From Prevotella sp. (GTDB lineage: Bacteria; Bacteroidota; Bacteroidia; Bacteroidales; Bacteroidaceae): a stretch of 64,000 nucleotides of DNA. The position numbers and the translations under genes were made by a program. Of this stretch, positions 1 to 64,000 are shown in pieces; the first letter of the stretch is position 1; each line of letters opens with the position of its first letter. Below the pieces are notes generated by a model. The model ran no database searches and was not told where the DNA came from. It saw only the letters and a program-made list of their open reading frames with translations. The stretch lies in the NCBI GenBank assembly GCA_017619755.1, contig JAFZRU010000031.1, forward strand, positions 32,875 through 96,874. Reading direction: 5' to 3'.

Positions 1-1216
1 GTTCAATTACCTCATCTTTGATTCCGATTCTCGTAATAAAACTACCATATCCACCTCCAAAAAGATTGAACATGTGTTGGTTGTATTTGCCGAAAGGCAA
101 AGAAAACCCTATTTGCAACGGTATGTCAACATGCAACAACCATTCAAGGCTGTCTATCTCTGAATTATATGCCAGTTCGACATATTTTTCATTTTTGTTC
201 GATTTGATAAGTCCTATACCAGCTCCCATCCTCAAGCCCATAATTCCGGCAAAATGACAGACCCAGGATGATTCAAAGGCAAAATCAAACGCATTCTCTT
301 TGTCTATGATTTTTCCGATTTCAGGCACCCCCATCATAGAGACACTGAAAGCAGAGTAAACAGCGTTTCTCACATTGATGCTTGTCCTGCTTCGTTCCTC
401 CTTATGCTTCACCACTTCTTGGTCGGCTTTTTTTAAAGAGATGCGTTCTGTCATGTCATCTTTCACGACGATGGTCATCTCCTTATCATCATATAAGGGT
501 GCCGTGACACGGATCGTGTGCTTCCCTTCGGTCAATTCCAAATTTACCACGTCGTCATAAGGAACATTATCGACAAACACGGTAGCTTCTTCCGGAGAAG
601 CCTCAATGTTCACTTTATGCTTGCGCCCTTGAAGGGCGACAACTGTAGTGGTGGAAATTTCGTCTTCGGTTAGGCAAACAGTGCCATTTGCTCTATTGTA
701 TCCATCAGCTTCCACCTGATAGGAATATTCTCCCACAGGTTTGTTGACCATCGCTGTACCATCTTTGCTGACTTTTATTAGTTGTCCATCAAATTTCAGT
801 TGGGCATCTGGAGGTAAACTGGTGAAGATGGCAGTCCGAAGATGGTTACCTGATTCAAGGATGACGTCGTAGGATTCCAATGAGTTGACCTCTATCCCAT
901 AATCATCAAAACCGACAGAGCCCAGGTCATTGCCAGCATTGTCTTTATATTTGAGTTTTTTCAACCCATTAGGAACATACACTACATATTCGCTCATCAC
1001 ACGCTCCACATCACCCACAGCATCAGGAAAAACGAGATTATCCACTCCTACCACCCCGACACGGACGATGGCACATTTGTTTCCTTTCGCATCATCTCGT
1101 GGATTCGTACGAGCACGAGCATCCTGTGGACGGGGGGCAACCGATTTTACGGTCAGTTGCTGTGCATAGCTTGCCAGGCAAAAACACAGCATTAAAAAAA
1201 GAAATATTCTTCTCAT
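1..1216 (-). CDS. Exported PEGA-domain protein with probable outer-membrane C-terminal part (partial)
   Basis: Reading leftward from the ATG at 1216 the frame stays open to the window edge, giving 405 codons without a stop, so the C-terminus is missing. It starts with a signal peptide (MRRIFLFLMLCFCLASYAQ). Residues around 145-190 and 200-250 look like PEGA-type beta modules (LPPDAQLKFDGQLI; VNIEASPEEATVFVDN). After a charged stretch near residue 270, the Gly/aromatic-rich segment ending FGGGYGSFITRIGI resembles strands of an outer-membrane barrel. PEGA modules usually sit on surface or envelope proteins. It is the last visible gene of the tubulin-like operon, 17 nt after the NTF2-like gene, so it may link that system to the outer membrane. 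The barrel assignment is an inference from an incomplete protein. Confidence 0.75.
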   Translation of the reverse strand, partial: MRRIFLFLMLCFCLASYAQQLTVKSVAPRPQDARARTNPRDDAKGNKCAIVRVGVVGVDNLVFPDAVGDVERVMSEYVVYVPNGLKKLKYKDNAGNDLGSVGFDDYGIEVNSLESYDVILESGNHLRTAIFTSLPPDAQLKFDGQLIKVSKDGTAMVNKPVGEYSYQVEADGYNRANGTVCLTEDEISTTTVVALQGRKHKVNIEASPEEATVFVDNVPYDDVVNLELTEGKHTIRVTAPLYDDKEMTIVVKDDMTERISLKKADQEVVKHKEERSRTSINVRNAVYSAFSVSMMGVPEIGKIIDKENAFDFAFESSWVCHFAGIMGLRMGAGIGLIKSNKNEKYVELAYNSEIDSLEWLLHVDIPLQIGFSLPFGKYNQHMFNLFGGGYGSFITRIGIKDEVIE

Positions 1217-1233
1217 AATTTAAATTATTAGTT

Positions 1234-2193
1234 TCAAATGTCAAAATCTCCTAATGTAAAAACCTCGTCCTTGGGCAAAGGTTTGCCTCCCACCTTGTCG
1301 GGTTGCCATGTGCGAACGTGTATTTGTGGCTGGTTTTCGTTGGTGAAGTCCCATAGGAGGAAAAGATAACCGTCATCATGATAGCTATTGTTAGTGTAGC
1401 CCTGTAGCAATGTCACACCGTAGAAGTTGGGATTGGTGGGATGGCGCATCACCTCTATTTCATCGAACGTAATCTTGAAATAACGAGCATTCTGGAAAAT
1501 ACGTCTGAGTTTGTCGATATATTCTTTCTTGCTCTGCTTATTGTATTCTATCTTCTGTGAGGAAAAACCCTCGGCATGTTTCTGCATGATTACCTTTCCA
1601 GTTATGATAAGAGCATCGTCACTGAACACCTGATTAAGAAACTTGATATCTTTTTGGTTATATGCGGTGCGGAACTGTTCCACGTAGTCGAGAATCATCT
1701 GCCGACGTCGTAGGTCAGTAAGTTCCAAGTTGCTCTTGATAACATTCATATAGAGATTCATACTGACAGAGAGATAGAAACTCACCACATTGCCTTGTTT
1801 GTCGAAACTGATGACGGCCTCTTGGTACTCTTCCTCATTAAAAGCCCGCTCGGCAGTGGGTTTCATCATCAATGGGATGTTTCGTACTTGGTAACCCGAG
1901 TTTGTGGTAATACAGTGCTCCACAATCTCCTCATCCGTACAGAGAAAAGGCGTGTTTTCCCACAACATGGCCATCGACCGCTGTACGTCAATGCCAACAC
2001 CCATGGCGGAGAAATCAAGATTACGGTCGGCAGCCTGTGCCGCATTGATTTCGTTTAATATCTGCATGATATTACGCTCCATCTTTTGTCGTAATGCGTC
2101 ACTTTCCACTCCGTCAGTAATTGTCACAGAAATGTCAAAAGCCCGCACTACAATGGACAAGGACAAGAACAAACAAAAAATAATATTTCTCAT
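1234..2193 (-). CDS. Exported protein with NTF2/SnoaL-like domain
   Basis: 319 aa. The chosen ATG at 2193 overlaps the upstream stop as ATGA, which implies translational coupling, and it starts directly with a signal peptide (MRNIIFCLFLSLSIVVRA). A longer in-frame reading to 2232 would put extra residues ahead of the signal peptide. The middle part (RRRQMILDYVEQFRTAYNQ, then DKLRRIFQNARYFKITFDEI and HDDGYLFLLWDF) has the helix plus curved-sheet pattern of NTF2-like/SnoaL-like domains. These form cone-shaped pockets for small ligands or serve as protein-binding modules. No catalytic residues can be assigned. It acts in the periplasm or outside and belongs to the tubulin-like operon. Confidence 0.75.
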   Translation of the reverse strand: MRNIIFCLFLSLSIVVRAFDISVTITDGVESDALRQKMERNIMQILNEINAAQAADRNLDFSAMGVGIDVQRSMAMLWENTPFLCTDEEIVEHCITTNSGYQVRNIPLMMKPTAERAFNEEEYQEAVISFDKQGNVVSFYLSVSMNLYMNVIKSNLELTDLRRRQMILDYVEQFRTAYNQKDIKFLNQVFSDDALIITGKVIMQKHAEGFSSQKIEYNKQSKKEYIDKLRRIFQNARYFKITFDEIEVMRHPTNPNFYGVTLLQGYTNNSYHDDGYLFLLWDFTNENQPQIHVRTWQPDKVGGKPLPKDEVFTLGDFDI

Positions 2194-2948
2194 AAGCTTG
2201 TAGTTTTTAACAAAAGCCAAAAGGCTCCACAATTTTTGTATCTCTTGATGTCATCTTGCTGTAATGTTCTGAGATTCACTTGTTCATTACCATCACTTCT
2301 CAACAATGCTATGATATCCCCCTCACGGTTGTAAACGAAAAGATGGCACGCCGCGCCAACAGGCAGTGTGGCGTATTTGCCATAATCACAGAGAACACCT
2401 GTACTCTTTAGTCCTTTCACATAAGGTTCGATGTCACTGAATCGGCGAATGCACAGCATTCGTCGCTCCTCATCGGTGAGGATAATAGTTGTTGTCACAT
2501 AATTGGAAGGGAGGTCGTAGATTGCAGAATCGGATGCGACCATAGTTGACCCTTCGCCAATAGGTTGAACCTTGAAGACGTTCACCTCGTTTTTGTCGCT
2601 GACGGCCATAATGTCGCTCTTCTTCACATAGACAAAAGCACGGTAATAATCTCCACGTTGAGTCTGCAGTTGCTGACAATGTTCTTTGGCTTTCACAATG
2701 CACACCTCAATATCTTCATCGGGATACATCTTTCGCACCCATTCTCCCACCATCGTCTCAAGAATGGCCTTTGCTCCATCCACAGCTTCAGTTGCCACTT
2801 TCATTGTTGCTTCAGCATACAGATACTGGGCATCGCGCTTGATTTTGGCGATGCTTTTGGCCGTACTATCGCCCGATTGTGCAAAAACACCAAGGTTGGT
2901 AGCCACAAAAAACAGCATGCAGAGAATTGTTTTGCCTTTTATTGCCAT
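2190..2948 (-). CDS. Exported protein of unknown function (tubulin-like operon)
   Basis: 252 aa with a signal peptide (MAIKGKTILCMLFFVATNLGVFAQ). Residues 30-75 form a helical segment (AEATMKVATEAVDGAKAILE) recalling the start of LPP20-like lipoproteins, but there is no lipid-attachment Cys, so this is only a resemblance. The rest is mixed alpha/beta and lacks motifs I recognise. Its start overlaps the upstream gene by 10 nt and its stop overlaps the downstream start by 4 nt, so all three exported proteins are probably made together. Real because of the tight overlaps, the signal peptide and the even codon use. Confidence 0.7.
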   Translation of the reverse strand: MAIKGKTILCMLFFVATNLGVFAQSGDSTAKSIAKIKRDAQYLYAEATMKVATEAVDGAKAILETMVGEWVRKMYPDEDIEVCIVKAKEHCQQLQTQRGDYYRAFVYVKKSDIMAVSDKNEVNVFKVQPIGEGSTMVASDSAIYDLPSNYVTTTIILTDEERRMLCIRRFSDIEPYVKGLKSTGVLCDYGKYATLPVGAACHLFVYNREGDIIALLRSDGNEQVNLRTLQQDDIKRYKNCGAFWLLLKTTSL

Positions 2949-3904
2949 TGTTTACGCTTTCTATTATTCGTCTCTTGTTGATAAAGGTTTTTCAAATTGT
3001 GTGTTGGGATGTAGCAGGTAAGCCGAGCCTTTAGCACTGCATTAGGATGGATGACGAAATTGTCAGGAATCACCACCGACAGCATGTGATTAAAACCCAA
3101 CTCTCGGCTATGAGCGATGACAATGGCCAACAACCCATCTTCACGTTCTTCCTCAACAGCGAAAAACACTTTGAGATTCATACTATTGCAATAGTCGAGC
3201 CACTGCGACAACCGAATGTTATAATTGATGGTTTTCATCCCATAGACCGATTGCTCCACATAGAGTTGGTAGGCGGCATCTTCTGCCAAGCCATGGAAGA
3301 GATTTGCAGCCGACAAGTCCTTGTGCTCATCTTCAAAAACAGGAACGAACTTATTGCCATTTTTCCTATAAAAGGTGGCATCCTTCAGGCTTTCCAATTC
3401 GAAATGTCCTTTTTCCGACACATATACACCTCCTCTTTCCACCAAGCCTTCAGGGACGGAAGGCTTTTGAGATCGCATCTCTGAGGCACAAATGTCCTCC
3501 TTCAACCTATTCTGTGCCTCCTCCTGTCCCATACCCATGATGAGATCGTATTGGGCCGGAAATACCACGGTAATGAAAGGCTTGTCGTCTTTGGCCCAGC
3601 TCACCTCATAGTGTTTGTCCACCAATGAGATGGCCATGGGCATCGTATCATTCACCAAATAAAGGTCTTGAGGCCTGCCCTTTCGAAAGAACACCTTGTC
3701 GTCAGCCATTTTCATTTGCATGGAAGCTGCTCCTTTTTTCATCACAGTGGGGAAATAGTGCTCCATAAAGTCCATCACCATCAATTGTTGGCGGCTGGAA
3801 ATAGACCGGACACCTTCACTGAAGAGTTTCAGCTGCTGTGCTTGTGCCGATAACGACAAGAAGACAATGGCAAGTACCACACACCAGTTTCTTTCATTTT
3901 TCAT
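2939..3904 (-). CDS. Exported protein of unknown function (tubulin-like operon)
   Basis: 321 aa, starting MKNERNWCVVLAIVFLSLSAQAQ, a clear signal peptide. The body contains LQQ-type helical and beta segments, the stretch ITVVFPAQYDLIMGMGQEEA, and a basic tail ending RKRKQWQ. No family recognised. It follows the zinc-ribbon membrane gene by 7 nt and overlaps the next gene by 10 nt. The reading frame is fully conserved in style with its neighbours and no other frame here is plausible. Location is predicted to be periplasmic. Confidence 0.7.
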   Translation of the reverse strand: MKNERNWCVVLAIVFLSLSAQAQQLKLFSEGVRSISSRQQLMVMDFMEHYFPTVMKKGAASMQMKMADDKVFFRKGRPQDLYLVNDTMPMAISLVDKHYEVSWAKDDKPFITVVFPAQYDLIMGMGQEEAQNRLKEDICASEMRSQKPSVPEGLVERGGVYVSEKGHFELESLKDATFYRKNGNKFVPVFEDEHKDLSAANLFHGLAEDAAYQLYVEQSVYGMKTINYNIRLSQWLDYCNSMNLKVFFAVEEEREDGLLAIVIAHSRELGFNHMLSVVIPDNFVIHPNAVLKARLTCYIPTHNLKNLYQQETNNRKRKQWQ

Positions 3905-3911
3905 AAGTTTT

Positions 3912-4718
3912 TCATTTACCGATAATGATGCTGCCTTTCACTTGATTGTTGGCATCATACCAAATGCCTTGTACAAGATGTCCTTCTGAAAATTCACCAA
4001 TCACATAGTCGCCTGGCTCGGCCATTCGTCCCTTGGGGTCGCGACTATCGATGACATGGGAGGATTTGAAAACGAGACGTCCATTCACATCGTCGGGCTG
4101 TCCATTGCGTAGCGACCCCTTGAACACGGCATAGTCCAAGTTCTTGCTACCCGTAGTAGAAACGGATGCAGGAGCTGCCTTGGGAGTTGGGGATGGGGCT
4201 GCCTTGGTAGTTGGGGTGGTTGATTGGACAGGGGCGGGAGCAGGAGGCACATTTGTAGGTGCTGCTTTTTGTTGGTTGGCCACGCGTTGGAGCGAATCGG
4301 CCACGGCTTGCAGACTGTCGCGCTCCTGCTTGGCTTTGTCTGCATCATCCTTGATACTGTCGTTCTTCAGACTATCGGCTACAGTGGCATTGATTGCTTT
4401 TTCCAAGCTGTCTTTTCTCAAACTATCGGCCAGTTGTTCAGCACGGTCATATTGAGAGGATAATTGTTCGTCGCTGCCTGAAAGCCACCAGAGACCTCCT
4501 ACGATGAGCAGTAGTGCGATGATGGCAGCTGCCAAATAAAGCCATTTGTTGCCACTTCGTTTGGGTGGTGGACATTCTCGGAGAGGTTTTCCACATTCAG
4601 GACATATCAAATCTTTGCGAGCAGGTATCTCCTGTACTTCTTTTGACTTGCATTTCTCACATTTGTCGTTGAGGCATATTCCGTATCGGAAACGGATGCG
4701 TTCTTGTTTGATAGGCAT
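3912..4718 (-). CDS. Single-pass membrane protein: N-terminal zinc ribbon, coiled coil, MORN-like C-terminus
   Basis: 268 aa. Cys15, Cys20, Cys23, Cys39, Cys42 and Cys49 form a zinc-ribbon-like knuckle set (CLNDKCEKC and CPECGKPLREC). One membrane helix follows at about 59-79. Then comes a heptad-like Asp/Ser/Leu region (repeated ADSL.KDS units, residues 90-145), a Pro/Ala/Thr linker (150-190), and a C-terminal segment with GRLVF, GDYVIGEF and GHLVQGIWYD, similar to MORN-type strands. The layout suggests a cytoplasmic zinc ribbon and a periplasmic coiled coil. It sits 34 nt after the tubulin-like gene, so it could be the membrane anchor or adaptor of that GTPase (inference). Confidence 0.75.
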   Translation of the reverse strand: MPIKQERIRFRYGICLNDKCEKCKSKEVQEIPARKDLICPECGKPLRECPPPKRSGNKWLYLAAAIIALLLIVGGLWWLSGSDEQLSSQYDRAEQLADSLRKDSLEKAINATVADSLKNDSIKDDADKAKQERDSLQAVADSLQRVANQQKAAPTNVPPAPAPVQSTTPTTKAAPSPTPKAAPASVSTTGSKNLDYAVFKGSLRNGQPDDVNGRLVFKSSHVIDSRDPKGRMAEPGDYVIGEFSEGHLVQGIWYDANNQVKGSIIIGK

Positions 4719-4752
4719 ATCTTAAAGATTGTTTTAGTTATTACATAATTGA

Positions 4753-7700
4753 TTATGCTAATGATGGAGGCGTGGTTTTTCCCACAGGTGGCAGGGGCGG
4801 CATGGCAGGTGGAGCGGGTGGTGCAAAAAGAGATTGCAATGCTGGCACATGGCTGGCTTGGGTCCAAGCGGGCAACCCCTCCATCCAGACCATGCTCGAT
4901 GGGGTAAGTTGTCCACCTATCACCATTTGACGACACAAATCAATACCATAGGGTCCATACTGTTGGCCACCGACAGCAATAAAGAGTTTAATGTCAGGAG
5001 CAGGTGCAATAGGCGGCGGTGTGGAAGCCATACCGTTTATGGGTGGTGGAGCCATTGCAGCATTTGGAGGCACTGCGGATCCTGTCACATTAGCGGTTTG
5101 GGTGGCAGCTTTGGTGGCAGCCACTTCTTCGGCATTCTCCACGACAAAGAAGGGAGGTAAGTCTCTACCATCTCCCTCGCTGTGGAGCAAAATGGCATTT
5201 CCGATGTCTGTGCTCGTGTTGCCCGTATGCAAAAAACGGTCGTATTTCTCCTTGTAGGCGTGAAGCCAATCAATAGCACGCATAGGGAAACAGTAAGTTA
5301 CAGTAATAATCGACAACTCATCCTTGCGGGGACTTTTGCGGTTTACCACAATAGTGGTGCGAGCCACACTTTGGTTAACAGATTGCTTGAATGCCTTCTC
5401 CAACTTGTCGGCGAAGCGTTTCAAACCCTCGTTTTCTTCAGGCGACGGAATAGAGATGAGAATAGTCTTCTTGTTAATACTGGCAGTATTATGAGGACTT
5501 TTCTCACCTTCATTATTGCGGACAACACGTTGGAGTTGCTCAGCATTCAATTTCAAGTAAACTCCACTTTGGTTGATAATCTTTGAGGCGAACTCATTGA
5601 TTTGATCTTCAGTGCGCAATTTTTGTTGTAATTGGGTCAGAATGTTGAGTCCCAGCACCTTGTTTTCGCTCTCAGCCTTTTCGTTATGTTTCGTTTTGAC
5701 GATTTCTGAGAGACGCAGGTCAAAGGCATCTTTGATGATGTCGATATCGATATCATTGGCAAGTCGTCCAAAATTAATGAAGTCGCCCATAGGGAGTATC
5801 CGCTCACGTATCTGACGAGCAATATTGGGCATCTCCACCTTGTCGGTTATCAACTCCACCTCAAAGTCTCCCATCATTTCTTCTTCACTCACCTCGATGA
5901 TGGCACTCTTGTAGTCTTCCAATCCCTTGTTCACCTTGCGTTGGGCGGTCACCAGTCGCTCGGTTTCATCGAGGGCATCATTGATTTTTTTGCCAAATGC
6001 TGAGATGTCGGCATCCATCTTACCTAATTCAACATACACTCGTGCGGCGAGTTTTTTAGCAAACTCCCAAGCTACAAGCATCGTCTTTGAAACGAAGTAG
6101 TCGGTCAATATGCCCTTGTGTTCTCCAAAACGGCGTGCCCCCACACCCACCATGCGTTGAAGAATGCCCAAACGACTCCACTCTACCACATTGGCTATGC
6201 GTTCTTCTTCTATCCTTGCGTTCCCATCGGCCTCTTCTTTCGATTTGATTTCCAAATCCTTGCGCAAATCAGACATATATTCAAGCAATAGGCGCGACAC
6301 CTTCTGCAATTCCACGATAGACACGTCACCCAACTTCCACTTCTCAAACAATTCTCCTTCTATGCGATGGCGAATTTCACGTGCAATATCAGGGATGGCG
6401 CGCTCCTTGCCAAGATAGAAGTTTTCCACACCCTCGTCACGGAAATGGTTGTTGAAGAAATCATTCATAATGTCGTTGAGGTCGTTAAGGGGGTCATCCT
6501 TTTTGGCTTGGTCGGCATAACCTATAGCCTTGTCTTGCCAATAGTCCAGGAAAAGCGAGTAGTCGGCATCTGATTCAAGCACTTTCTTTTCCAATGTAAG
6601 ATGCAAGTCATCAAGCATCCATGCCGACAAATTGTCTTTGCTAAGATATTCTTTTCGATAGTCCTTGTTGCGCTCCTCATTGACGAAACCTTGGTTCTCA
6701 CGCCAATTGTTGTACTTGAATTGGTAGAGTATGCTTTCACCAACAGTGTAGGTGATGTGTTTCAGTATGCGTAGTTCAGGATACATCACTCGCTTGATGC
6801 CAAAGGAGTTGATTTTTTTCGTCCGAGCAACAGCCACTCTTCCATCGGGACCTGGATTTGCCGTTTCATCGAATTCAAGTGCATAATCATCCATATTCTC
6901 AAAATTATAGGCACGAATGATGTCACTATTCACTTGATCGTTTTCATTCACCTGAAAAATACGAGCAAAAATGTAGTCACTCACAATACGGGGGAGGTCT
7001 TCCAAAGAATTGACGGCCTCGCCATTCTCGTTGACATTGCTATAGACAGTTAAACCATCTGCTACCCCCTTTATACGGTCGTTGTACAATACGGCCGGCC
7101 CAGTTCCTGTCACATCTTGTGGTTGCCACCTACCAACCTGTAAAGCATTGAGTTCTTGCATTGCAGCGAAGCCATTGGGGTAATAGCGTCCCTGGTCCAT
7201 ATCGCTCTTGGGAAGAGTTTTTTCAGGAATCATCGCATAGACAGAAATCTTGGCATCGGGATAAGTTTTGCGAGCTTGTATGACAGCATCAATGATGGAG
7301 CCAGAACCTGTACCGCCACTAAGACCAGCGAAAATGTGAATGTGAGTGAGTTCGCTATCGCCTGAAATACCAGATTTGGCCTGGCAAAGTCCCACCCTTT
7401 CTCGAAGGCTGTTGACATAGCCAATCGCATTGGCAGCAAAAAGCAACCGCCCGGCACGACGTTTTTGTCCAGCCGCCTGTCCCAAAGAGCCGATGGCGGA
7501 TTTCACGGCTGAGACATTGCTTACAATACTCTTCACCAAAGGATAACTTCCTATGTGGTCAAGAATATATTCCACATCCACAGCCTTGATGTTGAGAAAC
7601 TCATCACGTGTGAAGGAAGCGTTTTTGCCCATCACGCGAAAGTCGGCACGTGCTTTTCCATCCTTGGGCATCATTTCATCAGTGGAGTCGACATAAAGCA

Positions 7701-7842
7701 AGGCTACAGGGAGTTTGTTGCGTTCATCTTCTTCGTGAAACTCCTCGAATAATCGCATCTTGAACGCACGTAGAATTTTTCCACCAGTGCCACCAAGACC
7801 CACCAGTACATGATTGCCATTTGTAAATGTTTGTGTTTTCAT
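4753..7842 (-). CDS. Tubulin/FtsZ-like GTPase with C-terminal GYF_2 domain
   Basis: 1029 aa. Residues 15-20 (GLGGTG) form the N-terminal nucleotide loop. Residues 176-182 (GGTGSGS, in the context FAGLSGGTGSGS) match the tubulin/FtsZ signature. This fits the Tubulin_2/FtsZl-1 type of very long bacterial tubulin homologues rather than the roughly 380-aa cell-division FtsZ. The central part is mostly helical, with charged coiled-coil-like stretches around 500-700. A Pro/Ala-rich linker leads to residues 949-1005, which look like a GYF_2 module (GGQQYGPY, then VWMEGLPAW), usually a peptide-binding domain. A Pro-rich tail ends the protein. Family knowledge suggests GTP-dependent polymerisation and membrane remodelling; that function here is inferred from motifs. 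It lies between a three-helix membrane protein and the zinc-ribbon membrane protein. Confidence 0.85.
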   Translation of the reverse strand: MKTQTFTNGNHVLVGLGGTGGKILRAFKMRLFEEFHEEDERNKLPVALLYVDSTDEMMPKDGKARADFRVMGKNASFTRDEFLNIKAVDVEYILDHIGSYPLVKSIVSNVSAVKSAIGSLGQAAGQKRRAGRLLFAANAIGYVNSLRERVGLCQAKSGISGDSELTHIHIFAGLSGGTGSGSIIDAVIQARKTYPDAKISVYAMIPEKTLPKSDMDQGRYYPNGFAAMQELNALQVGRWQPQDVTGTGPAVLYNDRIKGVADGLTVYSNVNENGEAVNSLEDLPRIVSDYIFARIFQVNENDQVNSDIIRAYNFENMDDYALEFDETANPGPDGRVAVARTKKINSFGIKRVMYPELRILKHITYTVGESILYQFKYNNWRENQGFVNEERNKDYRKEYLSKDNLSAWMLDDLHLTLEKKVLESDADYSLFLDYWQDKAIGYADQAKKDDPLNDLNDIMNDFFNNHFRDEGVENFYLGKERAIPDIAREIRHRIEGELFEKWKLGDVSIVELQKVSRLLLEYMSDLRKDLEIKSKEEADGNARIEEERIANVVEWSRLGILQRMVGVGARRFGEHKGILTDYFVSKTMLVAWEFAKKLAARVYVELGKMDADISAFGKKINDALDETERLVTAQRKVNKGLEDYKSAIIEVSEEEMMGDFEVELITDKVEMPNIARQIRERILPMGDFINFGRLANDIDIDIIKDAFDLRLSEIVKTKHNEKAESENKVLGLNILTQLQQKLRTEDQINEFASKIINQSGVYLKLNAEQLQRVVRNNEGEKSPHNTASINKKTILISIPSPEENEGLKRFADKLEKAFKQSVNQSVARTTIVVNRKSPRKDELSIITVTYCFPMRAIDWLHAYKEKYDRFLHTGNTSTDIGNAILLHSEGDGRDLPPFFVVENAEEVAATKAATQTANVTGSAVPPNAAMAPPPINGMASTPPPIAPAPDIKLFIAVGGQQYGPYGIDLCRQMVIGGQLTPSSMVWMEGLPAWTQASHVPALQSLFAPPAPPAMPPLPPVGKTTPPSLA

Positions 7843-7893
7843 CTTGTATTTGTTTGTTATATTGTCTGTTTTTTATATGACTCACTCTCCACA

Positions 7894-8484
7894 TCATCTT
7901 CTTCTCCTTCGCATATCGATGTGCTGTCTCCTATAGGCGGGACGTTGACGAACACTTCGTGGGATTTTTGATTTCTCCATCGTTTTGATGACGATGATGG
8001 CACCCACGACAGCGAATGCAAAACACCACATCAACCTCCTAAAGATATACCAGCGCATAAAAGAGCGCAATTCGGTTGCTATTGCATGGGGCAACTCATG
8101 TGCTCGAAAACCAGTGAACTCGCCACCGCCAATGTAATATTGCAAAAGAGGATATTCATAGATGATTTCCTTGATGACATCATCAGCCTGACGCAAACTG
8201 ACATATTCTGTTGGTGGATAACGACTTTCCACAAGTCGCTCTATCTGAACCTCATAGAAATCTGTCAATTGTATGATTTTCAGCGCCCCCATAATGAGGA
8301 TACATTGCACGGACAAAAGAAGAAACAACAATGCTCCGACTATAATACCTGACAATGTAAATTGTGCATCCTTGTACCAACCTTTGATGAGGAAAGTGAA
8401 CAACCCCATAAAAAGGACTGCGATAAGAATACCCCAGAAGACACTGCTGATGGAATATCTGAAGAGATCTAATAGTGCCGACAT
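7894..8484 (-). CDS. Polytopic membrane protein, first gene of the tubulin-like operon
   Basis: 196 aa with predicted membrane helices at about 12-34, 42-66 and 146-167, separated by a soluble loop of some 75 residues (90-140) and ending in a very basic tail (RRQHIDMRRRRR). The tail should be cytoplasmic by the positive-inside rule. No family motif recognised. It is 51 nt upstream of the tubulin-like GTPase and is the first cistron after the structured leader, so it is a likely membrane partner of the GTPase. The Asp/Glu-rich loop could be a docking surface; that is speculation. Confidence 0.75.
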   Translation of the reverse strand: MSALLDLFRYSISSVFWGILIAVLFMGLFTFLIKGWYKDAQFTLSGIIVGALLFLLLSVQCILIMGALKIIQLTDFYEVQIERLVESRYPPTEYVSLRQADDVIKEIIYEYPLLQYYIGGGEFTGFRAHELPHAIATELRSFMRWYIFRRLMWCFAFAVVGAIIVIKTMEKSKIPRSVRQRPAYRRQHIDMRRRRR

Positions 8485-8520
8485 ATTAAGTGTTTAATGA
8501 TGGTAACTAATTTGTACTAA

Positions 8521-8784
8521 GTGTTTTTTCTTTCGGACACAATAGGAAGTGTGAGCCTCTCAGCTAATCCGCTGGAAGGCCTTCGACTGCCCGAAAGAAG
8601 ATTAGAAGAAACAGCTCACACCTATGCATTATTATAGGGAACTTCTAAGAAGCCCATACAATACATACACAGGAAGAACGTTCTTGTCATTCCATCTTTC
8701 ACGGGTAAGTTGTCGAAGTTTACCAGCTGGAAAAACCAAACGTTTCCTTTTATTGCATTTACCGCAGCATCAACTGCGATAGTG
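8521..8784 (-). ncRNA. Structured RNA or long leader with predicted pseudoknot upstream of the tubulin-like operon
   Basis: Between a TAnnTTTG box at 8785-8792 and the operon start at 8484 lies about 300 nt without a gene. Read on the minus strand, GTGTGAGC (8621-8614) pairs with GCTCACAC (8556-8549), CTAATC (8605-8600) with GATTAG (8569-8564), and the enclosed loop holds the palindrome GAAGGCCTTC (8584-8575). The loop bases TTCTTTCGG (8599-8591) are perfectly complementary to CCGAAAGAA (8536-8528) beyond the stem, which would make an H-type pseudoknot. There is no clear U-tract. It could be a free small RNA (6S or another Bacteroidales RNA) or a regulatory leader. I could not match it to tmRNA, RNase P or SRP RNA by eye. 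Confidence 0.55.
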
Positions 8785-8792
8785 CAAAGATA
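8785..8792 (-). promoter_or_regulatory. Predicted -7 promoter box (TATCTTTG)
   Basis: TATCTTTG on the minus strand fits the Bacteroidetes TAnnTTTG -7 element. No clear TTTG is seen at the -33 position. It would drive the structured RNA/leader and possibly the tubulin-like operon. Confidence 0.55.
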
Positions 8793-8979
8793 AGAATTAT
8801 TCAGTATAAAACGTCATTTGTGAGCTGTTTTTTTTCGTTTTAATCCATTTTTTTGTCATCTGCATATTGTATGCTGATGTTTTCGACTGCAAAAATACGC
8901 TTTTTTCTTGAAATTGCAGCCTTCTTGTTGTTGTCCATTTCATCCAAAGAAGAAAATTCATCCTCAACAACAATTATTG

Positions 8980-9175
8980 CGGTCTTTGTCACTTTTTCCA
9001 ATACCGCATACAGACATACTTGCTCTCGGAAATGGCAACAAAGACCGTAACATCGTGTCGATAAACAGCGAGCATATCAGTGTACCCCCCCCTCAAGCAG
9101 TAGATTGGCGTCCTTTCATTCCAGGCGAGCGGATGGACATAAAGTCCACCCCTACAGTTTCACCAGGATCTTGGA
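8980..9175. repeat. Degenerate REP-like repeat cluster
   Basis: CGGTCTTTGT (8980-8989) is inverted as ACAAAGACCG (9038-9047). Between them is CTTGCTCTCG (9019-9028), which recurs at 10094-10103 in the same surroundings. The segment near 9131-9165 containing ACATAAAGTCCACCCCTACA has a diverged copy near 40930-40975, next to the REP-associated transposase. Apart from these repeats I see no gene between 8800 and 9295; the short open frames there have no signal, promoter or conserved look. Confidence 0.5.
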
Positions 9176-9272
9176 ACAGCTTATTAAAATTATGAATATA
9201 AATAAATAATGTGAACACTCATATTTTTGAATGAAAGAATTGCAACGAACTATGAAATGGACGAAATGGATG

Positions 9273-9303
9273 ATTGTCCATCGATCATAATTATCTATTT
9301 TTG
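9273..9303 (+). promoter_or_regulatory. Predicted promoter of the 9340 lipoprotein
   Basis: ATTG at 9273-9276, a 19-nt spacer and TATTTTTG at 9296-9303 fit the Bacteroidetes -33/-7 pattern, 36 nt before the start codon. Confidence 0.65.
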
Positions 9304-9339
9304 CTGCGAAAATAATTATTAACTATAAAAAAGCATTTT

Positions 9340-9885
9340 ATGAAAAAGATTCCGAGTTTTTTAGCATTTGCTATGATGGTTGTATTCAGCATTGCTTTCA
9401 CTTCATGTGGTAATGATGATGAAGACGATGATTTTGTAAAAAATGGAAGTCAGATTGAGATTAATGGCAAAAAACATAATGTGTTTGACACAAGTCTGTT
9501 ATGGTGTGACATGGTTGCTTTATATGGTGAAACAATGATGAAAGGTCTTTATGGAGACAACTATTTGGAGCAAAATACTGCTATGTGCTCTATTGACACA
9601 TCGAATGGTGATTCTTATTTATTCTCGTGGGTATCCCCTTATGAGCCGAAGAAAGGTGATGTTATCTCAAAAATGAAGGACTTTGTCATGGAGCCTGATA
9701 TAATAGGACAGAAAAAAGACATTGAATATTCTTATGGTGGCGGTACTGCAAAAATCATTGACACAAATGTTTCCAAAGAAGAAATGACAATTCAATTTGA
9801 CAATTTGAAAATGGTGAAAGGCAGCGATTCCTTCTCCTTTACAGGTCAACTAACATTCCCTTTTGATTATAGTGAACTACACTAA
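9340..9885 (+). CDS. Small lipoprotein of unknown function
   Basis: 181 aa. The N-terminus MKKIPSFLAFAMMVVFSIAF followed by TSCGN is a type II signal peptide with lipidation at Cys23, and the acidic run DDEDDD after it is typical of exported Bacteroidetes lipoproteins. The mature part is beta-rich (IEINGKKHNVF, YLFSWVSPYEPKKGD, FSFTGQLTFPFDY) and may be a single sandwich domain. No recognised family. It stands alone with its own promoter and is not obviously tied to the flanking loci. Codon use is more A/T-rich than in the neighbouring kinase genes. Confidence 0.75.
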   Translation: MKKIPSFLAFAMMVVFSIAFTSCGNDDEDDDFVKNGSQIEINGKKHNVFDTSLLWCDMVALYGETMMKGLYGDNYLEQNTAMCSIDTSNGDSYLFSWVSPYEPKKGDVISKMKDFVMEPDIIGQKKDIEYSYGGGTAKIIDTNVSKEEMTIQFDNLKMVKGSDSFSFTGQLTFPFDYSELH

Positions 9886-9949
9886 TAAAAAAGAATAAGA
9901 ATTAGCTTACACTACAAAAGCAGGGAACTGGCTTTATGTCATCCTAACA

Positions 9950-10124
9950 CCTCATCATTGTGTGATGGACGACACGTTAGGTTTTTACTATTGACATCAT
10001 AACATCCCGGGGTGTTAGCTGCGCTCGTAGAGTTCTGAACGGAGACCGCATCGCGGTCTTTGTTCAGGTTTGTCGTTACCACCGACAGGCAAGCTTGCTC
10101 TCGAGAATATGAACAAAAACCGTA
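9950..10124. repeat. REP-like palindromic repeat remnant
   Basis: AGACCGC (10043-10049) and GCGGTCT (10053-10059) form a tight hairpin that is repeated, apart from its 3-nt loop, at 40994-41010 beside the transposase. The nearby CCCGGGGTGTTAGCTGCGCT resembles a decayed copy of the transposase-flanking palindrome. CTTGCTCTCG (10094-10103) followed by AACAAAAACCGTA (10112-10124) repeats the 9019-9049 block. No gene is seen between 9886 and 10184. Confidence 0.55.
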
Positions 10125-10184
10125 TTTCCCTCCATGGAACGATAGATTTTTCACCCGACAGGCAGAAAAATGAAATGTTTTACC

Positions 10185-10192
10185 TAAATTTG
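10185..10192 (+). promoter_or_regulatory. Predicted -7 promoter box (TAAATTTG) for the HTH-kinase pair
   Basis: TAAATTTG ends 26 nt before the start codon at 10219. A good -33 TTTG is not visible. Confidence 0.55.
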
Positions 10193-10218
10193 CACGAAAT
10201 TCCTAATATCAACGGCTT

Positions 10219-10770
10219 ATGACACTTTCCTTCAAACTCACCGAATTGTTGAAAAAGAAGTGTGGCAGAGACATCAGTACGCCATCCGGAGTGGAAACGC
10301 TGGCTCTTGACATCGAGTCGAAAACCGACGAGCACATCGGCGTCAACACCCTCAAGCGGCTGTTGGGCATTATCAATGACGAGCGCATGCCACGCACCTC
10401 CACCCTCGACATTATCGCCCGCTATTTGGGATATGGCAACTGGAGCACCCTACAGCAGCTCGACTCGGGCAGCAATTCCGACTTTGGCCCGATGGACAAC
10501 ACCATCCAAACCTCCCAACTTCCCGTGGGTCAGAAGATTGTCATCACCTACCACCCCGACCGAACCGTCACCGTCCAGCATCATGGCAATGGTCATTTCG
10601 CCGTCTTGTCGTCTGTCAACAGCAAGTTGCATGTCGGTGATGAGCTACAAATATCACATCTCGTAAAATCCTTCCCCCTGCTGGTCTCTCGCGTGATAAG
10701 AGACGGCAAAGACTTGGGGGCATTCACAGCCGGCAAGGCACAAGGCATCCATTTCTCGCTGCTGACATAA
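10219..10770 (+). CDS. HTH-like N-terminal domain protein paired with a Ser/Thr kinase
   Basis: 183 aa. Residues 1-80 have the pattern FKLTELLKKK ... VNTLKRLLGII ... RTSTLDIIARYLGYGNW, a helical module common at the start of Bacteroidetes proteins and resembling an XRE-type helix-turn-helix. Residues 100-183 look like a small beta-rich domain (KIVITYHPDRTVTVQHHG, LHVGDELQISHLV). No signal peptide, so it is cytoplasmic. It lies 15 nt upstream of the kinase gene on the same strand and is probably co-transcribed. It might be a substrate, regulator or DNA-binding partner of the kinase; which of these cannot be decided from sequence. Confidence 0.7.
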   Translation: MTLSFKLTELLKKKCGRDISTPSGVETLALDIESKTDEHIGVNTLKRLLGIINDERMPRTSTLDIIARYLGYGNWSTLQQLDSGSNSDFGPMDNTIQTSQLPVGQKIVITYHPDRTVTVQHHGNGHFAVLSSVNSKLHVGDELQISHLVKSFPLLVSRVIRDGKDLGAFTAGKAQGIHFSLLT

Positions 10771-10785
10771 CGCTCCCTCCATCCC

Positions 10786-12309
10786 ATGAGTTCATCGTCA
10801 TTCTCCGACCAACAATACGACTTTTCCAGTGCCAAGAGCCTGCCTGTTTCTGGATCCACTTGCGATTGCTATCAAGTGAAGCTATACGGGAAACTGCATT
10901 TCCTAAAGCGTTTGAAAGAGGAAATGCGCACCGACCCACGCTTTTTGGCGGCACTTCGGAAGGAGTTTGAGACGGGATACCAACTCGAACACCCCCATTT
11001 AGTGAGATACCTGAACAGGGGCGATGATTACATCCTCACAGAGTATGTCGATGGCGAAACACTCGACCACTTCGTCGTCAGCCACCCCGACTATTTCAAC
11101 CACCGCGACAACGCCGACCGCTTTTTGCAGCAACTGCTAAGCGTCATCGACTATCTCCACCAGCACCAAGTGGTGCATCTCGACCTGAAACCCGCCAACA
11201 TCATGGTCACCCACGTAGGGCATGAGGTAAAACTGATAGATTTGGGCTACTGCTACACAGACTGCTATACCGACACCATGGGACACACCGCAAAATATGC
11301 TGCTCCAGAACAACTTGACGGCAACAAAAAGGTGGACGCCCGTACAGACATCTATGCCATAGGACGCATCCTGCAGTCATTGCCCTGCGCACATTTTTAC
11401 AAAAAGACAATCGACAAATGCACTGCCTCGCAACCTGCCGACCGATACCAAGAGGTTACCGAAATCGCTCGCGACATAAGGCGGAGAGCCATTCCCAAAT
11501 GGGCTATCGCCATAATTCCAATCTTGGCAATAGTGGCGTTCATAGCATATCATTCTGCCACAGAAAAGGGGACTGACACCACCAAATTGCCTCATCCCGC
11601 CGACACCACAAAGCAAGCCCATTCTTCTACCACAGCATCCACTCCGACATCGACAGCATCTACTCCAACTTCGGCAAACACCTCTCTTCCAAAGACAACA
11701 ACGACATCTAAAGAGCCAACAAGCCAACAAGCAATCCCCCCCATACTTTCGTCTGACATTAGTCAAGAAACCACGCCTGTCATTGCACAACAGGAAAAGG
11801 TCGTAGAGCAGGAAAAAGTCATGGGACAGGAAAAGGTAGCCGTGCAAGAAAAAGCAGTTGTTCAAGAAAAAGTAGTTGTTCAAGAAAAAGTCTCTGAACA
11901 GGAAAAGGTCTCAGAGCCGGGAAAGGTCGCTGGTCGTAAAAAAAGGGAAAACGCCAATGCTGAAGACACGCTTAAACTTAGGCAGTTGCTGAAGGAGGCA
12001 TTACGCCCTTTGTATCAGAAGCATCTCGCCAAATATGAGCGTATCGCTTACGACGAGATGACCATGGAACAGACAAATCAATATGGGGAGAGTAGTGCCA
12101 ATTTCGAGATAGAGGCATACAACAATAGGCAACAAATATTCACTTCCTGCAAAAAGCATTATTCAGGTCGTCTTTTAGAGGCCGAATGGAAACAAGCACT
12201 TCTCTACTACAAACTCACGCTTTACTGGAAAATGAAACAAAACAGCCCCAATCACGAACCTTTCTACGACAACAAGAAATTCCGTTATTACGAATACGGA
12301 AACAACTGA
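10786..12309 (+). CDS. Membrane-anchored Hanks-type Ser/Thr protein kinase with hexapeptide repeats
   Basis: 507 aa. Kinase landmarks in order: Lys41 (FLKRL), catalytic loop HLDLKPANIM at 131-140 (Asp133, Asn138), metal-binding DLG at 152-154 in place of DFG, and APEQL at 173-177. HLD replaces the usual HRD, so it is a non-RD kinase. One membrane helix lies at about 239-255, followed by a Thr/Ser/Pro linker (258-325), an eightfold QEKVxx repeat (residues 336-383), and a C-terminal helical domain (390-507) that would be outside the inner membrane. The glycine-rich loop is poorly conserved. It shares an operon with the upstream HTH-like protein. Likely role: signalling across the inner membrane with the repeats as a spacer or ligand surface (inference). 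Confidence 0.85.
   Translation: MSSSSFSDQQYDFSSAKSLPVSGSTCDCYQVKLYGKLHFLKRLKEEMRTDPRFLAALRKEFETGYQLEHPHLVRYLNRGDDYILTEYVDGETLDHFVVSHPDYFNHRDNADRFLQQLLSVIDYLHQHQVVHLDLKPANIMVTHVGHEVKLIDLGYCYTDCYTDTMGHTAKYAAPEQLDGNKKVDARTDIYAIGRILQSLPCAHFYKKTIDKCTASQPADRYQEVTEIARDIRRRAIPKWAIAIIPILAIVAFIAYHSATEKGTDTTKLPHPADTTKQAHSSTTASTPTSTASTPTSANTSLPKTTTTSKEPTSQQAIPPILSSDISQETTPVIAQQEKVVEQEKVMGQEKVAVQEKAVVQEKVVVQEKVSEQEKVSEPGKVAGRKKRENANAEDTLKLRQLLKEALRPLYQKHLAKYERIAYDEMTMEQTNQYGESSANFEIEAYNNRQQIFTSCKKHYSGRLLEAEWKQALLYYKLTLYWKMKQNSPNHEPFYDNKKFRYYEYGNN
11791..11934 (+). repeat. Eight 18-bp tandem repeats inside the kinase gene
   Basis: Eight units of exactly 18 bp from CAGGAAAAGGTCGTAGAG onward encode QEKVVE, QEKVMG, QEKVAV, QEKAVV, QEKVVV, QEKVSE, QEKVSE and PGKVAG. 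The units differ at third positions, so the array is not a recent pure slippage product. Confidence 0.9.
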
Positions 12310-12422
12310 TTAGCCCCCAAAAGGACAACTGATTTAATAGATTTGAACTGACAGTCTTGACTCTGTGAGATACACCTAACCATGGGCGTTTTTTATAGGA
12401 AGATTGAATTTGCCGACACATA

Positions 12423-12454
12423 TTTGGTAATTTTCACATTTCTTCATACCTTTG
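12423..12454 (+). promoter_or_regulatory. Predicted promoter of the nitronate monooxygenase-like gene
   Basis: TTTG at 12423-12426, a 20-nt spacer and TACCTTTG at 12447-12454 match the Bacteroidetes consensus exactly. The resulting leader to 12580 is about 120 nt; I see no obvious structure in it. The 12310-12422 stretch shows no gene. Confidence 0.75.
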
Positions 12455-12579
12455 TAACGACATTCAATCAAGTGTCTCGCACCTCCCGACATGACGGTCT
12501 TATCATCCGTCATATTCCAAGGGATAGCGTGCATCTTTGCAGGAAACCATCCTACGCCCACTCCGGCAACTATTGTTAA

Positions 12580-13542
12580 TTGAAAAAACTCAGTCTTATG
12601 AATAAGAATAGAATTACAGAATTATTTGGGATCAAATACCCCATCATCCAAGGTGGTATGGTATGGATAAGCGGTTGGCGGCTGGCCTCCGCAGTGAGCA
12701 ATGCCGGTGGCTTAGGTCTGCTGGGAGCCGGTTCGATGCACCCCGAGACGCTATTGGAGCACATCCACAAGATGCGCGAAGCGACCGACAAGCCCTGGGG
12801 GGTCAACGTTCCGTTGATGTACCCTGAAATAGACCGTTTGGTGGACCTTCTCATCAGCGAGGGCGTAGGCATCGTCTTTACCTCCGCCGGGAGTCCGAAA
12901 AAATACACCCAGCGATTCCACGATGCCGGCATGAAGGTGGCCCACGTGGTGTCGAGCGCCAAGTTCGCCCGCAAATGCGAGGAGGCGGGGGTCGATGCCG
13001 TCGTGGCCGAGGGTTTCGAGGCCGGTGGGCACAACGGTCGTGAGGAGACGACAACGCTGACGCTCATCCCGCAGGTGAGACAAGCCACCACCCTCCCCTT
13101 GCTTGCAGCCGGTGGCATCGCCTCCGGCGAGGCGATGGCAGCCGTGATGTGCCTTGGAGCCGAAGGAGTACAAGTAGGTACGCTCTTCGCCCTCACGGAG
13201 GAGAGCAGTGCATCAGAGGCCTTCAAGCGTCGCTGCCTCTCGTTGGAAGACGGCGGCACCATGCTCACTTTGAAATCCATCTCCCCCACCCGCTTGGTGA
13301 AAAACGCACTCTACCACCGCCTCGTAGCCGCAGAGCAGGCCGGCGCGACACCTGAAGAACTACGCGCCATCCTCGGCCCGGCAGCCACGAAACGCGGCAT
13401 CTTCGAGGGAGACGTGGAGAATGGTGAGTTGGAAATTGGACAGGCGGCCTCCTCTGTCAAAGAGATTTTGCCTGTGGCGACGGTGATGACCAACATGATG
13501 CAGGGCTACCAAGAAGCACGGGAACGCCTCATGTCACTTTAG
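12580..13542 (+). CDS. Nitronate monooxygenase / FabK-like flavoprotein
   Basis: 320 aa. An FMN-dependent TIM-barrel of the 2-nitropropane dioxygenase/FabK family. Seen: ITELFGIKYPIIQGGM at the N-terminus, SNAGGLGLLG (about 44-53), EGFEAGGHNG (about 143-152) with the family His, and LLAAGGIASGEAM plus GAEGVQVGT, the phosphate-binding region. The family includes nitronate monooxygenases and enoyl-ACP reductase II; length and motifs do not separate them cleanly. An alternative start at Met7 (12598) would remove six residues. It converges with the MATE gene, the two stops overlapping by 14 nt. Confidence 0.85.
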   Translation: MKKLSLMNKNRITELFGIKYPIIQGGMVWISGWRLASAVSNAGGLGLLGAGSMHPETLLEHIHKMREATDKPWGVNVPLMYPEIDRLVDLLISEGVGIVFTSAGSPKKYTQRFHDAGMKVAHVVSSAKFARKCEEAGVDAVVAEGFEAGGHNGREETTTLTLIPQVRQATTLPLLAAGGIASGEAMAAVMCLGAEGVQVGTLFALTEESSASEAFKRRCLSLEDGGTMLTLKSISPTRLVKNALYHRLVAAEQAGATPEELRAILGPAATKRGIFEGDVENGELEIGQAASSVKEILPVATVMTNMMQGYQEARERLMSL

Positions 13543-14914
13543 TGGTATTCATCCACTTTCCTCGGAAAAGGCGCACGGTGAGCATCACCCCTCGGAAAGT
13601 GAGTTCGATGGCCATCGCCGTCCACACCCCCACCAAGCCATACTCGATGGACAAGAAGTAGGCAAGGGTCAGCCTGATGAACCACATGCTGCTCAAACTG
13701 ATGATGGCCGGCTTGAGGGTGTCGCCAGCCCCCACACATACGCATACGGCGATGATGGATGCAGCAAACATCGGTTCTGCAAAGGCCTCGATGCGAAGAC
13801 ACCGACTTCCCAAGTCGATGATTTCCTCCACCGGCGTCATCAGACCCATCATCTCCGGCGCGAAGACAAACATCACCGCACCCATGACGGCCATCACCGC
13901 CATTCCGGAGAAGAGTGTCATACGGGCAAAACTTTTACAAAGGTCTCCCCTTCCCGCACCCAAACTCTGGCCTATGAGGGTGGTGGCCGCTTCTCCTATG
14001 CCGAATCCAGGCATGTAGCAAAGGCTCTCCGCCGTGATTCCCAAGGTGTTGGCGGCGATGGCGATGTTACCCAACGGAGCCACAATCATGGTCCCCACGA
14101 TTTGCGCACCACTCATCAACACCGACTGCGCCGCCATGGGGAGACCTATCTTCACAGCGTTGACCAAGTAGTCACCCACCCAGTGGAAACGCTCGCCCAC
14201 CCTTCTCAGCGAAAGCATCTCATTGCGGAAGATGGCTATCCATGCCTGCGCGGAACCGCAGATGACGATGGCGAGCGACGTGCCAATGGCCGCGCCCATC
14301 ACCCCAAGATGTGCCTTGTAGATGAGGAGGTAGTTGAACACCACGTCAAGTAGACACATGACAATGCTCACCATGCTGGGTATGCGCATATTGCCCGAGC
14401 ACTTGAGCATGGCACTGGAGAGGCTGTTGAGCTGAAAAAACGGCCCAGAGAGAGCAAAAATGAGGAAATAAATCGAAGCGTCGCGAGCGATGTCGGCACC
14501 GCCACCGAGCCAGAATGGAAGGGGCCTGGCAATGGCCACCGCCACGAGCATCATCACCAAACTAAGCAACGTGGTGACGATGAGTGCATGTCGGAACACC
14601 TGCCTTGCCTTGACGAAGTCGTTTGCCCCGATGAAATGCGCCACTTGTACAGAGAAGCCCATGGAAGCCGCACCCGTGAGGCTTCCGAACAGCCAGGTCG
14701 AGGTCTCCACGATGCCACAGGCGGCAGAAGCTTTCTCGCCGAGATGCCCCACCATGGCCTGGTCGATGAAAAACATCACCACACTGGTAATCTGAGCCAA
14801 GATGGAGGGTATGCTCAACTGTATGATCAAGTTGAGTTTGTCGCCTGCTGTCAACGCCTTTCCATCGCGTATGTACCCTAACAGTTCGTCGCTTTTTCCC
14901 TTGAACACGCTCAT
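13529..14914 (-). CDS. MATE family efflux transporter
   Basis: 461 aa from the ATG at 14914. About 12 hydrophobic helices and two homologous halves, typical of multidrug and toxin extrusion (Na+ or H+ antiport) proteins. Seen: the N-terminal amphipathic entry LNLIIQLSIPSILAQIT, a first helix with VMFFIDQAMVGHLG, and the second-half counterpart IGLPMAAQSVLMSGAQIVGTMIVAPLG. A TTG three codons upstream (14923) lies within the promoter -7 box, so the ATG at 14914 is preferred. The substrate cannot be predicted. Single-gene transcription unit. Confidence 0.9.
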   Translation of the reverse strand: MSVFKGKSDELLGYIRDGKALTAGDKLNLIIQLSIPSILAQITSVVMFFIDQAMVGHLGEKASAACGIVETSTWLFGSLTGAASMGFSVQVAHFIGANDFVKARQVFRHALIVTTLLSLVMMLVAVAIARPLPFWLGGGADIARDASIYFLIFALSGPFFQLNSLSSAMLKCSGNMRIPSMVSIVMCLLDVVFNYLLIYKAHLGVMGAAIGTSLAIVICGSAQAWIAIFRNEMLSLRRVGERFHWVGDYLVNAVKIGLPMAAQSVLMSGAQIVGTMIVAPLGNIAIAANTLGITAESLCYMPGFGIGEAATTLIGQSLGAGRGDLCKSFARMTLFSGMAVMAVMGAVMFVFAPEMMGLMTPVEEIIDLGSRCLRIEAFAEPMFAASIIAVCVCVGAGDTLKPAIISLSSMWFIRLTLAYFLSIEYGLVGVWTAMAIELTFRGVMLTVRLFRGKWMNTTKVT

Positions 14915-14920
14915 GGTGTG

Positions 14921-14951
14921 CAAATATAGTTGAAAAAGTACACATCACAAA
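14921..14951 (-). promoter_or_regulatory. Predicted promoter of the MATE gene, giving a leaderless mRNA
   Basis: TTTG at 14951-14948, a 19-nt spacer and TATATTTG at 14928-14921 on the minus strand. The start codon is only 6 nt past the box, so transcription should begin at or within a few bases of the ATG. Confidence 0.7.
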
Positions 14952-14983
14952 ATTTGTCGCCATTTTTGGCTTCCTCCTTGCCC

Positions 14984-15021
14984 AAAAAAAGCGGGCAGAG
15001 CCGTCAATCGGCTCCGCCCGC
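14984..15021 (-). terminator. Intrinsic terminator downstream of the 26-aa gene
   Basis: On the minus strand GCGGGC-G-GAGCC pairs with GGCTC-T-GCCCGC (15021-14991, loop of 7) and is followed by seven T (14990-14984). It lies 43 nt after the stop of the small gene and ahead of the MATE promoter. Confidence 0.85.
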
Positions 15022-15063
15022 TTGTTATGTAATGTTGTCTTATTCAAATGTGTCGTCCGAGTG

Positions 15064-15144
15064 TTATTTCTTTTCTATGGTGTTCTCGAACATGAATCCT
15101 GAAGCAATCAATGCTGCGAATACTAAAACGATAGTTGTGTTCAT
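15064..15144 (-). CDS. 26-aa hydrophobic small protein
   Basis: ATG at 15144, stop TAA at 15066-15064. The peptide begins MNTTIVLVFAALIASGFMF and ends ENTIEKK: one short hydrophobic helix with a charged C-terminal tail, as in small inner-membrane proteins. A purine-rich AAGAAAGGG lies about 8 nt upstream of the start. The unit has its own promoter (15409-15440) and terminator (14984-15021), which makes a real gene more likely than chance. The leader of about 260 nt (15145-15408) is long for such a small gene; I see no clear fold in it. Function unknown. It could also be a small RNA with an incidental ORF. Confidence 0.6.
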   Translation of the reverse strand: MNTTIVLVFAALIASGFMFENTIEKK

Positions 15145-15408
15145 CTTTTTACCCTTTCTTACTTTAAATTAAACATTTCGCATGCTGCCTCACGGCATGA
15201 GCGGTTACCTGAAACTCTCTTTTTTTTACAATCTTAACCTTTATTCAATGCAATCTCTATACATTATGTTACCCTGTCACATCTCTTTTCACCTTAATAA
15301 TATACTTTATCTGATGATATCCTTTTCAATGCTTTCTCTTTATAATTCCTAACAATCTCTTTTACCTTAAACCAACACCTTGGCTGACCTTTTATCCTTT
15401 TGACGATG

Positions 15409-15440
15409 CAAAGGTACGACTGTTTGCGCACACAGCCAAC
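15409..15440 (-). promoter_or_regulatory. Predicted promoter of the 26-aa gene
   Basis: GTTG (15440-15437), a 20-nt spacer and TACCTTTG (15416-15409) on the minus strand. Confidence 0.65.
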
Positions 15441-15571
15441 ATTTTTGCCCATTTTATGGTGAAATGTGCAATATTTTTGACTTGCATCAAGAAAGCGGGG
15501 GAATGATTTCCGTGATATGGCAACAAACGAAAAAAAACGAATGTCGTGTGTGTTGTTTGGACAAAGTATGT

Positions 15572-15631
15572 AAAAAAGGCGATGCTGTTACCCATTCAGT
15601 CGTCATAGAGACGCCCAGGGGCAACAGCATC
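15572..15631 (-). terminator. Intrinsic terminator of the arabinan utilization operon
   Basis: On the minus strand GATGCTGTTGCCC (15631-15619) pairs with GGGTAACAGCATC (15593-15581) with one mismatch, and a T6 tract follows at 15577-15572. It lies 32 nt after the GH43 stop codon. Confidence 0.75.
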
Positions 15632-15662
15632 AATGAGAGGTTTTCTTATCCATTGAGAATGG

Positions 15663-17444
15663 TTATTCCTTCAAGACGAATTTTCTGCCGTTGCGAATGT
15701 ATATGACATTCGGTCGTGGTGTCATCACACGTCGGCCTTGCAAGTCATAAATGACCCCATCGCCTTCGTTTCGACCAGCCTTGATCTCAGCAATATCATC
15801 GATAGCCTCTGTCTGATACCCCCATACAGTAACACCGGTAGTGGCTGCAAAGGCTGTGAATGCGGGAGCCTTGGTGTTGGTGGGTTCCAAGGTCTGCTCT
15901 ATCATCACGCCATGGTAATAGGTGCTGCCTATCTTGAGCGTGACATAGGAAGTGCCTTCTTCAATCGTCCACGTTCCAGTGGCATCCCCGGTAATATTTC
16001 CATCACTTGAAAGCTCGATGTCGATAGGAGATGCAGCCTCTTTCTTGGTGTGGTCCAATTTGTAATTATGGACAAGCAGTTTGTATTTTCCTGGGATAAG
16101 ATTAGTGGCTATCTGTTGGGTTGTGGCAATGTCGGCACTCTTTACCTGCTCACCAGTATATTCAAACGGGGCGGCTACCAGCCAACCGTTCTTATTTTGG
16201 AAAACCTGGTGCACACGGACCTGATGGCTCTCTCCCCAATTCTGAAAACGAGTATGATAAACCAGATAAGTCCGTCCGTCTTCAGCAGCAAGGATGGAGT
16301 TGTGACCTTGCGAGCGTTCGCCATTATTACCCTTGGTTTGATTGCCCCAAGAGGTGTAGGCTCCGAAAATGTTGACACCTCGGTTGTTGTCGTTTTCCTT
16401 AGGACCGAAATTCACCAGGTAGGATGTGAATATTGCCCTGTTGCTGCGTGAGTCGAGATAGGGTCCGTCGGGCTTTGTTGACCGGAACACCCGCATCTGG
16501 TAACCGCCGTTGTTATAGTCGGAAGCCACACCACCGGCAGCCAGTCCTCCATAGGTTACAAACAGATAATAATAGCCACCTATGTACTCGATATAACTGG
16601 CCTCACCCGACACGTAGAATCCGCCAGCTATCTTCTTGCCGAAATATGGGTCGATGGTGACACCGTCGCCCGACCCTGCCAGCGTATAAGTGACATCATA
16701 ATCGCGCAGACCCGTGTTCTCGTCGAGTTCGAGCATCCAGATGCCGCCGCTCCATGAACCGTAAGTCATCCACAACTTGCCCTCCTCGTCATAGAACACG
16801 CATGGGTCTATGCTGTTGGGATAACGCCTTCCCCAATTGTTGCCTACTGCATAACGGCCAGGCAGAGACGCTTGCGTACCGATGACGAGTTCCAAATCGG
16901 TGTCCTTATAGGACGTACCGGTGTGGAAGCCGCTCGTCACCACCGGGGCTTGGTAACGGTAGGGACCCTCAATCTTGTCCGATGTCAACAATATGATGCT
17001 CGAATACCAGTTGTCGCCGTTGATGCTCAGGTACATGCACCATTTTTCCATGGCTTTGTTCCAGATGACATCGGGCGCCCACATGTTACCGTCAATGTTG
17101 TAATTGGAACTTCCACGCTTGGCCCATGCCATCGCATTGAAATTTGGCAACAACACATCAACACCACCCTTCTTGACAGTTGTTACGGCGGGGGTGGTAA
17201 AGGCTACGCTGTTGGAAGCATTCTTGTTGGTGGCAGTGGCCCATGGGGCTGTAAACGACGTCCAACTCATCAAGTCTTTAGACTTGGCTGAAGCACGGTG
17301 AGAGCCAAAAATATAGTACGTCTGGGACACTGGTTCCCAAACGACGCTGGGGTCATGCACGCTGACACGTTTCAGCGTGTATGCCGCAGCACTCATGGGA
17401 ACCAGTGCAGACAGTAATATATACAGAATCTTCTTCATTTTCAT
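15663..17444 (-). CDS. Glycoside hydrolase family 43, probable arabinan-active enzyme
   Basis: 593 aa with a signal peptide (MKMKKILYILLSALVPMSAAA). Five-bladed propeller landmarks: Asp31 in VHDPSVVW (general base), Asp213 in SIDPCVFYDEEGKLWMTYG (pKa modulator) and Glu281 in SGEASYIEYIGGYYYLF (general acid). The pattern is closest to endo-arabinanases and arabinofuranosidases of GH43. Residues about 400-540 form a C-terminal beta domain. The end, YDLQGRRV...VIYIRNGRKFVLKE, is the short sorting-type tail common in Prevotella, also seen in the protein at 39284. Its ATG directly abuts the stop of the upstream binding protein (no gap), so the two are coupled. Arabinan as substrate is inferred from family resemblance. 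Confidence 0.85.
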   Translation of the reverse strand: MKMKKILYILLSALVPMSAAAYTLKRVSVHDPSVVWEPVSQTYYIFGSHRASAKSKDLMSWTSFTAPWATATNKNASNSVAFTTPAVTTVKKGGVDVLLPNFNAMAWAKRGSSNYNIDGNMWAPDVIWNKAMEKWCMYLSINGDNWYSSIILLTSDKIEGPYRYQAPVVTSGFHTGTSYKDTDLELVIGTQASLPGRYAVGNNWGRRYPNSIDPCVFYDEEGKLWMTYGSWSGGIWMLELDENTGLRDYDVTYTLAGSGDGVTIDPYFGKKIAGGFYVSGEASYIEYIGGYYYLFVTYGGLAAGGVASDYNNGGYQMRVFRSTKPDGPYLDSRSNRAIFTSYLVNFGPKENDNNRGVNIFGAYTSWGNQTKGNNGERSQGHNSILAAEDGRTYLVYHTRFQNWGESHQVRVHQVFQNKNGWLVAAPFEYTGEQVKSADIATTQQIATNLIPGKYKLLVHNYKLDHTKKEAASPIDIELSSDGNITGDATGTWTIEEGTSYVTLKIGSTYYHGVMIEQTLEPTNTKAPAFTAFAATTGVTVWGYQTEAIDDIAEIKAGRNEGDGVIYDLQGRRVMTPRPNVIYIRNGRKFVLKE

Positions 17445-19358
17445 CTATTCAAACACCAGATGGCATCCGTCAACAGTGAAACGGAAACGGAAGTTATCAG
17501 CCTCAATAGGACTGATGCCGTTGTAATCCTGATAGTAGGTGACTCCATCGTTGCCAACCATTACACACTTGACGTCAGCAGAAGAGCCATTGTTGGTGAC
17601 AGACACGGTAACGGTGGCATCGTCCATGGCAGACAACCATGAGCCCCAGTCAAGCTGACCGCCGCTTGTTGCACATGCGCCATAACTGTCGCCCCAACCA
17701 TAGTTGTCGGCACGCACCACGGCATATTCACTGTTGTCCTCACGGGTTAAGACTACAACAAAGTTGTTCCAGTTGTTGGCACCGTTGGTGTAATTCTTGA
17801 AACGAGTGGTGTAGGTCATACCTGCAGGAACCTTGATGTCCTGAGAGTGGGCTCCCCACCAGCCGGTGGAGTTGTCTTCCTCACCCAACACGTCGTCGAA
17901 CTCAAGGTGACAATTATCGACGGTGAAGCGGAAGTAGAAGTTGTCTTTATCAACGGTGTTGATGCCGATGTAACTCTGTTCGTAGGTGACGCCGTCATTG
18001 CCAACCATCACTGCCTTTACGTCAGCAGTACCGTTTCCATTATTGGTAACATAGGTTGTCACCTTGGCACCGTCCATGGCCGACAGCCATACACCCCAGT
18101 CAGCCTGTCCGCCGCTCGTGGTGCAAGCGCCATAGCCGTCACCCCAACCGTAGTTGTCAGCACGGACAACGGCATACTCTGAATTGTCTTCCCTGCAAAG
18201 CACGATCACGAAGTTGTTCCAATTGTTGGCACCACTGGTGTAGTTGGTGAATGTTGAGACGAAAGTCTCCTCGGGGCCAACCTTGATGTTCTCTGAATGA
18301 GCGCCCCACCAGCCAGTGGAGTTGTCGGCGGCTCCGAGACAGGTGTACATCTTGTCAACAACCTCGAATTGGGCATAAGCTATCACAGGATTGCAACTTT
18401 CTCCCTTGTAGCTCTTGTTGTAAACGGCAACCAAAGTCTTGGTTCCAAGACTGTTCATGTCGGGAATGGTCTGGAATGTAAGTTCGGCCGCAGGCACGGT
18501 CTTTGATACAGCCTGTTCAAACGCAACGGTAGCGGTAACATTGGCAAAAGCATCAGCCATTTCCGTTCCCTGTAGCACTTTCTTGGGCACGCCATTCAAA
18601 GTCATGGACAGGGGCAGTTTATCCTCGGCAGAGGTGAAGCCTCCGATAGGCTCAATGGTGGAGCCAATGAAGTTGATGTAAGACCCCTCTGGCACTAAGA
18701 AAGCCCGGATGGTGGTGTTCGATGCGTCTGCATTCAGATTGACCAAAGGTGATTTCTGGGTATAGGTCTTTGTCACCTTGCCATTGGTCATCGTGACAAT
18801 CATACCCCCCTGGGTGCGGTCGATGGTCAGTGTCACCTTGCCTCCGAGTTGGTCAACGCCGCTGTCGGTGTCGCTTCCAAACTCGAGGGTGCTTGTAGCA
18901 AGACTACGGTCGATATAGTCGCCCCATTCAGAGTTTCCACTGGGTTGATAGTCATAACGGATGGCTCCATACTCCTTGTAGTTTCCAGCACCGCGATTCT
19001 CGTCATTGGTGATGATCAAAGCGAAGTTCTTATAGGTGTTCGAAGCGTTGGGATTGATGTTCAGGTTGAACTGAGTAATCCATTTCTCCCCTTCGGGAAT
19101 CTGATAATACTTGGAGAAAACCGCCCACCAGCCTGAACTGTAGTCGGTGGCTCCAACGGTATATACGTCCTCTTCCAAACCTTCAATGGTATCATCGCCC
19201 TGGTTCTTGTCTTTCTCTGCTGCAATGGAGTCAGCCTTCGATGACAGCCAGTCGGGGGAATCGATGCCGTACAAGTCACCTCCCTCACAACTTGTCAGAC
19301 TCAGCATACCAAGGGTTGCTGCAAAGAAAGCAGTTGCAATAACATTGTAGTATTTCAT
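17445..19358 (-). CDS. Surface glycan-binding lipoprotein with repeated domains (SusE/F position)
   Basis: 637 aa, lipobox LTSC with Cys24. Two close copies of a domain of about 144 residues occupy 344-487 and 495-637. They share DNSTGWWGAHS, GANNWNNFV, REDNSEYAVVRADNYGWGD and VMVGNDGVTY. A more diverged copy begins at residue 72 (DYSSGWWAVFS). A bacterial Ig-like stretch lies between (about 240-340). The many exposed Trp and Tyr suit carbohydrate binding on a jelly-roll fold. Position between SusD and GH43 matches the surface glycan-binding proteins of PULs. No recognised CBM family by eye. Confidence 0.8.
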   Translation of the reverse strand: MKYYNVIATAFFAATLGMLSLTSCEGGDLYGIDSPDWLSSKADSIAAEKDKNQGDDTIEGLEEDVYTVGATDYSSGWWAVFSKYYQIPEGEKWITQFNLNINPNASNTYKNFALIITNDENRGAGNYKEYGAIRYDYQPSGNSEWGDYIDRSLATSTLEFGSDTDSGVDQLGGKVTLTIDRTQGGMIVTMTNGKVTKTYTQKSPLVNLNADASNTTIRAFLVPEGSYINFIGSTIEPIGGFTSAEDKLPLSMTLNGVPKKVLQGTEMADAFANVTATVAFEQAVSKTVPAAELTFQTIPDMNSLGTKTLVAVYNKSYKGESCNPVIAYAQFEVVDKMYTCLGAADNSTGWWGAHSENIKVGPEETFVSTFTNYTSGANNWNNFVIVLCREDNSEYAVVRADNYGWGDGYGACTTSGGQADWGVWLSAMDGAKVTTYVTNNGNGTADVKAVMVGNDGVTYEQSYIGINTVDKDNFYFRFTVDNCHLEFDDVLGEEDNSTGWWGAHSQDIKVPAGMTYTTRFKNYTNGANNWNNFVVVLTREDNSEYAVVRADNYGWGDSYGACATSGGQLDWGSWLSAMDDATVTVSVTNNGSSADVKCVMVGNDGVTYYQDYNGISPIEADNFRFRFTVDGCHLVFE

Positions 19359-19410
19359 AATCGTATTCTTTTTTCTATTATATCTTTTCTATTTTACCTA
19401 TCTACCCTCA

Positions 19411-21165
19411 TCAAAGGTTCACCACTGGATGAACCGGGCCATATAGCTTGTCGGCATTGCTCACGCTGTTGTTCGCGGAGTTACCTTCGAGGTTGGGATT
19501 GTCATTGAGCGTACCCTGATAGATGGGCAGGAATTCATGACCCTGAATCCAGTTGTCGTAGCTGCTCTTGAGTTCTGTGTCCACACCAACTTCAGAGTAA
19601 CTGACAGCCTCCTTCACCCTGCTGCGGTCGTTGGTTCGACGGAAGGTCCCATGCTCCTTCAATTGCTGTAGGCGTCCGCTGTCGTAGAAGAATCCCCATC
19701 GGATGAGGTCGAAGCCACGACCGAACTCACATCCGAACTCCTTGGGACGCTCGACATTGGCAATCTGCTCAAACAACTTGTCTGCGCTTGTGAAATCAGC
19801 AAGTTTCAGACTGGCCAGACCGGCACGGTTGCGCACCTGGTTGATCCAGTCGATAGCCTGCTGGGTGGGACCGTTGACCTCGTTCTCGCACTCAGCGGCT
19901 CGCAACAACACGTCGGAGAAACGCATCATACGCAGATTGATACCGCAGTGGAGACCTGTCACCACTTTGTCATAGATGCCTGTACGCAGGTTGGTGAACT
20001 TGGCGATGGGAAGGCCGCCATTGTTGTTGTTGGTCACGAAAGGTGCATCGTCAGTGATAGGAAGCGTGTAGCAGACATTGCCATACTCGAAGCCCTCCCA
20101 CTCCGGCTCGTAGGTGCCGATGGTCCAGTAAAGCCGTGGATCGAGCGAGCCGTTGGTGGTGCGCTCTGCCTTGAAAAGATTGTAGAGCCAGGGGGATGCG
20201 GAAAGGTCCGCCCAGCCACCACAGTCGCCAGGTCCGAAGTTGCTCTCGATGGCATGACCCTGTGTGGCGTTGGCACTGGTGTTCACAGGTGTCCACTCAT
20301 CGTCGGTACCCTGAGAGCCGTAATCCAAGTACTGCACCTCAAAGAGGCTCTCATCGTTGTTCTCATAAGAAGGACCTTCACGGAAGTTGTCGCCGTAGTT
20401 GGCCATCAGTTTGTAAGTGCCATACTGGCCACCGATGATTGCCTTCAGCACGGCAAGAGCCTCGCTGTATTTGTGGCGCATCATCAAGGCACGTGCATAG
20501 TAACCGGCGGCGGCGCCGCATGTGGCACGACCTTTAGCCCACTCCCCGCCGGCATCGCGAGTAGGCAGCAGTATCATGGCCTCGGCGAAATCCTTCTCCA
20601 CCTGATCCCACACCTCGTCGTATGAACTGTTGGTACCATAGAGTCCGTCAAGCGTTGAATAGGTGGCATAGTCGGTGATGAGAATGGGATTCTGATAGTA
20701 TCCCACAAGGTTGTAATATGCCAGGCCCCGGAGGAACAACATCTGACCTTTGATATGCTTCATCTGCTCGTTCAAGGCACTGTTGTCCTCTCCACAACGG
20801 GAGAGTGTGAAGTTGGTCACGTTGATGGTGTAGTACCAGTCACGCCAAGACCACTGCCCGATTTCGTCCGTAAAGGGTACATTCAAGTCGTCGAATGGCA
20901 TATACCATACTTGAGAAGAATTCCACACTTCATCACCACGACACACATCGATGGTATAGCCTACACGAGCGTAGGTTCCCTCCATGCGTATATGGTTGTA
21001 AGCAGCTATCACATTCTCCTCCAAGTCATCCGCCGAATAGCCGAAAGTGGCAGCTGTCTGCTGGTTGGGATTCGTCAATTCCAGCTTGTCCTCGCACGAC
21101 GTGAGCATACCAAGGGCTAACACCAATGCGATAGAAATCTTATATATTTTCATAATCTTCTTCAT
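19411..21165 (-). CDS. susD: SusD/RagB-family nutrient-binding outer-membrane lipoprotein
   Basis: 584 aa with lipobox LTSC (Cys24) after MKKIMKIYKISIALVLALG. Family features: an N-terminal segment DKLELTNPNQ, TPR-like helices (LFLRGLAYYNLVGYYQNPILI near residue 150) and the C-terminal RPKEFGCEFGRGFDLIRWG block near 490-510 typical of SusD. It forms the lid over the SusC transporter and binds the incoming oligosaccharide at the cell surface. It lies 16 nt after susC. Confidence 0.92.
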   Translation of the reverse strand: MKKIMKIYKISIALVLALGMLTSCEDKLELTNPNQQTAATFGYSADDLEENVIAAYNHIRMEGTYARVGYTIDVCRGDEVWNSSQVWYMPFDDLNVPFTDEIGQWSWRDWYYTINVTNFTLSRCGEDNSALNEQMKHIKGQMLFLRGLAYYNLVGYYQNPILITDYATYSTLDGLYGTNSSYDEVWDQVEKDFAEAMILLPTRDAGGEWAKGRATCGAAAGYYARALMMRHKYSEALAVLKAIIGGQYGTYKLMANYGDNFREGPSYENNDESLFEVQYLDYGSQGTDDEWTPVNTSANATQGHAIESNFGPGDCGGWADLSASPWLYNLFKAERTTNGSLDPRLYWTIGTYEPEWEGFEYGNVCYTLPITDDAPFVTNNNNGGLPIAKFTNLRTGIYDKVVTGLHCGINLRMMRFSDVLLRAAECENEVNGPTQQAIDWINQVRNRAGLASLKLADFTSADKLFEQIANVERPKEFGCEFGRGFDLIRWGFFYDSGRLQQLKEHGTFRRTNDRSRVKEAVSYSEVGVDTELKSSYDNWIQGHEFLPIYQGTLNDNPNLEGNSANNSVSNADKLYGPVHPVVNL

Positions 21166-21181
21166 TTTACGTTATGATGCA

Positions 21182-24100
21182 TTAGAATGTAAAGTTAATA
21201 CCAGCCATGAAACTACGTGCCGTTGGATACGAGCAGTAGTTGTAACCTGGTGTGAACGTGCCTCCGGCATAGTCAACGTTGTAACCCTTATAGCCTGTGA
21301 AGGTGTAGAGATTCTGTGCCGACACATAAATTCGGACACCAGTGACGTAATCGGCAAACCATTTGTTGGGCAGATTGCAGCCCAGTTCAATGTTGGCAAT
21401 CTTCCAGTAAGCGGCATTCTGGATCTGACGCTCGCTGAACAGGTCGTTCCATGCAAGGGTGGCGCTATTGGAAAGGTAAGTGCGGGGGATATTGCTCACG
21501 TAGGTAGAGCCGTTCCACTTGTTGGCATCGAGCACGGCCACGTCCTTGTTTCCATAGCCATAGCTTGAATGAAGCGCATTGTACAGGTAATCGGTCACAT
21601 GGTATCCAAGCGCACCAAACGTAGATATGCTCAGGTCAAAAATCTTGTACTCCAAGTGAGCGCTGAGACCGAAGCTCACCTTGGGAAGGCCGCCTTCGAG
21701 GACAGTCTGGTCATCGGCATTGATCTGACCGTCTCCATTCACATCTCGGTAGTAGCAGTCACCAACTTGTGCTCCTGGCTGATACTCATTGAGACCTTTT
21801 TCCTTTGCCTTGGCGTTCAGTTCGTCGAGCTGCTCCTGGGTCCGTATGATGCCCTGATAATCCCAGCCGTAGAACTTACCCACTTCCTGGCCTACCTCTG
21901 TAATATAAGCTCCTGTAATATACTTCTCCGTACCAAAGCCCAAAGAGGTCACCTTGTTGCTCAACGTACTCAAATTGGCACTGATTTCATGCCTTAAAGC
22001 ATGGTCGTTGTTACGGTAGGTCAGCGAAAATTCCAAGCCGCTGTTTTCCATCGAGGCGGCATTCATGGTCACTGAAGTGTTGGCCACACCGGCACTGGCG
22101 GGAACGGGCACGCCATACAGCAAGTCCTGTGACTTGTTCTTGTACCACTCTGCGGTAAACTCTATGCGGTTTCTAAAGAAAGCTAAGTCAATACCAACGT
22201 TCATGGTCTTTCTCTTCTCCCAAGAGAGATTTTCGTTGACGAAGTTGGACACTGCCGAACCGGTGACGGGCTGGTTGCCAAAACTATAGGTCATGTTGTT
22301 GCGAGCCATTGTAGCCTGGATGGCATAGTCGCCCACGGCAGCCTCATAGCCAAGCTCACCATAACTGGCGCGAAGTTTGAACAAGTTGACGACGTTGAGG
22401 TCAAAGGGGAAGAATTCCTCCTTGTCAAAGCGCCATCCCAATGACACAGATGTGAAAGTGTCCCATCGTATGTCCTTTGACAAGCGTGAACTACCGTCAC
22501 GGCGAACGATACCCGAAAGGAGATACTTGCCGTCGTAGTCGTAAATCAGACGGGCAAGATAGGAAGCCAAGGTGTGCTTGTATTCATAACTGTCAGCACT
22601 CCATGAACTGGCGTTCTGCAACTGCAGGAAGTAAGGCTCGGAAAGGTTGACACCTGTTGCAGACAGCGTGTTGGTGTTCTCCTGCTCGAAAGTCTGGCCC
22701 ATCACGAGGTTGGCATGGTGCAGGCCGATGGTTCCATCGTAAGTCAGGGTGTTCTCCATCAAGGCATCAGTGTATTTGCGATGAGCCTTGGTCAGGCGCT
22801 CATTCTCCTTGGCAAGATACACACGGTTGCTCTGAATCCATGCGGGAATCCAAGTCTTGTCATTGCAACTCGTCGTGCTGTAAGAGAGGTTGATCTTGTA
22901 GTTCAACTTGTGGTTGTCGCTCTGGATGCCCAACATGTTGAGCAAGTCCACCTCGGCTGAAGCCGTACCTACGAAGCGGTCAACTATCGTGTTGCGGGTC
23001 AACATATTGTTCACCAACAGGGGGTTCATGGCAGAGATGTCACCATGGACAGTGTCGTAATACACGCCATAGCCGTATGCGTCATACCTGTAGCCACTGG
23101 CAGACCCCACCAAATCGTCGAGCACCCAGGTGCTTTCGTCGTAAGGCTTGATGGTGGGCTGCATATTGAGAACGGCACCAAGGACGTTGCCCAAGTTGCC
23201 ATACAGTCCCTGCACGTACTCGTTGGCATTCGACACAGCCAAGTTGTCTTGATTGGAGTGTGAATACACAAGGCTTGTGCGGAATTTGATGAACTTGGTG
23301 TCCATTGTGTTGTTCACACGAGCAGAGTAACGCTCGAAATTCGGCCCGGCACCCTCAAGCGTACCTTTCTGATTATAATAGTCAAGACTGATGTTATAGG
23401 TGTTATTGATGCCACCACCGCTGAGGTTGACGCTGTGGTTTTGGCGGATACCGCTCTTGAAAGCCTCGTCTAACCAGTTGGTGTTCGTTTTGTCGCGGAA
23501 ATGGTAGTAGCCGTCGCTGCCGAGGCTGTAACCACCCGGTACGGGAATACCAGCATTCTCAGCCGCGATACCGAGATAGCGGCTGTACTGTTCAGCATTC
23601 ATCACGTCGTAAACATCTTTTCTGATTTGGTCCACACCGACATAACCTTTGTAGTCAACTTTCAGAGGCTGGTCCTTCCTACCACCCTTCGTAGTGATGA
23701 TGACCACACCATTGGCAGCACGGGAACCGTAGATGGCACCGGCAGAAGCGTCTTTCAACACTTGGATGGTCTCGATGTCGTTGGGTGAGAAATCGCGGAT
23801 GGTGGTACCAACAGGCACACCGTCGATGACATAAAGAGGAGACGTGCTGCCAAAACTACCAATACCACGGATGCGTACCGAGGGGTCGGCGCCTGGCTGA
23901 CCATCAGAGGTAATAGAAACGCCAGCCACCTTGCCTTCGAGCATGGAAGAGATGTTGGAGTGAGACACTCGCTTCAATTCATCCGCATTCACAATAGAGA
24001 CCGACCCTGTCAAGTCGGCTTTCTTTTGTGTACCATAGCCAATGACGACCACATGGTCTAGCGTCAGAGCGTCGGATTCGAGTTGAATCTGTCCAAGGTT

Positions 24101-24394
24101 CGAACGTCCGCTTACTGCAAACTCGCGGTCCTGATACCCCACATAGCTGACGATTAGCGTGGCATTGGCAGCCGCATCCAATTCGAAGTTACCATCCAAG
24201 TCGGTAACAACGCCTGTCTGAGCGCCTTTTACCCTGACGGTTGCACCAATGAGCGGTTCTCCGTCCTGGTCAACAACCTGGCCGTTTACCTTGATGGTCT
24301 GTTGAACAGCAGCCATCGCAGGAATCGGACATACTGTAAGGCCTCCAATAGCACCCATCAGAAGCATTACATACAATAAGAATTGTTTCCTCAT
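21182..24394 (-). CDS. susC: SusC/RagA-family TonB-linked outer-membrane transporter
   Basis: 1070 aa. Signal peptide to about residue 28, a carboxypeptidase-regulatory-like domain (VNGQVVDQDGEPLIGATVRVKG, 35-110), a TonB-box/plug start (DHVVVIGYGTQKKADLTGS), the plug motif SSMLEGKVAGVSI ... VRIRGIGS ... YVIDGVP, and a long 22-strand barrel ending in FMAGINFTF, with the terminal aromatic typical of outer-membrane barrels. It imports the oligosaccharide handed over by SusD, using TonB-ExbBD energy. First gene of the PUL. No hybrid two-component, SusR-like or ECF/anti-sigma regulator lies beside it. Confidence 0.95.
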   Translation of the reverse strand: MRKQFLLYVMLLMGAIGGLTVCPIPAMAAVQQTIKVNGQVVDQDGEPLIGATVRVKGAQTGVVTDLDGNFELDAAANATLIVSYVGYQDREFAVSGRSNLGQIQLESDALTLDHVVVIGYGTQKKADLTGSVSIVNADELKRVSHSNISSMLEGKVAGVSITSDGQPGADPSVRIRGIGSFGSTSPLYVIDGVPVGTTIRDFSPNDIETIQVLKDASAGAIYGSRAANGVVIITTKGGRKDQPLKVDYKGYVGVDQIRKDVYDVMNAEQYSRYLGIAAENAGIPVPGGYSLGSDGYYHFRDKTNTNWLDEAFKSGIRQNHSVNLSGGGINNTYNISLDYYNQKGTLEGAGPNFERYSARVNNTMDTKFIKFRTSLVYSHSNQDNLAVSNANEYVQGLYGNLGNVLGAVLNMQPTIKPYDESTWVLDDLVGSASGYRYDAYGYGVYYDTVHGDISAMNPLLVNNMLTRNTIVDRFVGTASAEVDLLNMLGIQSDNHKLNYKINLSYSTTSCNDKTWIPAWIQSNRVYLAKENERLTKAHRKYTDALMENTLTYDGTIGLHHANLVMGQTFEQENTNTLSATGVNLSEPYFLQLQNASSWSADSYEYKHTLASYLARLIYDYDGKYLLSGIVRRDGSSRLSKDIRWDTFTSVSLGWRFDKEEFFPFDLNVVNLFKLRASYGELGYEAAVGDYAIQATMARNNMTYSFGNQPVTGSAVSNFVNENLSWEKRKTMNVGIDLAFFRNRIEFTAEWYKNKSQDLLYGVPVPASAGVANTSVTMNAASMENSGLEFSLTYRNNDHALRHEISANLSTLSNKVTSLGFGTEKYITGAYITEVGQEVGKFYGWDYQGIIRTQEQLDELNAKAKEKGLNEYQPGAQVGDCYYRDVNGDGQINADDQTVLEGGLPKVSFGLSAHLEYKIFDLSISTFGALGYHVTDYLYNALHSSYGYGNKDVAVLDANKWNGSTYVSNIPRTYLSNSATLAWNDLFSERQIQNAAYWKIANIELGCNLPNKWFADYVTGVRIYVSAQNLYTFTGYKGYNVDYAGGTFTPGYNYCSYPTARSFMAGINFTF

Positions 24395-24517
24395 GTTAAA
24401 CGTTTTTAAGTTTGTTATATTATTAATAGTTAAATATTTTTATTTCATCCAACACTTCTTTCTGTTCATCCACGACCTCGTCAAGGTCCATATTGTCTCA
24501 CGACAAATAATATGTTG

Positions 24518-24525
24518 CAAATTTA
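24518..24525 (-). promoter_or_regulatory. Predicted -7 box of the susC operon (TAAATTTG)
   Basis: TAAATTTG on the minus strand, followed by a leader of about 115 nt before the susC ATG. The spacing to a -33 TTTG is not satisfied, which would fit an activator-dependent promoter. Confidence 0.55.
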
Positions 24526-24766
24526 TAAAAAAAATCGACTTGAAAGGTTGAAATAGCCAAAACCAATAGTTAAAAAATCAAAAATTGCATTTCTTCCTTC
24601 ATGCCACGTTGGCACCTCCAAAGCCTCGCCCATGAAGCTTGTTGGCTGTTTCCGCACACACAACATTAAAAGATTAAAGATGAAAAATTAAAGATGAAAA
24701 ATTAAAATTGGTGAAATAAGCTTCAAAGAAGACAGGGTGCTCAATATGTTTTTTTTCTATCAAGAA

Positions 24767-24825
24767 TTTCGCCCATTGGGCGGTGATGAGAGATGAACCC
24801 TCAACCACGGCCGCAATGGGCGAAA
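24767..24825. repeat. 12-bp perfect inverted repeat downstream of ilvC
   Basis: TTTCGCCCATTG (24767-24778) and CAATGGGCGAAA (24814-24825) with a 35-nt loop. On neither strand does a T-run follow directly, so a standard intrinsic terminator is not supported. The stretch 24526-24766 contains A/T-rich short direct repeats (AGATGAAAAATTAA twice near 24680-24705) and no gene. Confidence 0.6.
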
Positions 24826-24853
24826 AGTTTGGATGTGAGGTAAGTTGTAAAAC

Positions 24854-25897
24854 TTAGTTGTTTTCGGGTCTCAGTTGCCTGACGACTTCTCCTGCCCTCC
24901 ACATTTCCTTGTTGCGCATGGCCTCCAACTCCTTCTCTAATCCGGCGCGGTAGTCGGCCTTAGAGTTGGCGTCGATGGAGATTTGCGCTTCCTTGCCAGT
25001 CTGGACGGAGAGGTAAAGCCATTCCATGACAGGCTTGATGGCCTCCTTGAAACGCGGAGCCCAGTCAAGGGCACCCCTCTGTGCCGTGGTGGAACAGTTG
25101 GCATACATCCAATCCATTCCCTTTTGGCCAAAGAGCGGGCCAAGGCTCTGCGTGAGTTCTTCCACGGTCTCGTTGAAAGCCTCTGAGGGTGAGTGTCCAT
25201 GCTCGCGTAGCACCTCGTATTGTGCCTCAAGCAATCCCTCGATGGCTCCCATGAGCGATCCTCTCTCACCGGTGAGGTCGGAAGTGGCCTCGCGCTCGAA
25301 GGTGGTTTTGAAGAGATAGCCGGCGCCGATGCCGATACCGAAGGCGATGGTGCGCTCCTCTGCCCTGCCCGTGGCGTCTTGATAGACGGCGTAAGAGCAG
25401 TTAAGGCCGCGTCCTTCAAGGAACATGGTTCTCAGCGAGGTGCCAGAGCCCTTGGGAGCAACGAGGATGACATCCACGTCCTCGGGTGGCACGACACCTG
25501 TACGATCGTTCCAGTTGATGGCGAAGCCATGGGAGTAATAGAGGGCCTTTCCCTTGGTGAGGCACGGTTTGATGCGGTCCCACACCTGTATCTGCCCAGC
25601 ATCGGAAAGGAGCATGCAGACGATGGTGCCTCTCTGTGCCGCCTCCTCGATGGAGAAGAGCGTCTTTCCCGGCACCCATCCGTCGGCCACCGCCTTGTCG
25701 TAGGTCTTGCCCTCACGCTGCCCTACTATGACGTTAAAGCCATTGTCCCTAAGGTTGCATGCCTGTCCGGGGCCTTGGATGCCATATCCAATGACGGCGA
25801 TGGTTTCATCTTTCAATACCTCACGAGCTTTCTCCAAAGAAAACTCCTTGCTGGTGACCACTGTCTCAATGACGCCACCAAAATTCATTTCAGCCAT
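24854..25897 (-). CDS. ilvC: Ketol-acid reductoisomerase (IlvC)
   Basis: 347 aa, the usual class I length. It converts 2-acetolactate (or 2-aceto-2-hydroxybutyrate) to the dihydroxy acid with NAD(P)H and Mg2+. Seen: Rossmann loop AVIGYGIQGPGQACNLRDNG (about 34-53), GQREGKTYDKA for cofactor choice, and metal-site region TSDLTGERGSLMGAIEGLLEAQYE (about 210-233). The GPGQ loop variant is the Bacteroidetes form. Last gene of the ilv operon, 85 nt after the thioesterase gene. Confidence 0.95.
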   Translation of the reverse strand: MAEMNFGGVIETVVTSKEFSLEKAREVLKDETIAVIGYGIQGPGQACNLRDNGFNVIVGQREGKTYDKAVADGWVPGKTLFSIEEAAQRGTIVCMLLSDAGQIQVWDRIKPCLTKGKALYYSHGFAINWNDRTGVVPPEDVDVILVAPKGSGTSLRTMFLEGRGLNCSYAVYQDATGRAEERTIAFGIGIGAGYLFKTTFEREATSDLTGERGSLMGAIEGLLEAQYEVLREHGHSPSEAFNETVEELTQSLGPLFGQKGMDWMYANCSTTAQRGALDWAPRFKEAIKPVMEWLYLSVQTGKEAQISIDANSKADYRAGLEKELEAMRNKEMWRAGEVVRQLRPENN

Positions 25898-25982
25898 AAT
25901 ATACGTTTGTTGTTTAAGAAATTCTAAAAATGCGTGGCAAAGTTACGAATTAAAGGCGAGATGGCAAAATTTGCTTACAGTC

Positions 25983-26762
25983 TTATACAAATTTAACCAA
26001 ACTTCTGCATATTTCCACCTCATGCTCCTCGCCATTCTCAGCCATTCTCTCCACCTTCACCATTCTGACGAACGTCTCCAGTCCGCCATCCACGTCCTGC
26101 CGATAGACCTTGATGGTGTCTCCGCAGTGTGCCTCCGCCACGTAGGCAATCTCTATCCGCTTGAGTTGGTGGGCACGGTACCAGTCGAGGTCGAAGAGGT
26201 CGAGCACGTGCTCGATGTATTTGACGCTGTTGAAATGCCCGTTGATGTCGATGTCGTTGTATCTTGTGACGAAGGCATGCGCCAGTTTGGCCTCCTCGCC
26301 CACGTTCACCCTGGAGCTTTTGGCGATGGGGCATGGTTTTTCCTTCAAGACATACTCCTTGATGGCTGCTTCGTTGACATCGAAGAGGTTGGCTGGCTGC
26401 CGGGTGACCGTATCGATCATGGCCCACACAGAGCGTCCGTAACCATACACCTTTCCGCTGTCGGTGTCCTGCACCATGAAATTCCTGTTGGTGAAAAACC
26501 GCATCGCGTTTTCCACCCATGTCTCCACGGCGAAGTGCGCATGCATGGGTGGCAGTTCCTCCATCTCAATGGCTAACCTGGAGAGCACCCAGGTCTTGTT
26601 GATGCCGTTGAGGTACGCCATTCCAAATCCCCGGTCGTGGGAGTAGAAGTCAGCCGCGTTGAGCAGGTGGTTTCCCAAATGCCCCATCATGAGGCGTTTG
26701 GAGAAGTCGCAGTGAAAAGGCTCCGCCCAGAACTCATATCTACCTACCTTGTCCATTGGCAT
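25983..26762 (-). CDS. Acyl-ACP thioesterase (FatA/FatB-like, double hotdog)
   Basis: 259 aa. Two hotdog halves: an N-terminal half ending in VYGYGRSVWAMIDTVTRQP and a C-terminal half containing NDIDINGHFNSVKYIEHVLD, the Asn/His catalytic region of plant-type acyl-ACP thioesterases. It would release fatty acids from acyl carrier protein. It overlaps ilvN by 23 nt, so it is embedded in the branched-chain amino acid operon; a role with branched-chain acyl groups is an inference from that position. The start MPMDKVGRYEF has an alternative Met two codons on. Confidence 0.85.
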   Translation of the reverse strand: MPMDKVGRYEFWAEPFHCDFSKRLMMGHLGNHLLNAADFYSHDRGFGMAYLNGINKTWVLSRLAIEMEELPPMHAHFAVETWVENAMRFFTNRNFMVQDTDSGKVYGYGRSVWAMIDTVTRQPANLFDVNEAAIKEYVLKEKPCPIAKSSRVNVGEEAKLAHAFVTRYNDIDINGHFNSVKYIEHVLDLFDLDWYRAHQLKRIEIAYVAEAHCGDTIKVYRQDVDGGLETFVRMVKVERMAENGEEHEVEICRSLVKFV

Positions 26763-27300
26763 TGTTGTGGTCCCTTTCTTGTTGTTCGAGGAAGGCGCTG
26801 ACCTCCTCTTCGGTGCTTCGCGTGATGGCTATTCTCCCGCTTCGTGTATATTGCAACACACATCCAAATTCGTTGAGTGCCCTGAAGAGGGAAACGATGT
26901 CCTCCGTCAACCCGCTCTTCATCACCGCCACGTAGGTGGGGTTCACCTCCGTGATTTGCGCGTCGTACCGTCTGATGATGCGCGACACCTCTGGGTTGTC
27001 CAACACCACTTGTGTGGATAGTTTGTATAGTCCTGTCTCTCGTATGAATAATTGGTCGTCGGTGTAGAATTTCGCCTTCACCACGTCGATTTTCTTCTCT
27101 ATCTGCTTGGTGATTTTCTCTATCTGATCGGGGTAGCTCCATGCCGTGATGGTGTATTTGTGCACGCCATCGATGCTCGATGCCGAGACGTTGAGGCTCT
27201 CGATGTTCACCTGTCTGCGTGTAAAGACTGCGGTGATTTGGTTGAGGATGCCGGCGATGTTCTCCGAATAGACGAGCAGTGTGTAAAAAGTCTTTTCCAT
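26740..27300 (-). CDS. ilvN: Acetolactate synthase regulatory subunit (IlvN)
   Basis: 186 aa. N-terminal ACT domain (YTLLVYSENIAGILNQITAVF ... RRQVNIESLNV, residues 5-75), which binds valine for feedback inhibition of the catalytic subunit, followed by the C-terminal small-subunit domain (KAKFYTDDQLFIRETGLYKL and on). It lies 23 nt after ilvB and its end overlaps the thioesterase start. Confidence 0.93.
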   Translation of the reverse strand: MEKTFYTLLVYSENIAGILNQITAVFTRRQVNIESLNVSASSIDGVHKYTITAWSYPDQIEKITKQIEKKIDVVKAKFYTDDQLFIRETGLYKLSTQVVLDNPEVSRIIRRYDAQITEVNPTYVAVMKSGLTEDIVSLFRALNEFGCVLQYTRSGRIAITRSTEEEVSAFLEQQERDHNNANGQGR

Positions 27301-27323
27301 TGTCTTGACAAGTATGGTTGTCC

Positions 27324-29030
27324 TTATATCTCAAGCATCATTTCATCCACGCTCATTCCCGGTGGTGTGATGGGCAGCACGTCGTCGTCCTCCTTGATGG
27401 CACATTCCAGCAGGAAGGCCCCCGGGGTGTTCAGCATCTCCTGCACGGCTGCTTGCAATTCACTCCTGTCGATGAGTGCCCGGTATCCTATGCCGTAAGC
27501 TTGTGCGATGTAGCGGAATTGGGGATTGAGCATGTATGTAAACGACTTTCTCTTGTTCCAAAACATGTCCTGCCACTGCCTGACGTTTCCCAAATAGTTG
27601 TTGTTGAGCATGATCATCTTCACTGGCGAGCGTTGCTCCATGATGGTGCCAAGTTCCTCGATGCACATCTGCAACCCTCCGTCGCCCATGAAACAACAAA
27701 TGGTGCGCTCGGGGGCTCCGAAAGTGGCTCCGATGGCGGCCGGCAACCCATAACCCATAGTGCCAAGGCCTCCGCTGCTGACGACGGAGCGCTTTTTCTT
27801 GTACTTGAAATACCGGCACGAGAAGAGCTGGTTCTGCCCCACGTCGGTGACAAGTACCGCCTCTCCTTTGGTGGCCTCCGCCACGGCGTTGACAACCTCT
27901 CCCATGAGCAGCGGTCCCTCTATCGGATGAATGGCCGGCTCCACCACGGTCTCCCTCTCCTTCTGCTCAAGAGGTTTGAAGCTTTCCCTCCATTCACGGT
28001 GGTCGGCCTTCTTGAGCAATCGTGTGATGGCGGGCAGCGACACCTTGCAGTCGCCCACCACGGCCACGTCTGCCTTGACGTTCTTGTTGATTTCCGATTT
28101 GTCGATGTCCAAGTGAACCACTTTGGCCTGCTTGGCGTAGGTGTCAGTGCGTCCCGTGACCCTGTCGCTAAAACGCATGCCGATGGCTATCAACACGTCG
28201 CACTCCTGCTCCTTGAGGTTGGGGGCGTAATTCCCATGCATACCAAGCATTCCCACGTTGAGCGGGTGATCGGAGGGCAGTGCCGACAGTCCGAGCATGG
28301 TTCTTCCGGCGGGGATGTCGGCCTTCTCCAAGAATTCGAGCAACTCGTTGTGCGCGTTGCCCAGTTCCACCCCCTGCCCCACGAGTGCGAGGGGTTTCTT
28401 TGCTTGGTTGATGAGTTCCGCTGCCTGACGGACACACAACTCGTCAAGTTTGGGGTATGGCACGTAACTCCTGATGAAATTCACGTGTTGCGGCTCCCAT
28501 TCCGTAGTGCCGGTCTGTGCATTTTTCAAGAAGTCGAGCACCACTGGTCCCGGCCTTCCGCTCTTGGCGATGAAGAAAGCCCTGCTCACTGCCCACGCCA
28601 CATCCTTGGCGTGTCGTATCTGGTAACTCCATTTGGAGATGGGTTGGGAGACACCTACGAGGTCCACTTCCTGAAAGGCGTCGGTGCCAAGGGCGGCGAC
28701 ACCCACCTGCCCGGCGATGACTACGATGGGCGTAGAGTCCATCATGGCGTCAGCCACACCGGTGAGGGTGTTGGTGGCTCCCGGCCCACTGGTGACGAGG
28801 CAAACGCCCACTTCTCCGCTCACCCTGGCATATCCCTCTGCAGCGTGTGCCGCCGCTTGCTCATGCCTAACGAGGATGTGCTCAAAGGCCTTTTTCTCTC
28901 CTCGTGTGTAGTCGAAGAGTGCGTCATAGACTGGCATGATGGCCCCTCCCGGATATCCGAAGATGGTGGTGACACCCTCTTGCTGAAGCGACCTCATGAG
29001 AGCTTCCGAACCAGTGATAATCTCTTTCAT
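27324..29030 (-). CDS. ilvB: Acetolactate synthase catalytic subunit (IlvB)
   Basis: 568 aa. Thiamine-diphosphate enzyme that condenses two pyruvates (or pyruvate and 2-oxobutyrate). Seen: TIFGYPGGAIMPVYDAL near the N-terminus, the activating Glu in LVRHEQAAAHAAEGYARVSG (near 55), TSGPGATNTLTGVADAMMDS, and the ThDP/Mg2+ motif GDGGLQMCIEELGTI ... NNNYLGNVRQWQ (about 445-480). Sits 19 nt after ilvD. Confidence 0.95.
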   Translation of the reverse strand: MKEIITGSEALMRSLQQEGVTTIFGYPGGAIMPVYDALFDYTRGEKKAFEHILVRHEQAAAHAAEGYARVSGEVGVCLVTSGPGATNTLTGVADAMMDSTPIVVIAGQVGVAALGTDAFQEVDLVGVSQPISKWSYQIRHAKDVAWAVSRAFFIAKSGRPGPVVLDFLKNAQTGTTEWEPQHVNFIRSYVPYPKLDELCVRQAAELINQAKKPLALVGQGVELGNAHNELLEFLEKADIPAGRTMLGLSALPSDHPLNVGMLGMHGNYAPNLKEQECDVLIAIGMRFSDRVTGRTDTYAKQAKVVHLDIDKSEINKNVKADVAVVGDCKVSLPAITRLLKKADHREWRESFKPLEQKERETVVEPAIHPIEGPLLMGEVVNAVAEATKGEAVLVTDVGQNQLFSCRYFKYKKKRSVVSSGGLGTMGYGLPAAIGATFGAPERTICCFMGDGGLQMCIEELGTIMEQRSPVKMIMLNNNYLGNVRQWQDMFWNKRKSFTYMLNPQFRYIAQAYGIGYRALIDRSELQAAVQEMLNTPGAFLLECAIKEDDDVLPITPPGMSVDEMMLEI

Positions 29031-29049
29031 GTCGATGGTGGTTGGTGTG

Positions 29050-30858
29050 TTAAAGTATGATTCTCACGCCGCCCTTGTCGGCTGAACTGACGCTTTGGGC
29101 GTAAGCCTTGAGGGCGCGGCTCACCACTCGTTTCCTTTCGAGAGGTCGTTGCTCCCTTGCTTCGAGTTCCTGGTCGGTGAGTGCCACGTTGATGGTGCGT
29201 CGTGGTATGTCGATTTCGATGATGTCGCCGTCGATGATCTTTCCGATGTTCCCGCCGGAGGCAGCCTCGGGTGAGATGTGCCCGATGCTGAGGCCGGAAG
29301 TGCCTCCGGAGAAACGTCCGTCGGTGATGAGGGCGCACTCCTTTCCCAGATGCATGCTCTTAATATAAGAGGTGGGATAGAGCATCTCCTGCATGCCAGG
29401 ACCTCCCTTGGGCCCTTCGTGGGTGATGACGACACAGTCGCCGCTCTTCACCTTCCCGCCAAGAATTCCCTCGCAAGCGTCCTCCTGTGAGTCAAACACC
29501 TTTGCCGGTCCACGGAAGGTCCATAGTTCCTCGTCCACGCCGGCGGTCTTCACCACGCATCCGTCCTGTGCAATGTTGCCGAAGAGAACGGCGAGCCCGC
29601 CATCCTTGGTATAGGCGTGCTCGATGTCGCGGATGCAGCCATCAGCGCGGTCTTGATCAAATTCTTTCCACACCTTGTCCTGTGACCCCATCTTGGTGGA
29701 GAAGCATCCTCCGGGGGCGCTGCCATAGATACGTGCCGCCTCGTCGTCGATGCCGGCGGGGTCGGTAATGGAGTATTTCGACACGGCCTCCGCTGTGGTA
29801 AGACCATCTACGCGGATGGCGTCGAGCAAGAGACCTCCCTTCTCCAACTCGCCCATGATGCCGAGGATGCCTCCGGCCCTGCCACATTCCTGAACGCTGT
29901 ATTTTTGTGTGTTGGGAGACAGTTTGCAAAGGCATGGCACCTTGCGGCTCAGTTCGTCGATGTCACGCATCTTAAAGTCCACGCCGGCCTCTTGTGCCAC
30001 GGCGAGGAGGTGCAACACAGTGTTGGTGGAGCCGCCCATGGCGATGTCGAGCGTCATAGCGTTGAGGAAAGCATTGCGGGTGGCGATGCTTTTGGGCAGG
30101 ACGCTCTCGTCACCGTCGCGGTAGTATTTGAAAGCGTTATCGACAATCAACCTTGCGGCGTCCTGGAAGAGGCGCACGCGGTTGACATGGGTGGCCACGA
30201 TCGTGCCGTTGCCGGGCAAAGAGAGGCCGATGGCCTCGGTAAGTGAATTCATGGAGTTGGCGGTGAACATACCGGAGCAACTGCCGCAACCCGGGCAGGC
30301 GCACTGCTCAAGCTCAGCCACGTCGGCGTCGCTCATCTGCGGGTCGGCCCCCTTCACCATGGCAGTGATGAGGTCGGCATTCTCGCCACGCCATCTGCCG
30401 GCCTCCATAGGGCCTCCACTGACGAAGACGGCGGGGATGTTGAGGCGCATGGCGGCCATCAGCATGCCGGGCGTCACCTTGTCGCAGTTGGAAATGCACA
30501 CCATAGCGTCGGCCTTGTGGGCGTTCACCATGTACTCCACGCTGTCGGCGATGATGTCACGCGAGGGCAGCGAGTAAAGCATGCCGTCATGCCCCATGGC
30601 GATGCCGTCGTCGATGGCGATGGTGTTGAACTCTGCAGCATAGCATCCGAGTTTCTCGATTTCGCGCTTCACCTCCTGCCCTATCTCATGCAAGTGCGTG
30701 TGCCCCGGCACAAACTGCGTGAAGGAGTTGACCACGGCGATGATGGGTTTTCCAAACTGCTCCCTCTTCATTCCTGCGGCCACCCACAAGGCTCTTGCTC
30801 CGGCCATCTTGCGACCCTCGGTGCAAACGGCACTTCTCAATTGATGTTTCCAGTCCAT
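29050..30858 (-). CDS. ilvD: Dihydroxy-acid dehydratase (IlvD)
   Basis: 602 aa. Iron-sulfur dehydratase making 2-oxoisovalerate and 2-oxo-3-methylvalerate. Seen: cluster cysteines in [13 protein letters not shown] (about 122-134) and [17 protein letters not shown] (about 193-209), and the C-terminal [20 protein letters not shown] block. The two Cys motifs are complete, so activity is expected. First gene of the operon, behind a good promoter. Confidence 0.95.
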
Positions 30859-30921
30859 AATGCTTGTTATTTCTTTCTACCTTTCCTAACGCCTGACACT
30901 TGCAGCCAGGCGTTTGAAATG

Positions 30922-30953
30922 CAAAGGTAGTTAGTTTTTGCGTAACGACCAAT
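30922..30953 (-). promoter_or_regulatory. Predicted promoter of the ilvD-B-N-thioesterase-ilvC operon
   Basis: ATTG (30953-30950), a 20-nt spacer and TACCTTTG (30929-30922) on the minus strand, leader about 55 nt. I see no leader peptide rich in Ile/Val/Leu. The remaining gap to 31235 holds no gene. Confidence 0.7.
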
Positions 30954-31235
30954 CATTTACATACAAAAATTGCTTTTTGCCTACAAAACGCAAGTGAAAT
31001 GGCGGCTCCTATTACATTGAAAGGCTCCTCATACCACCATTTCCCAGCAACATTGATGGACTGATGTCAAATTGAAAGATGACTGAGAGCACCCCGCTCC
31101 GAAAAGAGTTAATAAACTTTAAAAGGAAGGGGAGGCCATTAGACATCGCGGAAGAATTGACATCTAATTAATAATATAACATTTCCAAGATTAGGTTACC
31201 AAACGATTTTAAGTCACATCCTGAACAATACTATT

Positions 31236-32240
31236 ATGGACAAAGATGGAATTTTGCGCGTTGGCGTCGTCGGCACCGGATGGATTGCCGAAAAAGCCGC
31301 CATCACCCTCAACGGTCTCTACACCTGCGAATGCCACGCCATCGCTTCACGGACGCTTGAAAAAGCAGAGGCTTTCGCCAAGAAATGGCACATTCCGAAA
31401 GCCTACGGTTCCTACAGCGAACTCTACGCCAACCCCGACATCGACCTGGTATATGTCGGCACACCCCACTCCCACCATTATGAGGTGACACGCGACGCCC
31501 TGCTCGCCGGCAAACCCTGTTTGGTGGAGAAAGCCTTCATGGCCAACCTCGCCCAGTCACGCGCCATTGTCACACTGGCCCGCGAACGAGGCCTTTTCCT
31601 CGCCGAGGCCATCTGGACCCGCTACCAACCCGCCGTGAACATCATCAAACAACTCCTGAACAGCGGACGCATCGGCACGCCCCGCCTCCTCACCGCCACC
31701 CTCGGATACAGCATGGGCGACAAACCCCGCATTATGCGAGCCGACCTCTGCGGGGGAGCACTTCTCGACCTCGGCGTCTATGCCCTCAACTTCACACGGA
31801 TGTTCTTCCCCGCAGACATCGAGAGCATCGACAGCCAATGCGTGAAAAGCACCACCGGCATGGACCTCACCAATGCCATCACCCTCGTCCTGGCCGACGG
31901 CATGCTCTGCAACCTGCAGTCGAGCGCCGCCTGCGTGGGCGACAACATCGGCGTCATCGCCGGCACCGACGGCAACCTCATCATCGACAACATCAACAAC
32001 CCGCAGAAAATCACCGTCAACACACACGACCGCGAGTTTGTGGAAGACATACACGTACCCACACAAATCACAGGATACGAATACCAGTTCATCGCGTGCC
32101 GAAAAGCCCTCGCCGAAGGACTGCTCGAACCACGAGAGATGCCACACCAAGAAACCCTCTACATCATGGAACTGATGGACGGCCTCCGCAAAAAATGGGG
32201 CGTTCACTACCCCATGGACGACGAAGAGCCAGCCTTGTAA
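31236..32240 (+). CDS. Gfo/Idh/MocA-family oxidoreductase
   Basis: 334 aa. N-terminal Rossmann fold (LRVGVVGTGWIAEKAA, residues 8-23), the family Lys in the GKPCLVEKAFM segment (near 97, the EKP-like motif written EKA here), and a C-terminal beta-sheet domain (GGALLDLGVYALNFTRMFF, near 175). Such enzymes oxidise or reduce sugars and cyclitols with NAD(P). The EKP proline is replaced by alanine, a conservative change. It lies 56 nt upstream of the GH9 gene, so a role in sugar use is plausible. Substrate not predictable. Confidence 0.85.
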   Translation: MDKDGILRVGVVGTGWIAEKAAITLNGLYTCECHAIASRTLEKAEAFAKKWHIPKAYGSYSELYANPDIDLVYVGTPHSHHYEVTRDALLAGKPCLVEKAFMANLAQSRAIVTLARERGLFLAEAIWTRYQPAVNIIKQLLNSGRIGTPRLLTATLGYSMGDKPRIMRADLCGGALLDLGVYALNFTRMFFPADIESIDSQCVKSTTGMDLTNAITLVLADGMLCNLQSSAACVGDNIGVIAGTDGNLIIDNINNPQKITVNTHDREFVEDIHVPTQITGYEYQFIACRKALAEGLLEPREMPHQETLYIMELMDGLRKKWGVHYPMDDEEPAL

Positions 32241-32296
32241 GCCACGCCGCCGCATCATCACAAAGCATCATACCTACCTAACAACCTACGACAAGC

Positions 32297-34834
32297 ATGA
32301 CAAGAATGAGAACATTAATTACTTTGGCTGGCCTGACAGCCGCCACCTTCCTACCCGCCCAAGACCTCCAACTCAACGACCTCGACTATTTCGAACGCCA
32401 AGGAGTCAACATCCTTGTGTTCAGCAACAGTTTCAACGGAGGCTTCAACGACGAGAAAAACTCCGGCATCGAGGTGGTGCACCACGGCGTGCGCACCATC
32501 CAAGGCGGTGCCATCAGACTGAACAACACCCCGGAGCAGTGGGACCTCGTGCCAAAGATGACCAACAGGCGCATCGACCACGAGGCCAAGAGCATCGAGG
32601 TGAGCATGCGCTACGACGACTATGACTTCGACAGTCGCGTGGTGGTCACCGCCAAAGGAAAGGCGGTGGAGATCGCCGTGTGGCTCGACAAACCCGTCCC
32701 GGAGGCCATCGCAGGAGAGGCAGGCCTCAACTTGGAGTTCCTGCCATCACAATACTGGCTCAAAACCTTCATCGTGGATGGACGCTTGGGACGACTGCCA
32801 CGCTACGCCACCAGTGCCACCATCGCACGACCCAACAGCCAGAAACCCAGGCAGTTCAAGGGCTTCAAGACCTACGATGACCGAGGCACCGGACGCTTCA
32901 TCGACCCTCTGCCCATCGAACAAGGGCACGCCTTCACCCTCGCCACCGACGACCCGGAGCGCATGGTGAGCATCAGCAGCAGCGATGCCGAATTATCCCT
33001 CTACGACGGACGGATGCTGGCACAAAACGGATGGTTTGTCATCCGCAGCATCCTGCCCAAAGGACGCACCGGAAAGGTGGTGACATGGACCGTCGAGCCT
33101 CACGCCATCAAGGGATGGATAAGACAACCCAACATCGGCTTCTCACAGGTGGGGTACATCCCCGACCAGCCAAAGATTGCCGTCGTAGAACTCGACAAGA
33201 AAGACACGCCACGCTCCACCGCCACGTTGATGCGCATCGACGGCGAAGGCAAGGCGAAGGAAGCCTTCACCGCCACGCTCAAGCCATGGGGAGACTATTT
33301 CAAATACAACTACGTGAAATTCGACTTCACCCAAGTCACCGAGCCCGGCGTCTATTACATCCAATATGGCAACACGCGCACCAACGACTTCCTCATCGAC
33401 GAACATGTCTATGACAAAATCACCGACGCCACCACCGACGTGTGGGTGCCCATCCACATGAACCACATGTATGTGAACGAGGGCTACCGCACATGGCACG
33501 GCGAGCCATTCAAAGAAGGCTACCTGCAAGCCCCGCCCAGCGACCACTTCGACCTGCACTCCCAAGGCCCCACCACCGACACCAAATACAAACCCCTCGA
33601 ACTCATCCCGGGACTGAACATCGGAGGTTTCTTCGATGCCGGAGACTTCGACATCGAGACGGGCTTCAACATCAACGTGGTGCACAACTTCATCCGCACA
33701 TGGGAACTCTTCAAACCCATGCGCGACGAGACTTTTGTCAGTCAGGAGCAGCGATACGTGGACCTCCACCGACCCGACGGAATACCCGACATCCTGCAAT
33801 TCATCGAGCACGGCACCCTCAACCTTGTGGCTCAGGCAGAGCAGATAGGGCACATGGCCTCCACCCTCTCCAACTCGATTCTCGACAACTACCACCACTT
33901 AGGCGATGCAGCCAGCATCACAGACGGCAAGCACTACGACCCCTCGCTGAAACCCTACGAGACATCGGCCGACGGCAAGCGGAGCGGTACGCCCGACGAC
34001 CTGTGGGCCTTCACCACCCGCAACCCGTCGCTCGACCTGCAGGCCGCCACCATGTTCGCCGCCGCCAGCCGAGCACTCACCGGATACAACGACGCTCTGG
34101 CCGGGCGTGCCCTGACGCAGTCGAAGCGCCTCATGGAGGAAGCCACCGAACTGATGAAAGGACGGAACGAAAACAATGGCAACAACAGGAGAAACAGAGG
34201 CTCAGGAAACCTCTCCACCCAACTGCAGCTCTATGCCGCCACCAATGAAAAGCAATACCTCAACGCCTTCAACCAACAGATATGGAGCGCGCTTGACCGA
34301 GGCATGCTCCAAAATATGCAAACAGCACTCGACGCCATCCCATACATGGACGAAGGCTACCGCAAAAAACTGAAGCCATACGTGGTGAAATACTCACTAT
34401 ACATCGACAGCCTCAACAGCGACAACCCATACGGCGTACCCATAGGACTGGGCAACTGGGCGGGAGGAAATGCCACACTCAGTTTCGGCACCACCGTATG
34501 CTTCGCACACAGATACTACCCCGACGTCGTCAAGAGGGACGTCGTCTTCCGCACTGCCAACTGGCTCTACGGATGCCATCCCTACCACAACTACTCCTTT
34601 GTCGCAGCAGTGGGAGCCGCCAGACCCAAGGCCGTCTTCTACGGCAACAATCGCGCCGACTTCTCCTTCATCCCCGGCAACGTAGCTCCAGGTCTGCTCT
34701 TCAGGCATCCCGACCATTTCGAGAATTTCGACGACTGGCCTTTCCTCTGGGGACAGAACGAAGGCACCATCGCCGGAAACACACAATACATCATCTTTGG
34801 CTCCATCCTGAAAGACATCGTGGGAAAGAAATAA
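32297..34834 (+). CDS. Glycoside hydrolase family 9 (endoglucanase-type) with N-terminal beta domains
   Basis: 845 aa with a signal peptide (MTRMRTLITLAGLTAATFLPAQ). An N-terminal beta region (about 25-270), an Ig-like CelD_N-type module (IGFSQVGYIPDQPKIAVVELD, about 278-375), then an alpha/alpha barrel. Catalytic region GGFFDAGDFDIETGFN (about 438-453) supplies the Asp base/nucleophile pair as in GGWYDAGDY of GH9. Later family blocks are NWLYGCHPYHNYSFV and WGQNEGTIAGN, where the Glu should be the acid. Likely an endo-beta-glucanase or related glucan hydrolase in the periplasm or at the surface; the substrate is inferred from the family only. No SusC/SusD pair nearby. Confidence 0.87.
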   Translation: MTRMRTLITLAGLTAATFLPAQDLQLNDLDYFERQGVNILVFSNSFNGGFNDEKNSGIEVVHHGVRTIQGGAIRLNNTPEQWDLVPKMTNRRIDHEAKSIEVSMRYDDYDFDSRVVVTAKGKAVEIAVWLDKPVPEAIAGEAGLNLEFLPSQYWLKTFIVDGRLGRLPRYATSATIARPNSQKPRQFKGFKTYDDRGTGRFIDPLPIEQGHAFTLATDDPERMVSISSSDAELSLYDGRMLAQNGWFVIRSILPKGRTGKVVTWTVEPHAIKGWIRQPNIGFSQVGYIPDQPKIAVVELDKKDTPRSTATLMRIDGEGKAKEAFTATLKPWGDYFKYNYVKFDFTQVTEPGVYYIQYGNTRTNDFLIDEHVYDKITDATTDVWVPIHMNHMYVNEGYRTWHGEPFKEGYLQAPPSDHFDLHSQGPTTDTKYKPLELIPGLNIGGFFDAGDFDIETGFNINVVHNFIRTWELFKPMRDETFVSQEQRYVDLHRPDGIPDILQFIEHGTLNLVAQAEQIGHMASTLSNSILDNYHHLGDAASITDGKHYDPSLKPYETSADGKRSGTPDDLWAFTTRNPSLDLQAATMFAAASRALTGYNDALAGRALTQSKRLMEEATELMKGRNENNGNNRRNRGSGNLSTQLQLYAATNEKQYLNAFNQQIWSALDRGMLQNMQTALDAIPYMDEGYRKKLKPYVVKYSLYIDSLNSDNPYGVPIGLGNWAGGNATLSFGTTVCFAHRYYPDVVKRDVVFRTANWLYGCHPYHNYSFVAAVGAARPKAVFYGNNRADFSFIPGNVAPGLLFRHPDHFENFDDWPFLWGQNEGTIAGNTQYIIFGSILKDIVGKK

Positions 34835-34861
34835 GGGAGAGATGAAAAAAATGCGCCAATC

Positions 34862-34893
34862 TTTGCCAATATGGCAGAAAAAGGTTATTTTTG
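34862..34893 (+). promoter_or_regulatory. Predicted promoter of the beta-helix protein
   Basis: TTTG (34862-34865), a 20-nt spacer and TATTTTTG (34886-34893): a full consensus match. It overlaps a possible TTG start at 34891, which supports the ATG at 34915 as the real start. Confidence 0.8.
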
Positions 34894-34914
34894 CCGTCTA
34901 ATTGCCTTTTTCCC

Positions 34915-37900
34915 ATGAGAAGACGCACCACCACCCTGCTGATAGCCCTGACAGTGGCCGCCACCGGCCTTTTTGCGCAGAAGAAGTCGAAGAGAGAGCT
35001 CCATGTGCCGATGGACTACTCCACTTGCGGCTACCACGCCTCCGAACGCACCATCCCCATGGTGCCGGAGACCATCTTCCTCACGTGGCAGAGCGGCGAC
35101 TGCTCCCCACTCATCCAAGCCGCCCTCGACCAAGTGGCATCGCAAAAGGCCGACAAACAAGGGCTGCGTGGTGCCGTGGTGCTTGGAGAAGGTTCCTGGC
35201 GGTTGGAGCGTCCGCTGCGCATCAACGCATCCGGCGTGACACTCTGCGGCATGGGGCGCGACAAGACCATTCTGACCCTGCATGGCCCGCAACGCGGTGC
35301 CATCGTGTATGTGGAGGGCAACGCCTCTCCCACCCTGGCAGGAGATACCATCCACGTGGTCGGCACGGTGAAAGCCGGTAGCACCACGCTCACGCTCGAC
35401 CGTGCCACGTTACATATCGGCGACCGCGTCCTCATCACACGCCCTTGCACCCGCGAGTGGATTGACCACCTCGCCATGGGCGACTTTGGCGGCGGCCTCG
35501 ATTACACTGGATGGAAACCTACCGACATTGACATCACCTGGAACCGCACCGTCGTCGCCATCTCGGGCAATGCCATCACCCTCGACGCCCCCGTCACTAC
35601 CACCATCACCCCTGAATACGGCGGGGCTTTCATCCTGCGCCACAGCCCCTTAGGAGAGTTATCCGAATGTGGTGTGGAGGATTTGACTTTGGAGGCCGCC
35701 GTGAACGACTGGAACGCCAAAGACGAGGACCACTGCTGGGATGGCGTGTTCATGGAGCACGTGCGCGACAGCTGGGTGCGCCGCGTCGGTTTCCGTCACC
35801 TGGCAGGCAGTGCTGTCAACCTGCAAAAGCACACTATCCGCATCACGGTGGAGGACTGCATCGCCAAAGAACCCGTCTCAGAGGTGGGTGGCTGGCGCCG
35901 CAACGTCTTCCTCACCCGAGGGCAACAATGCCTCTTCCAACGCTGTGTTTCACGCCAAGGCATCCACGACTTCTCAGCCGGCTACTGCGCCGCCGGCCCC
36001 AACGCCTTCGTGCAGTGCGAGGGTGAGGAGGCCTTGGGTTTCAGCGGCAGCACCGGCTCCTGGGCGGCAGGACTGCTCTTCGACATCGTCAACATCGATG
36101 GCCACGACCTGCGTTTCGCCAATCTCGAACAATTCCAGTTCGGCACAGGGTGGAACACCGCCAACTCCATGTTCTGGCAATGCACCGCCTCCACCATCGA
36201 GTGCTACTCTCCCGACAGCGACAACCGATGCAGCGCCCACGGCTGCTGGGGCACGCTCACCGGCAACGGCGAGTGGACAAGCAGCAACGACCACGTCTCG
36301 CCACGCTCCCTCTACTACGACCAACTGCAACGCCGCCTCTCTACACTCCCGTCTCCTCCCGCCCACCTTGAAGCTTTCATCGACAGCTTGGCACACATCC
36401 TCCCACGCTCCACCAACGCCACCACCTCGCCCACCGTGGAGCAAGCCATGGAGATGGCACAAGAGTCGCTCCACTACCCACGCCTCACCATGGAGATGTG
36501 GATAGACAGCATCCATGCCATGAAGCCTGAGGTATCTAGAATATCTAGACCATCTAGAGTATCTAGAAAATCTAGAGAATCTAGACCTTCTATCAATCAT
36601 CAATCCCATGATGAGGCTGGGCCGCGCATCGCCCTGACGGGCGGCGTGGTCACCTCCGATGGCCTCCTGCTCTCTGGCCGTGAATACGCCATCCCTTGGT
36701 GGAGCGGCCGCGTGAAGGATAATTTCGTGGAGCGTGAGGCGAAAGACGCCATCACCCGTTTCGTCCCGGGTCGCGAGGGCCGCGGCTGGACCGACTGCAT
36801 GGACAGCGTGGTGAGCCACCTCAAGGAACAAGGCTTCACCTCCCTCCACCACCACTACGGGCTATGGTACGACCTGCGCCGCACCGACCATGAGCGCGTC
36901 AGACGAGCCGACGGCGATGTTTGGGCACCCTTCTACGAGCAGCCCTTCGCCCGCAGCGGACAAAGCGTGGCGTGGGACGGACTATCGCGTTACGACCTTT
37001 CTCGCCCCAACCAATGGTACTGGAGCCGACTGAGAGAATTCGCAGAAAAGGCTGTCAGCAGCGGCATCCTTCTCCTCCACGAGCATTACTTCCAGCACAA
37101 CATCTTGGAGGCCGGAGCACACTGGGTGGACTGCCCCTGGCGCCCGGTGAACAACATCAATGGCACCGACTTCCCCGAACCAGTACCCTTCGCCGGAGAC
37201 AAACGCATCTTCATCGCAGAGCAGTTTTACAACGAGCAGAGCGAGGTCCAGCGCCCCCTCCACCGCCAATACATCAGGATGTGCTTGGAGCAGCTGAAAG
37301 ACCAACCCAACGTGGTACACCTACTTAGTGCAGAATACACCGGGCCGCTCCATTTCACACGCTTTTGGCTGCAGACCATCGCCGAGTGGGTGCAGGAGAC
37401 TGGTCGCCACCCTCTCATTGCCCTCAGTTGCACCAAGGACGCTCAAGACAGTATCATGGCCGACCCGGAGTTGAGCAAAGTGGTGGATATCATTGACATA
37501 CGCTACTGGCACTACAACACCGAAGGACTATGGGCACCGGAGGCTGGGCGAAACATGGCCCCCCGCCAGTGGATGCGCAAGATGAAGGTGGGCAAGACGG
37601 GCTTCGACGAGGTCTATCGCGCCGTCCGCGAGTGCCACGACCGCTTCCCTGGAAAGGCCATCACCTATTCCTCCCAAGGCGCAACGGAAAACGGGTGGGC
37701 CGTACTCTTCGCAGGAGGCTCGCTACCGGCACTGCCCTTCACCGCAGCCACCGCCACCCCGTTGCAGCTCCAACTGCTGAAGGCCATGGGAAGTATGCAG
37801 CCGATGACTTGCGACGGCGGACTCGCCATGGGCGACGGAACCTCCAATTTCCTCGTGATGGCCAACGGACAAGTTGTCATTGCTGCCCCCGCCGGCAATT

Positions 37901-38025
37901 ACACCATCTACACCGTGGATACCAAGAGCGGAGAAATACAACAACAGGAAAAGGGGAGGAAAAGCACGGGAAGCATCACTCTGAAAGGGAAGGGTGGAAA
38001 GCAGGTGATTTGGCTCCTGAAATGA
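34915..38025 (+). CDS. Exported two-domain protein: parallel beta-helix plus C-terminal TIM-barrel-like domain
   Basis: 1036 aa from the ATG at 34915, which starts a signal peptide (MRRRTTTLLIALTVAATGLFAQ). Residues about 60-480 have the repeating pattern of a right-handed beta-helix (INASGVTLCGMGRDKTILTL ... RITVEDCIAKE ... QCLFQRCVSRQG), as in pectate-lyase-like enzymes. Residues about 580-1036 form an alpha/beta domain (HHHYGLWYDLRRTDHERVR, LLLHEHYFQHNILE, VVHLLSAEYTGP, DIIDIRYWHYNTEGLW) with candidate acidic and His residues, which I associate with DUF6298-type proteins. A Ser-Arg-X repeat linker joins the halves. Probably carbohydrate-active; the exact reaction is unknown. Confidence 0.8.
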   Translation: MRRRTTTLLIALTVAATGLFAQKKSKRELHVPMDYSTCGYHASERTIPMVPETIFLTWQSGDCSPLIQAALDQVASQKADKQGLRGAVVLGEGSWRLERPLRINASGVTLCGMGRDKTILTLHGPQRGAIVYVEGNASPTLAGDTIHVVGTVKAGSTTLTLDRATLHIGDRVLITRPCTREWIDHLAMGDFGGGLDYTGWKPTDIDITWNRTVVAISGNAITLDAPVTTTITPEYGGAFILRHSPLGELSECGVEDLTLEAAVNDWNAKDEDHCWDGVFMEHVRDSWVRRVGFRHLAGSAVNLQKHTIRITVEDCIAKEPVSEVGGWRRNVFLTRGQQCLFQRCVSRQGIHDFSAGYCAAGPNAFVQCEGEEALGFSGSTGSWAAGLLFDIVNIDGHDLRFANLEQFQFGTGWNTANSMFWQCTASTIECYSPDSDNRCSAHGCWGTLTGNGEWTSSNDHVSPRSLYYDQLQRRLSTLPSPPAHLEAFIDSLAHILPRSTNATTSPTVEQAMEMAQESLHYPRLTMEMWIDSIHAMKPEVSRISRPSRVSRKSRESRPSINHQSHDEAGPRIALTGGVVTSDGLLLSGREYAIPWWSGRVKDNFVEREAKDAITRFVPGREGRGWTDCMDSVVSHLKEQGFTSLHHHYGLWYDLRRTDHERVRRADGDVWAPFYEQPFARSGQSVAWDGLSRYDLSRPNQWYWSRLREFAEKAVSSGILLLHEHYFQHNILEAGAHWVDCPWRPVNNINGTDFPEPVPFAGDKRIFIAEQFYNEQSEVQRPLHRQYIRMCLEQLKDQPNVVHLLSAEYTGPLHFTRFWLQTIAEWVQETGRHPLIALSCTKDAQDSIMADPELSKVVDIIDIRYWHYNTEGLWAPEAGRNMAPRQWMRKMKVGKTGFDEVYRAVRECHDRFPGKAITYSSQGATENGWAVLFAGGSLPALPFTAATATPLQLQLLKAMGSMQPMTCDGGLAMGDGTSNFLVMANGQVVIAAPAGNYTIYTVDTKSGEIQQQEKGRKSTGSITLKGKGGKQVIWLLK
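36535..36585 (+). repeat. Six TCTAGA units with exact 9-bp period inside a coding linker
   Basis: TCTAGA starts at 36535, 36544, 36553, 36562, 36571 and 36580. In frame it encodes Ser-Arg-X six times (X = Ile, Pro, Val, Lys, Glu, Pro) between the beta-helix and the C-terminal domain. Confidence 0.95.
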
Positions 38026-38098
38026 CCAACATGGGTGGAAAAAACTCCATGAATAGTGGAAAAATGCATACATCTGCCAAAAATCACGAATCATAGAT

Positions 38099-38149
38099 GT
38101 TGAAAAATCAAAAATTAATGCTACCTTTGCACCATTCCATGTAACTTTG
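38099..38149 (+). promoter_or_regulatory. Two tandem -7 boxes upstream of the sigma factor gene
   Basis: TACCTTTG (38122-38129) and TAACTTTG (38142-38149) are 20 bp apart, each followed by CACC. GTTG at 38099-38102 serves as -33 for the first box with a 19-nt spacer. Two overlapping promoters are possible. Confidence 0.6.
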
Positions 38150-38182
38150 CACCACCTAATTTCAACAACCGACTACTTACCC

Positions 38183-38695
38183 ATGATCGACTTTGCACAT
38201 CTTTACGACAAAAACATCGACAACCTGTTTGCCTTCGGTTCTCGTTTCACCACCGACCGAGAGCTGCTCAAGGACTGCATCCACGATGTATTCGTCAAAC
38301 TGTACCTCAAACGGGAAAGCCTCGACAACGTGGACAACATCGAGAGCTACCTCTACATCTCGTTGAGAAACCGCATCAACGACGAGTACAGGAGAAACAT
38401 ACACCTTTGCGACAACGAAATCAACGACATCAGCATGCGCATCAAGGCTGAGAACGAGGAGTTTTACTCGCAAAGAATGGAATGGCAGACCACCCTGACT
38501 GCCAACGTAGAGAAATTCTTCGAAAAACTCTCTCCAAGACAAAGGCAAATCATCAACCTTTACTACGTGGAGGAAAGAAAATACGACGACATCTGTCGCA
38601 TCATGGGCATCAACTACCAAAGCGTGCGCAACCTCATGCACCGAAGCATCAGCAGACTGAGGGAATGTGCAGCGGCCATGCCGGCGGCCATATAA
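38183..38695 (+). CDS. ECF-like RNA polymerase sigma factor
   Basis: 170 aa from the ATG at 38183 (the longer frame begins inside the promoter region). Region 2 is seen at FGSRFTTDRELLKDCIHDVFVKLYLKR ... YLYISLRNRINDEYR (20-75), and region 4 as FFEKLSPRQRQIINLYYVEERKYDDICRIMGINYQSVRNLMHRSISRLRE (115-160), with the DNA-reading helix YQSVRNLMHRSI. ECF factors in this phylum usually sit next to a FecR-type anti-sigma gene and a SusC/SusD pair; neither is here. The only neighbour is a 48-aa ORF. Confidence 0.88.
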   Translation: MIDFAHLYDKNIDNLFAFGSRFTTDRELLKDCIHDVFVKLYLKRESLDNVDNIESYLYISLRNRINDEYRRNIHLCDNEINDISMRIKAENEEFYSQRMEWQTTLTANVEKFFEKLSPRQRQIINLYYVEERKYDDICRIMGINYQSVRNLMHRSISRLRECAAAMPAAI

Positions 38696-38774
38696 CCGCA
38701 CACCGCACGAAAGTCGAAAAACAATGGGTACATGGGGGCTTTATGGTGGTCTATATAACAAAGCCCCTTTCATC

Positions 38775-38921
38775 ATGAACGACAACAACACTTCCTTCCC
38801 CTCTTCCAAGCCCTTGCCCACCTTCGTGTGCAAAGTGGCTCCCTTGTCTGTCGAGGAGAAGGAGGAGTTGAAAACACGCATCATCACGGAAACCTCCACC
38901 CTGTCTGCCAACAAGGAATAG
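38775..38921 (+). CDS. 48-aa small protein downstream of the sigma factor
   Basis: ATG at 38775 within a longer open frame. The sequence has a Ser/Pro-rich N-terminal half (NTSFPSSKPLPTF) and a helical charged part (SVEEKEELKTRIITETS). No membrane segment. It lies 79 nt after the sigma factor stop on the same strand and could modulate it, but nothing in the sequence proves that. May be a chance ORF. Confidence 0.35.
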   Translation: MNDNNTSFPSSKPLPTFVCKVAPLSVEEKEELKTRIITETSTLSANKE

Positions 38922-39085
38922 GGTGAAAACCATCACCAGACTTCTTCGCAAGGATGTCCTTTTCCGGGTTATCCCCACCTCCATATGTCCACCAAAAGAA
39001 TACGATGTAGGTAGGAAAAGGGAGAAATGAAATACAAAAAAGAGAAAAAATAATGCAAAAATGATGGAGAAAAGAAAAAAAAGTG

Positions 39086-39093
39086 TAATTTTG
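39086..39093 (+). promoter_or_regulatory. Predicted -7 box (TAATTTTG) of the 39150-40810 gene group
   Basis: TAATTTTG after an A-rich stretch, 57 nt before the first small ORF. The -33 element is weak. The 38922-39085 gap otherwise shows no gene. Confidence 0.5.
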
Positions 39094-39149
39094 CAACCAA
39101 TTAGGCACTTGTTTTATTATACGAACCCATTTATTAATCTTAATGACGA

Positions 39150-39248
39150 ATGGTTATGGTAAAAAAATACTCTCTTACTATCTTTTGGGCGTTGTTGGCA
39201 TGCATTGGTGTCAACGCCCAGAGGTGTGATGATATTGACAGTTATTAA
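39150..39248 (+). CDS. 32-aa peptide consisting mainly of a signal sequence
   Basis: ATG at 39150 (second ATG at 39156), stop TAA at 39246-39248. The peptide MVMVKKYSLTIFWALLACIG continues VNAQ, a good signal peptidase site, and then only RCDDIDSY. The mature part would be 8 residues with one Cys. It lies 35 nt upstream of a full secreted protein. Either a tiny exported peptide or the truncated start of a lost gene. Confidence 0.4.
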   Translation: MVMVKKYSLTIFWALLACIGVNAQRCDDIDSY

Positions 39249-39283
39249 CTCCATTAGATACAAACCAAAAAAAATTATAAAAT

Positions 39284-40558
39284 ATGAAAAAATTATTCTC
39301 ATTTTTAGTGTTGCTCATAGCTATGAGTACAAACGTATGGGCCGAAGGATCACCCGTGATAACCTTATCCGGAGCCGTAGTGAAAAATGGAGAGGGATTT
39401 ATTACTCTTTCCATTGAATGCAATGGAGTGGAAGTCAGAGATATGCAGTGCGACATCATCTTGCCGATAGGATACGAGTTCAGCGAAGATGCAAGGGGCA
39501 AAGTAAAATATCGTAAATACAACCACCAAGATAATGCATACAACCCTGCTATTAATGAAGATGACAACGCTACCGAAAAAAACTCAACTGGAAGGTCAAG
39601 ACGTAGAGTGGTTTTCAATTCTACAACGGGAGCCCTTTTTAACGATGGTCCTTATCTTGATTTATATATCAAAATGACCAATGCAGCGACTCAAGATTTA
39701 GGTGAAACAGTTGATGGAACAGCGACGGGTAGTAATGAGTCCTCAGGTGACAAAAAAATCACCATCTCTTGTCAAGGTGGTGTGACAGCCCACCAGGACG
39801 ACACCAACTTTCCCATCACCGTTGTTGCTTCCATTTTGGACGAGGACACTGAAGGATACGATAATGATGATAATATACCAGAGACTGCCGAAGGACCCGT
39901 TTACTTGAGACGCGTCATCAAAGCTGGAATGTGGAACACCATTTGTCTGCCATTTGATATGAGCAACGAATTATTGACTAAATATTTCGGCTCGGATATG
40001 AAGTTGGCAAATCTCGGTGGAATAACCTTTAAGAATAATAACCAGGATATGGAAGTGAAATTCAAAAGTATCAAGTCACCTGCCATTGAAGCCAACCATC
40101 CATATCTCATCAAACTGGGATCTGAATTTACTAAAACCACTTGGTCTTTTTCCATCATAGACGATGTAACCGTCAATGCTGTGGATTTACCACTATTCAA
40201 AGCTGGAGACGCCACCTTCTATGGCACCTATGTCCTGACATCAATGACGGGTAGAAAAGCCACATACTATCATCCCATTTATCTACAAGAAAACAATATC
40301 TATTGGCTCAAGAATGGTAAAACTTTAAACTTAAAAGGATTTAGAGGATGGATGGAAGTTAAGGATATATCAAACTTTATAGACAACAATTCCAATGTGA
40401 ATTTCTTTGTTGACGACGATGAGATTGACGGCATCGATGGCATTACCATCAACAAGCCAGTCGAGGGTGTTTACGACCTTCAGGGCCGCAAGGTGAACGA
40501 CGAGCACCTGAAGAAGAGTATCTATATCATCGACGGCAAGAAGGTGGTAGTGAAATAA
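39284..40558 (+). CDS. Secreted protein of unknown function with C-terminal sorting-type tail
   Basis: 424 aa. Signal peptide (MKKLFSFLVLLIAMSTNVWA), then a beta-sandwich-like N-terminal part resembling cohesin/Ig-type folds (CNGVEVRDMQCDIILPIGYEF, residues 45-70), and a second beta domain with KAGMWNTICLPFDMSNELL (near 215) as in other large Prevotella surface proteins. The end GVYDLQGRKV ... IYIIDGKKVVVK parallels the tail of the GH43 enzyme at 15663. The tail suggests sorting to the cell surface by a type IX-like route, an inference. Codon use is more A/T-rich than in the GH9 region. Confidence 0.8.
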   Translation: MKKLFSFLVLLIAMSTNVWAEGSPVITLSGAVVKNGEGFITLSIECNGVEVRDMQCDIILPIGYEFSEDARGKVKYRKYNHQDNAYNPAINEDDNATEKNSTGRSRRRVVFNSTTGALFNDGPYLDLYIKMTNAATQDLGETVDGTATGSNESSGDKKITISCQGGVTAHQDDTNFPITVVASILDEDTEGYDNDDNIPETAEGPVYLRRVIKAGMWNTICLPFDMSNELLTKYFGSDMKLANLGGITFKNNNQDMEVKFKSIKSPAIEANHPYLIKLGSEFTKTTWSFSIIDDVTVNAVDLPLFKAGDATFYGTYVLTSMTGRKATYYHPIYLQENNIYWLKNGKTLNLKGFRGWMEVKDISNFIDNNSNVNFFVDDDEIDGIDGITINKPVEGVYDLQGRKVNDEHLKKSIYIIDGKKVVVK

Positions 40559-40600
40559 AGAGAATTAAAGCGTTAGTATTATCAATAAAATACCAGAACA

Positions 40601-40810
40601 ATGAAAAAAACGTATTACAGACCAGAAACGGAGATAGAATCCATGATTTTGGAAAGCAATTTCCTCGGCCTCATAATTGGAGGCTCTGACCCAGATGAGG
40701 AATGGCCTGGCAGCGGTGGCGGCGGCAGCGGAGGTTTTGGCGACGTCAACCTCAACATTTCCTTTGATGAAGACGAGGAAGTTGTTGACCCCAAGTGGGA
40801 CTCCCTCTAA
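40601..40810 (+). CDS. 69-aa Gly/Asp-rich small protein
   Basis: Begins MKKTYYRPETEIESMILESN, the MKKxYxxPxTE pattern of abundant small Prevotella peptides, followed by a Gly/Ser run (GSGGGGSGGFGD) and a very acidic C-terminus (FDEDEEVVD). No signal peptide or membrane helix. 42 nt after the secreted protein. Its start resembles that of the peptides at 52245 and 52652, so all three may belong to one class of leader-type peptides. Confidence 0.6.
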   Translation: MKKTYYRPETEIESMILESNFLGLIIGGSDPDEEWPGSGGGGSGGFGDVNLNISFDEDEEVVDPKWDSL

Positions 40811-41016
40811 AATCATCCATATTTTTTCAGCCCTGCTCCATAATTGGAGCGGGGCTGATTGTTTGTAGGGGTGTCATATCCATCCGCTCGCCCGACAGGG
40901 CGAAATTCCACCATAGACAAACCCCTTGGCGTTAGGACAACATAAAGTCTATCTCTACAGTTGCACCGGCTTAACCACAAGGCCGGTGCGCAAAGACCGC
41001 GAAGCGGTCTCCTCTC

Positions 41017-41055
41017 AGTAACCGGGGGTACGAGCGAAGCGAGCACCCCCGGAGT
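41017..41055. repeat. Left 39-nt inverted repeat of the transposase element
   Basis: Palindromic arm, inverted counterpart of 41618-41656 with one central mismatch. Confidence 0.95.
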
Positions 41056-41108
41056 CCGAAGTCCTTGAGAGATAGCACTCTGAAAGAGTGCCCCAATGCA
41101 ACATTCGC

Positions 41109-41552
41109 TTATATGAACCGTTCGTCATACTCAACACCACACTCTTTCAGCAATGCGATGAGTTCCTCACGAACGGTGTTCTTTCGATGGTGCTCCTTTT
41201 GATTAATAATGTATTGAATAACGCGTTCCTTGTCTGTCTCCGAGCAAGACAAGGCGCAATAACCTTGCTCCCAACTAACGAAATTTGGAAAATAGTTGCG
41301 ACAGGCTTTTATGAAATTGTTGGTTGCTATCTTGAGGTCGTGGACAAAGGAAGCCACGGCTATGGTGGGATGCAGACTGACAAGTAGGTGTATATGGTCG
41401 GGCATACCACCAATACGATAGAGTACACATTGGTGGTTCCTACAATAGCCAAATATGTACATATAGAGGTCTCGCTCGTGAATTTCAATAATAGGAGCCG
41501 TACCTTGACGAGTGCGCAGAACAATATGGTAAATGAGTTTGGTGTATGCCAT
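41109..41552 (-). CDS. REP-associated tyrosine transposase (IS200/IS605 TnpA-like, Y1 HUH)
   Basis: 147 aa. HUH motif MPDHIHLLVSLHP (about 49-61), N-terminal KLIYHIVLRT strand, and a C-terminal helix with candidate catalytic Tyr in KERVIQYIINQKEHHRK. This fits single-strand DNA transposases of the Y1 class. No TnpB/IscB partner. The surrounding hairpins make a domesticated RAYT a better fit than an autonomous IS200. Confidence 0.88.
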   Translation of the reverse strand: MAYTKLIYHIVLRTRQGTAPIIEIHERDLYMYIFGYCRNHQCVLYRIGGMPDHIHLLVSLHPTIAVASFVHDLKIATNNFIKACRNYFPNFVSWEQGYCALSCSETDKERVIQYIINQKEHHRKNTVREELIALLKECGVEYDERFI

Positions 41553-41617
41553 ATCATGTTGATAGATTATATGTTTATATGGGCGACCCTTTCAGGGTCG
41601 ATGCCGAGAGGATGCCT

Positions 41618-41656
41618 ACTCCGGGGGTGCTCGCTACGCTCGTACCCCCGGTTACT
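41618..41656. repeat. Right 39-nt inverted repeat of the transposase element
   Basis: Inverted copy of 41017-41055. Confidence 0.95.
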
Positions 41657-41723
41657 GAGCGGTGACGCTTTCAGCGTCATTTATATCTCACATCACGCAT
41701 CACGGTCTCACCCTCCCTCTCAC

Positions 41724-41765
41724 ATCATATCACACAAGCCTCCCATCATATAACACGAGCCTCCC
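41724..41765. repeat. Two adjacent 21-bp direct repeats
   Basis: 41724-41744 and 41745-41765 differ at two positions (ATCATATCACACAAGCCTCC versus ATCATATAACACGAGCCTCC), and a partial third unit follows. Located between the transposase element and cdd. Confidence 0.9.
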
Positions 41766-41788
41766 ATCCATCATAGTCTGCCCCCCTC

Positions 41789-42268
41789 TCACCTCATGCT
41801 CTCATCCATAAAGCACAGGGGAAGCAGGTCGCGGACGGAGCGGACGGCATAGACCCCCTCCGTGCCGTAGAGGAGGATGCGAATGGGTTGTTGGTAACGT
41901 TCCTCCATTTCCAGAATCACTTGGCGGCAGGAGCCGCACGGCGAGACAGGCATTCTCACCAAGCCCTCCTTGTTGCGGGCGGCAATGGCGAGCATTTTCA
42001 TCGACAGCTCCGGGTGCTGCGCCTGTGCAGCGAAGATGGCCGTGCGCTCCGCACAAAGTCCCACTGGGAAGACGGCATTCTCCTGGTTGGCACCGATGAT
42101 GACAGAACCGTCGCTCATGAGCAAGGCGGCCCCTACATGGAAATGGGAGTATTTCGCGTAGGAATTGTTAGTGGCGGCAATGGCCGTCTCCACGAGGTGG
42201 CGCTCCTCTTCATTCAACTCATCCATGGAAAGGTGCTCCACAGTGATTTTAAGGTCGATATTTTTCAT
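41789..42268 (-). CDS. cdd: Cytidine deaminase
   Basis: 159 aa. Zinc-dependent deamination of cytidine and deoxycytidine to uridines. Zinc ligands and catalytic Glu in CAERTAIF (about 72-79) and PCGSCRQVI (about 109-117); YSHFHVGAAL for substrate contact. Standard tetrameric-type length for the family. It lies 13 nt after the lipoprotein gene upstream of it. Confidence 0.95.
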   Translation of the reverse strand: MKNIDLKITVEHLSMDELNEEERHLVETAIAATNNSYAKYSHFHVGAALLMSDGSVIIGANQENAVFPVGLCAERTAIFAAQAQHPELSMKMLAIAARNKEGLVRMPVSPCGSCRQVILEMEERYQQPIRILLYGTEGVYAVRSVRDLLPLCFMDESMR

Positions 42269-42281
42269 ATTTTCAAGGTTT

Positions 42282-43748
42282 TTATAGGTCTTCTTTTACG
42301 AATTCATAGCATCCGAGGTCGGGAAGCGAGTCCCTCGGCACCCCCCTTCGGTCAAGTGGCAGCGTCTCGATGACCCTCGCCTTTCCAATGGCTGTGGAAA
42401 GAGAGTCGAGGCGGAAATCATATCTGAGCATGTCATGGTCGATTTTCTTGAAGTGCTTTGCCCCACATCCCACAGTGTCCTCCGGGAGTTCCCATACCAC
42501 GTCGCGCACGTTGACCGTGTCGTCGATGGCCGGTGTTCGAAGCATACAGTGGTCGAAGGTGAACTTGTAGGTGGCGGTGCTGTCGGCCTCACCCATCACC
42601 ACATCGTCGTATCGTCCAGTGACGAGGCTGTTGATGCAAGTGAAGTCGTATAGCGGATAGACATGCTCATTGCGGTAATTGGCGAAGCGCAGGGCAGCCC
42701 CGATGTTGGAATCGAAAGCATAGAACTGCGCGATGGTGCACTGCAGCACACGTGCCACCCCTCCGAAGACGGCCAAGCAGTCGCGCAAGGTGTTGGACAA
42801 CTGGCAGTTGACAACATCCACCACACAGTGTGTGGAGAGGAGGCCATAGCCTTGGCAGTTGTGTATCACACTGTTGTAGAGACTCAGTTTCAACCTTGAC
42901 ACGTCGGAGGAGTCGCACACGATGGCGTCGTAAGTGGAGTGGATGTCGGCGAAATTCACCTCATTCTCGTATGAACTCTCGTGGAAATGTATGCCCCTCC
43001 ACTGTCCGCTCACTCCGTCGTATGGCAGATAGTCAAACATACGGTCGAGGCGGTCGCCGCGCAACACGACGTTGTTTTCCGCCGTGCCTTCAATGAGCAG
43101 CCTGCCATGGACGTCGATGTCGGCATCCTCATGGAAATAGAGTGTCGTACCGGGACCGATGGTGAGCGTGGCCCCCTCCGCCACGGTGATGCCGCCATAG
43201 ACGATGACGGGCCTCGTGGTGGCAAGTGTGCTGTCGGCGCTCACCACGAGATTGTTGCACCGCAAAGCATCCCACGTCCACGCCCGCAAGTGGACACGCT
43301 GCTCTTCGCCACTCTCAAGGAGAAACACCAAATCATCCTCCAAGAGGGTGGGATCCACCTGCCTGTTGAGAGGCGAAGTAAGCTCCACGAAGACGCGCAG
43401 ACTGTCCTTGTCACGAACCTCCATGTCACTCACCTGATAGCCGGAAGTAGAGCCGAGGTAGCTGCCATCCACGTTGACCCGGAAGCCAGTCTGGTTGCCT
43501 TTCTCCAACCGGATGCTGGAGCACCGCAGACCGCTGCCGGAACGATTATAGACCCAGAAGGTCTTCGTCGGCGTGGGCACCTGCGAGAAAACAGTGTCAA
43601 GACTGAGGGTGTCGATGGAGAACGACAAGTGATTGCCCCGCGACGTGCTGAAAGTGTCATCGTCACAGGAGACAAGGGCGAGAAGAGCCAGCAAGGCCAC
43701 CGAGACCTTGGCCAGCACCGCCCCACTTGTCATCCATTTCAAGTGCAT
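42282..43748 (-). CDS. Lipoprotein with right-handed parallel beta-helix
   Basis: 488 aa. Signal peptide with lipobox LVSC (Cys28), followed by acidic DDD. Residues 35-160 look like a beta-sandwich. Residues 180-420 carry the turn-by-turn pattern of a parallel beta-helix (ITVAEGATLTIGPGTTLYFH, VVDVVNCQLSNTLRDCLAVF). The C-terminal DSLPDLGCYEF is the usual end of this Bacteroidetes group. No catalytic residues assigned. Probably a surface or periplasmic structural or glycan-related protein. 13 nt upstream of cdd. Confidence 0.75.
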   Translation of the reverse strand: MHLKWMTSGAVLAKVSVALLALLALVSCDDDTFSTSRGNHLSFSIDTLSLDTVFSQVPTPTKTFWVYNRSGSGLRCSSIRLEKGNQTGFRVNVDGSYLGSTSGYQVSDMEVRDKDSLRVFVELTSPLNRQVDPTLLEDDLVFLLESGEEQRVHLRAWTWDALRCNNLVVSADSTLATTRPVIVYGGITVAEGATLTIGPGTTLYFHEDADIDVHGRLLIEGTAENNVVLRGDRLDRMFDYLPYDGVSGQWRGIHFHESSYENEVNFADIHSTYDAIVCDSSDVSRLKLSLYNSVIHNCQGYGLLSTHCVVDVVNCQLSNTLRDCLAVFGGVARVLQCTIAQFYAFDSNIGAALRFANYRNEHVYPLYDFTCINSLVTGRYDDVVMGEADSTATYKFTFDHCMLRTPAIDDTVNVRDVVWELPEDTVGCGAKHFKKIDHDMLRYDFRLDSLSTAIGKARVIETLPLDRRGVPRDSLPDLGCYEFVKEDL

Positions 43749-43793
43749 GCTCCTTTTTGTTTATAAACGCTCAAAAGGATGATTTATTGTCTT

Positions 43794-43853
43794 AGGAAGT
43801 CATAGGAAATCATAGGATATCATAGGAAGCCATAGGAAATCCTAGGAAGTCCT
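43794..43853. repeat. Six tandem 10-bp repeats (AGGAARTCAT)
   Basis: Units start at 43794, 43804, 43814, 43824, 43834 and 43844 with exact 10-bp period. The array begins 3 bp after the glmM stop codon (reading the minus strand) and ends before the beta-helix lipoprotein. Confidence 0.9.
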
Positions 43854-43855
43854 AT

Positions 43856-45241
43856 CTATCCTTGCATCTCATACACCATCTTCATGATGGTTTTGGCGAG
43901 TTCGTCAGCCTGTTCCATGGTGGGAGCCTCACTATAGACTCGTATGATGGGCTCGGTATTGGACTTGCGGAGATGTACCCACTTGTCGGGGAAGTCGATT
44001 TTCACGCCGTCGATGTCGTTGACACGCTGGTCGGCGAAGCGCTCCTTCACCTTGAGGAGGATGGCATCGACATCGGTCTCCGGTGTGAGGTCGATTCTGT
44101 TTTTGGCGATGGCATACTCCGGCATCTGCGCCCTGAGCTCACTCACCTTGCATCCCTTTTGCGCGAGTGATGAGAGGAAGAGGGCAATTCCCACGAGGGC
44201 GTCGCGGCCGTAATGGCTCTCTGGATAGATAACGCCGCCGTTTCCCTCGCCTCCGATGACCGCTCCCACCTCTTTCATCTTGGTGGTGACATTCACCTCG
44301 CCCACTGCCGCAGCGGCATATTGTCCGCCATGCTTCAGCGTGACGTCGCTCAACGCGCGCGTGGAAGAGAGGTTGGAGACGGTGTTTCCCGGGGTGTGGG
44401 ACAGGACGTAGTCGGCCACGCTGACAAGGGTGTATTCCTCGCCAAACATCCTGCCGTCCTCGCAAATGAAGGCCAGTCGATCCACGTCAGGGTCCACCAC
44501 GATGCCCAAGTCATATTTCCCGCTTTTCATCTCCTGCATGATGCCGGCAAGGTTTTTCTCCAACGGCTCCGGGTTGTGTGCGAAGTCGCCGGTAGGCTCC
44601 CCGTTGAGTACGGTGTACTCCACGCCGAGGCTTTTGAGGAGTTTTGGCAGGATGACTCCTCCCACGCTGTTGATGGCATCCACGCAGACACGGAAGCCTG
44701 CCTTTTGAATAGCCTCCCGGTCCACCAACTTGAGCGCCAGCACGTCGTCGATATGCCTCTGGTCGAAACTCTCATCATGGGTGTAACTCCCCAAGTGGTC
44801 CACGTCGGCAAAACAAAAGTCCTCCTTCTCGGCGATGGCAAGCACCTCGTTGCCGTCGTCCTTGGTGAGGAACTCCCCTTGGTTGTTGAGCAACTTGAGA
44901 GCGTTCCACTGCCTGGGGTTGTGGCTTGCAGTAATGATGATGCCTCCGTCGGCCCCGGCCATGGTCACAGCCAATTCGGTGGTGGGTGTCGTGGCCAAAC
45001 CGATGTCGATGACATCGAAGCCCATCCCGATGAGTGTTCCGCAGACGACGTTGCGCACCATCTCCCCGGAGATACGTGCATCCCTGCCGACAACTATCTT
45101 GCCCGAAGGTTTCTCAGTACATTTCTTGATAAAGGTGGCATAAGCCGCCGTGAATTTCACGATGTCGAGTGGGTTGAGCGTATCGCCCGCCGGCCCTCCG
45201 ATAGTTCCCCGGATGCCGGAAATAGATTTAATCAATGTCAT
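43856..45241 (-). CDS. glmM: Phosphoglucosamine mutase-type phosphohexomutase
   Basis: 461 aa. Interconverts glucosamine-6-P and glucosamine-1-P for peptidoglycan and LPS precursors. N-terminal SISGIRGTIGG, active-site phosphoserine in TASHNPRQWNALK (about 104-116), metal-binding DPDVDRLAFI (about 252-261), sugar-binding GEGNGGVIYPE (about 325-335) and C-terminal RKSNTEPIIRVYSE. Phosphomannomutase activity is possible, as these families overlap. Confidence 0.9.
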   Translation of the reverse strand: MTLIKSISGIRGTIGGPAGDTLNPLDIVKFTAAYATFIKKCTEKPSGKIVVGRDARISGEMVRNVVCGTLIGMGFDVIDIGLATTPTTELAVTMAGADGGIIITASHNPRQWNALKLLNNQGEFLTKDDGNEVLAIAEKEDFCFADVDHLGSYTHDESFDQRHIDDVLALKLVDREAIQKAGFRVCVDAINSVGGVILPKLLKSLGVEYTVLNGEPTGDFAHNPEPLEKNLAGIMQEMKSGKYDLGIVVDPDVDRLAFICEDGRMFGEEYTLVSVADYVLSHTPGNTVSNLSSTRALSDVTLKHGGQYAAAAVGEVNVTTKMKEVGAVIGGEGNGGVIYPESHYGRDALVGIALFLSSLAQKGCKVSELRAQMPEYAIAKNRIDLTPETDVDAILLKVKERFADQRVNDIDGVKIDFPDKWVHLRKSNTEPIIRVYSEAPTMEQADELAKTIMKMVYEMQG

Positions 45242-45336
45242 TTTTCTTTCCTTTTTGAATGTTTATCCCCTCATAATCCCCCATTGTCACAATGTAACTC
45301 CAAAATGAAGCATCCCGTGCTCACGATGTATCCACT

Positions 45337-45358
45337 CCCCTCTCCCCTCGGAGAGGGG
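45337..45358. repeat. GC-rich palindrome (CCCCTCTC ... GAGAGGGG)
   Basis: An 8-bp stem with a 6-nt loop, followed by CTGGGGGTGAGG. This motif is often found as an intergenic repeat in bacteria. It lies between glmM and the DUF4827-like gene and could act as a transcript-end hairpin. Confidence 0.55.
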
Positions 45359-45385
45359 CTGGGGGTGAGGCTTCGTGAGGCTTGT

Positions 45386-46015
45386 TTAAAGTCCTCTCTG
45401 ATACGTCAGTTCATAAAAGCACGGCTGCACGTTGGACAATGCGTAGCTGGTGCCTTGGCTGTGCGGGACGATGAGGTTCACCTTCGCCAACTCGTCATTC
45501 TCCTCAATCATCCTACCGACGTTGACGTACGACAGCGGTATGAGCCACCCTGCCGGCACGGAGGTGGTACTGTATGCCGTCATCATCGTCCCTGAGACGA
45601 AGGTGGCGGTGAAGGTGCCGAGCGTGTTGGTGACAGCCATCTTGTCCGGGTAGGACGAATAGGCGAGGATGTTGTTGGTGAGGAAGAGCGAGTCAGTGAG
45701 CAGGTTGTACTCATTGAAGCGGCAAAGCACGTTGGCTGTCTCCCCCTGCTTGATTTTCTCGCCGCAGCCTTTTCTGACAATCTGCATATAGACACCGGTG
45801 TTCTCAAAGAGCACAAATTCGTTCTTGCTCACGTTGGTGATGGTGTCCTTCAGAAACTCCTTCTCCGAGATGACGTTGATGCCTTGTTCTTCGATGAAAG
45901 CCCTGATGGCCGTCCTCTCCCTTTTCTTCTGGTCTGCGTATGTCTCCGAGTCATGGCAGGCGACCATGGAGGAGAGTATGATGGCTGCCAAGCAGCCCAA
46001 TGCGATTTTTTTCAT
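45386..46015 (-). CDS. Exported FKBP-like lipoprotein (DUF4827-like)
   Basis: 209 aa from the ATG at 46015, which begins a lipoprotein signal (MKKIALGCLAAIILSSMVAC). The longer frame from 46087 would add 24 residues translated from a 9-bp microrepeat and would bury the signal peptide, so it is rejected. The mature part (EFVLFENTGVYMQIVRKGCG ... KQGETANVLCRFNEYNLLTD) resembles FKBP-type isomerase folds, with no clear active-site set. This group is usually found near glmM and the DHH gene in Bacteroidales, as here. Confidence 0.8.
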   Translation of the reverse strand: MKKIALGCLAAIILSSMVACHDSETYADQKKRERTAIRAFIEEQGINVISEKEFLKDTITNVSKNEFVLFENTGVYMQIVRKGCGEKIKQGETANVLCRFNEYNLLTDSLFLTNNILAYSSYPDKMAVTNTLGTFTATFVSGTMMTAYSTTSVPAGWLIPLSYVNVGRMIEENDELAKVNLIVPHSQGTSYALSNVQPCFYELTYQRGL

Positions 46016-46026
46016 TTTCTTTATTT

Positions 46027-46077
46027 TTATAGGGGCTATAATCACTATAGATTCTATGGTGACTATGGATACTATCC
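46027..46077. repeat. Six tandem units with exact 9-bp period (NNNCTATAG)
   Basis: The CTATAG-like core starts at 46027, 46036, 46045, 46054, 46063 and 46072. On the coding strand of the upstream gene this puts TAG in frame every third codon after its stop. Confidence 0.9.
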
Positions 46078-47118
46078 CATCTTCCACTTTTCGGCGAAAT
46101 AGAGTATGGCGCGGTGAGTGATTTGCACGGCGTCGTCGATGGAGCCGTTGACCCTTCCTCCTGCTGCGTTTTTATGTCCTCCTCCGTTGAAGAATTTCTC
46201 TGCTATGTCGTTGCAGTAGTATTGGTCGATGGAGCGGAGACTCACCCAGATGGTATTTTCGCGCTCCGTGTCCTCCCGCAGCGAGATGGAGAGGCGCATT
46301 CCTTTGATACGCAATGGCTCGTTGACAAGCCCCTCTGCATCCCCTCTCATGAAATGGTAATTCCTCATTTCCTCCTTGGTGAGTGCATAGTAGCAGGCGT
46401 GTGTGCCATCAATGACGACAAGTTTCTGGCTCATGACATACCCCCTCATCCTGACGCACCACTCGCTGTAGTTGTTATACACGTTCCTGTAGATTTTGTC
46501 GCGGTCGAAATGAGTCTTCTCCAGCATCATGGCGATGATGTGGAAGATTTCAGGACGGTTGGCGTTGTAGGTGAAGCCACCCGTGTCGGTCATCATACCA
46601 GCGTACAGCGGGAGGATGGCGTTTCGGGTGAGCAAATCATAGCCTCCGAGCTGATGAATGATGCGGAAGAGGAGTTCGCAGGTGCTGCTCATCTGTGGGA
46701 ATGAGATGGCGAGGCAGGCATCGATGTCGGGAGCCTCGTGGTGGTCGATGAGAACCTTTGGCCCCTTGGCGTTCTCCAATGCCGGCTGCATGTCAAGCAC
46801 ACGCCGGGCACTGTTGAAATCGAGGCAGAAGATGAGGTCGGCCTTTTCGAGTGCCTCCTCAACGAGGTCCTTGTGCTTGTCGTGCCTGACGATGCGCTCT
46901 ATGCCGGGCATCCACCGGAGGAAGTCCGGGCAAGCGTCGGGTGCCACTAACAAAGGGTTTTTGCCTTGCAAGCGCAGGAACTCCCCCCACCCCAAGAGTG
47001 AGCCTATGGCGTCACCATCGGGACTTTTGTGGCAGCATGCGACGATGCTCCGAGCTTCCTTGATGATAGTAGTGAGCGACTCCGCTTGTTGGTCGCTTAA
47101 TACATGGAGGTTGGTCAT
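46072..47118 (-). CDS. nrnA: DHH-family phosphoesterase (NrnA-like)
   Basis: 348 aa. DHH domain with metal motifs HKSPDGDAIGSLLG (about 31-44), FCLDFNSARR (about 97-106) and LIDHHEAPD (about 123-131), then a DHHA1 domain ending FNGGGHKNAAGGRV (about 312-325). Such proteins degrade nanoRNA and/or dephosphorylate pAp. Upstream and downstream genes are closely spaced (7 nt and about 57 nt). Confidence 0.9.
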   Translation of the reverse strand: MTNLHVLSDQQAESLTTIIKEARSIVACCHKSPDGDAIGSLLGWGEFLRLQGKNPLLVAPDACPDFLRWMPGIERIVRHDKHKDLVEEALEKADLIFCLDFNSARRVLDMQPALENAKGPKVLIDHHEAPDIDACLAISFPQMSSTCELLFRIIHQLGGYDLLTRNAILPLYAGMMTDTGGFTYNANRPEIFHIIAMMLEKTHFDRDKIYRNVYNNYSEWCVRMRGYVMSQKLVVIDGTHACYYALTKEEMRNYHFMRGDAEGLVNEPLRIKGMRLSISLREDTERENTIWVSLRSIDQYYCNDIAEKFFNGGGHKNAAGGRVNGSIDDAVQITHRAILYFAEKWKMG

Positions 47119-47124
47119 CCTCTT

Positions 47125-48036
47125 TCAGAAGAGTTTCTGCGGATAAACACCCTCTTCGATGAGTTGCTGGATGCGCTCCACCACTCCGGGGCGGTCGGCG
47201 GCGTATGTCACGCCAAACCACTTCGACGTAGTGTCGAGCACGCGAACTGTGGAGGTTCCTTCGTTGATGAGTTTGTTGACCATCAGTGGGATGAAGAACT
47301 CTGCCTTGGGATTCTCCATATTCTTGGGATTGGAGAGGAACTCCTTGAAATACGCCTCCGAGTGCGCGAAATAGTCGGGAGTGAAGCCCCACATGTTCAT
47401 ACTCACCGGGGTGTTCTCCTCAACGGGGCACCAGGTGCCCTCCTCGTCCTTATAGCAGATGGGGCCGTTGACGCGCATGATCTCCGTCCGCTCCACAACG
47501 GTGGTGAGGTTCTCCTGCTCATCCTTCGAGCAGATACCACGAGCCACGGTGCCGTTTTCGGAGAGCGTGTTGCCTACCCTGAAGCCCACCATGGCGTATT
47601 TGTTGGCGCTGCCCTCTGGGAGGTCGGCAAGGAATTTCCCAATGACCATGAAGGCGTCGCGGTTGTAGAAGTCATCGCAGTTGATGACGCAGAACGGCTC
47701 CTTGATGACATCGGCGGCCATCATGACAGCATGGTTGGTGCCCCATGGCTTCACTCTTCCCTCGGGAACGGAGAAACCTTCCGGCAGTGCATCGAGGCTT
47801 TGGAAGACGAGTTCGGCGGGGATGTGCCCCTCGTATTTGCTGAGGACCTTTTCCTTGAAGTCCTGCTCGAAGTCTTTCCTGATGACGAAGACGATTTTTC
47901 CAAAACCGGCCTTGATGGCGTCATAGATGGAATAGTCCATGATGGTTTCACCATTGGGGCCCAGTCCGTCGAGCTGCTTCAGTCCGCCATAACGGCTTCC
48001 CATGCCAGCAGCGAGCAATAGCAATGTAGGTTTCAT
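47125..48036 (-). CDS. Sugar-phosphate nucleotidyltransferase
   Basis: 303 aa. NTP-transferase fold: LLLLAAGMGSRYGGLKQL (5-22) is the nucleotide-binding signature, followed by FCVINCDDFYNRDAF with the metal Asp. It would make a nucleotide-activated sugar for envelope polysaccharides. Which nucleotide and sugar is not clear. Followed by the DHH gene after 7 nt. Confidence 0.85.
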   Translation of the reverse strand: MKPTLLLLAAGMGSRYGGLKQLDGLGPNGETIMDYSIYDAIKAGFGKIVFVIRKDFEQDFKEKVLSKYEGHIPAELVFQSLDALPEGFSVPEGRVKPWGTNHAVMMAADVIKEPFCVINCDDFYNRDAFMVIGKFLADLPEGSANKYAMVGFRVGNTLSENGTVARGICSKDEQENLTTVVERTEIMRVNGPICYKDEEGTWCPVEENTPVSMNMWGFTPDYFAHSEAYFKEFLSNPKNMENPKAEFFIPLMVNKLINEGTSTVRVLDTTSKWFGVTYAADRPGVVERIQQLIEEGVYPQKLF

Positions 48037-48155
48037 TTCGCTTGATTTATTGTTGTTGATATAATATTCTGCAAAAGTAAGAAAAAAAAACGAGGGAAAG
48101 GGGAGATAAGAAGATTATTATTATTATTTAACCTATCTTTTATAGGCTATAGTGG

Positions 48156-48659
48156 CTATCTCTTTTCCATCATATCCTGGTATAACCCCTGACACGCATC
48201 CTCGAGAAGCTGGATGACAAGCTCGAAACTATGGTCGGTGCCATAATAGGGGTCGGGAACGGTGTGGTGCATGGGATGATGTCTTAAGAAGGTGGCCATA
48301 AGGACGATTTTTTTCAAGTCGTAAGGACTCCTTGCCATAGAGCGCAAGGTGCTGGCATTTTCATCATCCATAGGGATGATGAGGTCGAAACGGTCGAAGT
48401 CGTCAGGGTGGAACAACCTCGCACGTGAATTGAAATCATACCCATGCCGCTGGCCATGCGCCCGCATCCTCTTGTCGGGCAGTTCGCCCACGTGCCATGG
48501 ACCGAGACCAGCGGAGTCCACCTCGATGGCGTGTGACATTCCGTTGGTTTCGACGATGTGCTTCATGATGCCCTCTGCAGCCGGCGAGCGACAGATGTTG
48601 CCGAGGCACACGAAGAGTATTTTTCTGGTTCTTTTTGGATGATTGAATGTTGGTGACAT
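48156..48659 (-). CDS. Low-molecular-weight protein tyrosine phosphatase
   Basis: 167 aa. P-loop CLGNICRSPAAEG (Cys18-Arg24, CX5R) close to the N-terminus, and the general-acid loop VPDPYYG (about 138-144). Often linked to capsule and exopolysaccharide control through bacterial tyrosine kinases, but no such kinase is in the window. The stop TAG lies at the edge of a short CTATAG microrepeat. Confidence 0.92.
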   Translation of the reverse strand: MSPTFNHPKRTRKILFVCLGNICRSPAAEGIMKHIVETNGMSHAIEVDSAGLGPWHVGELPDKRMRAHGQRHGYDFNSRARLFHPDDFDRFDLIIPMDDENASTLRSMARSPYDLKKIVLMATFLRHHPMHHTVPDPYYGTDHSFELVIQLLEDACQGLYQDMMEKR

Positions 48660-48699
48660 GATGATATTTGTTGTGAAAAACGTTAATTGATGAAAAATA

Positions 48700-48731
48700 T
48701 TTGCATATTAAATGAAAATTTTGTACTTTTG
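48700..48731 (+). promoter_or_regulatory. Predicted promoter of the AraC regulator
   Basis: TTTG (48700-48703), a 20-nt spacer, TACTTTTG (48724-48731): full match. Confidence 0.8.
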
Positions 48732-48785
48732 TATGATAATTTTTACTTACTTCTTTTATTTATACTCTAAAATTGAAAGACCACG

Positions 48786-49664
48786 ATGTCGAACGAACCA
48801 AACAAAAATCTACAACCAAGCAACCCTTCATGGGAAGGACGTATAGCCTGCCAATACTTTGACCGTGACTTACGCTTAGACAAAAGTCAGGTGAAAACCG
48901 CTGTCAACAGCTATGTCTATGGGCTAATCGAGTGCGGATCGGCGGTGGTGGATTTCGACCAAAACGAAATAACCTTGCAAGCGGGCGATTTCATCATCTT
49001 CCCTCCACAAATTCCTCCCGTTGTTTTAAAAACGAGTGAGGACTACAAGGCCATCTGTCTGATTGTCAGTTCCAACTTTGTATATGACTGCCCCATTTCC
49101 CGCAACGTGTTCCAAACGTCCACTTTCTCTCTAATCAACACTACGCACCCCAACATACCTTTGAACAAGTTTGCCCATGCCTCCATCAAGATGGCAATGC
49201 TGTCGTTCATGGACCATCTGGAGCACCCTCATAGCCACACCTTGGAAGCCCTACAGTCTCTCTATGGCCTACTGCTCTCCGACGCGATAGCTGTGATAGA
49301 GAAACAAATCAACGACGATTTCACCTCTCAGCATGCCTACCAACTGTTCATCGAGTTCAGCAAAATCCTCCGCATTCATTTCCGCGAGCGCCACGACATC
49401 ACCTTCTACGCCGAGAAACTGAACATCTCTCCCCGCTATCTCTCGATGGTGACAAAACAGATTACACACACCACTGTCGCCACATTCATCAACCGCCACC
49501 TGATGCTGGAAGCCTGCTGGCTGCTAAAGACAACAGATTACAGCATCCAGCGTATCAGCGAGATACTTCATTTCGCCGACCAGGCTTCCTTCTCCAAGTT
49601 CTTCAAGCGCATCAACGGGAAAAACCCCATGCAGTACCGGCGCGAGATGGAGTCCCGTACTTGA
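48786..49664 (+). CDS. AraC-family transcriptional regulator
   Basis: 292 aa. N-terminal cupin-like ligand domain (GLIECGSAVVDFDQNEITLQAGDFIIFPPQIPP, 45-78). C-terminal AraC DNA-binding part (FYAEKLNISPRYLSMVTKQITHTTV, about 207-231, and ISEILHFADQASFSKFFKRINGKNPMQYRRE, about 259-289) with both helix-turn-helix units. No target is obvious; the neighbouring genes are divergent or convergent with it. Ligand unknown. Confidence 0.9.
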   Translation: MSNEPNKNLQPSNPSWEGRIACQYFDRDLRLDKSQVKTAVNSYVYGLIECGSAVVDFDQNEITLQAGDFIIFPPQIPPVVLKTSEDYKAICLIVSSNFVYDCPISRNVFQTSTFSLINTTHPNIPLNKFAHASIKMAMLSFMDHLEHPHSHTLEALQSLYGLLLSDAIAVIEKQINDDFTSQHAYQLFIEFSKILRIHFRERHDITFYAEKLNISPRYLSMVTKQITHTTVATFINRHLMLEACWLLKTTDYSIQRISEILHFADQASFSKFFKRINGKNPMQYRREMESRT

Positions 49665-49688
49665 CACGCATACTCCATAGGCCACACC

Positions 49689-50261
49689 TCAAACAAAGTC
49701 GGTGAAGTTGGCGAGCAACTCCTTAGTGGTGATGTTCATACCTAAGGACCGCATCCTACGGCAAAAGACATTGGCCTGCTTGATTGCCCCACGGCGAAAG
49801 TCGGCGGCCATGGCTACAAGTGCCTCTATCTCTGTGGCATAGACAGAATCCTCCGTGAAGGGTGTGCGCATGTTCTTGAGCTGGTATGAAACCTCCCAAT
49901 AACCATTGAGTGTCTCTCCCAAATCTACCCATTCCGTCTCCACTTTTCTTACATATCCCACTCCCGGCACGCCGTTGATGGCGATGCGCTGCGTCACCCA
50001 TACCCTGTCGCCCACGGCGAAGCGTGGCGTGGGTTTTTGGTCGGCACTCTCCATCCTTTTCTCTCGAACACCATAGACGCGCCAAAAGTCATCGAGAAAA
50101 GAGCTGCTGTCCTCCCCATGAGTTTCCAACACAGTACGCAACTGTTGCAGTTCCTCTTCGGAGAAATCTCTTCTTCTGAAACCGTGGAGCAGCAATTCCT
50201 TGTCGATGCTTGCCTCAAGGTTGAGGTTCATCACCACGTCCTCGTTCTTGTCATTTATCAT
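49689..50261 (-). CDS. Hypothetical cytoplasmic protein
   Basis: 190 aa from the ATG at 50261 (the TTG two codons upstream is less likely). Helical N-terminus (LRTVLETHGEDSSSFLDDFW) and a central beta segment (PRFAVGDRVWVTQRIAINGVPGVGYVRKVE), resembling a small SH3-like barrel, followed by helices. No signal peptide. No family recognised. It converges with the AraC gene. Confidence 0.65.
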   Translation of the reverse strand: MINDKNEDVVMNLNLEASIDKELLLHGFRRRDFSEEELQQLRTVLETHGEDSSSFLDDFWRVYGVREKRMESADQKPTPRFAVGDRVWVTQRIAINGVPGVGYVRKVETEWVDLGETLNGYWEVSYQLKNMRTPFTEDSVYATEIEALVAMAADFRRGAIKQANVFCRRMRSLGMNITTKELLANFTDFV

Positions 50262-50496
50262 AAGCAATGGTTTTATCTTCCAAATGATTCAATTGAAGAT
50301 TTCACGCCGCTAAGATAGCAATTTTTCCCCTATCCTCAAAACAAACAACCTTTTTTTTCTGCGATTTCCCGCTTTCATCGAGATCATCCCCAACTCTCCA
50401 CTGTTCCGTTTGTTGCTGTATGACAGCAACCCCTCCACACTGGCGCAGCATACATGTAGTAAAATGGTAGCAGGAAGTAGAAAAAGAGGATAAAAA

Positions 50497-50528
50497 TTTG
50501 GTGAAAAGTAAGAAAAACATTAATTTTG
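50497..50528 (+). promoter_or_regulatory. Predicted promoter of the Fic-like gene
   Basis: TTTG (50497-50500), a 20-nt spacer, TAATTTTG (50521-50528): full match. The gap 50262-50496 contains a small hairpin GTTGCTG-TATGA-CAGCAAC (50412-50430) and no gene. Confidence 0.8.
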
Positions 50529-50574
50529 CATGGTAGATAGGTAAGCATCTACAGCCACCTAAACTAAACAACCT

Positions 50575-51393
50575 ATGGATCGTATCAGGAAATACTTGTC
50601 GAGCCGCAATCTGCAGGAGCGCGACCGCTGTCTGCTCTGGCTCACCTCTTTTGGCATTCAGTCTGTGGTGGAATTGACCCCGAGCGACGACCTTCTTCGT
50701 CTCATCGAACACCATATCAATGGCAATTGGAGCATGGAACGCACCTACGACGAGGTGCGAGCCTTCTACCATGCTCGCCATGAAAACGACCATGGCCATC
50801 ACCACCGACATGAAGAGGCCGACAAGGTATCTGCCCGCATCGTGAAATATTTCTTGGAGGGCGACTTCTCCCTGTCGTTGGATTCGTTCTGCTCCACCCA
50901 CCGCACCATGTTCCACAACCTCTACCGCCATTCCGGACAACTGCGGGAGGCTGCTTTCAGCAAGAAAGAGTGGGTGCTGGGCAGCGTGTCGGTGATTTAC
51001 CCACGCCCCGATGAGGTGCGTGGCTTCTTGGAGTATCTTTTCGATGAGGAGCGCCACGTGGACTTGTCGAAGATGACGGAGCGACACCAGTTGCGGCATC
51101 TTTGCGAGTTCATCGCAAAGTTATTCAGAATCAATGCTTTCCAATATGCCAATAGTCGCACGACCTTTGTCTATGCGATGAAATATCTTATGAGTTTGGG
51201 GTATCGTTTCCAAAACGACACCTTTGCGCGTGAGGCATGGTATTTCCGCAATGCCATCATCCGTGCCTGCTATGCCAATATGCACCAAGGTGTTTATCCC
51301 ACAACGGAATACATGGAGATGTTTTTGGGCAACCTCTTCCTTGACGAGGAGAATGAGTTGCGTAACCACCGAATGGTGATCAGGGGCGAGTAA
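50575..51393 (+). CDS. Fic/DOC-family protein with degenerate active site
   Basis: 272 aa. The overall pattern follows Bacteroidetes Fic proteins: EEADKVSARIVKYF, KKEWVLGSVSVIY, RHLCEFIAKLFRI and, after the motif, MKYLMSLGYRF ... REAWYFRNAIIRA. The AMPylation motif HPFxxGNxRTT is here NAFQYANSRTT (187-197). Thus the catalytic His is Asn187 and the first Gly is Ala192, while Phe189, Asn193, Arg195 and the two Thr remain. AMP transfer is therefore unlikely by the known mechanism. The His-rich stretch HENDHGHHHRHE (69-80) is unusual. The gene is intact with a strong promoter and converges with the S26-PqqD gene, overlapping it by 14 nt. Confidence 0.75.
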   Translation: MDRIRKYLSSRNLQERDRCLLWLTSFGIQSVVELTPSDDLLRLIEHHINGNWSMERTYDEVRAFYHARHENDHGHHHRHEEADKVSARIVKYFLEGDFSLSLDSFCSTHRTMFHNLYRHSGQLREAAFSKKEWVLGSVSVIYPRPDEVRGFLEYLFDEERHVDLSKMTERHQLRHLCEFIAKLFRINAFQYANSRTTFVYAMKYLMSLGYRFQNDTFAREAWYFRNAIIRACYANMHQGVYPTTEYMEMFLGNLFLDEENELRNHRMVIRGE

Positions 51394-52135
51394 CCTTTCT
51401 CACCAACCCACTCTGCAACCACGCCAAGAGGAGTTGACCGCAGTCATCTTTGGCCGTCTGGCGGTCAACATCATAAAGGCTGACGATGACGTCCGTCAGG
51501 TCATCGAGCGTGAACTCACTCTTGTCCTTCACCTGCTCCCACAAATCCTTTGCCGTCTCATTGAATGTCAGCACATGCTGCATATCCACAAGGTGTTTTA
51601 GCGTATCGACCATGATGGCGGCCTGCCGAACGGTGTCGAGACGGATGCCCGGCATCCTCTGGTAGAGAGCCATGGTGTCCACCACACTCCGTTCCTCGCT
51701 AAGAGGCTCTTTCGCCCCATCCCCCACCACAAGCACCACCTTGGCCACAACATCCTTTCTTTGTGTCATTTCGGTGGTTTTGTTGTTGTCGCCCTTGAGA
51801 GTGAGAGTCTCCCCGTCGATTTTCACAATGCGATGCATCACGTAGTGGTCTTTTTCTATCTCTGCCAGCACAATGTCGCCCTTTTCCTGCCTGTCCACGG
51901 CTCTCAGCACCACGATGTCGGTGTTGTGGTGGATGGCAGGGAGCATACTGACCCCGGCAGGCACCATTTTCACATCGTACCCATTGCGGAGGTATGGTTT
52001 CATTGTTTGAAAAAACCTCGCATTGTCCACCTTCGCGGTCGTAATGTCTTCACTTTTGCCCCTCGACTGGCGACAAGCGGGAGCGAGAAACCCCAAAACG
52101 AAAAGCCCGGCAAAAAAAATAAAAATCTTCCTCAT
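51380..52135 (-). CDS. Exported S24/S26 signal-peptidase-like protein fused to a PqqD-like domain
   Basis: 251 aa. N-terminal hydrophobic export signal ending FLAPAC (a loose lipobox, Cys21). Residues 58-120 match a SipW/Sec11-type signal peptidase: Ser63 in GVSMLPAI, His101 in MHRIV and KGDNN at 114-118, giving a Ser/His pair. Residues about 186-246 (VLTFNETAKDLWEQVKDKSEF ... LLAWLQSGLV) resemble PqqD, the peptide-recognition fold of RiPP pathways. Two paralogous small peptide genes lie directly upstream on the same strand. A maturation protease that binds peptide leaders is a reasonable inference. The export signal is odd for a RiPP protease, which normally works in the cytoplasm or within a transporter. 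Confidence 0.75.
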   Translation of the reverse strand: MRKIFIFFAGLFVLGFLAPACRQSRGKSEDITTAKVDNARFFQTMKPYLRNGYDVKMVPAGVSMLPAIHHNTDIVVLRAVDRQEKGDIVLAEIEKDHYVMHRIVKIDGETLTLKGDNNKTTEMTQRKDVVAKVVLVVGDGAKEPLSEERSVVDTMALYQRMPGIRLDTVRQAAIMVDTLKHLVDMQHVLTFNETAKDLWEQVKDKSEFTLDDLTDVIVSLYDVDRQTAKDDCGQLLLAWLQSGLVRKVTRP

Positions 52136-52202
52136 GGCACACCTTATTATATATAGTGACTATAGCCACCATTCTCATCTTTGAGCACTCTCAAAAAGAA
52201 AA

Positions 52203-52225
52203 AAGCCAGGCTTGGAGCCTGGCTT
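52203..52225 (-). terminator. Intrinsic terminator of small peptide gene A
   Basis: 10-bp stem AAGCCAGGCT/AGCCTGGCTT, 3-nt loop, followed on the minus strand by a T-rich run. Nearly the same hairpin ends peptide gene B. Confidence 0.9.
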
Positions 52226-52244
52226 GTGTTCTCTCAACTGTGAA

Positions 52245-52367
52245 TTAGAAGAGGGGAGCCTCGCCTGTGGGCTCACCAGCATTGTCAGATACGCTGATGG
52301 AGGGCTCGCAGATAGCGTTAACATTCACAGTGACGACCTTGGTCATCGGTTCTGAATAAATCTTCAT
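52245..52367 (-). CDS. 40-aa small peptide A, RiPP-precursor-like
   Basis: ATG at 52367, TAA at 52247-52245. Starts MKIYSEPMTKVVTVNVNA and ends with 22 residues identical to the end of peptide B (beginning ICEPSISV, ending GEAPLF). One Cys. No signal peptide. It has its own promoter and terminator. Conservation of the C-terminal half between paralogues, with a variable N-terminal half, is unusual; in many RiPPs it is the leader that is conserved. Upstream of the S26-PqqD gene. Confidence 0.65.
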   Translation of the reverse strand: MKIYSEPMTKVVTVNVNAICEPSISVSDNAGEPTGEAPLF

Positions 52368-52412
52368 AACTGTAAATTTTAATTGTTAAACAATAAATGA
52401 TTAAAAACGATA

Positions 52413-52443
52413 CAAAGATAGGTATTTTTTGCATACTGACAAA
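52413..52443 (-). promoter_or_regulatory. Predicted promoter of peptide gene A
   Basis: TTTG (52443-52440), a 19-nt spacer, TATCTTTG (52420-52413) on the minus strand. Confidence 0.8.
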
Positions 52444-52536
52444 AGGAATCACGATTTTTTTTTAAAAATCCGTGTTTTTTGTCATAAAAAGGGGGTTTTC
52501 ACTAAAAAACGTAAAAGAAAGAGAGTTATTTTGAAA

Positions 52537-52569
52537 CTATAAAAACTATAGTCACTATATATAATATAG
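52537..52569. repeat. Microrepeat with 9-bp period (CTATA)
   Basis: CTATA-type cores at 52537, 52546, 52555 and 52564, degenerating afterwards. Located between the two small peptide genes. Confidence 0.75.
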
Positions 52570-52609
52570 AAACTGGACACCATGCTTCCATAGACATTAT
52601 AGCCAAAAA

Positions 52610-52633
52610 AAGCCAGGCATTTCTGCCTGGCTT
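52610..52633 (-). terminator. Intrinsic terminator of small peptide gene B
   Basis: 10-bp stem AAGCCAGGCA/TGCCTGGCTT, loop of 4, followed on the minus strand by a T7 run. Confidence 0.9.
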
Positions 52634-52651
52634 GTTGTTCTCGTCTGTGAA

Positions 52652-52777
52652 TTAGAAGAGGGGAGCTTCGCCAGTGGGCTCGCCAGCATTGTCAGAAACG
52701 CTGATAGAGGGCTCGCAGATAGCCTTAACATTCACATTCACAACCTTAGTTGCGGGCACGAAATAGTTCTTTTTCAT
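52652..52777 (-). CDS. 41-aa small peptide B, paralogue of peptide A
   Basis: ATG at 52777, TAA at 52654-52652. Starts MKKNYFVPATKVVNVNVKA and then shares the identical 22-residue C-terminal part with peptide A. The DNA of the shared part differs at several third positions, so the duplication is not brand new and the protein sequence has been kept. Own promoter and terminator. Confidence 0.65.
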   Translation of the reverse strand: MKKNYFVPATKVVNVNVKAICEPSISVSDNAGEPTGEAPLF

Positions 52778-52836
52778 AATGGTAAATTTTTAATGTATTA
52801 ATACAGTTAAATAATATGAGTGTTAGAAACACGTTG

Positions 52837-52868
52837 CAAAGATATGTATTTTCCTTTTACCCACCAAG
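52837..52868 (-). promoter_or_regulatory. Predicted promoter of peptide gene B
   Basis: CTTG (52868-52865), a 20-nt spacer, TATCTTTG (52844-52837) on the minus strand. Confidence 0.7.
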
Positions 52869-53002
52869 AAATCGACCCAATATTTTACAATATTTAACAT
52901 TGTTTTTAAGGTTCTATGTTAACTTTCCCTTCTTGGAGATAGAAAAATGACAATCTAAGAGATGTACTACTGCGCTGTTAACGAAACATATCGGACACTA
53001 TT

Positions 53003-53236
53003 TCAGTGTTTTAGCTTGTTCCAAAGCAAAAGGACGACGATGGCGCCAACGGCGGCGGTGCCGATTTGACCAATGGTGCCACCCCATGAGATTTTGAGGA
53101 TGTCAAAGAGCCATCCTCCTACGAGGCCTCCCACAACACCCAAGAACAAGTCTATCAAGCATCCTTTTCCCTCTCCTGAGGTGAGGCGCGATGCGATGTA
53201 ACCGGCTAAAATGCCTACAATGATGGAATAAATCAT
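53003..53236 (-). CDS. GlsB/YeaQ/YmgE-type small membrane protein
   Basis: 77 aa with three hydrophobic Gly-rich helices (IIVGILAGYIASRL, FLGVVGGLVGGWLF, IGTAAVGAIVVLLLW). Matches the transglycosylase-associated/GlsB stress membrane protein family in length and Gly pattern. Function in envelope stress is known only by association. Monocistronic. Confidence 0.85.
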   Translation of the reverse strand: MIYSIIVGILAGYIASRLTSGEGKGCLIDLFLGVVGGLVGGWLFDILKISWGGTIGQIGTAAVGAIVVLLLWNKLKH

Positions 53237-53283
53237 GACATTGATGGTTTTTGGTGAATATTATATGATAAGGGCTAAGATTT

Positions 53284-53316
53284 CTATAGTTTCTATAGTG
53301 GCTATAGTTTCATAGA
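53284..53316. repeat. CTATAG microrepeat with 9-bp period next to vsr
   Basis: CTATAG at 53284, 53293 and 53302, CATAGA at 53311. The vsr stop codon (TAG) sits in a CTAT at the array's edge. Confidence 0.85.
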
Positions 53317-53318
53317 GA

Positions 53319-53888
53319 CTATTCTTTTGAGAGTTCTTCGGCGGCGATGGCAACCTGTGTGTCCTGTCCTTCCTCCTGCAAGATGGCGTAGGCCTTGTGG
53401 GCTATCGGCTTGATGGTGGCCTTTTCCATTCCGTCGGCGTTGTTTGCGGCGGGCTTTGCATGGTCCTGCAGGAAGATGCTGTTGAGGGTGTATTCGAGAG
53501 CTGTGAGCGTCTGCTGCCTCACGGAGGGCTTCAGTTGGCATTCCCAAATGGTGATGCAGTGCCACCCCATTTTGGCGAGCTGTTGTTGGTCGGATTTGTC
53601 CCTCAACTTGTTGCGTGATATTTTGTTTTGCCAGAATTCCGTATTGGTTTTGGGCATTTTGAAAGCCTTGCAGTTGTCATGCCCATGCCAGAAGCAGCCG
53701 TTGACGAAGATGCACGTGCGGTATTTCCTCATCACCAGGTCGGGATGCCCTGGCAACCGCTTGTGGAAGAGGCGGTATCTGAATCCCCTGCTGAAGAGGT
53801 ATTTCCTCACGATGATTTCAGGCTTGGTGTCCTTCGACCTGATGGCGGACATCACCTTGTGCCTCTTCTCCTTGTCGAATACGTCCAT
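53319..53888 (-). CDS. vsr: Very short patch repair (Vsr) endonuclease
   Basis: 189 aa from the ATG at 53888 (the TTG at 53912 is a weaker start). N-terminal DVFDKEKRHKVMSAIRSKDTKPE, then RLPGHPDLVMRKYRTCIFVNGCFWHGHDNC: catalytic Asp50 (HPDLV), His68 and the zinc cysteines. It nicks DNA at T:G mismatches arising from cytosine-5 methylation. A C-terminal extension of about 45 residues (from LQDHAKPAANN on) goes beyond the usual 130-150 aa. No cytosine methylase gene is in the window. Confidence 0.9.
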   Translation of the reverse strand: MDVFDKEKRHKVMSAIRSKDTKPEIIVRKYLFSRGFRYRLFHKRLPGHPDLVMRKYRTCIFVNGCFWHGHDNCKAFKMPKTNTEFWQNKISRNKLRDKSDQQQLAKMGWHCITIWECQLKPSVRQQTLTALEYTLNSIFLQDHAKPAANNADGMEKATIKPIAHKAYAILQEEGQDTQVAIAAEELSKE

Positions 53889-53918
53889 AGCTGCAAAAAG
53901 TGGATGAGACAATGCTCC

Positions 53919-54812
53919 TTAAATGCCCAGCCCCCCAGAGAAGGAGACATCAACGGCCTTGCTTTGCAGGATGCGCGAACCAGCTGGTACGCTGTGTGTA
54001 AGCCAGATGTTACCTCCAATGACGGTGTTCTCCCCGATGGTGATGCGCCCCAAGATGGTGGAATTGGCATAGATGGTGACATGGTTGCCGATGATGGGAT
54101 GCCTTGGCACGTTGACCGGCCTTCCGTTGTCATCTATTTGGAAGTTTTTCGCTCCGAGCGTGACACCCTGGTAGATGGTGACATGGTCGCCGATGATGCA
54201 GGTCTCACCAATAACAACACCGGTGCCGTGGTCGATGGCGAAATACTCTCCTATTTGCGCACCTGGGTGAATGTCTATTCCCGTGGCAGAATGGGCCTGC
54301 TCGGTGAGGATGCGCGGCAGTATCGGCACACCCATGATGTGCAGTTGGTGTGCCACCCTGTAGTGCAGCATGGTCTTCACGACGGGATAGCAGAAAATCA
54401 CCTCGGAATAGTTTTTTACTGCCGGGTCGTTGTCGAAGATGGCTTGCACGTCAGTGTAGAGCAACCGTTTCAGCTCGGGGAGTGCCTCCATGAAATCGGT
54501 CATCATCTTGTTGGCGGTGTCGCGCAAGTCATCATCGCAGTTGCGCTCAAACCGCAGCGCCAAGGCGATTTGCTCCTTCAGCAAGATGCTGAGGCGCTCG
54601 ATATTGACACCTATGTGGTAGTTCCTGAAATCGGGGTCGCCTTGTTTGTCGTTGAAATAGGCGGGGAAGACGATGTCGCTCACCAACGAGACGACTTGAC
54701 GCAGGACATCCACCGATGGCAGTTGCTTGATGTCGCAGGGGATGACGGTTTTCTCTTCCACTGACATGGTGGAGAGTTGCTGGATGACGTTTTTAAATTT
54801 TTCTCCTGTCAT
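53919..54812 (-). CDS. cysE: Serine O-acetyltransferase
   Basis: 297 aa from the ATG at 54812; the longer frame to 54911 is the shadow of the upstream gene. Makes O-acetylserine for cysteine synthesis. The C-terminal left-handed beta-helix is clear: HPGAQIGEYFAIDHGTGVVIGE, TIYQGVTLGAKNF and hexapeptide turns ending NTVIGGNIWLTHSVPAGS. The active His/Asp (IDHGTG) are present. Overlaps the upstream esterase by 20 nt. Confidence 0.9.
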   Translation of the reverse strand: MTGEKFKNVIQQLSTMSVEEKTVIPCDIKQLPSVDVLRQVVSLVSDIVFPAYFNDKQGDPDFRNYHIGVNIERLSILLKEQIALALRFERNCDDDLRDTANKMMTDFMEALPELKRLLYTDVQAIFDNDPAVKNYSEVIFCYPVVKTMLHYRVAHQLHIMGVPILPRILTEQAHSATGIDIHPGAQIGEYFAIDHGTGVVIGETCIIGDHVTIYQGVTLGAKNFQIDDNGRPVNVPRHPIIGNHVTIYANSTILGRITIGENTVIGGNIWLTHSVPAGSRILQSKAVDVSFSGGLGI

Positions 54813-56268
54813 ATCTTTTTTTGCTTTTCTTTGTTTTCTTAGTGGGTGCAGGGGGTGTGGAGCGGATGGCCTCCTCAGCCTTCTTGGCCATGAGGGCGGC
54901 TCCCTTGTCATTGGGGTGTATGCCGTCGCTGACCATCATGGCCGTTTCGGTGATGGTATTATGAAAATCAATCACCTCAAGTTGGTTGTCCGCTGCCACC
55001 TTATATATAATAGGCGCCACCTCCTCGGTGATGACTTTGTCGGTGATGGTCCACCGGTCTTGGAAAGCCTTGATGGGGCACGCGAGGAAGATGCGCGGCT
55101 TGGCAGGGAGAGCCTTGAGACTGTCTATCATCATCTGGTAGTCGGAGGCGAAATCCTCCTTGTATTTCCAATTGTCGGTCTTGCTGTCGTTGGTGCCTAA
55201 CTTGATAATCACCACGTTGGGATTGAAAGCCAAGGCATCCCTCCAAGCGAGTTCCTGCATATAGGGATGGTCGCCCTTGTTGAGCAGCGTGCGCGCCCCG
55301 ACGCCAAAATTTTTCACGTGGTACCCATCACCGAGAAGGCGTTGCAGTTGAGCCGGATATCCCCGGGTCTCAGCCATGTCGATGCCCGAACCGTCGGTGA
55401 TGCTGTTTCCTATACAAGCCACGCGGACGGCCTCCTGCTTGAGAGCCTTGAGTTGGTCGAGCCAAGTGGAGAGGTCGGTCATCATTTGCTGGTGATAGGG
55501 GAAAGACTTCTTGATACCAAAGCCGTGGCCGCCCTTGGGATAAACATAGAGTGCACAGGGGTTGTCGGCATTTCGCATGGCGGTGTAGTAGGCGATGCCG
55601 TTGGCGACGGGTGGCACTCCTGTATCGTCGTTGGCAAGGAGGATGATGGCCTGCGGGGTGAGGTGCCGCCGCACCTGACGATGGGTGCTGAAGGTCTTGA
55701 TCAGTTCCTCGTTATCACGCTGCTTGCCAAGGAGGTTTCGGCAAGAGCCTTCATGCTGCCCCTTCTTCTCCATCGTGATGACGGGATAGAAGAGGATGGA
55801 AAAATTGGGTCGGACGTCCCATTCTGCAAGAGTGGAGAGGGTGGAGGCCAAATGCCCGCCGGCGGAGAAGCCCATAACACCGATGTCGTAGGGATTGATT
55901 CCCCATTGGGCCGCACTGTCGCGGAGGATGCGCATGGCATCCTTGGCATCGCTCAGTGGCACGTCATGGTCGCCCTTGGGCATGCGGTATTGAAGCACAG
56001 CGAGAACGTCTCCTCTCTGACAAAAGAACTCAGCCCAGTCGGTGCCCTCGTTTTGCATGGAGAGGTGGGAATATCCTCCTCCGGGGCAGTCGAGCACAGC
56101 CCTTCCAGTGGCCTTTACCCTTTCGGGGAGGAAAACGTGCAGCTTGGCAGTGTCGGTGGCATGGGGAAGAGTGATGACAAACTGCCTTGCCACGCTTTGG
56201 GCAACAACGATGGTTGCTGCCATCAGCAGTGCAACGAGCATAAAAGATTTGAAATAGTAGGTTTTCAT
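54793..56268 (-). CDS. Exported double esterase: alpha/beta hydrolase fused to SGNH/GDSL hydrolase
   Basis: 491 aa with a signal peptide (MKTYYFKSFMLVALLMAATIVVAQ). Domain 1 (30-275): DCPGGGYSHLS oxyanion region, nucleophile Ser in GFSAGGHLAS (near 134-143), and a His in YPKGGHGFGI, as in acetylxylan-esterase-like proteins. Domain 2 (285-475): GNSITDGSG (block I), IKLGTNDSK (block III), and DGIHPNDKG (block V) of SGNH esterases. A Lys/Arg-rich tail follows. Likely removes acetyl or similar groups from two kinds of glycan linkages. No PUL partner adjacent. Confidence 0.88.
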   Translation of the reverse strand: MKTYYFKSFMLVALLMAATIVVAQSVARQFVITLPHATDTAKLHVFLPERVKATGRAVLDCPGGGYSHLSMQNEGTDWAEFFCQRGDVLAVLQYRMPKGDHDVPLSDAKDAMRILRDSAAQWGINPYDIGVMGFSAGGHLASTLSTLAEWDVRPNFSILFYPVITMEKKGQHEGSCRNLLGKQRDNEELIKTFSTHRQVRRHLTPQAIILLANDDTGVPPVANGIAYYTAMRNADNPCALYVYPKGGHGFGIKKSFPYHQQMMTDLSTWLDQLKALKQEAVRVACIGNSITDGSGIDMAETRGYPAQLQRLLGDGYHVKNFGVGARTLLNKGDHPYMQELAWRDALAFNPNVVIIKLGTNDSKTDNWKYKEDFASDYQMMIDSLKALPAKPRIFLACPIKAFQDRWTITDKVITEEVAPIIYKVAADNQLEVIDFHNTITETAMMVSDGIHPNDKGAALMAKKAEEAIRSTPPAPTKKTKKSKKRYDRRKI

Positions 56269-56288
56269 AAGCAGATGGTTGGTAGTTT

Positions 56289-58604
56289 CTATCCGATGAT
56301 GTTGAACTTGGCGAATTTGGCCAACAGGATTTTCTGGCCGGCATGTCGGAAATTGACAGTAATCTTGAGATTCTCTCCCCTACCCTCCAATTTCACCACC
56401 TCGCCAATGCCGAAGCGTTGGTGTTCAATGACAGCCCCATCGCGGAGGCCGGAGGGTGGCGGAGCGGTCTCTTCTTTTTCAACTTTGCCGATTCGAGAAG
56501 GTTTAGTCGGTGATGAAGAAACAACGGTTGGCGCCGGTTTTCGCTCATCATCGTTGTCTCTTGAGAAGATGGACTTCCAATTGCGTGGCTCCTGACGCGG
56601 GGTCCAAGAGCGGGCGTTCTCCACCCCCGTGCCACCTACGACCTCCATATAACGCCGGTCGATGTCGTTGATGAAACGGCTCCGGGGGTTGAATTCCGAA
56701 CGTCCGTACCGGAGGCGGTGCTGTGCGGAGGTGATGATGCAGTGCTTCTCGGCCCTGGTGATGGCAACATAGAAGAGGCGACGCTCCTCCTCAAGCTCCT
56801 TCATGGTGTTGGAAGCCATCTGGCTTGGGAAGATATTCTCCTCCATACCGACGATGAAGACGGTGGGGAATTCGAGTCCCTTGGCACTGTGGACGGTCAT
56901 GAGGGCCACCCTGCCCTTTTCGTCGTCGTCATCTCCTCCGTCGAGGTCGGTGAGCAGCGACACCTCCTGCAGGAAGTCAGACAGATAGACGCCGTTGGTG
57001 TTTCCCTCCTCGCGCTGTGTGTCCACGAAGTCCTTCATATAGTTGAGCAGTTCGTCGATGTTCTCCTTTCGCGACATTCCCTCCGGCGAGGTGTCGAGTG
57101 CGATATCGTTGGCGATGCCGGTCTGCTTGATGACATCGGTTCCAAGGGTAAAGACATCGTCAGTGGCCTGACGGGCAGCCAATTGTTCCATCAAGGTGCG
57201 GAAATTGGTGACTTTCAATGCCGTCCCCTTGCTGAGACCTGCCATCTCTGGGTTGGCCAACACCTGCCACAGGCTGATGGTCTTCGACCTTGCGGCCTCG
57301 ACGATTTTGTTGAAGGTGACACTTCCGATACCTCTTGCGGGGTAGTTGATGACCCTTCTGAGTGCCTCCTCGTCGTCAGGGTTGACCAGGAGTCTGAAAT
57401 AGGCGATGATGTCCTTGATTTCCTTTCGCTGATAAAAGCTGAGCCCTCCGAAGATGCGGTAAGGGATGCCCTCTTTGCGCAACTGTTCCTCGAAAGCCCG
57501 GCTCTGGGCGTTGGTGCGGTAGAGGATGGCGAAGTCGTCGTAGTTGCACTTCTCCTTTTTCATAATGGTGCGTATGTGCTTGGCCACGACGACGACCTCC
57601 TCCTTGTCGCTAAAGAGGGGTTGGTAGGAGACGGCGTCGCCCACCTCGTTCTTGCTATATACGTCTTTTTTTATCTGCCTCTCATTGTGCTTGATGAGAC
57701 TGTTGGCAGCATTGACAATCTGTTGCGTGGAGCGGTAGTTGCGCTCAAGTTTGAAGAGGCGCGTGTCTTCGTAGAGTTTTTGGAAGCCGAGGATGTTCTC
57801 GATGTTCGCACCACGGAAAGAGTAGATGCTTTGCGCATCGTCGCCCACGACACATACACGTTGCCGCTCCTTGGTGAGCTGGTAAACAATCTGCTGTTGG
57901 GCGAGGTTGGTGTCCTGGTACTCGTCCACGAGGATGTACTCGAATTGGTCCACATATCGTCTTCTCACTTCCTCGTTGCCTTGGAAGAGGAGAAAGGTGT
58001 TAAGCAGGAGGTCGTCGAAGTCCATGGCGTTGGCCTGACGACACCTTTGGGCATATTCGAGATAAACCTGGTAAAGAAGGGGGCGGTTTTCAGAGTTGTC
58101 ACGATCGCGAGCCGCCCTGTCGTTGGCATAGAGCTGCGCGGTGATGAGATAATTTTTGGCTAAGGAAATGTTGTTGTGTACAACGGCTGGCTTGTATTTG
58201 GTGTCATCAAGCTTGAGTTCCTTGATGATGTTTTTCAGCAGGGTGCGGGAGTCAGACTCGTCGTAGATGGTGTAGTTGCTGCCATAGCCTATATGGCGGG
58301 CCTCCCGGCGCAGGATTCTGGCGAAGATGCTGTGGAAGGTGCCCATATTGAGATAGGCGGCGTCCTTCTCACCCACCAAGGAGGCGATGCGCTGCTTCAT
58401 CTCCCCGGCGGCCTTGTTGGTGAAGGTGAGGGCAAGAATGGTCCATGGCTTGTAACCCAACGTCAGGAGGTGTGCCACCTTGTAAGTGAGCACGCGGGTC
58501 TTGCCGGAACCGGCTCCGGCGATGACAAGGGCCGGTCCGTCGCAATACTCCACCGCCTTGCGCTGACTTTCGTTGAGTTGGTCGAGAAAATGTTCGTTTG
58601 CCAT
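56289..58604 (-). CDS. pcrA: UvrD/PcrA-type superfamily 1 DNA helicase
   Basis: 771 aa. Motif Ia/Walker A GAGSGKTRVLTYKVAHL (about 32-48), Walker B VDEYQDTN (near 227), GDDAQSIYSFRGA, NYRSTQ, LMTVHSAKGLEFPTVFI and VAITRAEK. Full-length 3'-5' helicase for nucleotide excision and replication-associated repair. The C-terminal segment (IEHQRFGIGEVVKLEGRGENLKITVNF) is the usual Tudor-like end. uvrD would be an equally good name. Confidence 0.93.
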   Translation of the reverse strand: MANEHFLDQLNESQRKAVEYCDGPALVIAGAGSGKTRVLTYKVAHLLTLGYKPWTILALTFTNKAAGEMKQRIASLVGEKDAAYLNMGTFHSIFARILRREARHIGYGSNYTIYDESDSRTLLKNIIKELKLDDTKYKPAVVHNNISLAKNYLITAQLYANDRAARDRDNSENRPLLYQVYLEYAQRCRQANAMDFDDLLLNTFLLFQGNEEVRRRYVDQFEYILVDEYQDTNLAQQQIVYQLTKERQRVCVVGDDAQSIYSFRGANIENILGFQKLYEDTRLFKLERNYRSTQQIVNAANSLIKHNERQIKKDVYSKNEVGDAVSYQPLFSDKEEVVVVAKHIRTIMKKEKCNYDDFAILYRTNAQSRAFEEQLRKEGIPYRIFGGLSFYQRKEIKDIIAYFRLLVNPDDEEALRRVINYPARGIGSVTFNKIVEAARSKTISLWQVLANPEMAGLSKGTALKVTNFRTLMEQLAARQATDDVFTLGTDVIKQTGIANDIALDTSPEGMSRKENIDELLNYMKDFVDTQREEGNTNGVYLSDFLQEVSLLTDLDGGDDDDEKGRVALMTVHSAKGLEFPTVFIVGMEENIFPSQMASNTMKELEEERRLFYVAITRAEKHCIITSAQHRLRYGRSEFNPRSRFINDIDRRYMEVVGGTGVENARSWTPRQEPRNWKSIFSRDNDDERKPAPTVVSSSPTKPSRIGKVEKEETAPPPSGLRDGAVIEHQRFGIGEVVKLEGRGENLKITVNFRHAGQKILLAKFAKFNIIG

Positions 58605-58621
58605 GGTGAAATGGTTGCTGC

Positions 58622-59362
58622 TTATTTGCGATAGACCCCGCTTGCAGCTGTTCCGGGGTCGTAGTCCTCGCCCTCACGAGGGAAGGCAGGTATGAATTTC
58701 ATATTAAGCTCCACCCTGCGCTGATGCCTTCGCAGGTATTTGTCGGGAGTGTTTTTCGTATTGTGTACGATGGGGTTGGGCAAAGAGGCGGCGATGAGTG
58801 CGCACTCCGAACGGGTAAGGTCTGAGACATCCTTGTTGAAATGCTCACGGGCGACGGCTTGCGCCCCGAAGGTGTGAGGCCCCATCTCAATGGAGTTGAG
58901 ATAGACCTCCATGATGCGGTGCTTGCTCCAGAAGAACTCTATGAGGGTGGTGAAATAGGCCTCAAGCCCTTTCCTCACCCAGGTTCTGCTGGGCCACAGG
59001 AAGACGTTCTTCGCTGTCTGCTGAGAGATGGTGCTGCCACCAATTTTCTTTCGGTGAGTGCGGTTGTGCTTGGCGGCGTTCTTGATGGCTTCCTTGTCAA
59101 AACCGTGATGGAGGAGGAAACGGGCATCCTCGCCGGCCATGGCGGCCACGGGAAGGTGCTTCGACATCTCATCAAGCGGCACCCACGTGTGGTGCATCCA
59201 GGGAGAACCACCCTGCTTCACACTCTCCACGGCACGGATGGCCATGAGCGGGGTGTAAGGAACGGGGATGAAGCGATAGGCCACCACCGCAAGGATGGTG
59301 GAGACAAAGAAAAATACGATTACCTTCTTGACAAGGCGAAAAAGCCATTTTATTATAAACAT
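58622..59362 (-). CDS. mtgA: Monofunctional peptidoglycan glycosyltransferase
   Basis: 246 aa. One N-terminal membrane helix (VIVFFFVSTILAVVAYRF), then the GT51 domain: AGEDARFLLHHGFDKEAI with the catalytic Glu, GGSTISQQTAKNVFLWPSR and KHRIMEVYLNSIEMGPHTFG. Polymerises lipid II into glycan strands without a transpeptidase domain. 17 nt upstream of the helicase gene. Confidence 0.93.
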   Translation of the reverse strand: MFIIKWLFRLVKKVIVFFFVSTILAVVAYRFIPVPYTPLMAIRAVESVKQGGSPWMHHTWVPLDEMSKHLPVAAMAGEDARFLLHHGFDKEAIKNAAKHNRTHRKKIGGSTISQQTAKNVFLWPSRTWVRKGLEAYFTTLIEFFWSKHRIMEVYLNSIEMGPHTFGAQAVAREHFNKDVSDLTRSECALIAASLPNPIVHNTKNTPDKYLRRHQRRVELNMKFIPAFPREGEDYDPGTAASGVYRK

Positions 59363-59400
59363 CCTTTCTTTTCCTTTTTTCCAGTCTAAATATTTTCACT

Positions 59401-59472
59401 CATCATCCTATCCCCTCCTATCGTCTCCTATTATCTCCTATCATCTCCCATCATCTCCCATCCCCTCCTATA
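59401..59472. repeat. Seven tandem 10-bp repeats (CTCCTAT core)
   Basis: The CCTA/CCCA core starts at 59407, 59417, 59427, 59437, 59447, 59457 and 59467, exactly 10 bp apart. Located just upstream of mtgA, in the gap to the OmpA-like gene. Confidence 0.9.
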
Positions 59473-59540
59473 ATAACTTTGAGGGCGGATGAATCATCCG
59501 CCCTCCTCAAGTTATTTTCTTTTGAAAAGCGTGCAAATGA

Positions 59541-60224
59541 TTACTGGAGCGTGCCGGCATTGGCGGCGTCAATCATAGCCTGGCTGGCATACATGTAAAT
59601 CTCCACGCGGCGGTTCTGGGCACGGCCGGTAGCGGTGCTGTTGTCAGCGATGGGGTTGTGTGAGCCGAAACCAGAGACATTCTTGAACTGTGCTTGGGAG
59701 ACACCCTGGCTGACAAGATATTGAGCCACGGCCTGTGCACGGTTCTGGGAAAGCGGGTCGTTCACCTTGTCGGAGCCGGTGCTGTCGGTGTGGCCCTGGA
59801 TGTCGATGAGGACGTTGGGCTCGCAGAGCAGGAGGCTGGCGAGTTGGTTGAGCGAGTTCTTGGCGTTGGCCTTGAGGTTGTACTTGGCGGTGTCGAAGAG
59901 GATGTCGCCGAAGGAAACCTTCACACCCTGCAGACCGTTGGCATCGGTGATTTCAGTCACCTGGGCATTGTCCACAGCAGCGGCCTTTGCCTTCACCTTG
60001 TCCATGTGCTTGCCAATGAGGGCACCTGCGCCAGTACCTACGGCGGTACCGATGGCGGCACCGATGACGGTGCTCTTGGTGTCCTTGCCAATGATTTGTC
60101 CGAGGAGAGCGCCAAGACCTGCTCCACCTGCACCACCGAGGATGCTACCGGTGCCGGCGCTGGTGCTACATCCCACTACCATCAATGCACACATAACGTA
60201 TGCAATAAAATTAGTCTTTTTCAT
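59541..60224 (-). CDS. OmpA-family lipoprotein with glycine-zipper segment
   Basis: 227 aa. Lipobox VVGC (Cys19). Residues 24-75 are Gly/Ala-rich (GGAGGAGLGALLGQIIGK ... GAAIGTAVGTGAGALIG), a glycine-zipper type segment. Residues 110-225 form the OmpA peptidoglycan-binding domain (LIDIQGHTDSTGSDKVNDPLS, SQNRAQAVAQYLVSQGV, GRAQNRRVEIYMYA). It should anchor the outer membrane to peptidoglycan. Confidence 0.92.
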   Translation of the reverse strand: MKKTNFIAYVMCALMVVGCSTSAGTGSILGGAGGAGLGALLGQIIGKDTKSTVIGAAIGTAVGTGAGALIGKHMDKVKAKAAAVDNAQVTEITDANGLQGVKVSFGDILFDTAKYNLKANAKNSLNQLASLLLCEPNVLIDIQGHTDSTGSDKVNDPLSQNRAQAVAQYLVSQGVSQAQFKNVSGFGSHNPIADNSTATGRAQNRRVEIYMYASQAMIDAANAGTLQ

Positions 60225-60482
60225 CTTTTTAAATTTTTTATGTTAGTAAAAATAGTTTTCCCCACTGTCGCAGTGGCATCTTGCCACTAAGGGCATAAAG
60301 ATGTTGCAAAGATAGCATAAATTCATTGGGGTAGCAAAAGAAAAGTGTTATTTTTTGAAAAAAATGTTCATATTTGTTCTTTTAATGCATACAAGACGCA
60401 TGAAAATTGGCATGATGAGACATGAAAACACCATCATATTGAAAAAACACGTCTTGTGGTGGGTGTTTTGAAATATTATCAC

Positions 60483-60490
60483 TAATTTTG
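60483..60490 (+). promoter_or_regulatory. Predicted -7 box of proS (TAATTTTG)
   Basis: TAATTTTG ends 28 nt before the start codon. -33 not clear. Confidence 0.55.
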
Positions 60491-60518
60491 CAAGCAAAAT
60501 CCAAATAAAAGAAAATCA

Positions 60519-62000
60519 ATGGCAAAAGAACTAAAAGAAATGACCAAGCGTGCGGAGAACTACAGCCAGTGGTACAACGACTTGGTGATGAAAGCCGACA
60601 TGGCGGAGCAGTCCGCCGTGCGCGGATGTATGGTGATCAAGCCCTACGGCTACGCCATCTGGGAGAAGATGCAACAGCAGTTGGACAAGATGTTCAAGGA
60701 GACAGGTGCTCAGAACGCCTATTTCCCCTTGCTGATTCCCAAGTCTTTCCTTTCCCGCGAGGCGGAGCATGTGGAGGGGTTCGCCAAGGAGTGCGCCGTG
60801 GTGACACACTACCGCCTTCGTGCAAAAGATGACAAAAGCGGCGTGGAAGTGGACCCGACAGCAAAACTGGAGGAGGAACTCATCGTCAGACCCACCTCTG
60901 AGACCATCATTTGGAATACCTACAAAAACTGGATACATTCCTGGCGCGACCTGCCACTGATGTGCAACCAATGGTGCAATGTGATGCGCTGGGAGATGCG
61001 CACACGACCTTTCCTGCGCACCTCGGAATTTCTCTGGCAAGAGGGACACACCGCACACGCCACACGCGAAGAGGCGGAGGAAGAGGCAAAGAAGATGCTC
61101 GACGTCTATGCCAAATTCGCCGAAGAATGGATGGCCATGCCGGTGGTGCAGGGAGTGAAGAGCGAAACGGAGCGCTTCGCCGGAGCCCTCGACACCTACA
61201 CCATCGAGGCGATTATGCAAGACGGCAAGGCCCTCCAAAGCGGCACGTCGCACTTCCTCGGACAGAATTTCGCCAAGGCTTTCGACGTCACATACCTCAA
61301 CAAGGAAAACAAGCCGGAGTATGTGTGGGCTACCTCATGGGGTGTTTCCACACGCCTCATCGGCGCACTCATCATGACTCACTCTGATGACAACGGCCTC
61401 GTCCTTCCACCGAAACTCGCACCCATTCAAGTGGTTATCGTACCCATCACAAAGGGCAGCGAGCAACTGGCGGCCATCAGCGAGAGACTGAAACCGGTCA
61501 TCGAAGCGTTATGCGCCGCCGGTATCTCCGTGAAATACGATGACGCCGACAACAAACGACCTGGTTTCAAGTTCGCCGACTATGAACTCAAGGGCGTGCC
61601 AGTGCGCCTCGTGATGGGAGGCCGTGACCTGGAAAACGGCACCGTGGAGGTGATGCGACGCGACACGTTGGAGAAGGAGACACGCCCCATCGACGGCATC
61701 GTGGAACATGTGGAGCAACTGCTCAAGGACATCCAAGACAACCTCCTGACAAAGGCTCGCCAATGGCGCGACGAACGCATCTACGAGTGCGACAACTACG
61801 AGGAGTTCAAGGAACGCGTGAAAGACGGTGGCTTCTTCCTTTGCCACTGGGACGGCACGGCAGAAACAGAGGCCCGCATCAAGGAGGAGACACAAGCCAC
61901 CATCCGCTGCGTGCCTTACGGAGTGGAGCAAACACCCGGAGTGGACATGGTGAGCGGCAAGCCCGCCGTGGCAAGAGTTATCATAGCAAGAAGTTACTAA
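60519..62000 (+). CDS. proS: Prolyl-tRNA synthetase (eukaryote/archaeon-like type)
   Basis: 493 aa. Charges tRNA-Pro. Class II motifs: the motif-2 region [35 protein letters not shown] (about 153-187) and C-terminal anticodon domain; the last residues [16 protein letters not shown] with a terminal Tyr are typical of the short ProS type without the inserted editing domain. Own promoter; followed by the 62021 gene after 20 nt. Confidence 0.95.
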
Positions 62001-62020
62001 ACAACAAAACTATAAGAAAT

Positions 62021-62971
62021 ATGAAAAAGATTTATGCCCTGACGGCTTTGATGATGACATCGCTTTGCATAATGGGCCAGTCGATGAAAGTGCAAGCGAA
62101 TTTCGCTAAAGGTGAATATGCCATTTATGAGTCAACATCAAAAGCACAAATGGCATCCCCCCAAGGGGAGGAAGAGGCCATGAATGCCACTGGAGAGATA
62201 AAATACGAAGTGACCGAAGCCAATAAAGACGGATACACCATTGCCATCACCACACAAAAATGGGACAACGGTGAAGAAGACACTTCCGATGCCGGATTAT
62301 TGAATAATTTCTCCAACTTGTTTGAGGAGTTTGTCGTAGGACAAACCACCATCCTGTCAACCAACAAGGACGGAAAGGTTTTGGGCATCAAAAATTACGA
62401 GGAGATGAAAAAATACTTGGAGACCTTGACAGACAGCGTCTTGGACAAAATCTTCGGCGCAGCGGAAGCCAGCTCACTTCCCTTGAAAAAGGAGAACTTC
62501 AAGGACATGATGATGGATCAATTAACAGAGGAGAACATACTACAAAGCGTACTACATAGCAGCAACCAGTTCTCACTCTATGGAAAGACCATCGCCACAG
62601 GAGTCACAGAGGACGAAATGATGAATGGGATGAAAATGAAAACCACCTATTTCGTGATGCCGCAGAAGAGCGCAGACCACTACACCATCAAGTCGTCGTC
62701 GGTCATCAACATGGAAAAGGAAGACATCAAGAAACTCGTCATCGACAATGTTAAAAAAATCATGCCCGAACAGGCTGACATGGTGGTCCAAAATATCGAC
62801 ATGCTTCTCGACAGTGGAATGTTGAAATTCGAAGGCTCACGCACATGCACCTACACCTTCCTACCCAACGGATGGCTGCAAGAGGCGGAAATGACACAGA
62901 AAACCAACTCCATGGGGTCTGAGAGCACTGTCACCAACACCTGGAAAATCAAAGAGTGCAGTTGGAAATAA
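62021..62971 (+). CDS. Exported protein of unknown function
   Basis: 316 aa from the ATG at 62021 (the upstream part of the open frame lies over proS). Signal peptide MKKIYALTALMMTSLCIMG. The rest is rich in charged residues and beta segments (TGEIKYEVTEANKDGYTIAITTQK; MNMEKEDIKKLVIDN). It ends with FLPNGWLQEAEMTQKTNSMG ... TNTWKIKECSWK. Recalls DUF-type periplasmic proteins of Bacteroidetes, but no specific family. Confidence 0.75.
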   Translation: MKKIYALTALMMTSLCIMGQSMKVQANFAKGEYAIYESTSKAQMASPQGEEEAMNATGEIKYEVTEANKDGYTIAITTQKWDNGEEDTSDAGLLNNFSNLFEEFVVGQTTILSTNKDGKVLGIKNYEEMKKYLETLTDSVLDKIFGAAEASSLPLKKENFKDMMMDQLTEENILQSVLHSSNQFSLYGKTIATGVTEDEMMNGMKMKTTYFVMPQKSADHYTIKSSSVINMEKEDIKKLVIDNVKKIMPEQADMVVQNIDMLLDSGMLKFEGSRTCTYTFLPNGWLQEAEMTQKTNSMGSESTVTNTWKIKECSWK

Positions 62972-63017
62972 ACTAATGGTGGCTGTGACACCAACCACAT
63001 ACAGAACTGAACACCAA

Positions 63018-63053
63018 AACAAAGCGGCGACCTTTCGAGGCCGCCGCTTTGTT
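63018..63053. terminator. Bidirectional terminator between converging genes
   Basis: 12-bp stem AACAAAGCGGCG/CGCCGCTTTGTT with an inner CCT/AGG pairing. T-rich on both sides; serves the 62021 gene (+) and the 63066 gene (-). Confidence 0.8.
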
Positions 63054-63065
63054 CTTCGTATGAAT

Positions 63066-63482
63066 TTAGTTGAGATAACTCATGACTTTCTCAAAATACC
63101 GCTGGGTCTTTCCCACCTTGTACCTGATGCCGCCCTGCCACATGCGAATGGCGCGCTCAACATTGTTGGAGGGGTTGTAATAAGACTGGATGATGACAAA
63201 CATCTCCTTTGACTTCTGCTTGCTGAAGCGGTCGTTGAGAGTGTATCTTTGTGGGCTGTTCCTGCGCTTGAGGATGTTGTTCACCTCATTCACCAAACAA
63301 GGGGCGATTTGCAGTGGGCCACAATAGATACCGTTGCGAGCGTTGCAGTTTCCACGGCTTTCAACCATCATAATGGCATCCACCACCGAACTCCAATCAT
63401 AATTGGATTTCTGAGCGGAAAGATTCGTTGAAAACGCAAGAAACGCAATCACTACAGAAACATACTTCAATGCTATCTTCAT
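63066..63482 (-). CDS. Exported lysozyme/transglycosylase-like protein
   Basis: 138 aa from the ATG at 63482, which starts a signal peptide (MKIALKYVSVVIAFLAFSTN). The mature part holds VDAIMMVESRGNCNARNGIYCGPLQIAP, the pattern of lysozyme-like lytic transglycosylases (E in VES as the catalytic acid, then GPLQI). Later WQGGIRYKVGKTQRYFEKV fits the same fold. Short for the family, so probably a single domain. Cleaves or binds peptidoglycan (inference). Confidence 0.75.
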   Translation of the reverse strand: MKIALKYVSVVIAFLAFSTNLSAQKSNYDWSSVVDAIMMVESRGNCNARNGIYCGPLQIAPCLVNEVNNILKRRNSPQRYTLNDRFSKQKSKEMFVIIQSYYNPSNNVERAIRMWQGGIRYKVGKTQRYFEKVMSYLN

Positions 63483-63617
63483 TATTACAAAATTTATGGA
63501 GCCATATAGAATAATCCCTGAAATACATGATGGAAACAACCATCGAAAGGCTCCTGTTAATACTTATGAGTACCCCTTCATGAAACGTGAAGAAAGCACT
63601 CTTTCATAAACACGATG

Positions 63618-63625
63618 CAAAGGTA
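63618..63625 (-). promoter_or_regulatory. Predicted -7 box (TACCTTTG) of the lysozyme-like gene
   Basis: TACCTTTG on the minus strand, about 135 nt upstream of the start. No clear -33 partner. No gene in the 63483-63716 gap. Confidence 0.55.
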
Positions 63626-63716
63626 CGAAAAAAGGGGCAAAAACTATCAATAAGTAGGAAAAATTGAACAATTTTAAGATTTGATAAGACTTATATAGAG
63701 ATTTTTTGATAAAAAA

Positions 63717-63738
63717 AAGCCGCTCCTTGGAGCGGCTT
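63717..63738 (-). terminator. Intrinsic terminator of the rRNA operon
   Basis: 10-bp stem AAGCCGCTCC/GGAGCGGCTT followed on the minus strand by a T8 run, just after the 5S gene. Confidence 0.92.
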
Positions 63739-63746
63739 GTCATAAA

Positions 63747-63859
63747 AAGGAGGCGGCGACCTACTCTCCCGCATTGCATTGCAGTACCATCGGCGCGGGC
63801 GGGCTTAACTTCTCTGTTCGGGATGGGAAGAGGTGGGACCCCGCCGCCATAACCACCTG
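63747..63859 (-). rRNA. rrf: 5S ribosomal RNA
   Basis: On the minus strand: GGTGGTTATGGCGGCGGGG at the 5' side, CACCTCTTCCCATCCCGAAC and AGAAGTTAAGCCC in the middle, and GGGAGAGTAGGTCGCCGCC at the 3' side, all standard 5S elements; the 5' and 3' ends pair (GGCGGCG/CGCCGCC). Ends are approximate to a few bases. Confidence 0.95.
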
Positions 63860-63976
63860 ATTGTCTCTTCCGGGACGCTACCGAGAGCGCCGCCGTGTGG
63901 GATGACATGGATGGAGGCAAGAACTGCGACTTCGGAAGAACGCGACTCCCGGAGGACGGCTGCAGGCACGGCCGGC

Positions 63977-64000
63977 GGGAAAGCTTTCGGGCAATTAGTA
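63977..64000 (-). rRNA. rrl: 23S ribosomal RNA, 3' end (partial)
   Basis: The last bases on the minus strand, TACTAATTGCCCGAAAGC, match the 3' tip of bacterial 23S rRNA (TACTAAT followed by a short closing helix). The gene continues past the window. The 23S-5S spacer is 63860-63976. Confidence 0.75.

Follow-up and report, generated by a model that had tools for sequence, protein, structure and literature searches.

A pair of twin peptides and an S26-PqqD fusion protein in Prevotella: a possible RiPP-like maturation locus

Two very small genes that share a C-terminal half, followed by a gene for a protease fused to a PqqD-like domain, raise the question whether the peptides are precursors and the downstream protein the factor that matures them. 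The window, i.e. the whole analysed stretch of 64,000 nucleotides, lies on contig C43 of a 3.7-Mb genome (G000, 86% complete), of which the closest named relatives are the uncultured Prevotellaceae MAGs RUG13814 and RUG13201; RUG stands for rumen, and the genus name is Prevotella. The explanation we favour, with a probability of about 0.55, is that both peptides serve as precursors in a RiPP-like, or at any rate leader-processed, system with the downstream fusion as maturation factor. The features concerned are:

52837..52844, minus strand, -7 promoter box TATCTTTG of peptide gene A, 67 nt upstream of the ATG
52652..52777, minus strand, peptide gene A, 41 aa, MKKNYFVPATKVVNVNVKAIC (leader-like) followed by EPSISVSDNAGEPTGEAPLF (core)
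52655..52714, minus strand, core half of peptide A, amino acids identical to the core of peptide B
52610..52633, minus strand, terminator hairpin of peptide A, about 10 pairs
52413..52420, minus strand, -7 promoter box TATCTTTG of peptide gene B, 53 nt upstream of the ATG
52245..52367, minus strand, peptide gene B, 40 aa, MKIYSEPMTKVVTVNVNAIC followed by EPSISVSDNAGEPTGEAPLF (core)
52248..52307, minus strand, core half of peptide B, from the twin comparison
52203..52225, minus strand, terminator hairpin of peptide B, about 10 pairs
51380..52135, minus strand, S26-type protease with PqqD/RRE-like domain, predicted lipoprotein of 251 aa, starting 109 bp downstream of the twins
52073..52135, minus strand, putative signal peptide with lipobox-like Cys21, from the alignment of relatives
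51755..51958, minus strand, S24/S26 protease domain, residues 60-127, with Ser63 and His101
51401..51580, minus strand, PqqD/RRE-like domain, residues 186-245
50575..51393, plus strand, convergent Fic-like gene, 272 aa (Pfam Fic 5.6e-6; PDC-S72 1.4e-76)

A first-pass annotation of this DNA had described two small minus-strand genes of 41 and 40 aa with a common C-terminal part of 22 residues; both open reading frames are present, and the common part indeed measures 22 residues, or 23 by eye with the Ala before the Ile. Nearly identical terminators had also been reported, in agreement with the hairpin of about 10 pairs that follows each gene. The suggestion that each peptide has its own promoter holds for the -7 box, which precedes both genes, but TTTG in the -33 window was found only at the 40-aa gene. 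Among 35 family peptides, a TAnnTTTG box within 200 nt upstream is found in 34 and a downstream hairpin with T-run in 33, and TTTG in the -33 window in just 19. The two window genes carry five synonymous and no nonsynonymous differences in the 20 codons that follow the Cys; they are therefore two real genes, and an assembly duplication is ruled out. A search of the window genome with the peptides returned these two copies and no others. No Pfam, NCBIfam or PHROGs model matched them at E ≤ 1, and the relatives that were tested gave no convincing match to models of these types. Neither a signal peptide nor a GG leader is obvious in the window peptides. Two other identities were considered and rejected. 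The peptides are not lipoproteins, since Ile or Val usually precedes the conserved Cys and Met replaces this Cys in G263 and G094, which leaves no lipobox; the same Cys-to-Met changes rule out an AIP-like thiolactone between the Cys and the C-terminus.

The division of the peptides into two halves is reflected in their evolution. Between species, 13 comparisons of orthologous peptides gave pN 0.031 and pS 0.27 up to the Cys, and pN 0.323 and pS 0.60 after it. Within genomes the pattern is the opposite, with pN 0.076 for the N halves of 12 twin pairs and pN 0.016 and pS 0.165 for their C halves (pN 0.023 and pS 0.178 for 13 pairs, including the C6/C41 pair of G201). Cores are identical in 9 of 13 twin pairs and differ by one to three residues in the other 4; they end in -[E/D]xPLF, differ between species, and no conserved ring motif was seen in them. 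These opposite codon patterns support a leader/core architecture and are those expected of a conserved leader with a product-defining core. The excess of synonymous change in the twin cores points to selection for one common core. Gene conversion may reset twin pairs; as the sole cause of core identity it was rejected, since synonymous without matching nonsynonymous differences require selection too. Two general RiPP traits are recognizable, the conserved leader with variable core in the codon patterns, and an RRE/PqqD leader-recognition domain at the level of domain and fold, with binding predicted.

The family was traced with a first profile made from four peptides (those of the window and of L004), which found other members in the genus, and with a wider profile of 33 peptides (A6). 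L004 is apparently the same contig as C44 of G225. At E ≤ 1e-8, A6 detects peptides in 16 of 398 genomes (G000, G009, G060, G073, G087, G094, G110, G201, G225, G261, G263, G305, G349, G379, G400 and G417), 15 of which supplied rows to it. Weak matches (E up to 0.01), mostly across the leader, occur in 61 further genomes, and a search at the level of the order yielded no convincing match beyond the genus (at E ≤ 0.01, 3 of 149 genomes, the window's own included). Two or more copies are present in 13 of the 16 peptide genomes; the second copy is cut off by the contig end in G060 and carries a frameshift in its leader in G009, and in G349 peptide pieces lie at contig ends. In 15 of the 16, all but G094, one or more peptide contigs have the shared flanks, either cysE-vsr at one end or the Fic-like gene at the other. 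The Fic-like gene flanks the peptide locus in many relatives and is, from its position, a candidate member of the system.

The same trio of genes recurs in other Prevotellaceae, as the first-pass annotation had suggested should be looked for. A fused S26-PqqD gene lies within the peptide block in the window, L004, L085, L086, L088, L089 and L095, and near contig ends in L003, L171 and L173. A family peptide is 0.07-5.3 kb away from the fusion in 8 of these 10 loci, including L171, whose contig begins inside a family-like peptide and leaves its tail 1.1 kb upstream of the fusion; the contigs of L003 and L173 stop at the fusion gene. At E ≤ 1e-50 the fusion is found in 9 of 398 genomes, each of them one of the 16 with peptides (Fisher 2e-14, for related genomes, 7 of the 9 being already in the profile). 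Wide occurrence of the peptides without an S26-PqqD gene nearby had been named as an observation that would speak against a common system, and this is partly what we find: the fusion is missing from the peptide block in G379, G009 and G261, and in the G263 assembly, where a contig break separates the twins, and peptides occur in other contexts in G201, G094 and contig C39 of G087. The trio is still recurrent, and the fusion is therefore better regarded as an optional partner than as a defining part of the family.

Co-occurrence of this kind is confounded by shared ancestry, and peptides and fusion might be neighbours for that reason alone. The peptides would then be small proteins that belong to a large Prevotella family and undergo no processing, and the fusion would serve another role, like the unfused HprK-S26-PqqD genes beside rpoD. 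The carriers may indeed be one lineage: Fic-like orthologs (at least 56% identity) were seen in 5 of 110 genomes, all peptide-positive. An empty-site search outside the peptide genomes gave distant relatives alone, with 30-41% identity, a result compatible with insertion as well as with a clade effect. The loci without fusion fit this explanation as well, as do up to 11 further places of a wider leader family in the window genome. Unfused S26/PqqD genes are, moreover, widespread in the genus (33 of 60 genomes with a match); they adjoin an HprK-like gene, with rpoD close by in many loci, and the window genome also has a locus of this type (L035). In 19 of 20 unfused loci inspected, neither profile nor pattern revealed a leader-type peptide within the stretch retrieved; in the remaining one, L054, a wider-family peptide lies 1.8 kb away. 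However, ancestry alone does not readily account for a family peptide near the fusion in every locus whose contig extends beyond that gene, or for an association that is kept where gene order is rearranged around it, and a peptide precursor would call for such a protease with an RRE-like domain. We consider this explanation unlikely, but it deserves to be taken seriously.

The absence of an adjacent radical SAM or transporter gene, noted at first pass, is borne out at the window but not across the family, in which ATP-grasp genes accompany the peptides in six loci and TIGR04133 genes in four others. Among 14 neighbour proteins of the window (approximately 44 to 59 kb), no radical SAM or transporter family scored above cut-off, two of them (47125-48036 and 49689-50267) having no match above cut-off at all, and no core-modifying enzyme was recognized. 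Among relatives, the peptide block of G379, G400, G417, G110 and G009 includes an ATP-grasp gene, at most about 3.3 kb from the peptides, and in G305 a 28-residue end of an ATP-grasp is found at the contig edge beside the peptides. The four copies tested match ATPgrasp_ST (1e-33 to 1e-36), and the precursors beside the enzyme are short and rich in Asp/Glu and Ser/Thr/Lys. With an ATP-grasp profile, 13 of 398 genomes are found at E ≤ 1e-40; the 10 strongest are all peptide-positive (4 of them in the profile) and the 3 weaker ones peptide-negative. In a tree of 23 ATP-grasps, copies located elsewhere in G073, G225, G087 and G263 join the block copies of G379, G400 and G417 (99/99), in a group separate from paralogs, many of which lie in capsule-type clusters. 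The block copies of G110 and G009 form a separate branch, the placement of long-branched rows being unsure, and the copies seen in G261 are of the capsule type. The window genome shows no ortholog, which its incompleteness (86% complete) may explain; an ATP-grasp on its contig C3 lies, by eye, in a polysaccharide-type cluster and was rejected as an ortholog.

Since ATPgrasp_ST relatives of the same genomes occur in capsule-type clusters, peptide modification is not the sole role of this enzyme family. The peptides could be cell-surface ligands or decorations, which the ATP-grasp joins by their conserved -PLF end or acidic side chains to polysaccharide or envelope, and which the S26-PqqD protein frees or positions. 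The Pfam family is named for sugar transfer, the protease has a lipoprotein-type N-terminus, and GT2 and EptA-like genes are present in the G110 locus (Pfam), with genes resembling both in G009 and a GT2-like one in G349 (by eye). Nevertheless, envelope genes are seen in just these three loci, the window genome lacks this ATP-grasp, and -PLF peptides also occur beside a radical SAM gene without ATP-grasp, and we hold a decorating role to be improbable.

The radical SAM genes provide the strongest hint that the leader family may act as a scaffold for enzymatic core modification. At four loci (G087 C39, G201 C28, G225 C37 and G263 C158), leader-type peptides lie head to head with a TIGR04133 radical SAM/SPASM gene, the usual neighbour of which is a small lipoprotein. 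A pattern search of ten such partners gave YG[GPS] in nine, the tenth having YGVP, and one of six scanned passed the TIGR04134 cut-off. All seven peptides beside TIGR04133 (that of G225 read from an internal start) carry YGPP, YGPA, YAGP or YGA in the core; these motifs occur in none of 28 peptides elsewhere, whose cores contain no Tyr (Fisher 1.5e-7, for a pattern chosen after inspection and rows that are not independent). The four-twin profile already finds six of the seven (1.5e-5 to 0.012), and the loci resemble a natural graft of the target motif of an enzyme onto the same leader scaffold. Of 80 genomes searched, 27 have TIGR04133 (11 of the 16 with peptides and 16 of the 64 others); none was found in the window genome (86% complete), and the window cores have no YG motif. 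The radical-SAM loci also break the shared-core rule, the cores of the C28 pair of G201 and of the C39 triple of G087 being only 14/34 to 21/29 identical; these exceptions are a matter of those loci and not of the window locus.

The fusion protein itself matches Pfam Peptidase_S24 (7.5e-7, residues 60-127) and PqqD (1.6e-9, residues 186-245), both above the gathering score. The proposed Ser63/His101 pair is well conserved, with Ser63 in 9 of 9 relatives covering the site and His101 in 10 of 10, and both alignment and fold place Ser and His as catalytic residues in an S24/S26 fold. In the alignment of fusion relatives a His stands where a Lys base would be. The best protease profile is TIGR02228 (33.8 bits, under the model cut-off of 51.85), and NF046067 scored below its threshold (26.1 against 190). 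The protease had been called exported, which is better worded as predicted lipoprotein: in 8 of 8 full-length sequences Ala, Ser or Gly followed by Cys comes after a hydrophobic stretch, as read from the alignment by eye, without a signal-peptide program, and the protein is probably membrane-anchored. That the fusion is a self-cutting S24/LexA-like sensor with the peptides as its signals is very improbable, given the lipobox, the lack of a recognized DNA-binding domain, the His in place of the Lys base, and the archaeal and SipW signal peptidase profiles (2.8e-8 and 5.3e-6) that outscore LexA (1.7e-5). The PqqD part was modelled alone, since the fold search with the whole model was dominated by the protease domain, and its best fold matches are the leader complexes of TbiB1 and TfuB1 (lasso B1); together with the Pfam match, this upholds the PqqD-like fold, the lack of which had been named as a point against the first-pass idea. 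PDB sequence searches with A5 and A3 gave nothing at E ≤ 0.01, and PADLOC gave no match for the fusion or an ATP-grasp.

The sequences themselves show the domains and fold matches, the conservation of the locus, the way leader and core evolve, the adjacency of the enzymes and the YG motif. In the maturation model that we prefer, in which leader binding, cleavage, core modification, export and biological role are inferred, the leader would extend from residue 1 to Cys21 (Cys20 in the shorter twin) and the core would comprise the remaining 20 residues, common to the twins and varying between species. The leader (TKVVxVNV), prone to form a beta-strand, would dock onto the PqqD/RRE-like domain, and the Ser/His protease of S26 type would cleave close to the Cys/Glu junction. 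Since the fusion is a predicted lipoprotein, processing would take place outside the cytoplasm, after export of the peptide by some route. In relatives the core would probably be tailored by the ATP-grasp ligase (six loci), and at separate loci the TIGR04133 radical SAM enzyme probably acts on cores with the YG motif. The maturation idea of the first-pass annotation is in this way partly supported, with cleavage and maturation remaining a proposal. The topology is the weakest link of the model as well as its most novel part: the model calls for prior export of the peptide, and no exporter was recognized; peptides without an obvious signal peptide or GG leader may not meet a protease that is a predicted lipoprotein. 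From the divergence of the cores, one might guess at a species-specific signal or toxin. A further step, which we take tentatively and at less than even odds, would be to see here a new RiPP-like class of Prevotella, with duplicated precursors that have different leaders and one species-specific core, matured outside the cytoplasm by an RRE-containing S26 lipoprotein, and with a scaffold that accepts interchangeable cores and tailoring enzymes (ATP-grasp or TIGR04133), so that genomes would swap chemistry via the core motif.

Comparison with known systems gives partial likenesses. The lasso peptide B protein (B1 RRE and B2 leader protease, as with TbiB1 and TfuB1) likewise pairs a PqqD/RRE domain with a leader protease, but the lasso B2 protease is of the cysteine type, whereas that of the window is an S26 serine protease and a predicted lipoprotein. 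No lactam synthetase was recognized among the scanned window neighbours, where neither an asparagine-synthetase-like cyclase nor a B2 cysteine protease was seen. With signal peptidase I of the SipW/Sec11 type (MEROPS S26) the fusion shares the Ser/His arrangement, the fold and the best profile TIGR02228, but it scores below cut-off and differs in its lipobox-like N-terminal part and its RRE-like domain at the C-terminus. Relatives of the twins adjoin TIGR04133 and carry a YG motif, as do the lipoprotein partners in TIGR04133/TIGR04134 radical SAM-lipoprotein systems, whereas the window locus has neither enzyme nor motif. Graspetides (ATP-grasp RiPPs) likewise pair an ATP-grasp with short precursors rich in Asp/Glu and Ser/Thr/Lys; in contrast, the enzyme of the relatives is ATPgrasp_ST, and no conserved donor/acceptor ring pattern was seen in A6. 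The main text of a graspetide survey mentions neither PF14397 nor 'sugar-transfer' (PMC8939145), and that of a review of RiPP leader proteases contains none of 'S26', 'signal peptidase' and 'PqqD' (PMC10885120). In RiPP-lipoprotein hybrids (DAG-RiPPs), the lipoprotein pathway is also used in peptide maturation, but there, according to PMC12636315, the precursor itself is the lipoprotein, and here it would be the protease. Searches of open-licence literature found no paper on the S26-PqqD fusion or these peptides, nor on TIGR04133/TIGR04134 or ATPgrasp_ST/PF14397.

If the maturation model is correct, the locus would represent a RiPP-like family that genome miners are likely to overlook, since no Pfam, NCBIfam or PHROGs model matches the window peptides, a GG leader is lacking, and the usual radical SAM or transporter anchors are absent at the window locus. 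It would also provide a signal-peptidase-like leader protease and an unusual PqqD-type domain predicted to act outside the cytoplasm. The leader, finally, appears to be part of a wider peptide family. When 15 other peptides (start MKK-Y--P-t-vv, often ending in -WDD) were made into a profile (A7) without the twins, it matched the twins of the window at 1.3e-9 and 4.5e-8. The window genome gave eleven more matches at E ≤ 0.05, of which one is a row of the profile, two contain a stop and several are weak. By eye, no such modifying enzymes lie within 1.5 kb of the related-leader peptides elsewhere in this genome, and at least four of the wider-family places directly follow genes for large, probably secreted proteins.

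At four loci in relatives (L098, L174, L227 and L231), genes for TIGR04133 radical SAM proteins lie head to head with genes for peptides that have a leader of the twin-peptide type and carry YG-motif cores, as if a different precursor scaffold had received the usual target motif of TIGR04133 as a graft. In three further loci the twins themselves are oppositely oriented and face each other as inverted repeats, which in L087 enclose an ATP-grasp gene:
L087 7243-8948, inverted-repeat twins
L088 7709-8440, inverted-repeat twins
L089 8083-8901, inverted-repeat twins
The segment between such facing twins could undergo inversion. In genome G009, the second peptide copy (L093 7341-7500) has a frameshifted leader and retains the shared core; elsewhere in the family, copies are undamaged.

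ATPgrasp_ST-like genes also occur in arrays of two to five (L162, L163, L164 and L165), some of which are housed in capsule-type clusters. Unfused PqqD, S26 and HprK-like genes form a module near rpoD that is widespread in the genus, and which the genome under study carries on contig C42:
L035 7044-8909, unfused PqqD, S26 and HprK-like genes

In three different contexts, the peptides have a gene for a small transglycosylase-associated membrane protein no more than about 3 kb away:
L099 9040-9276
L174 611-883
window 53003-53236

Genes in two other regions of the window are:
50575-51393, + strand, Fic-like gene (272 aa), convergent to the protease gene
about 39284-40558, gene for a probably secreted protein (424 aa)
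40601-40810, + strand, 69-aa peptide, profile match to the wider MKK-Y--P family
The Fic-like and protease genes overlap at their 3' ends. The Fic-like protein matches the candidate phage-defence family PDC-S72 at 1.4e-76, and its Fic motif appears degenerate by eye. The 69-aa peptide lies directly 3' of the gene for the probably secreted protein, an order that recurs with MKK-Y--P family peptides at several further sites in the same genome.
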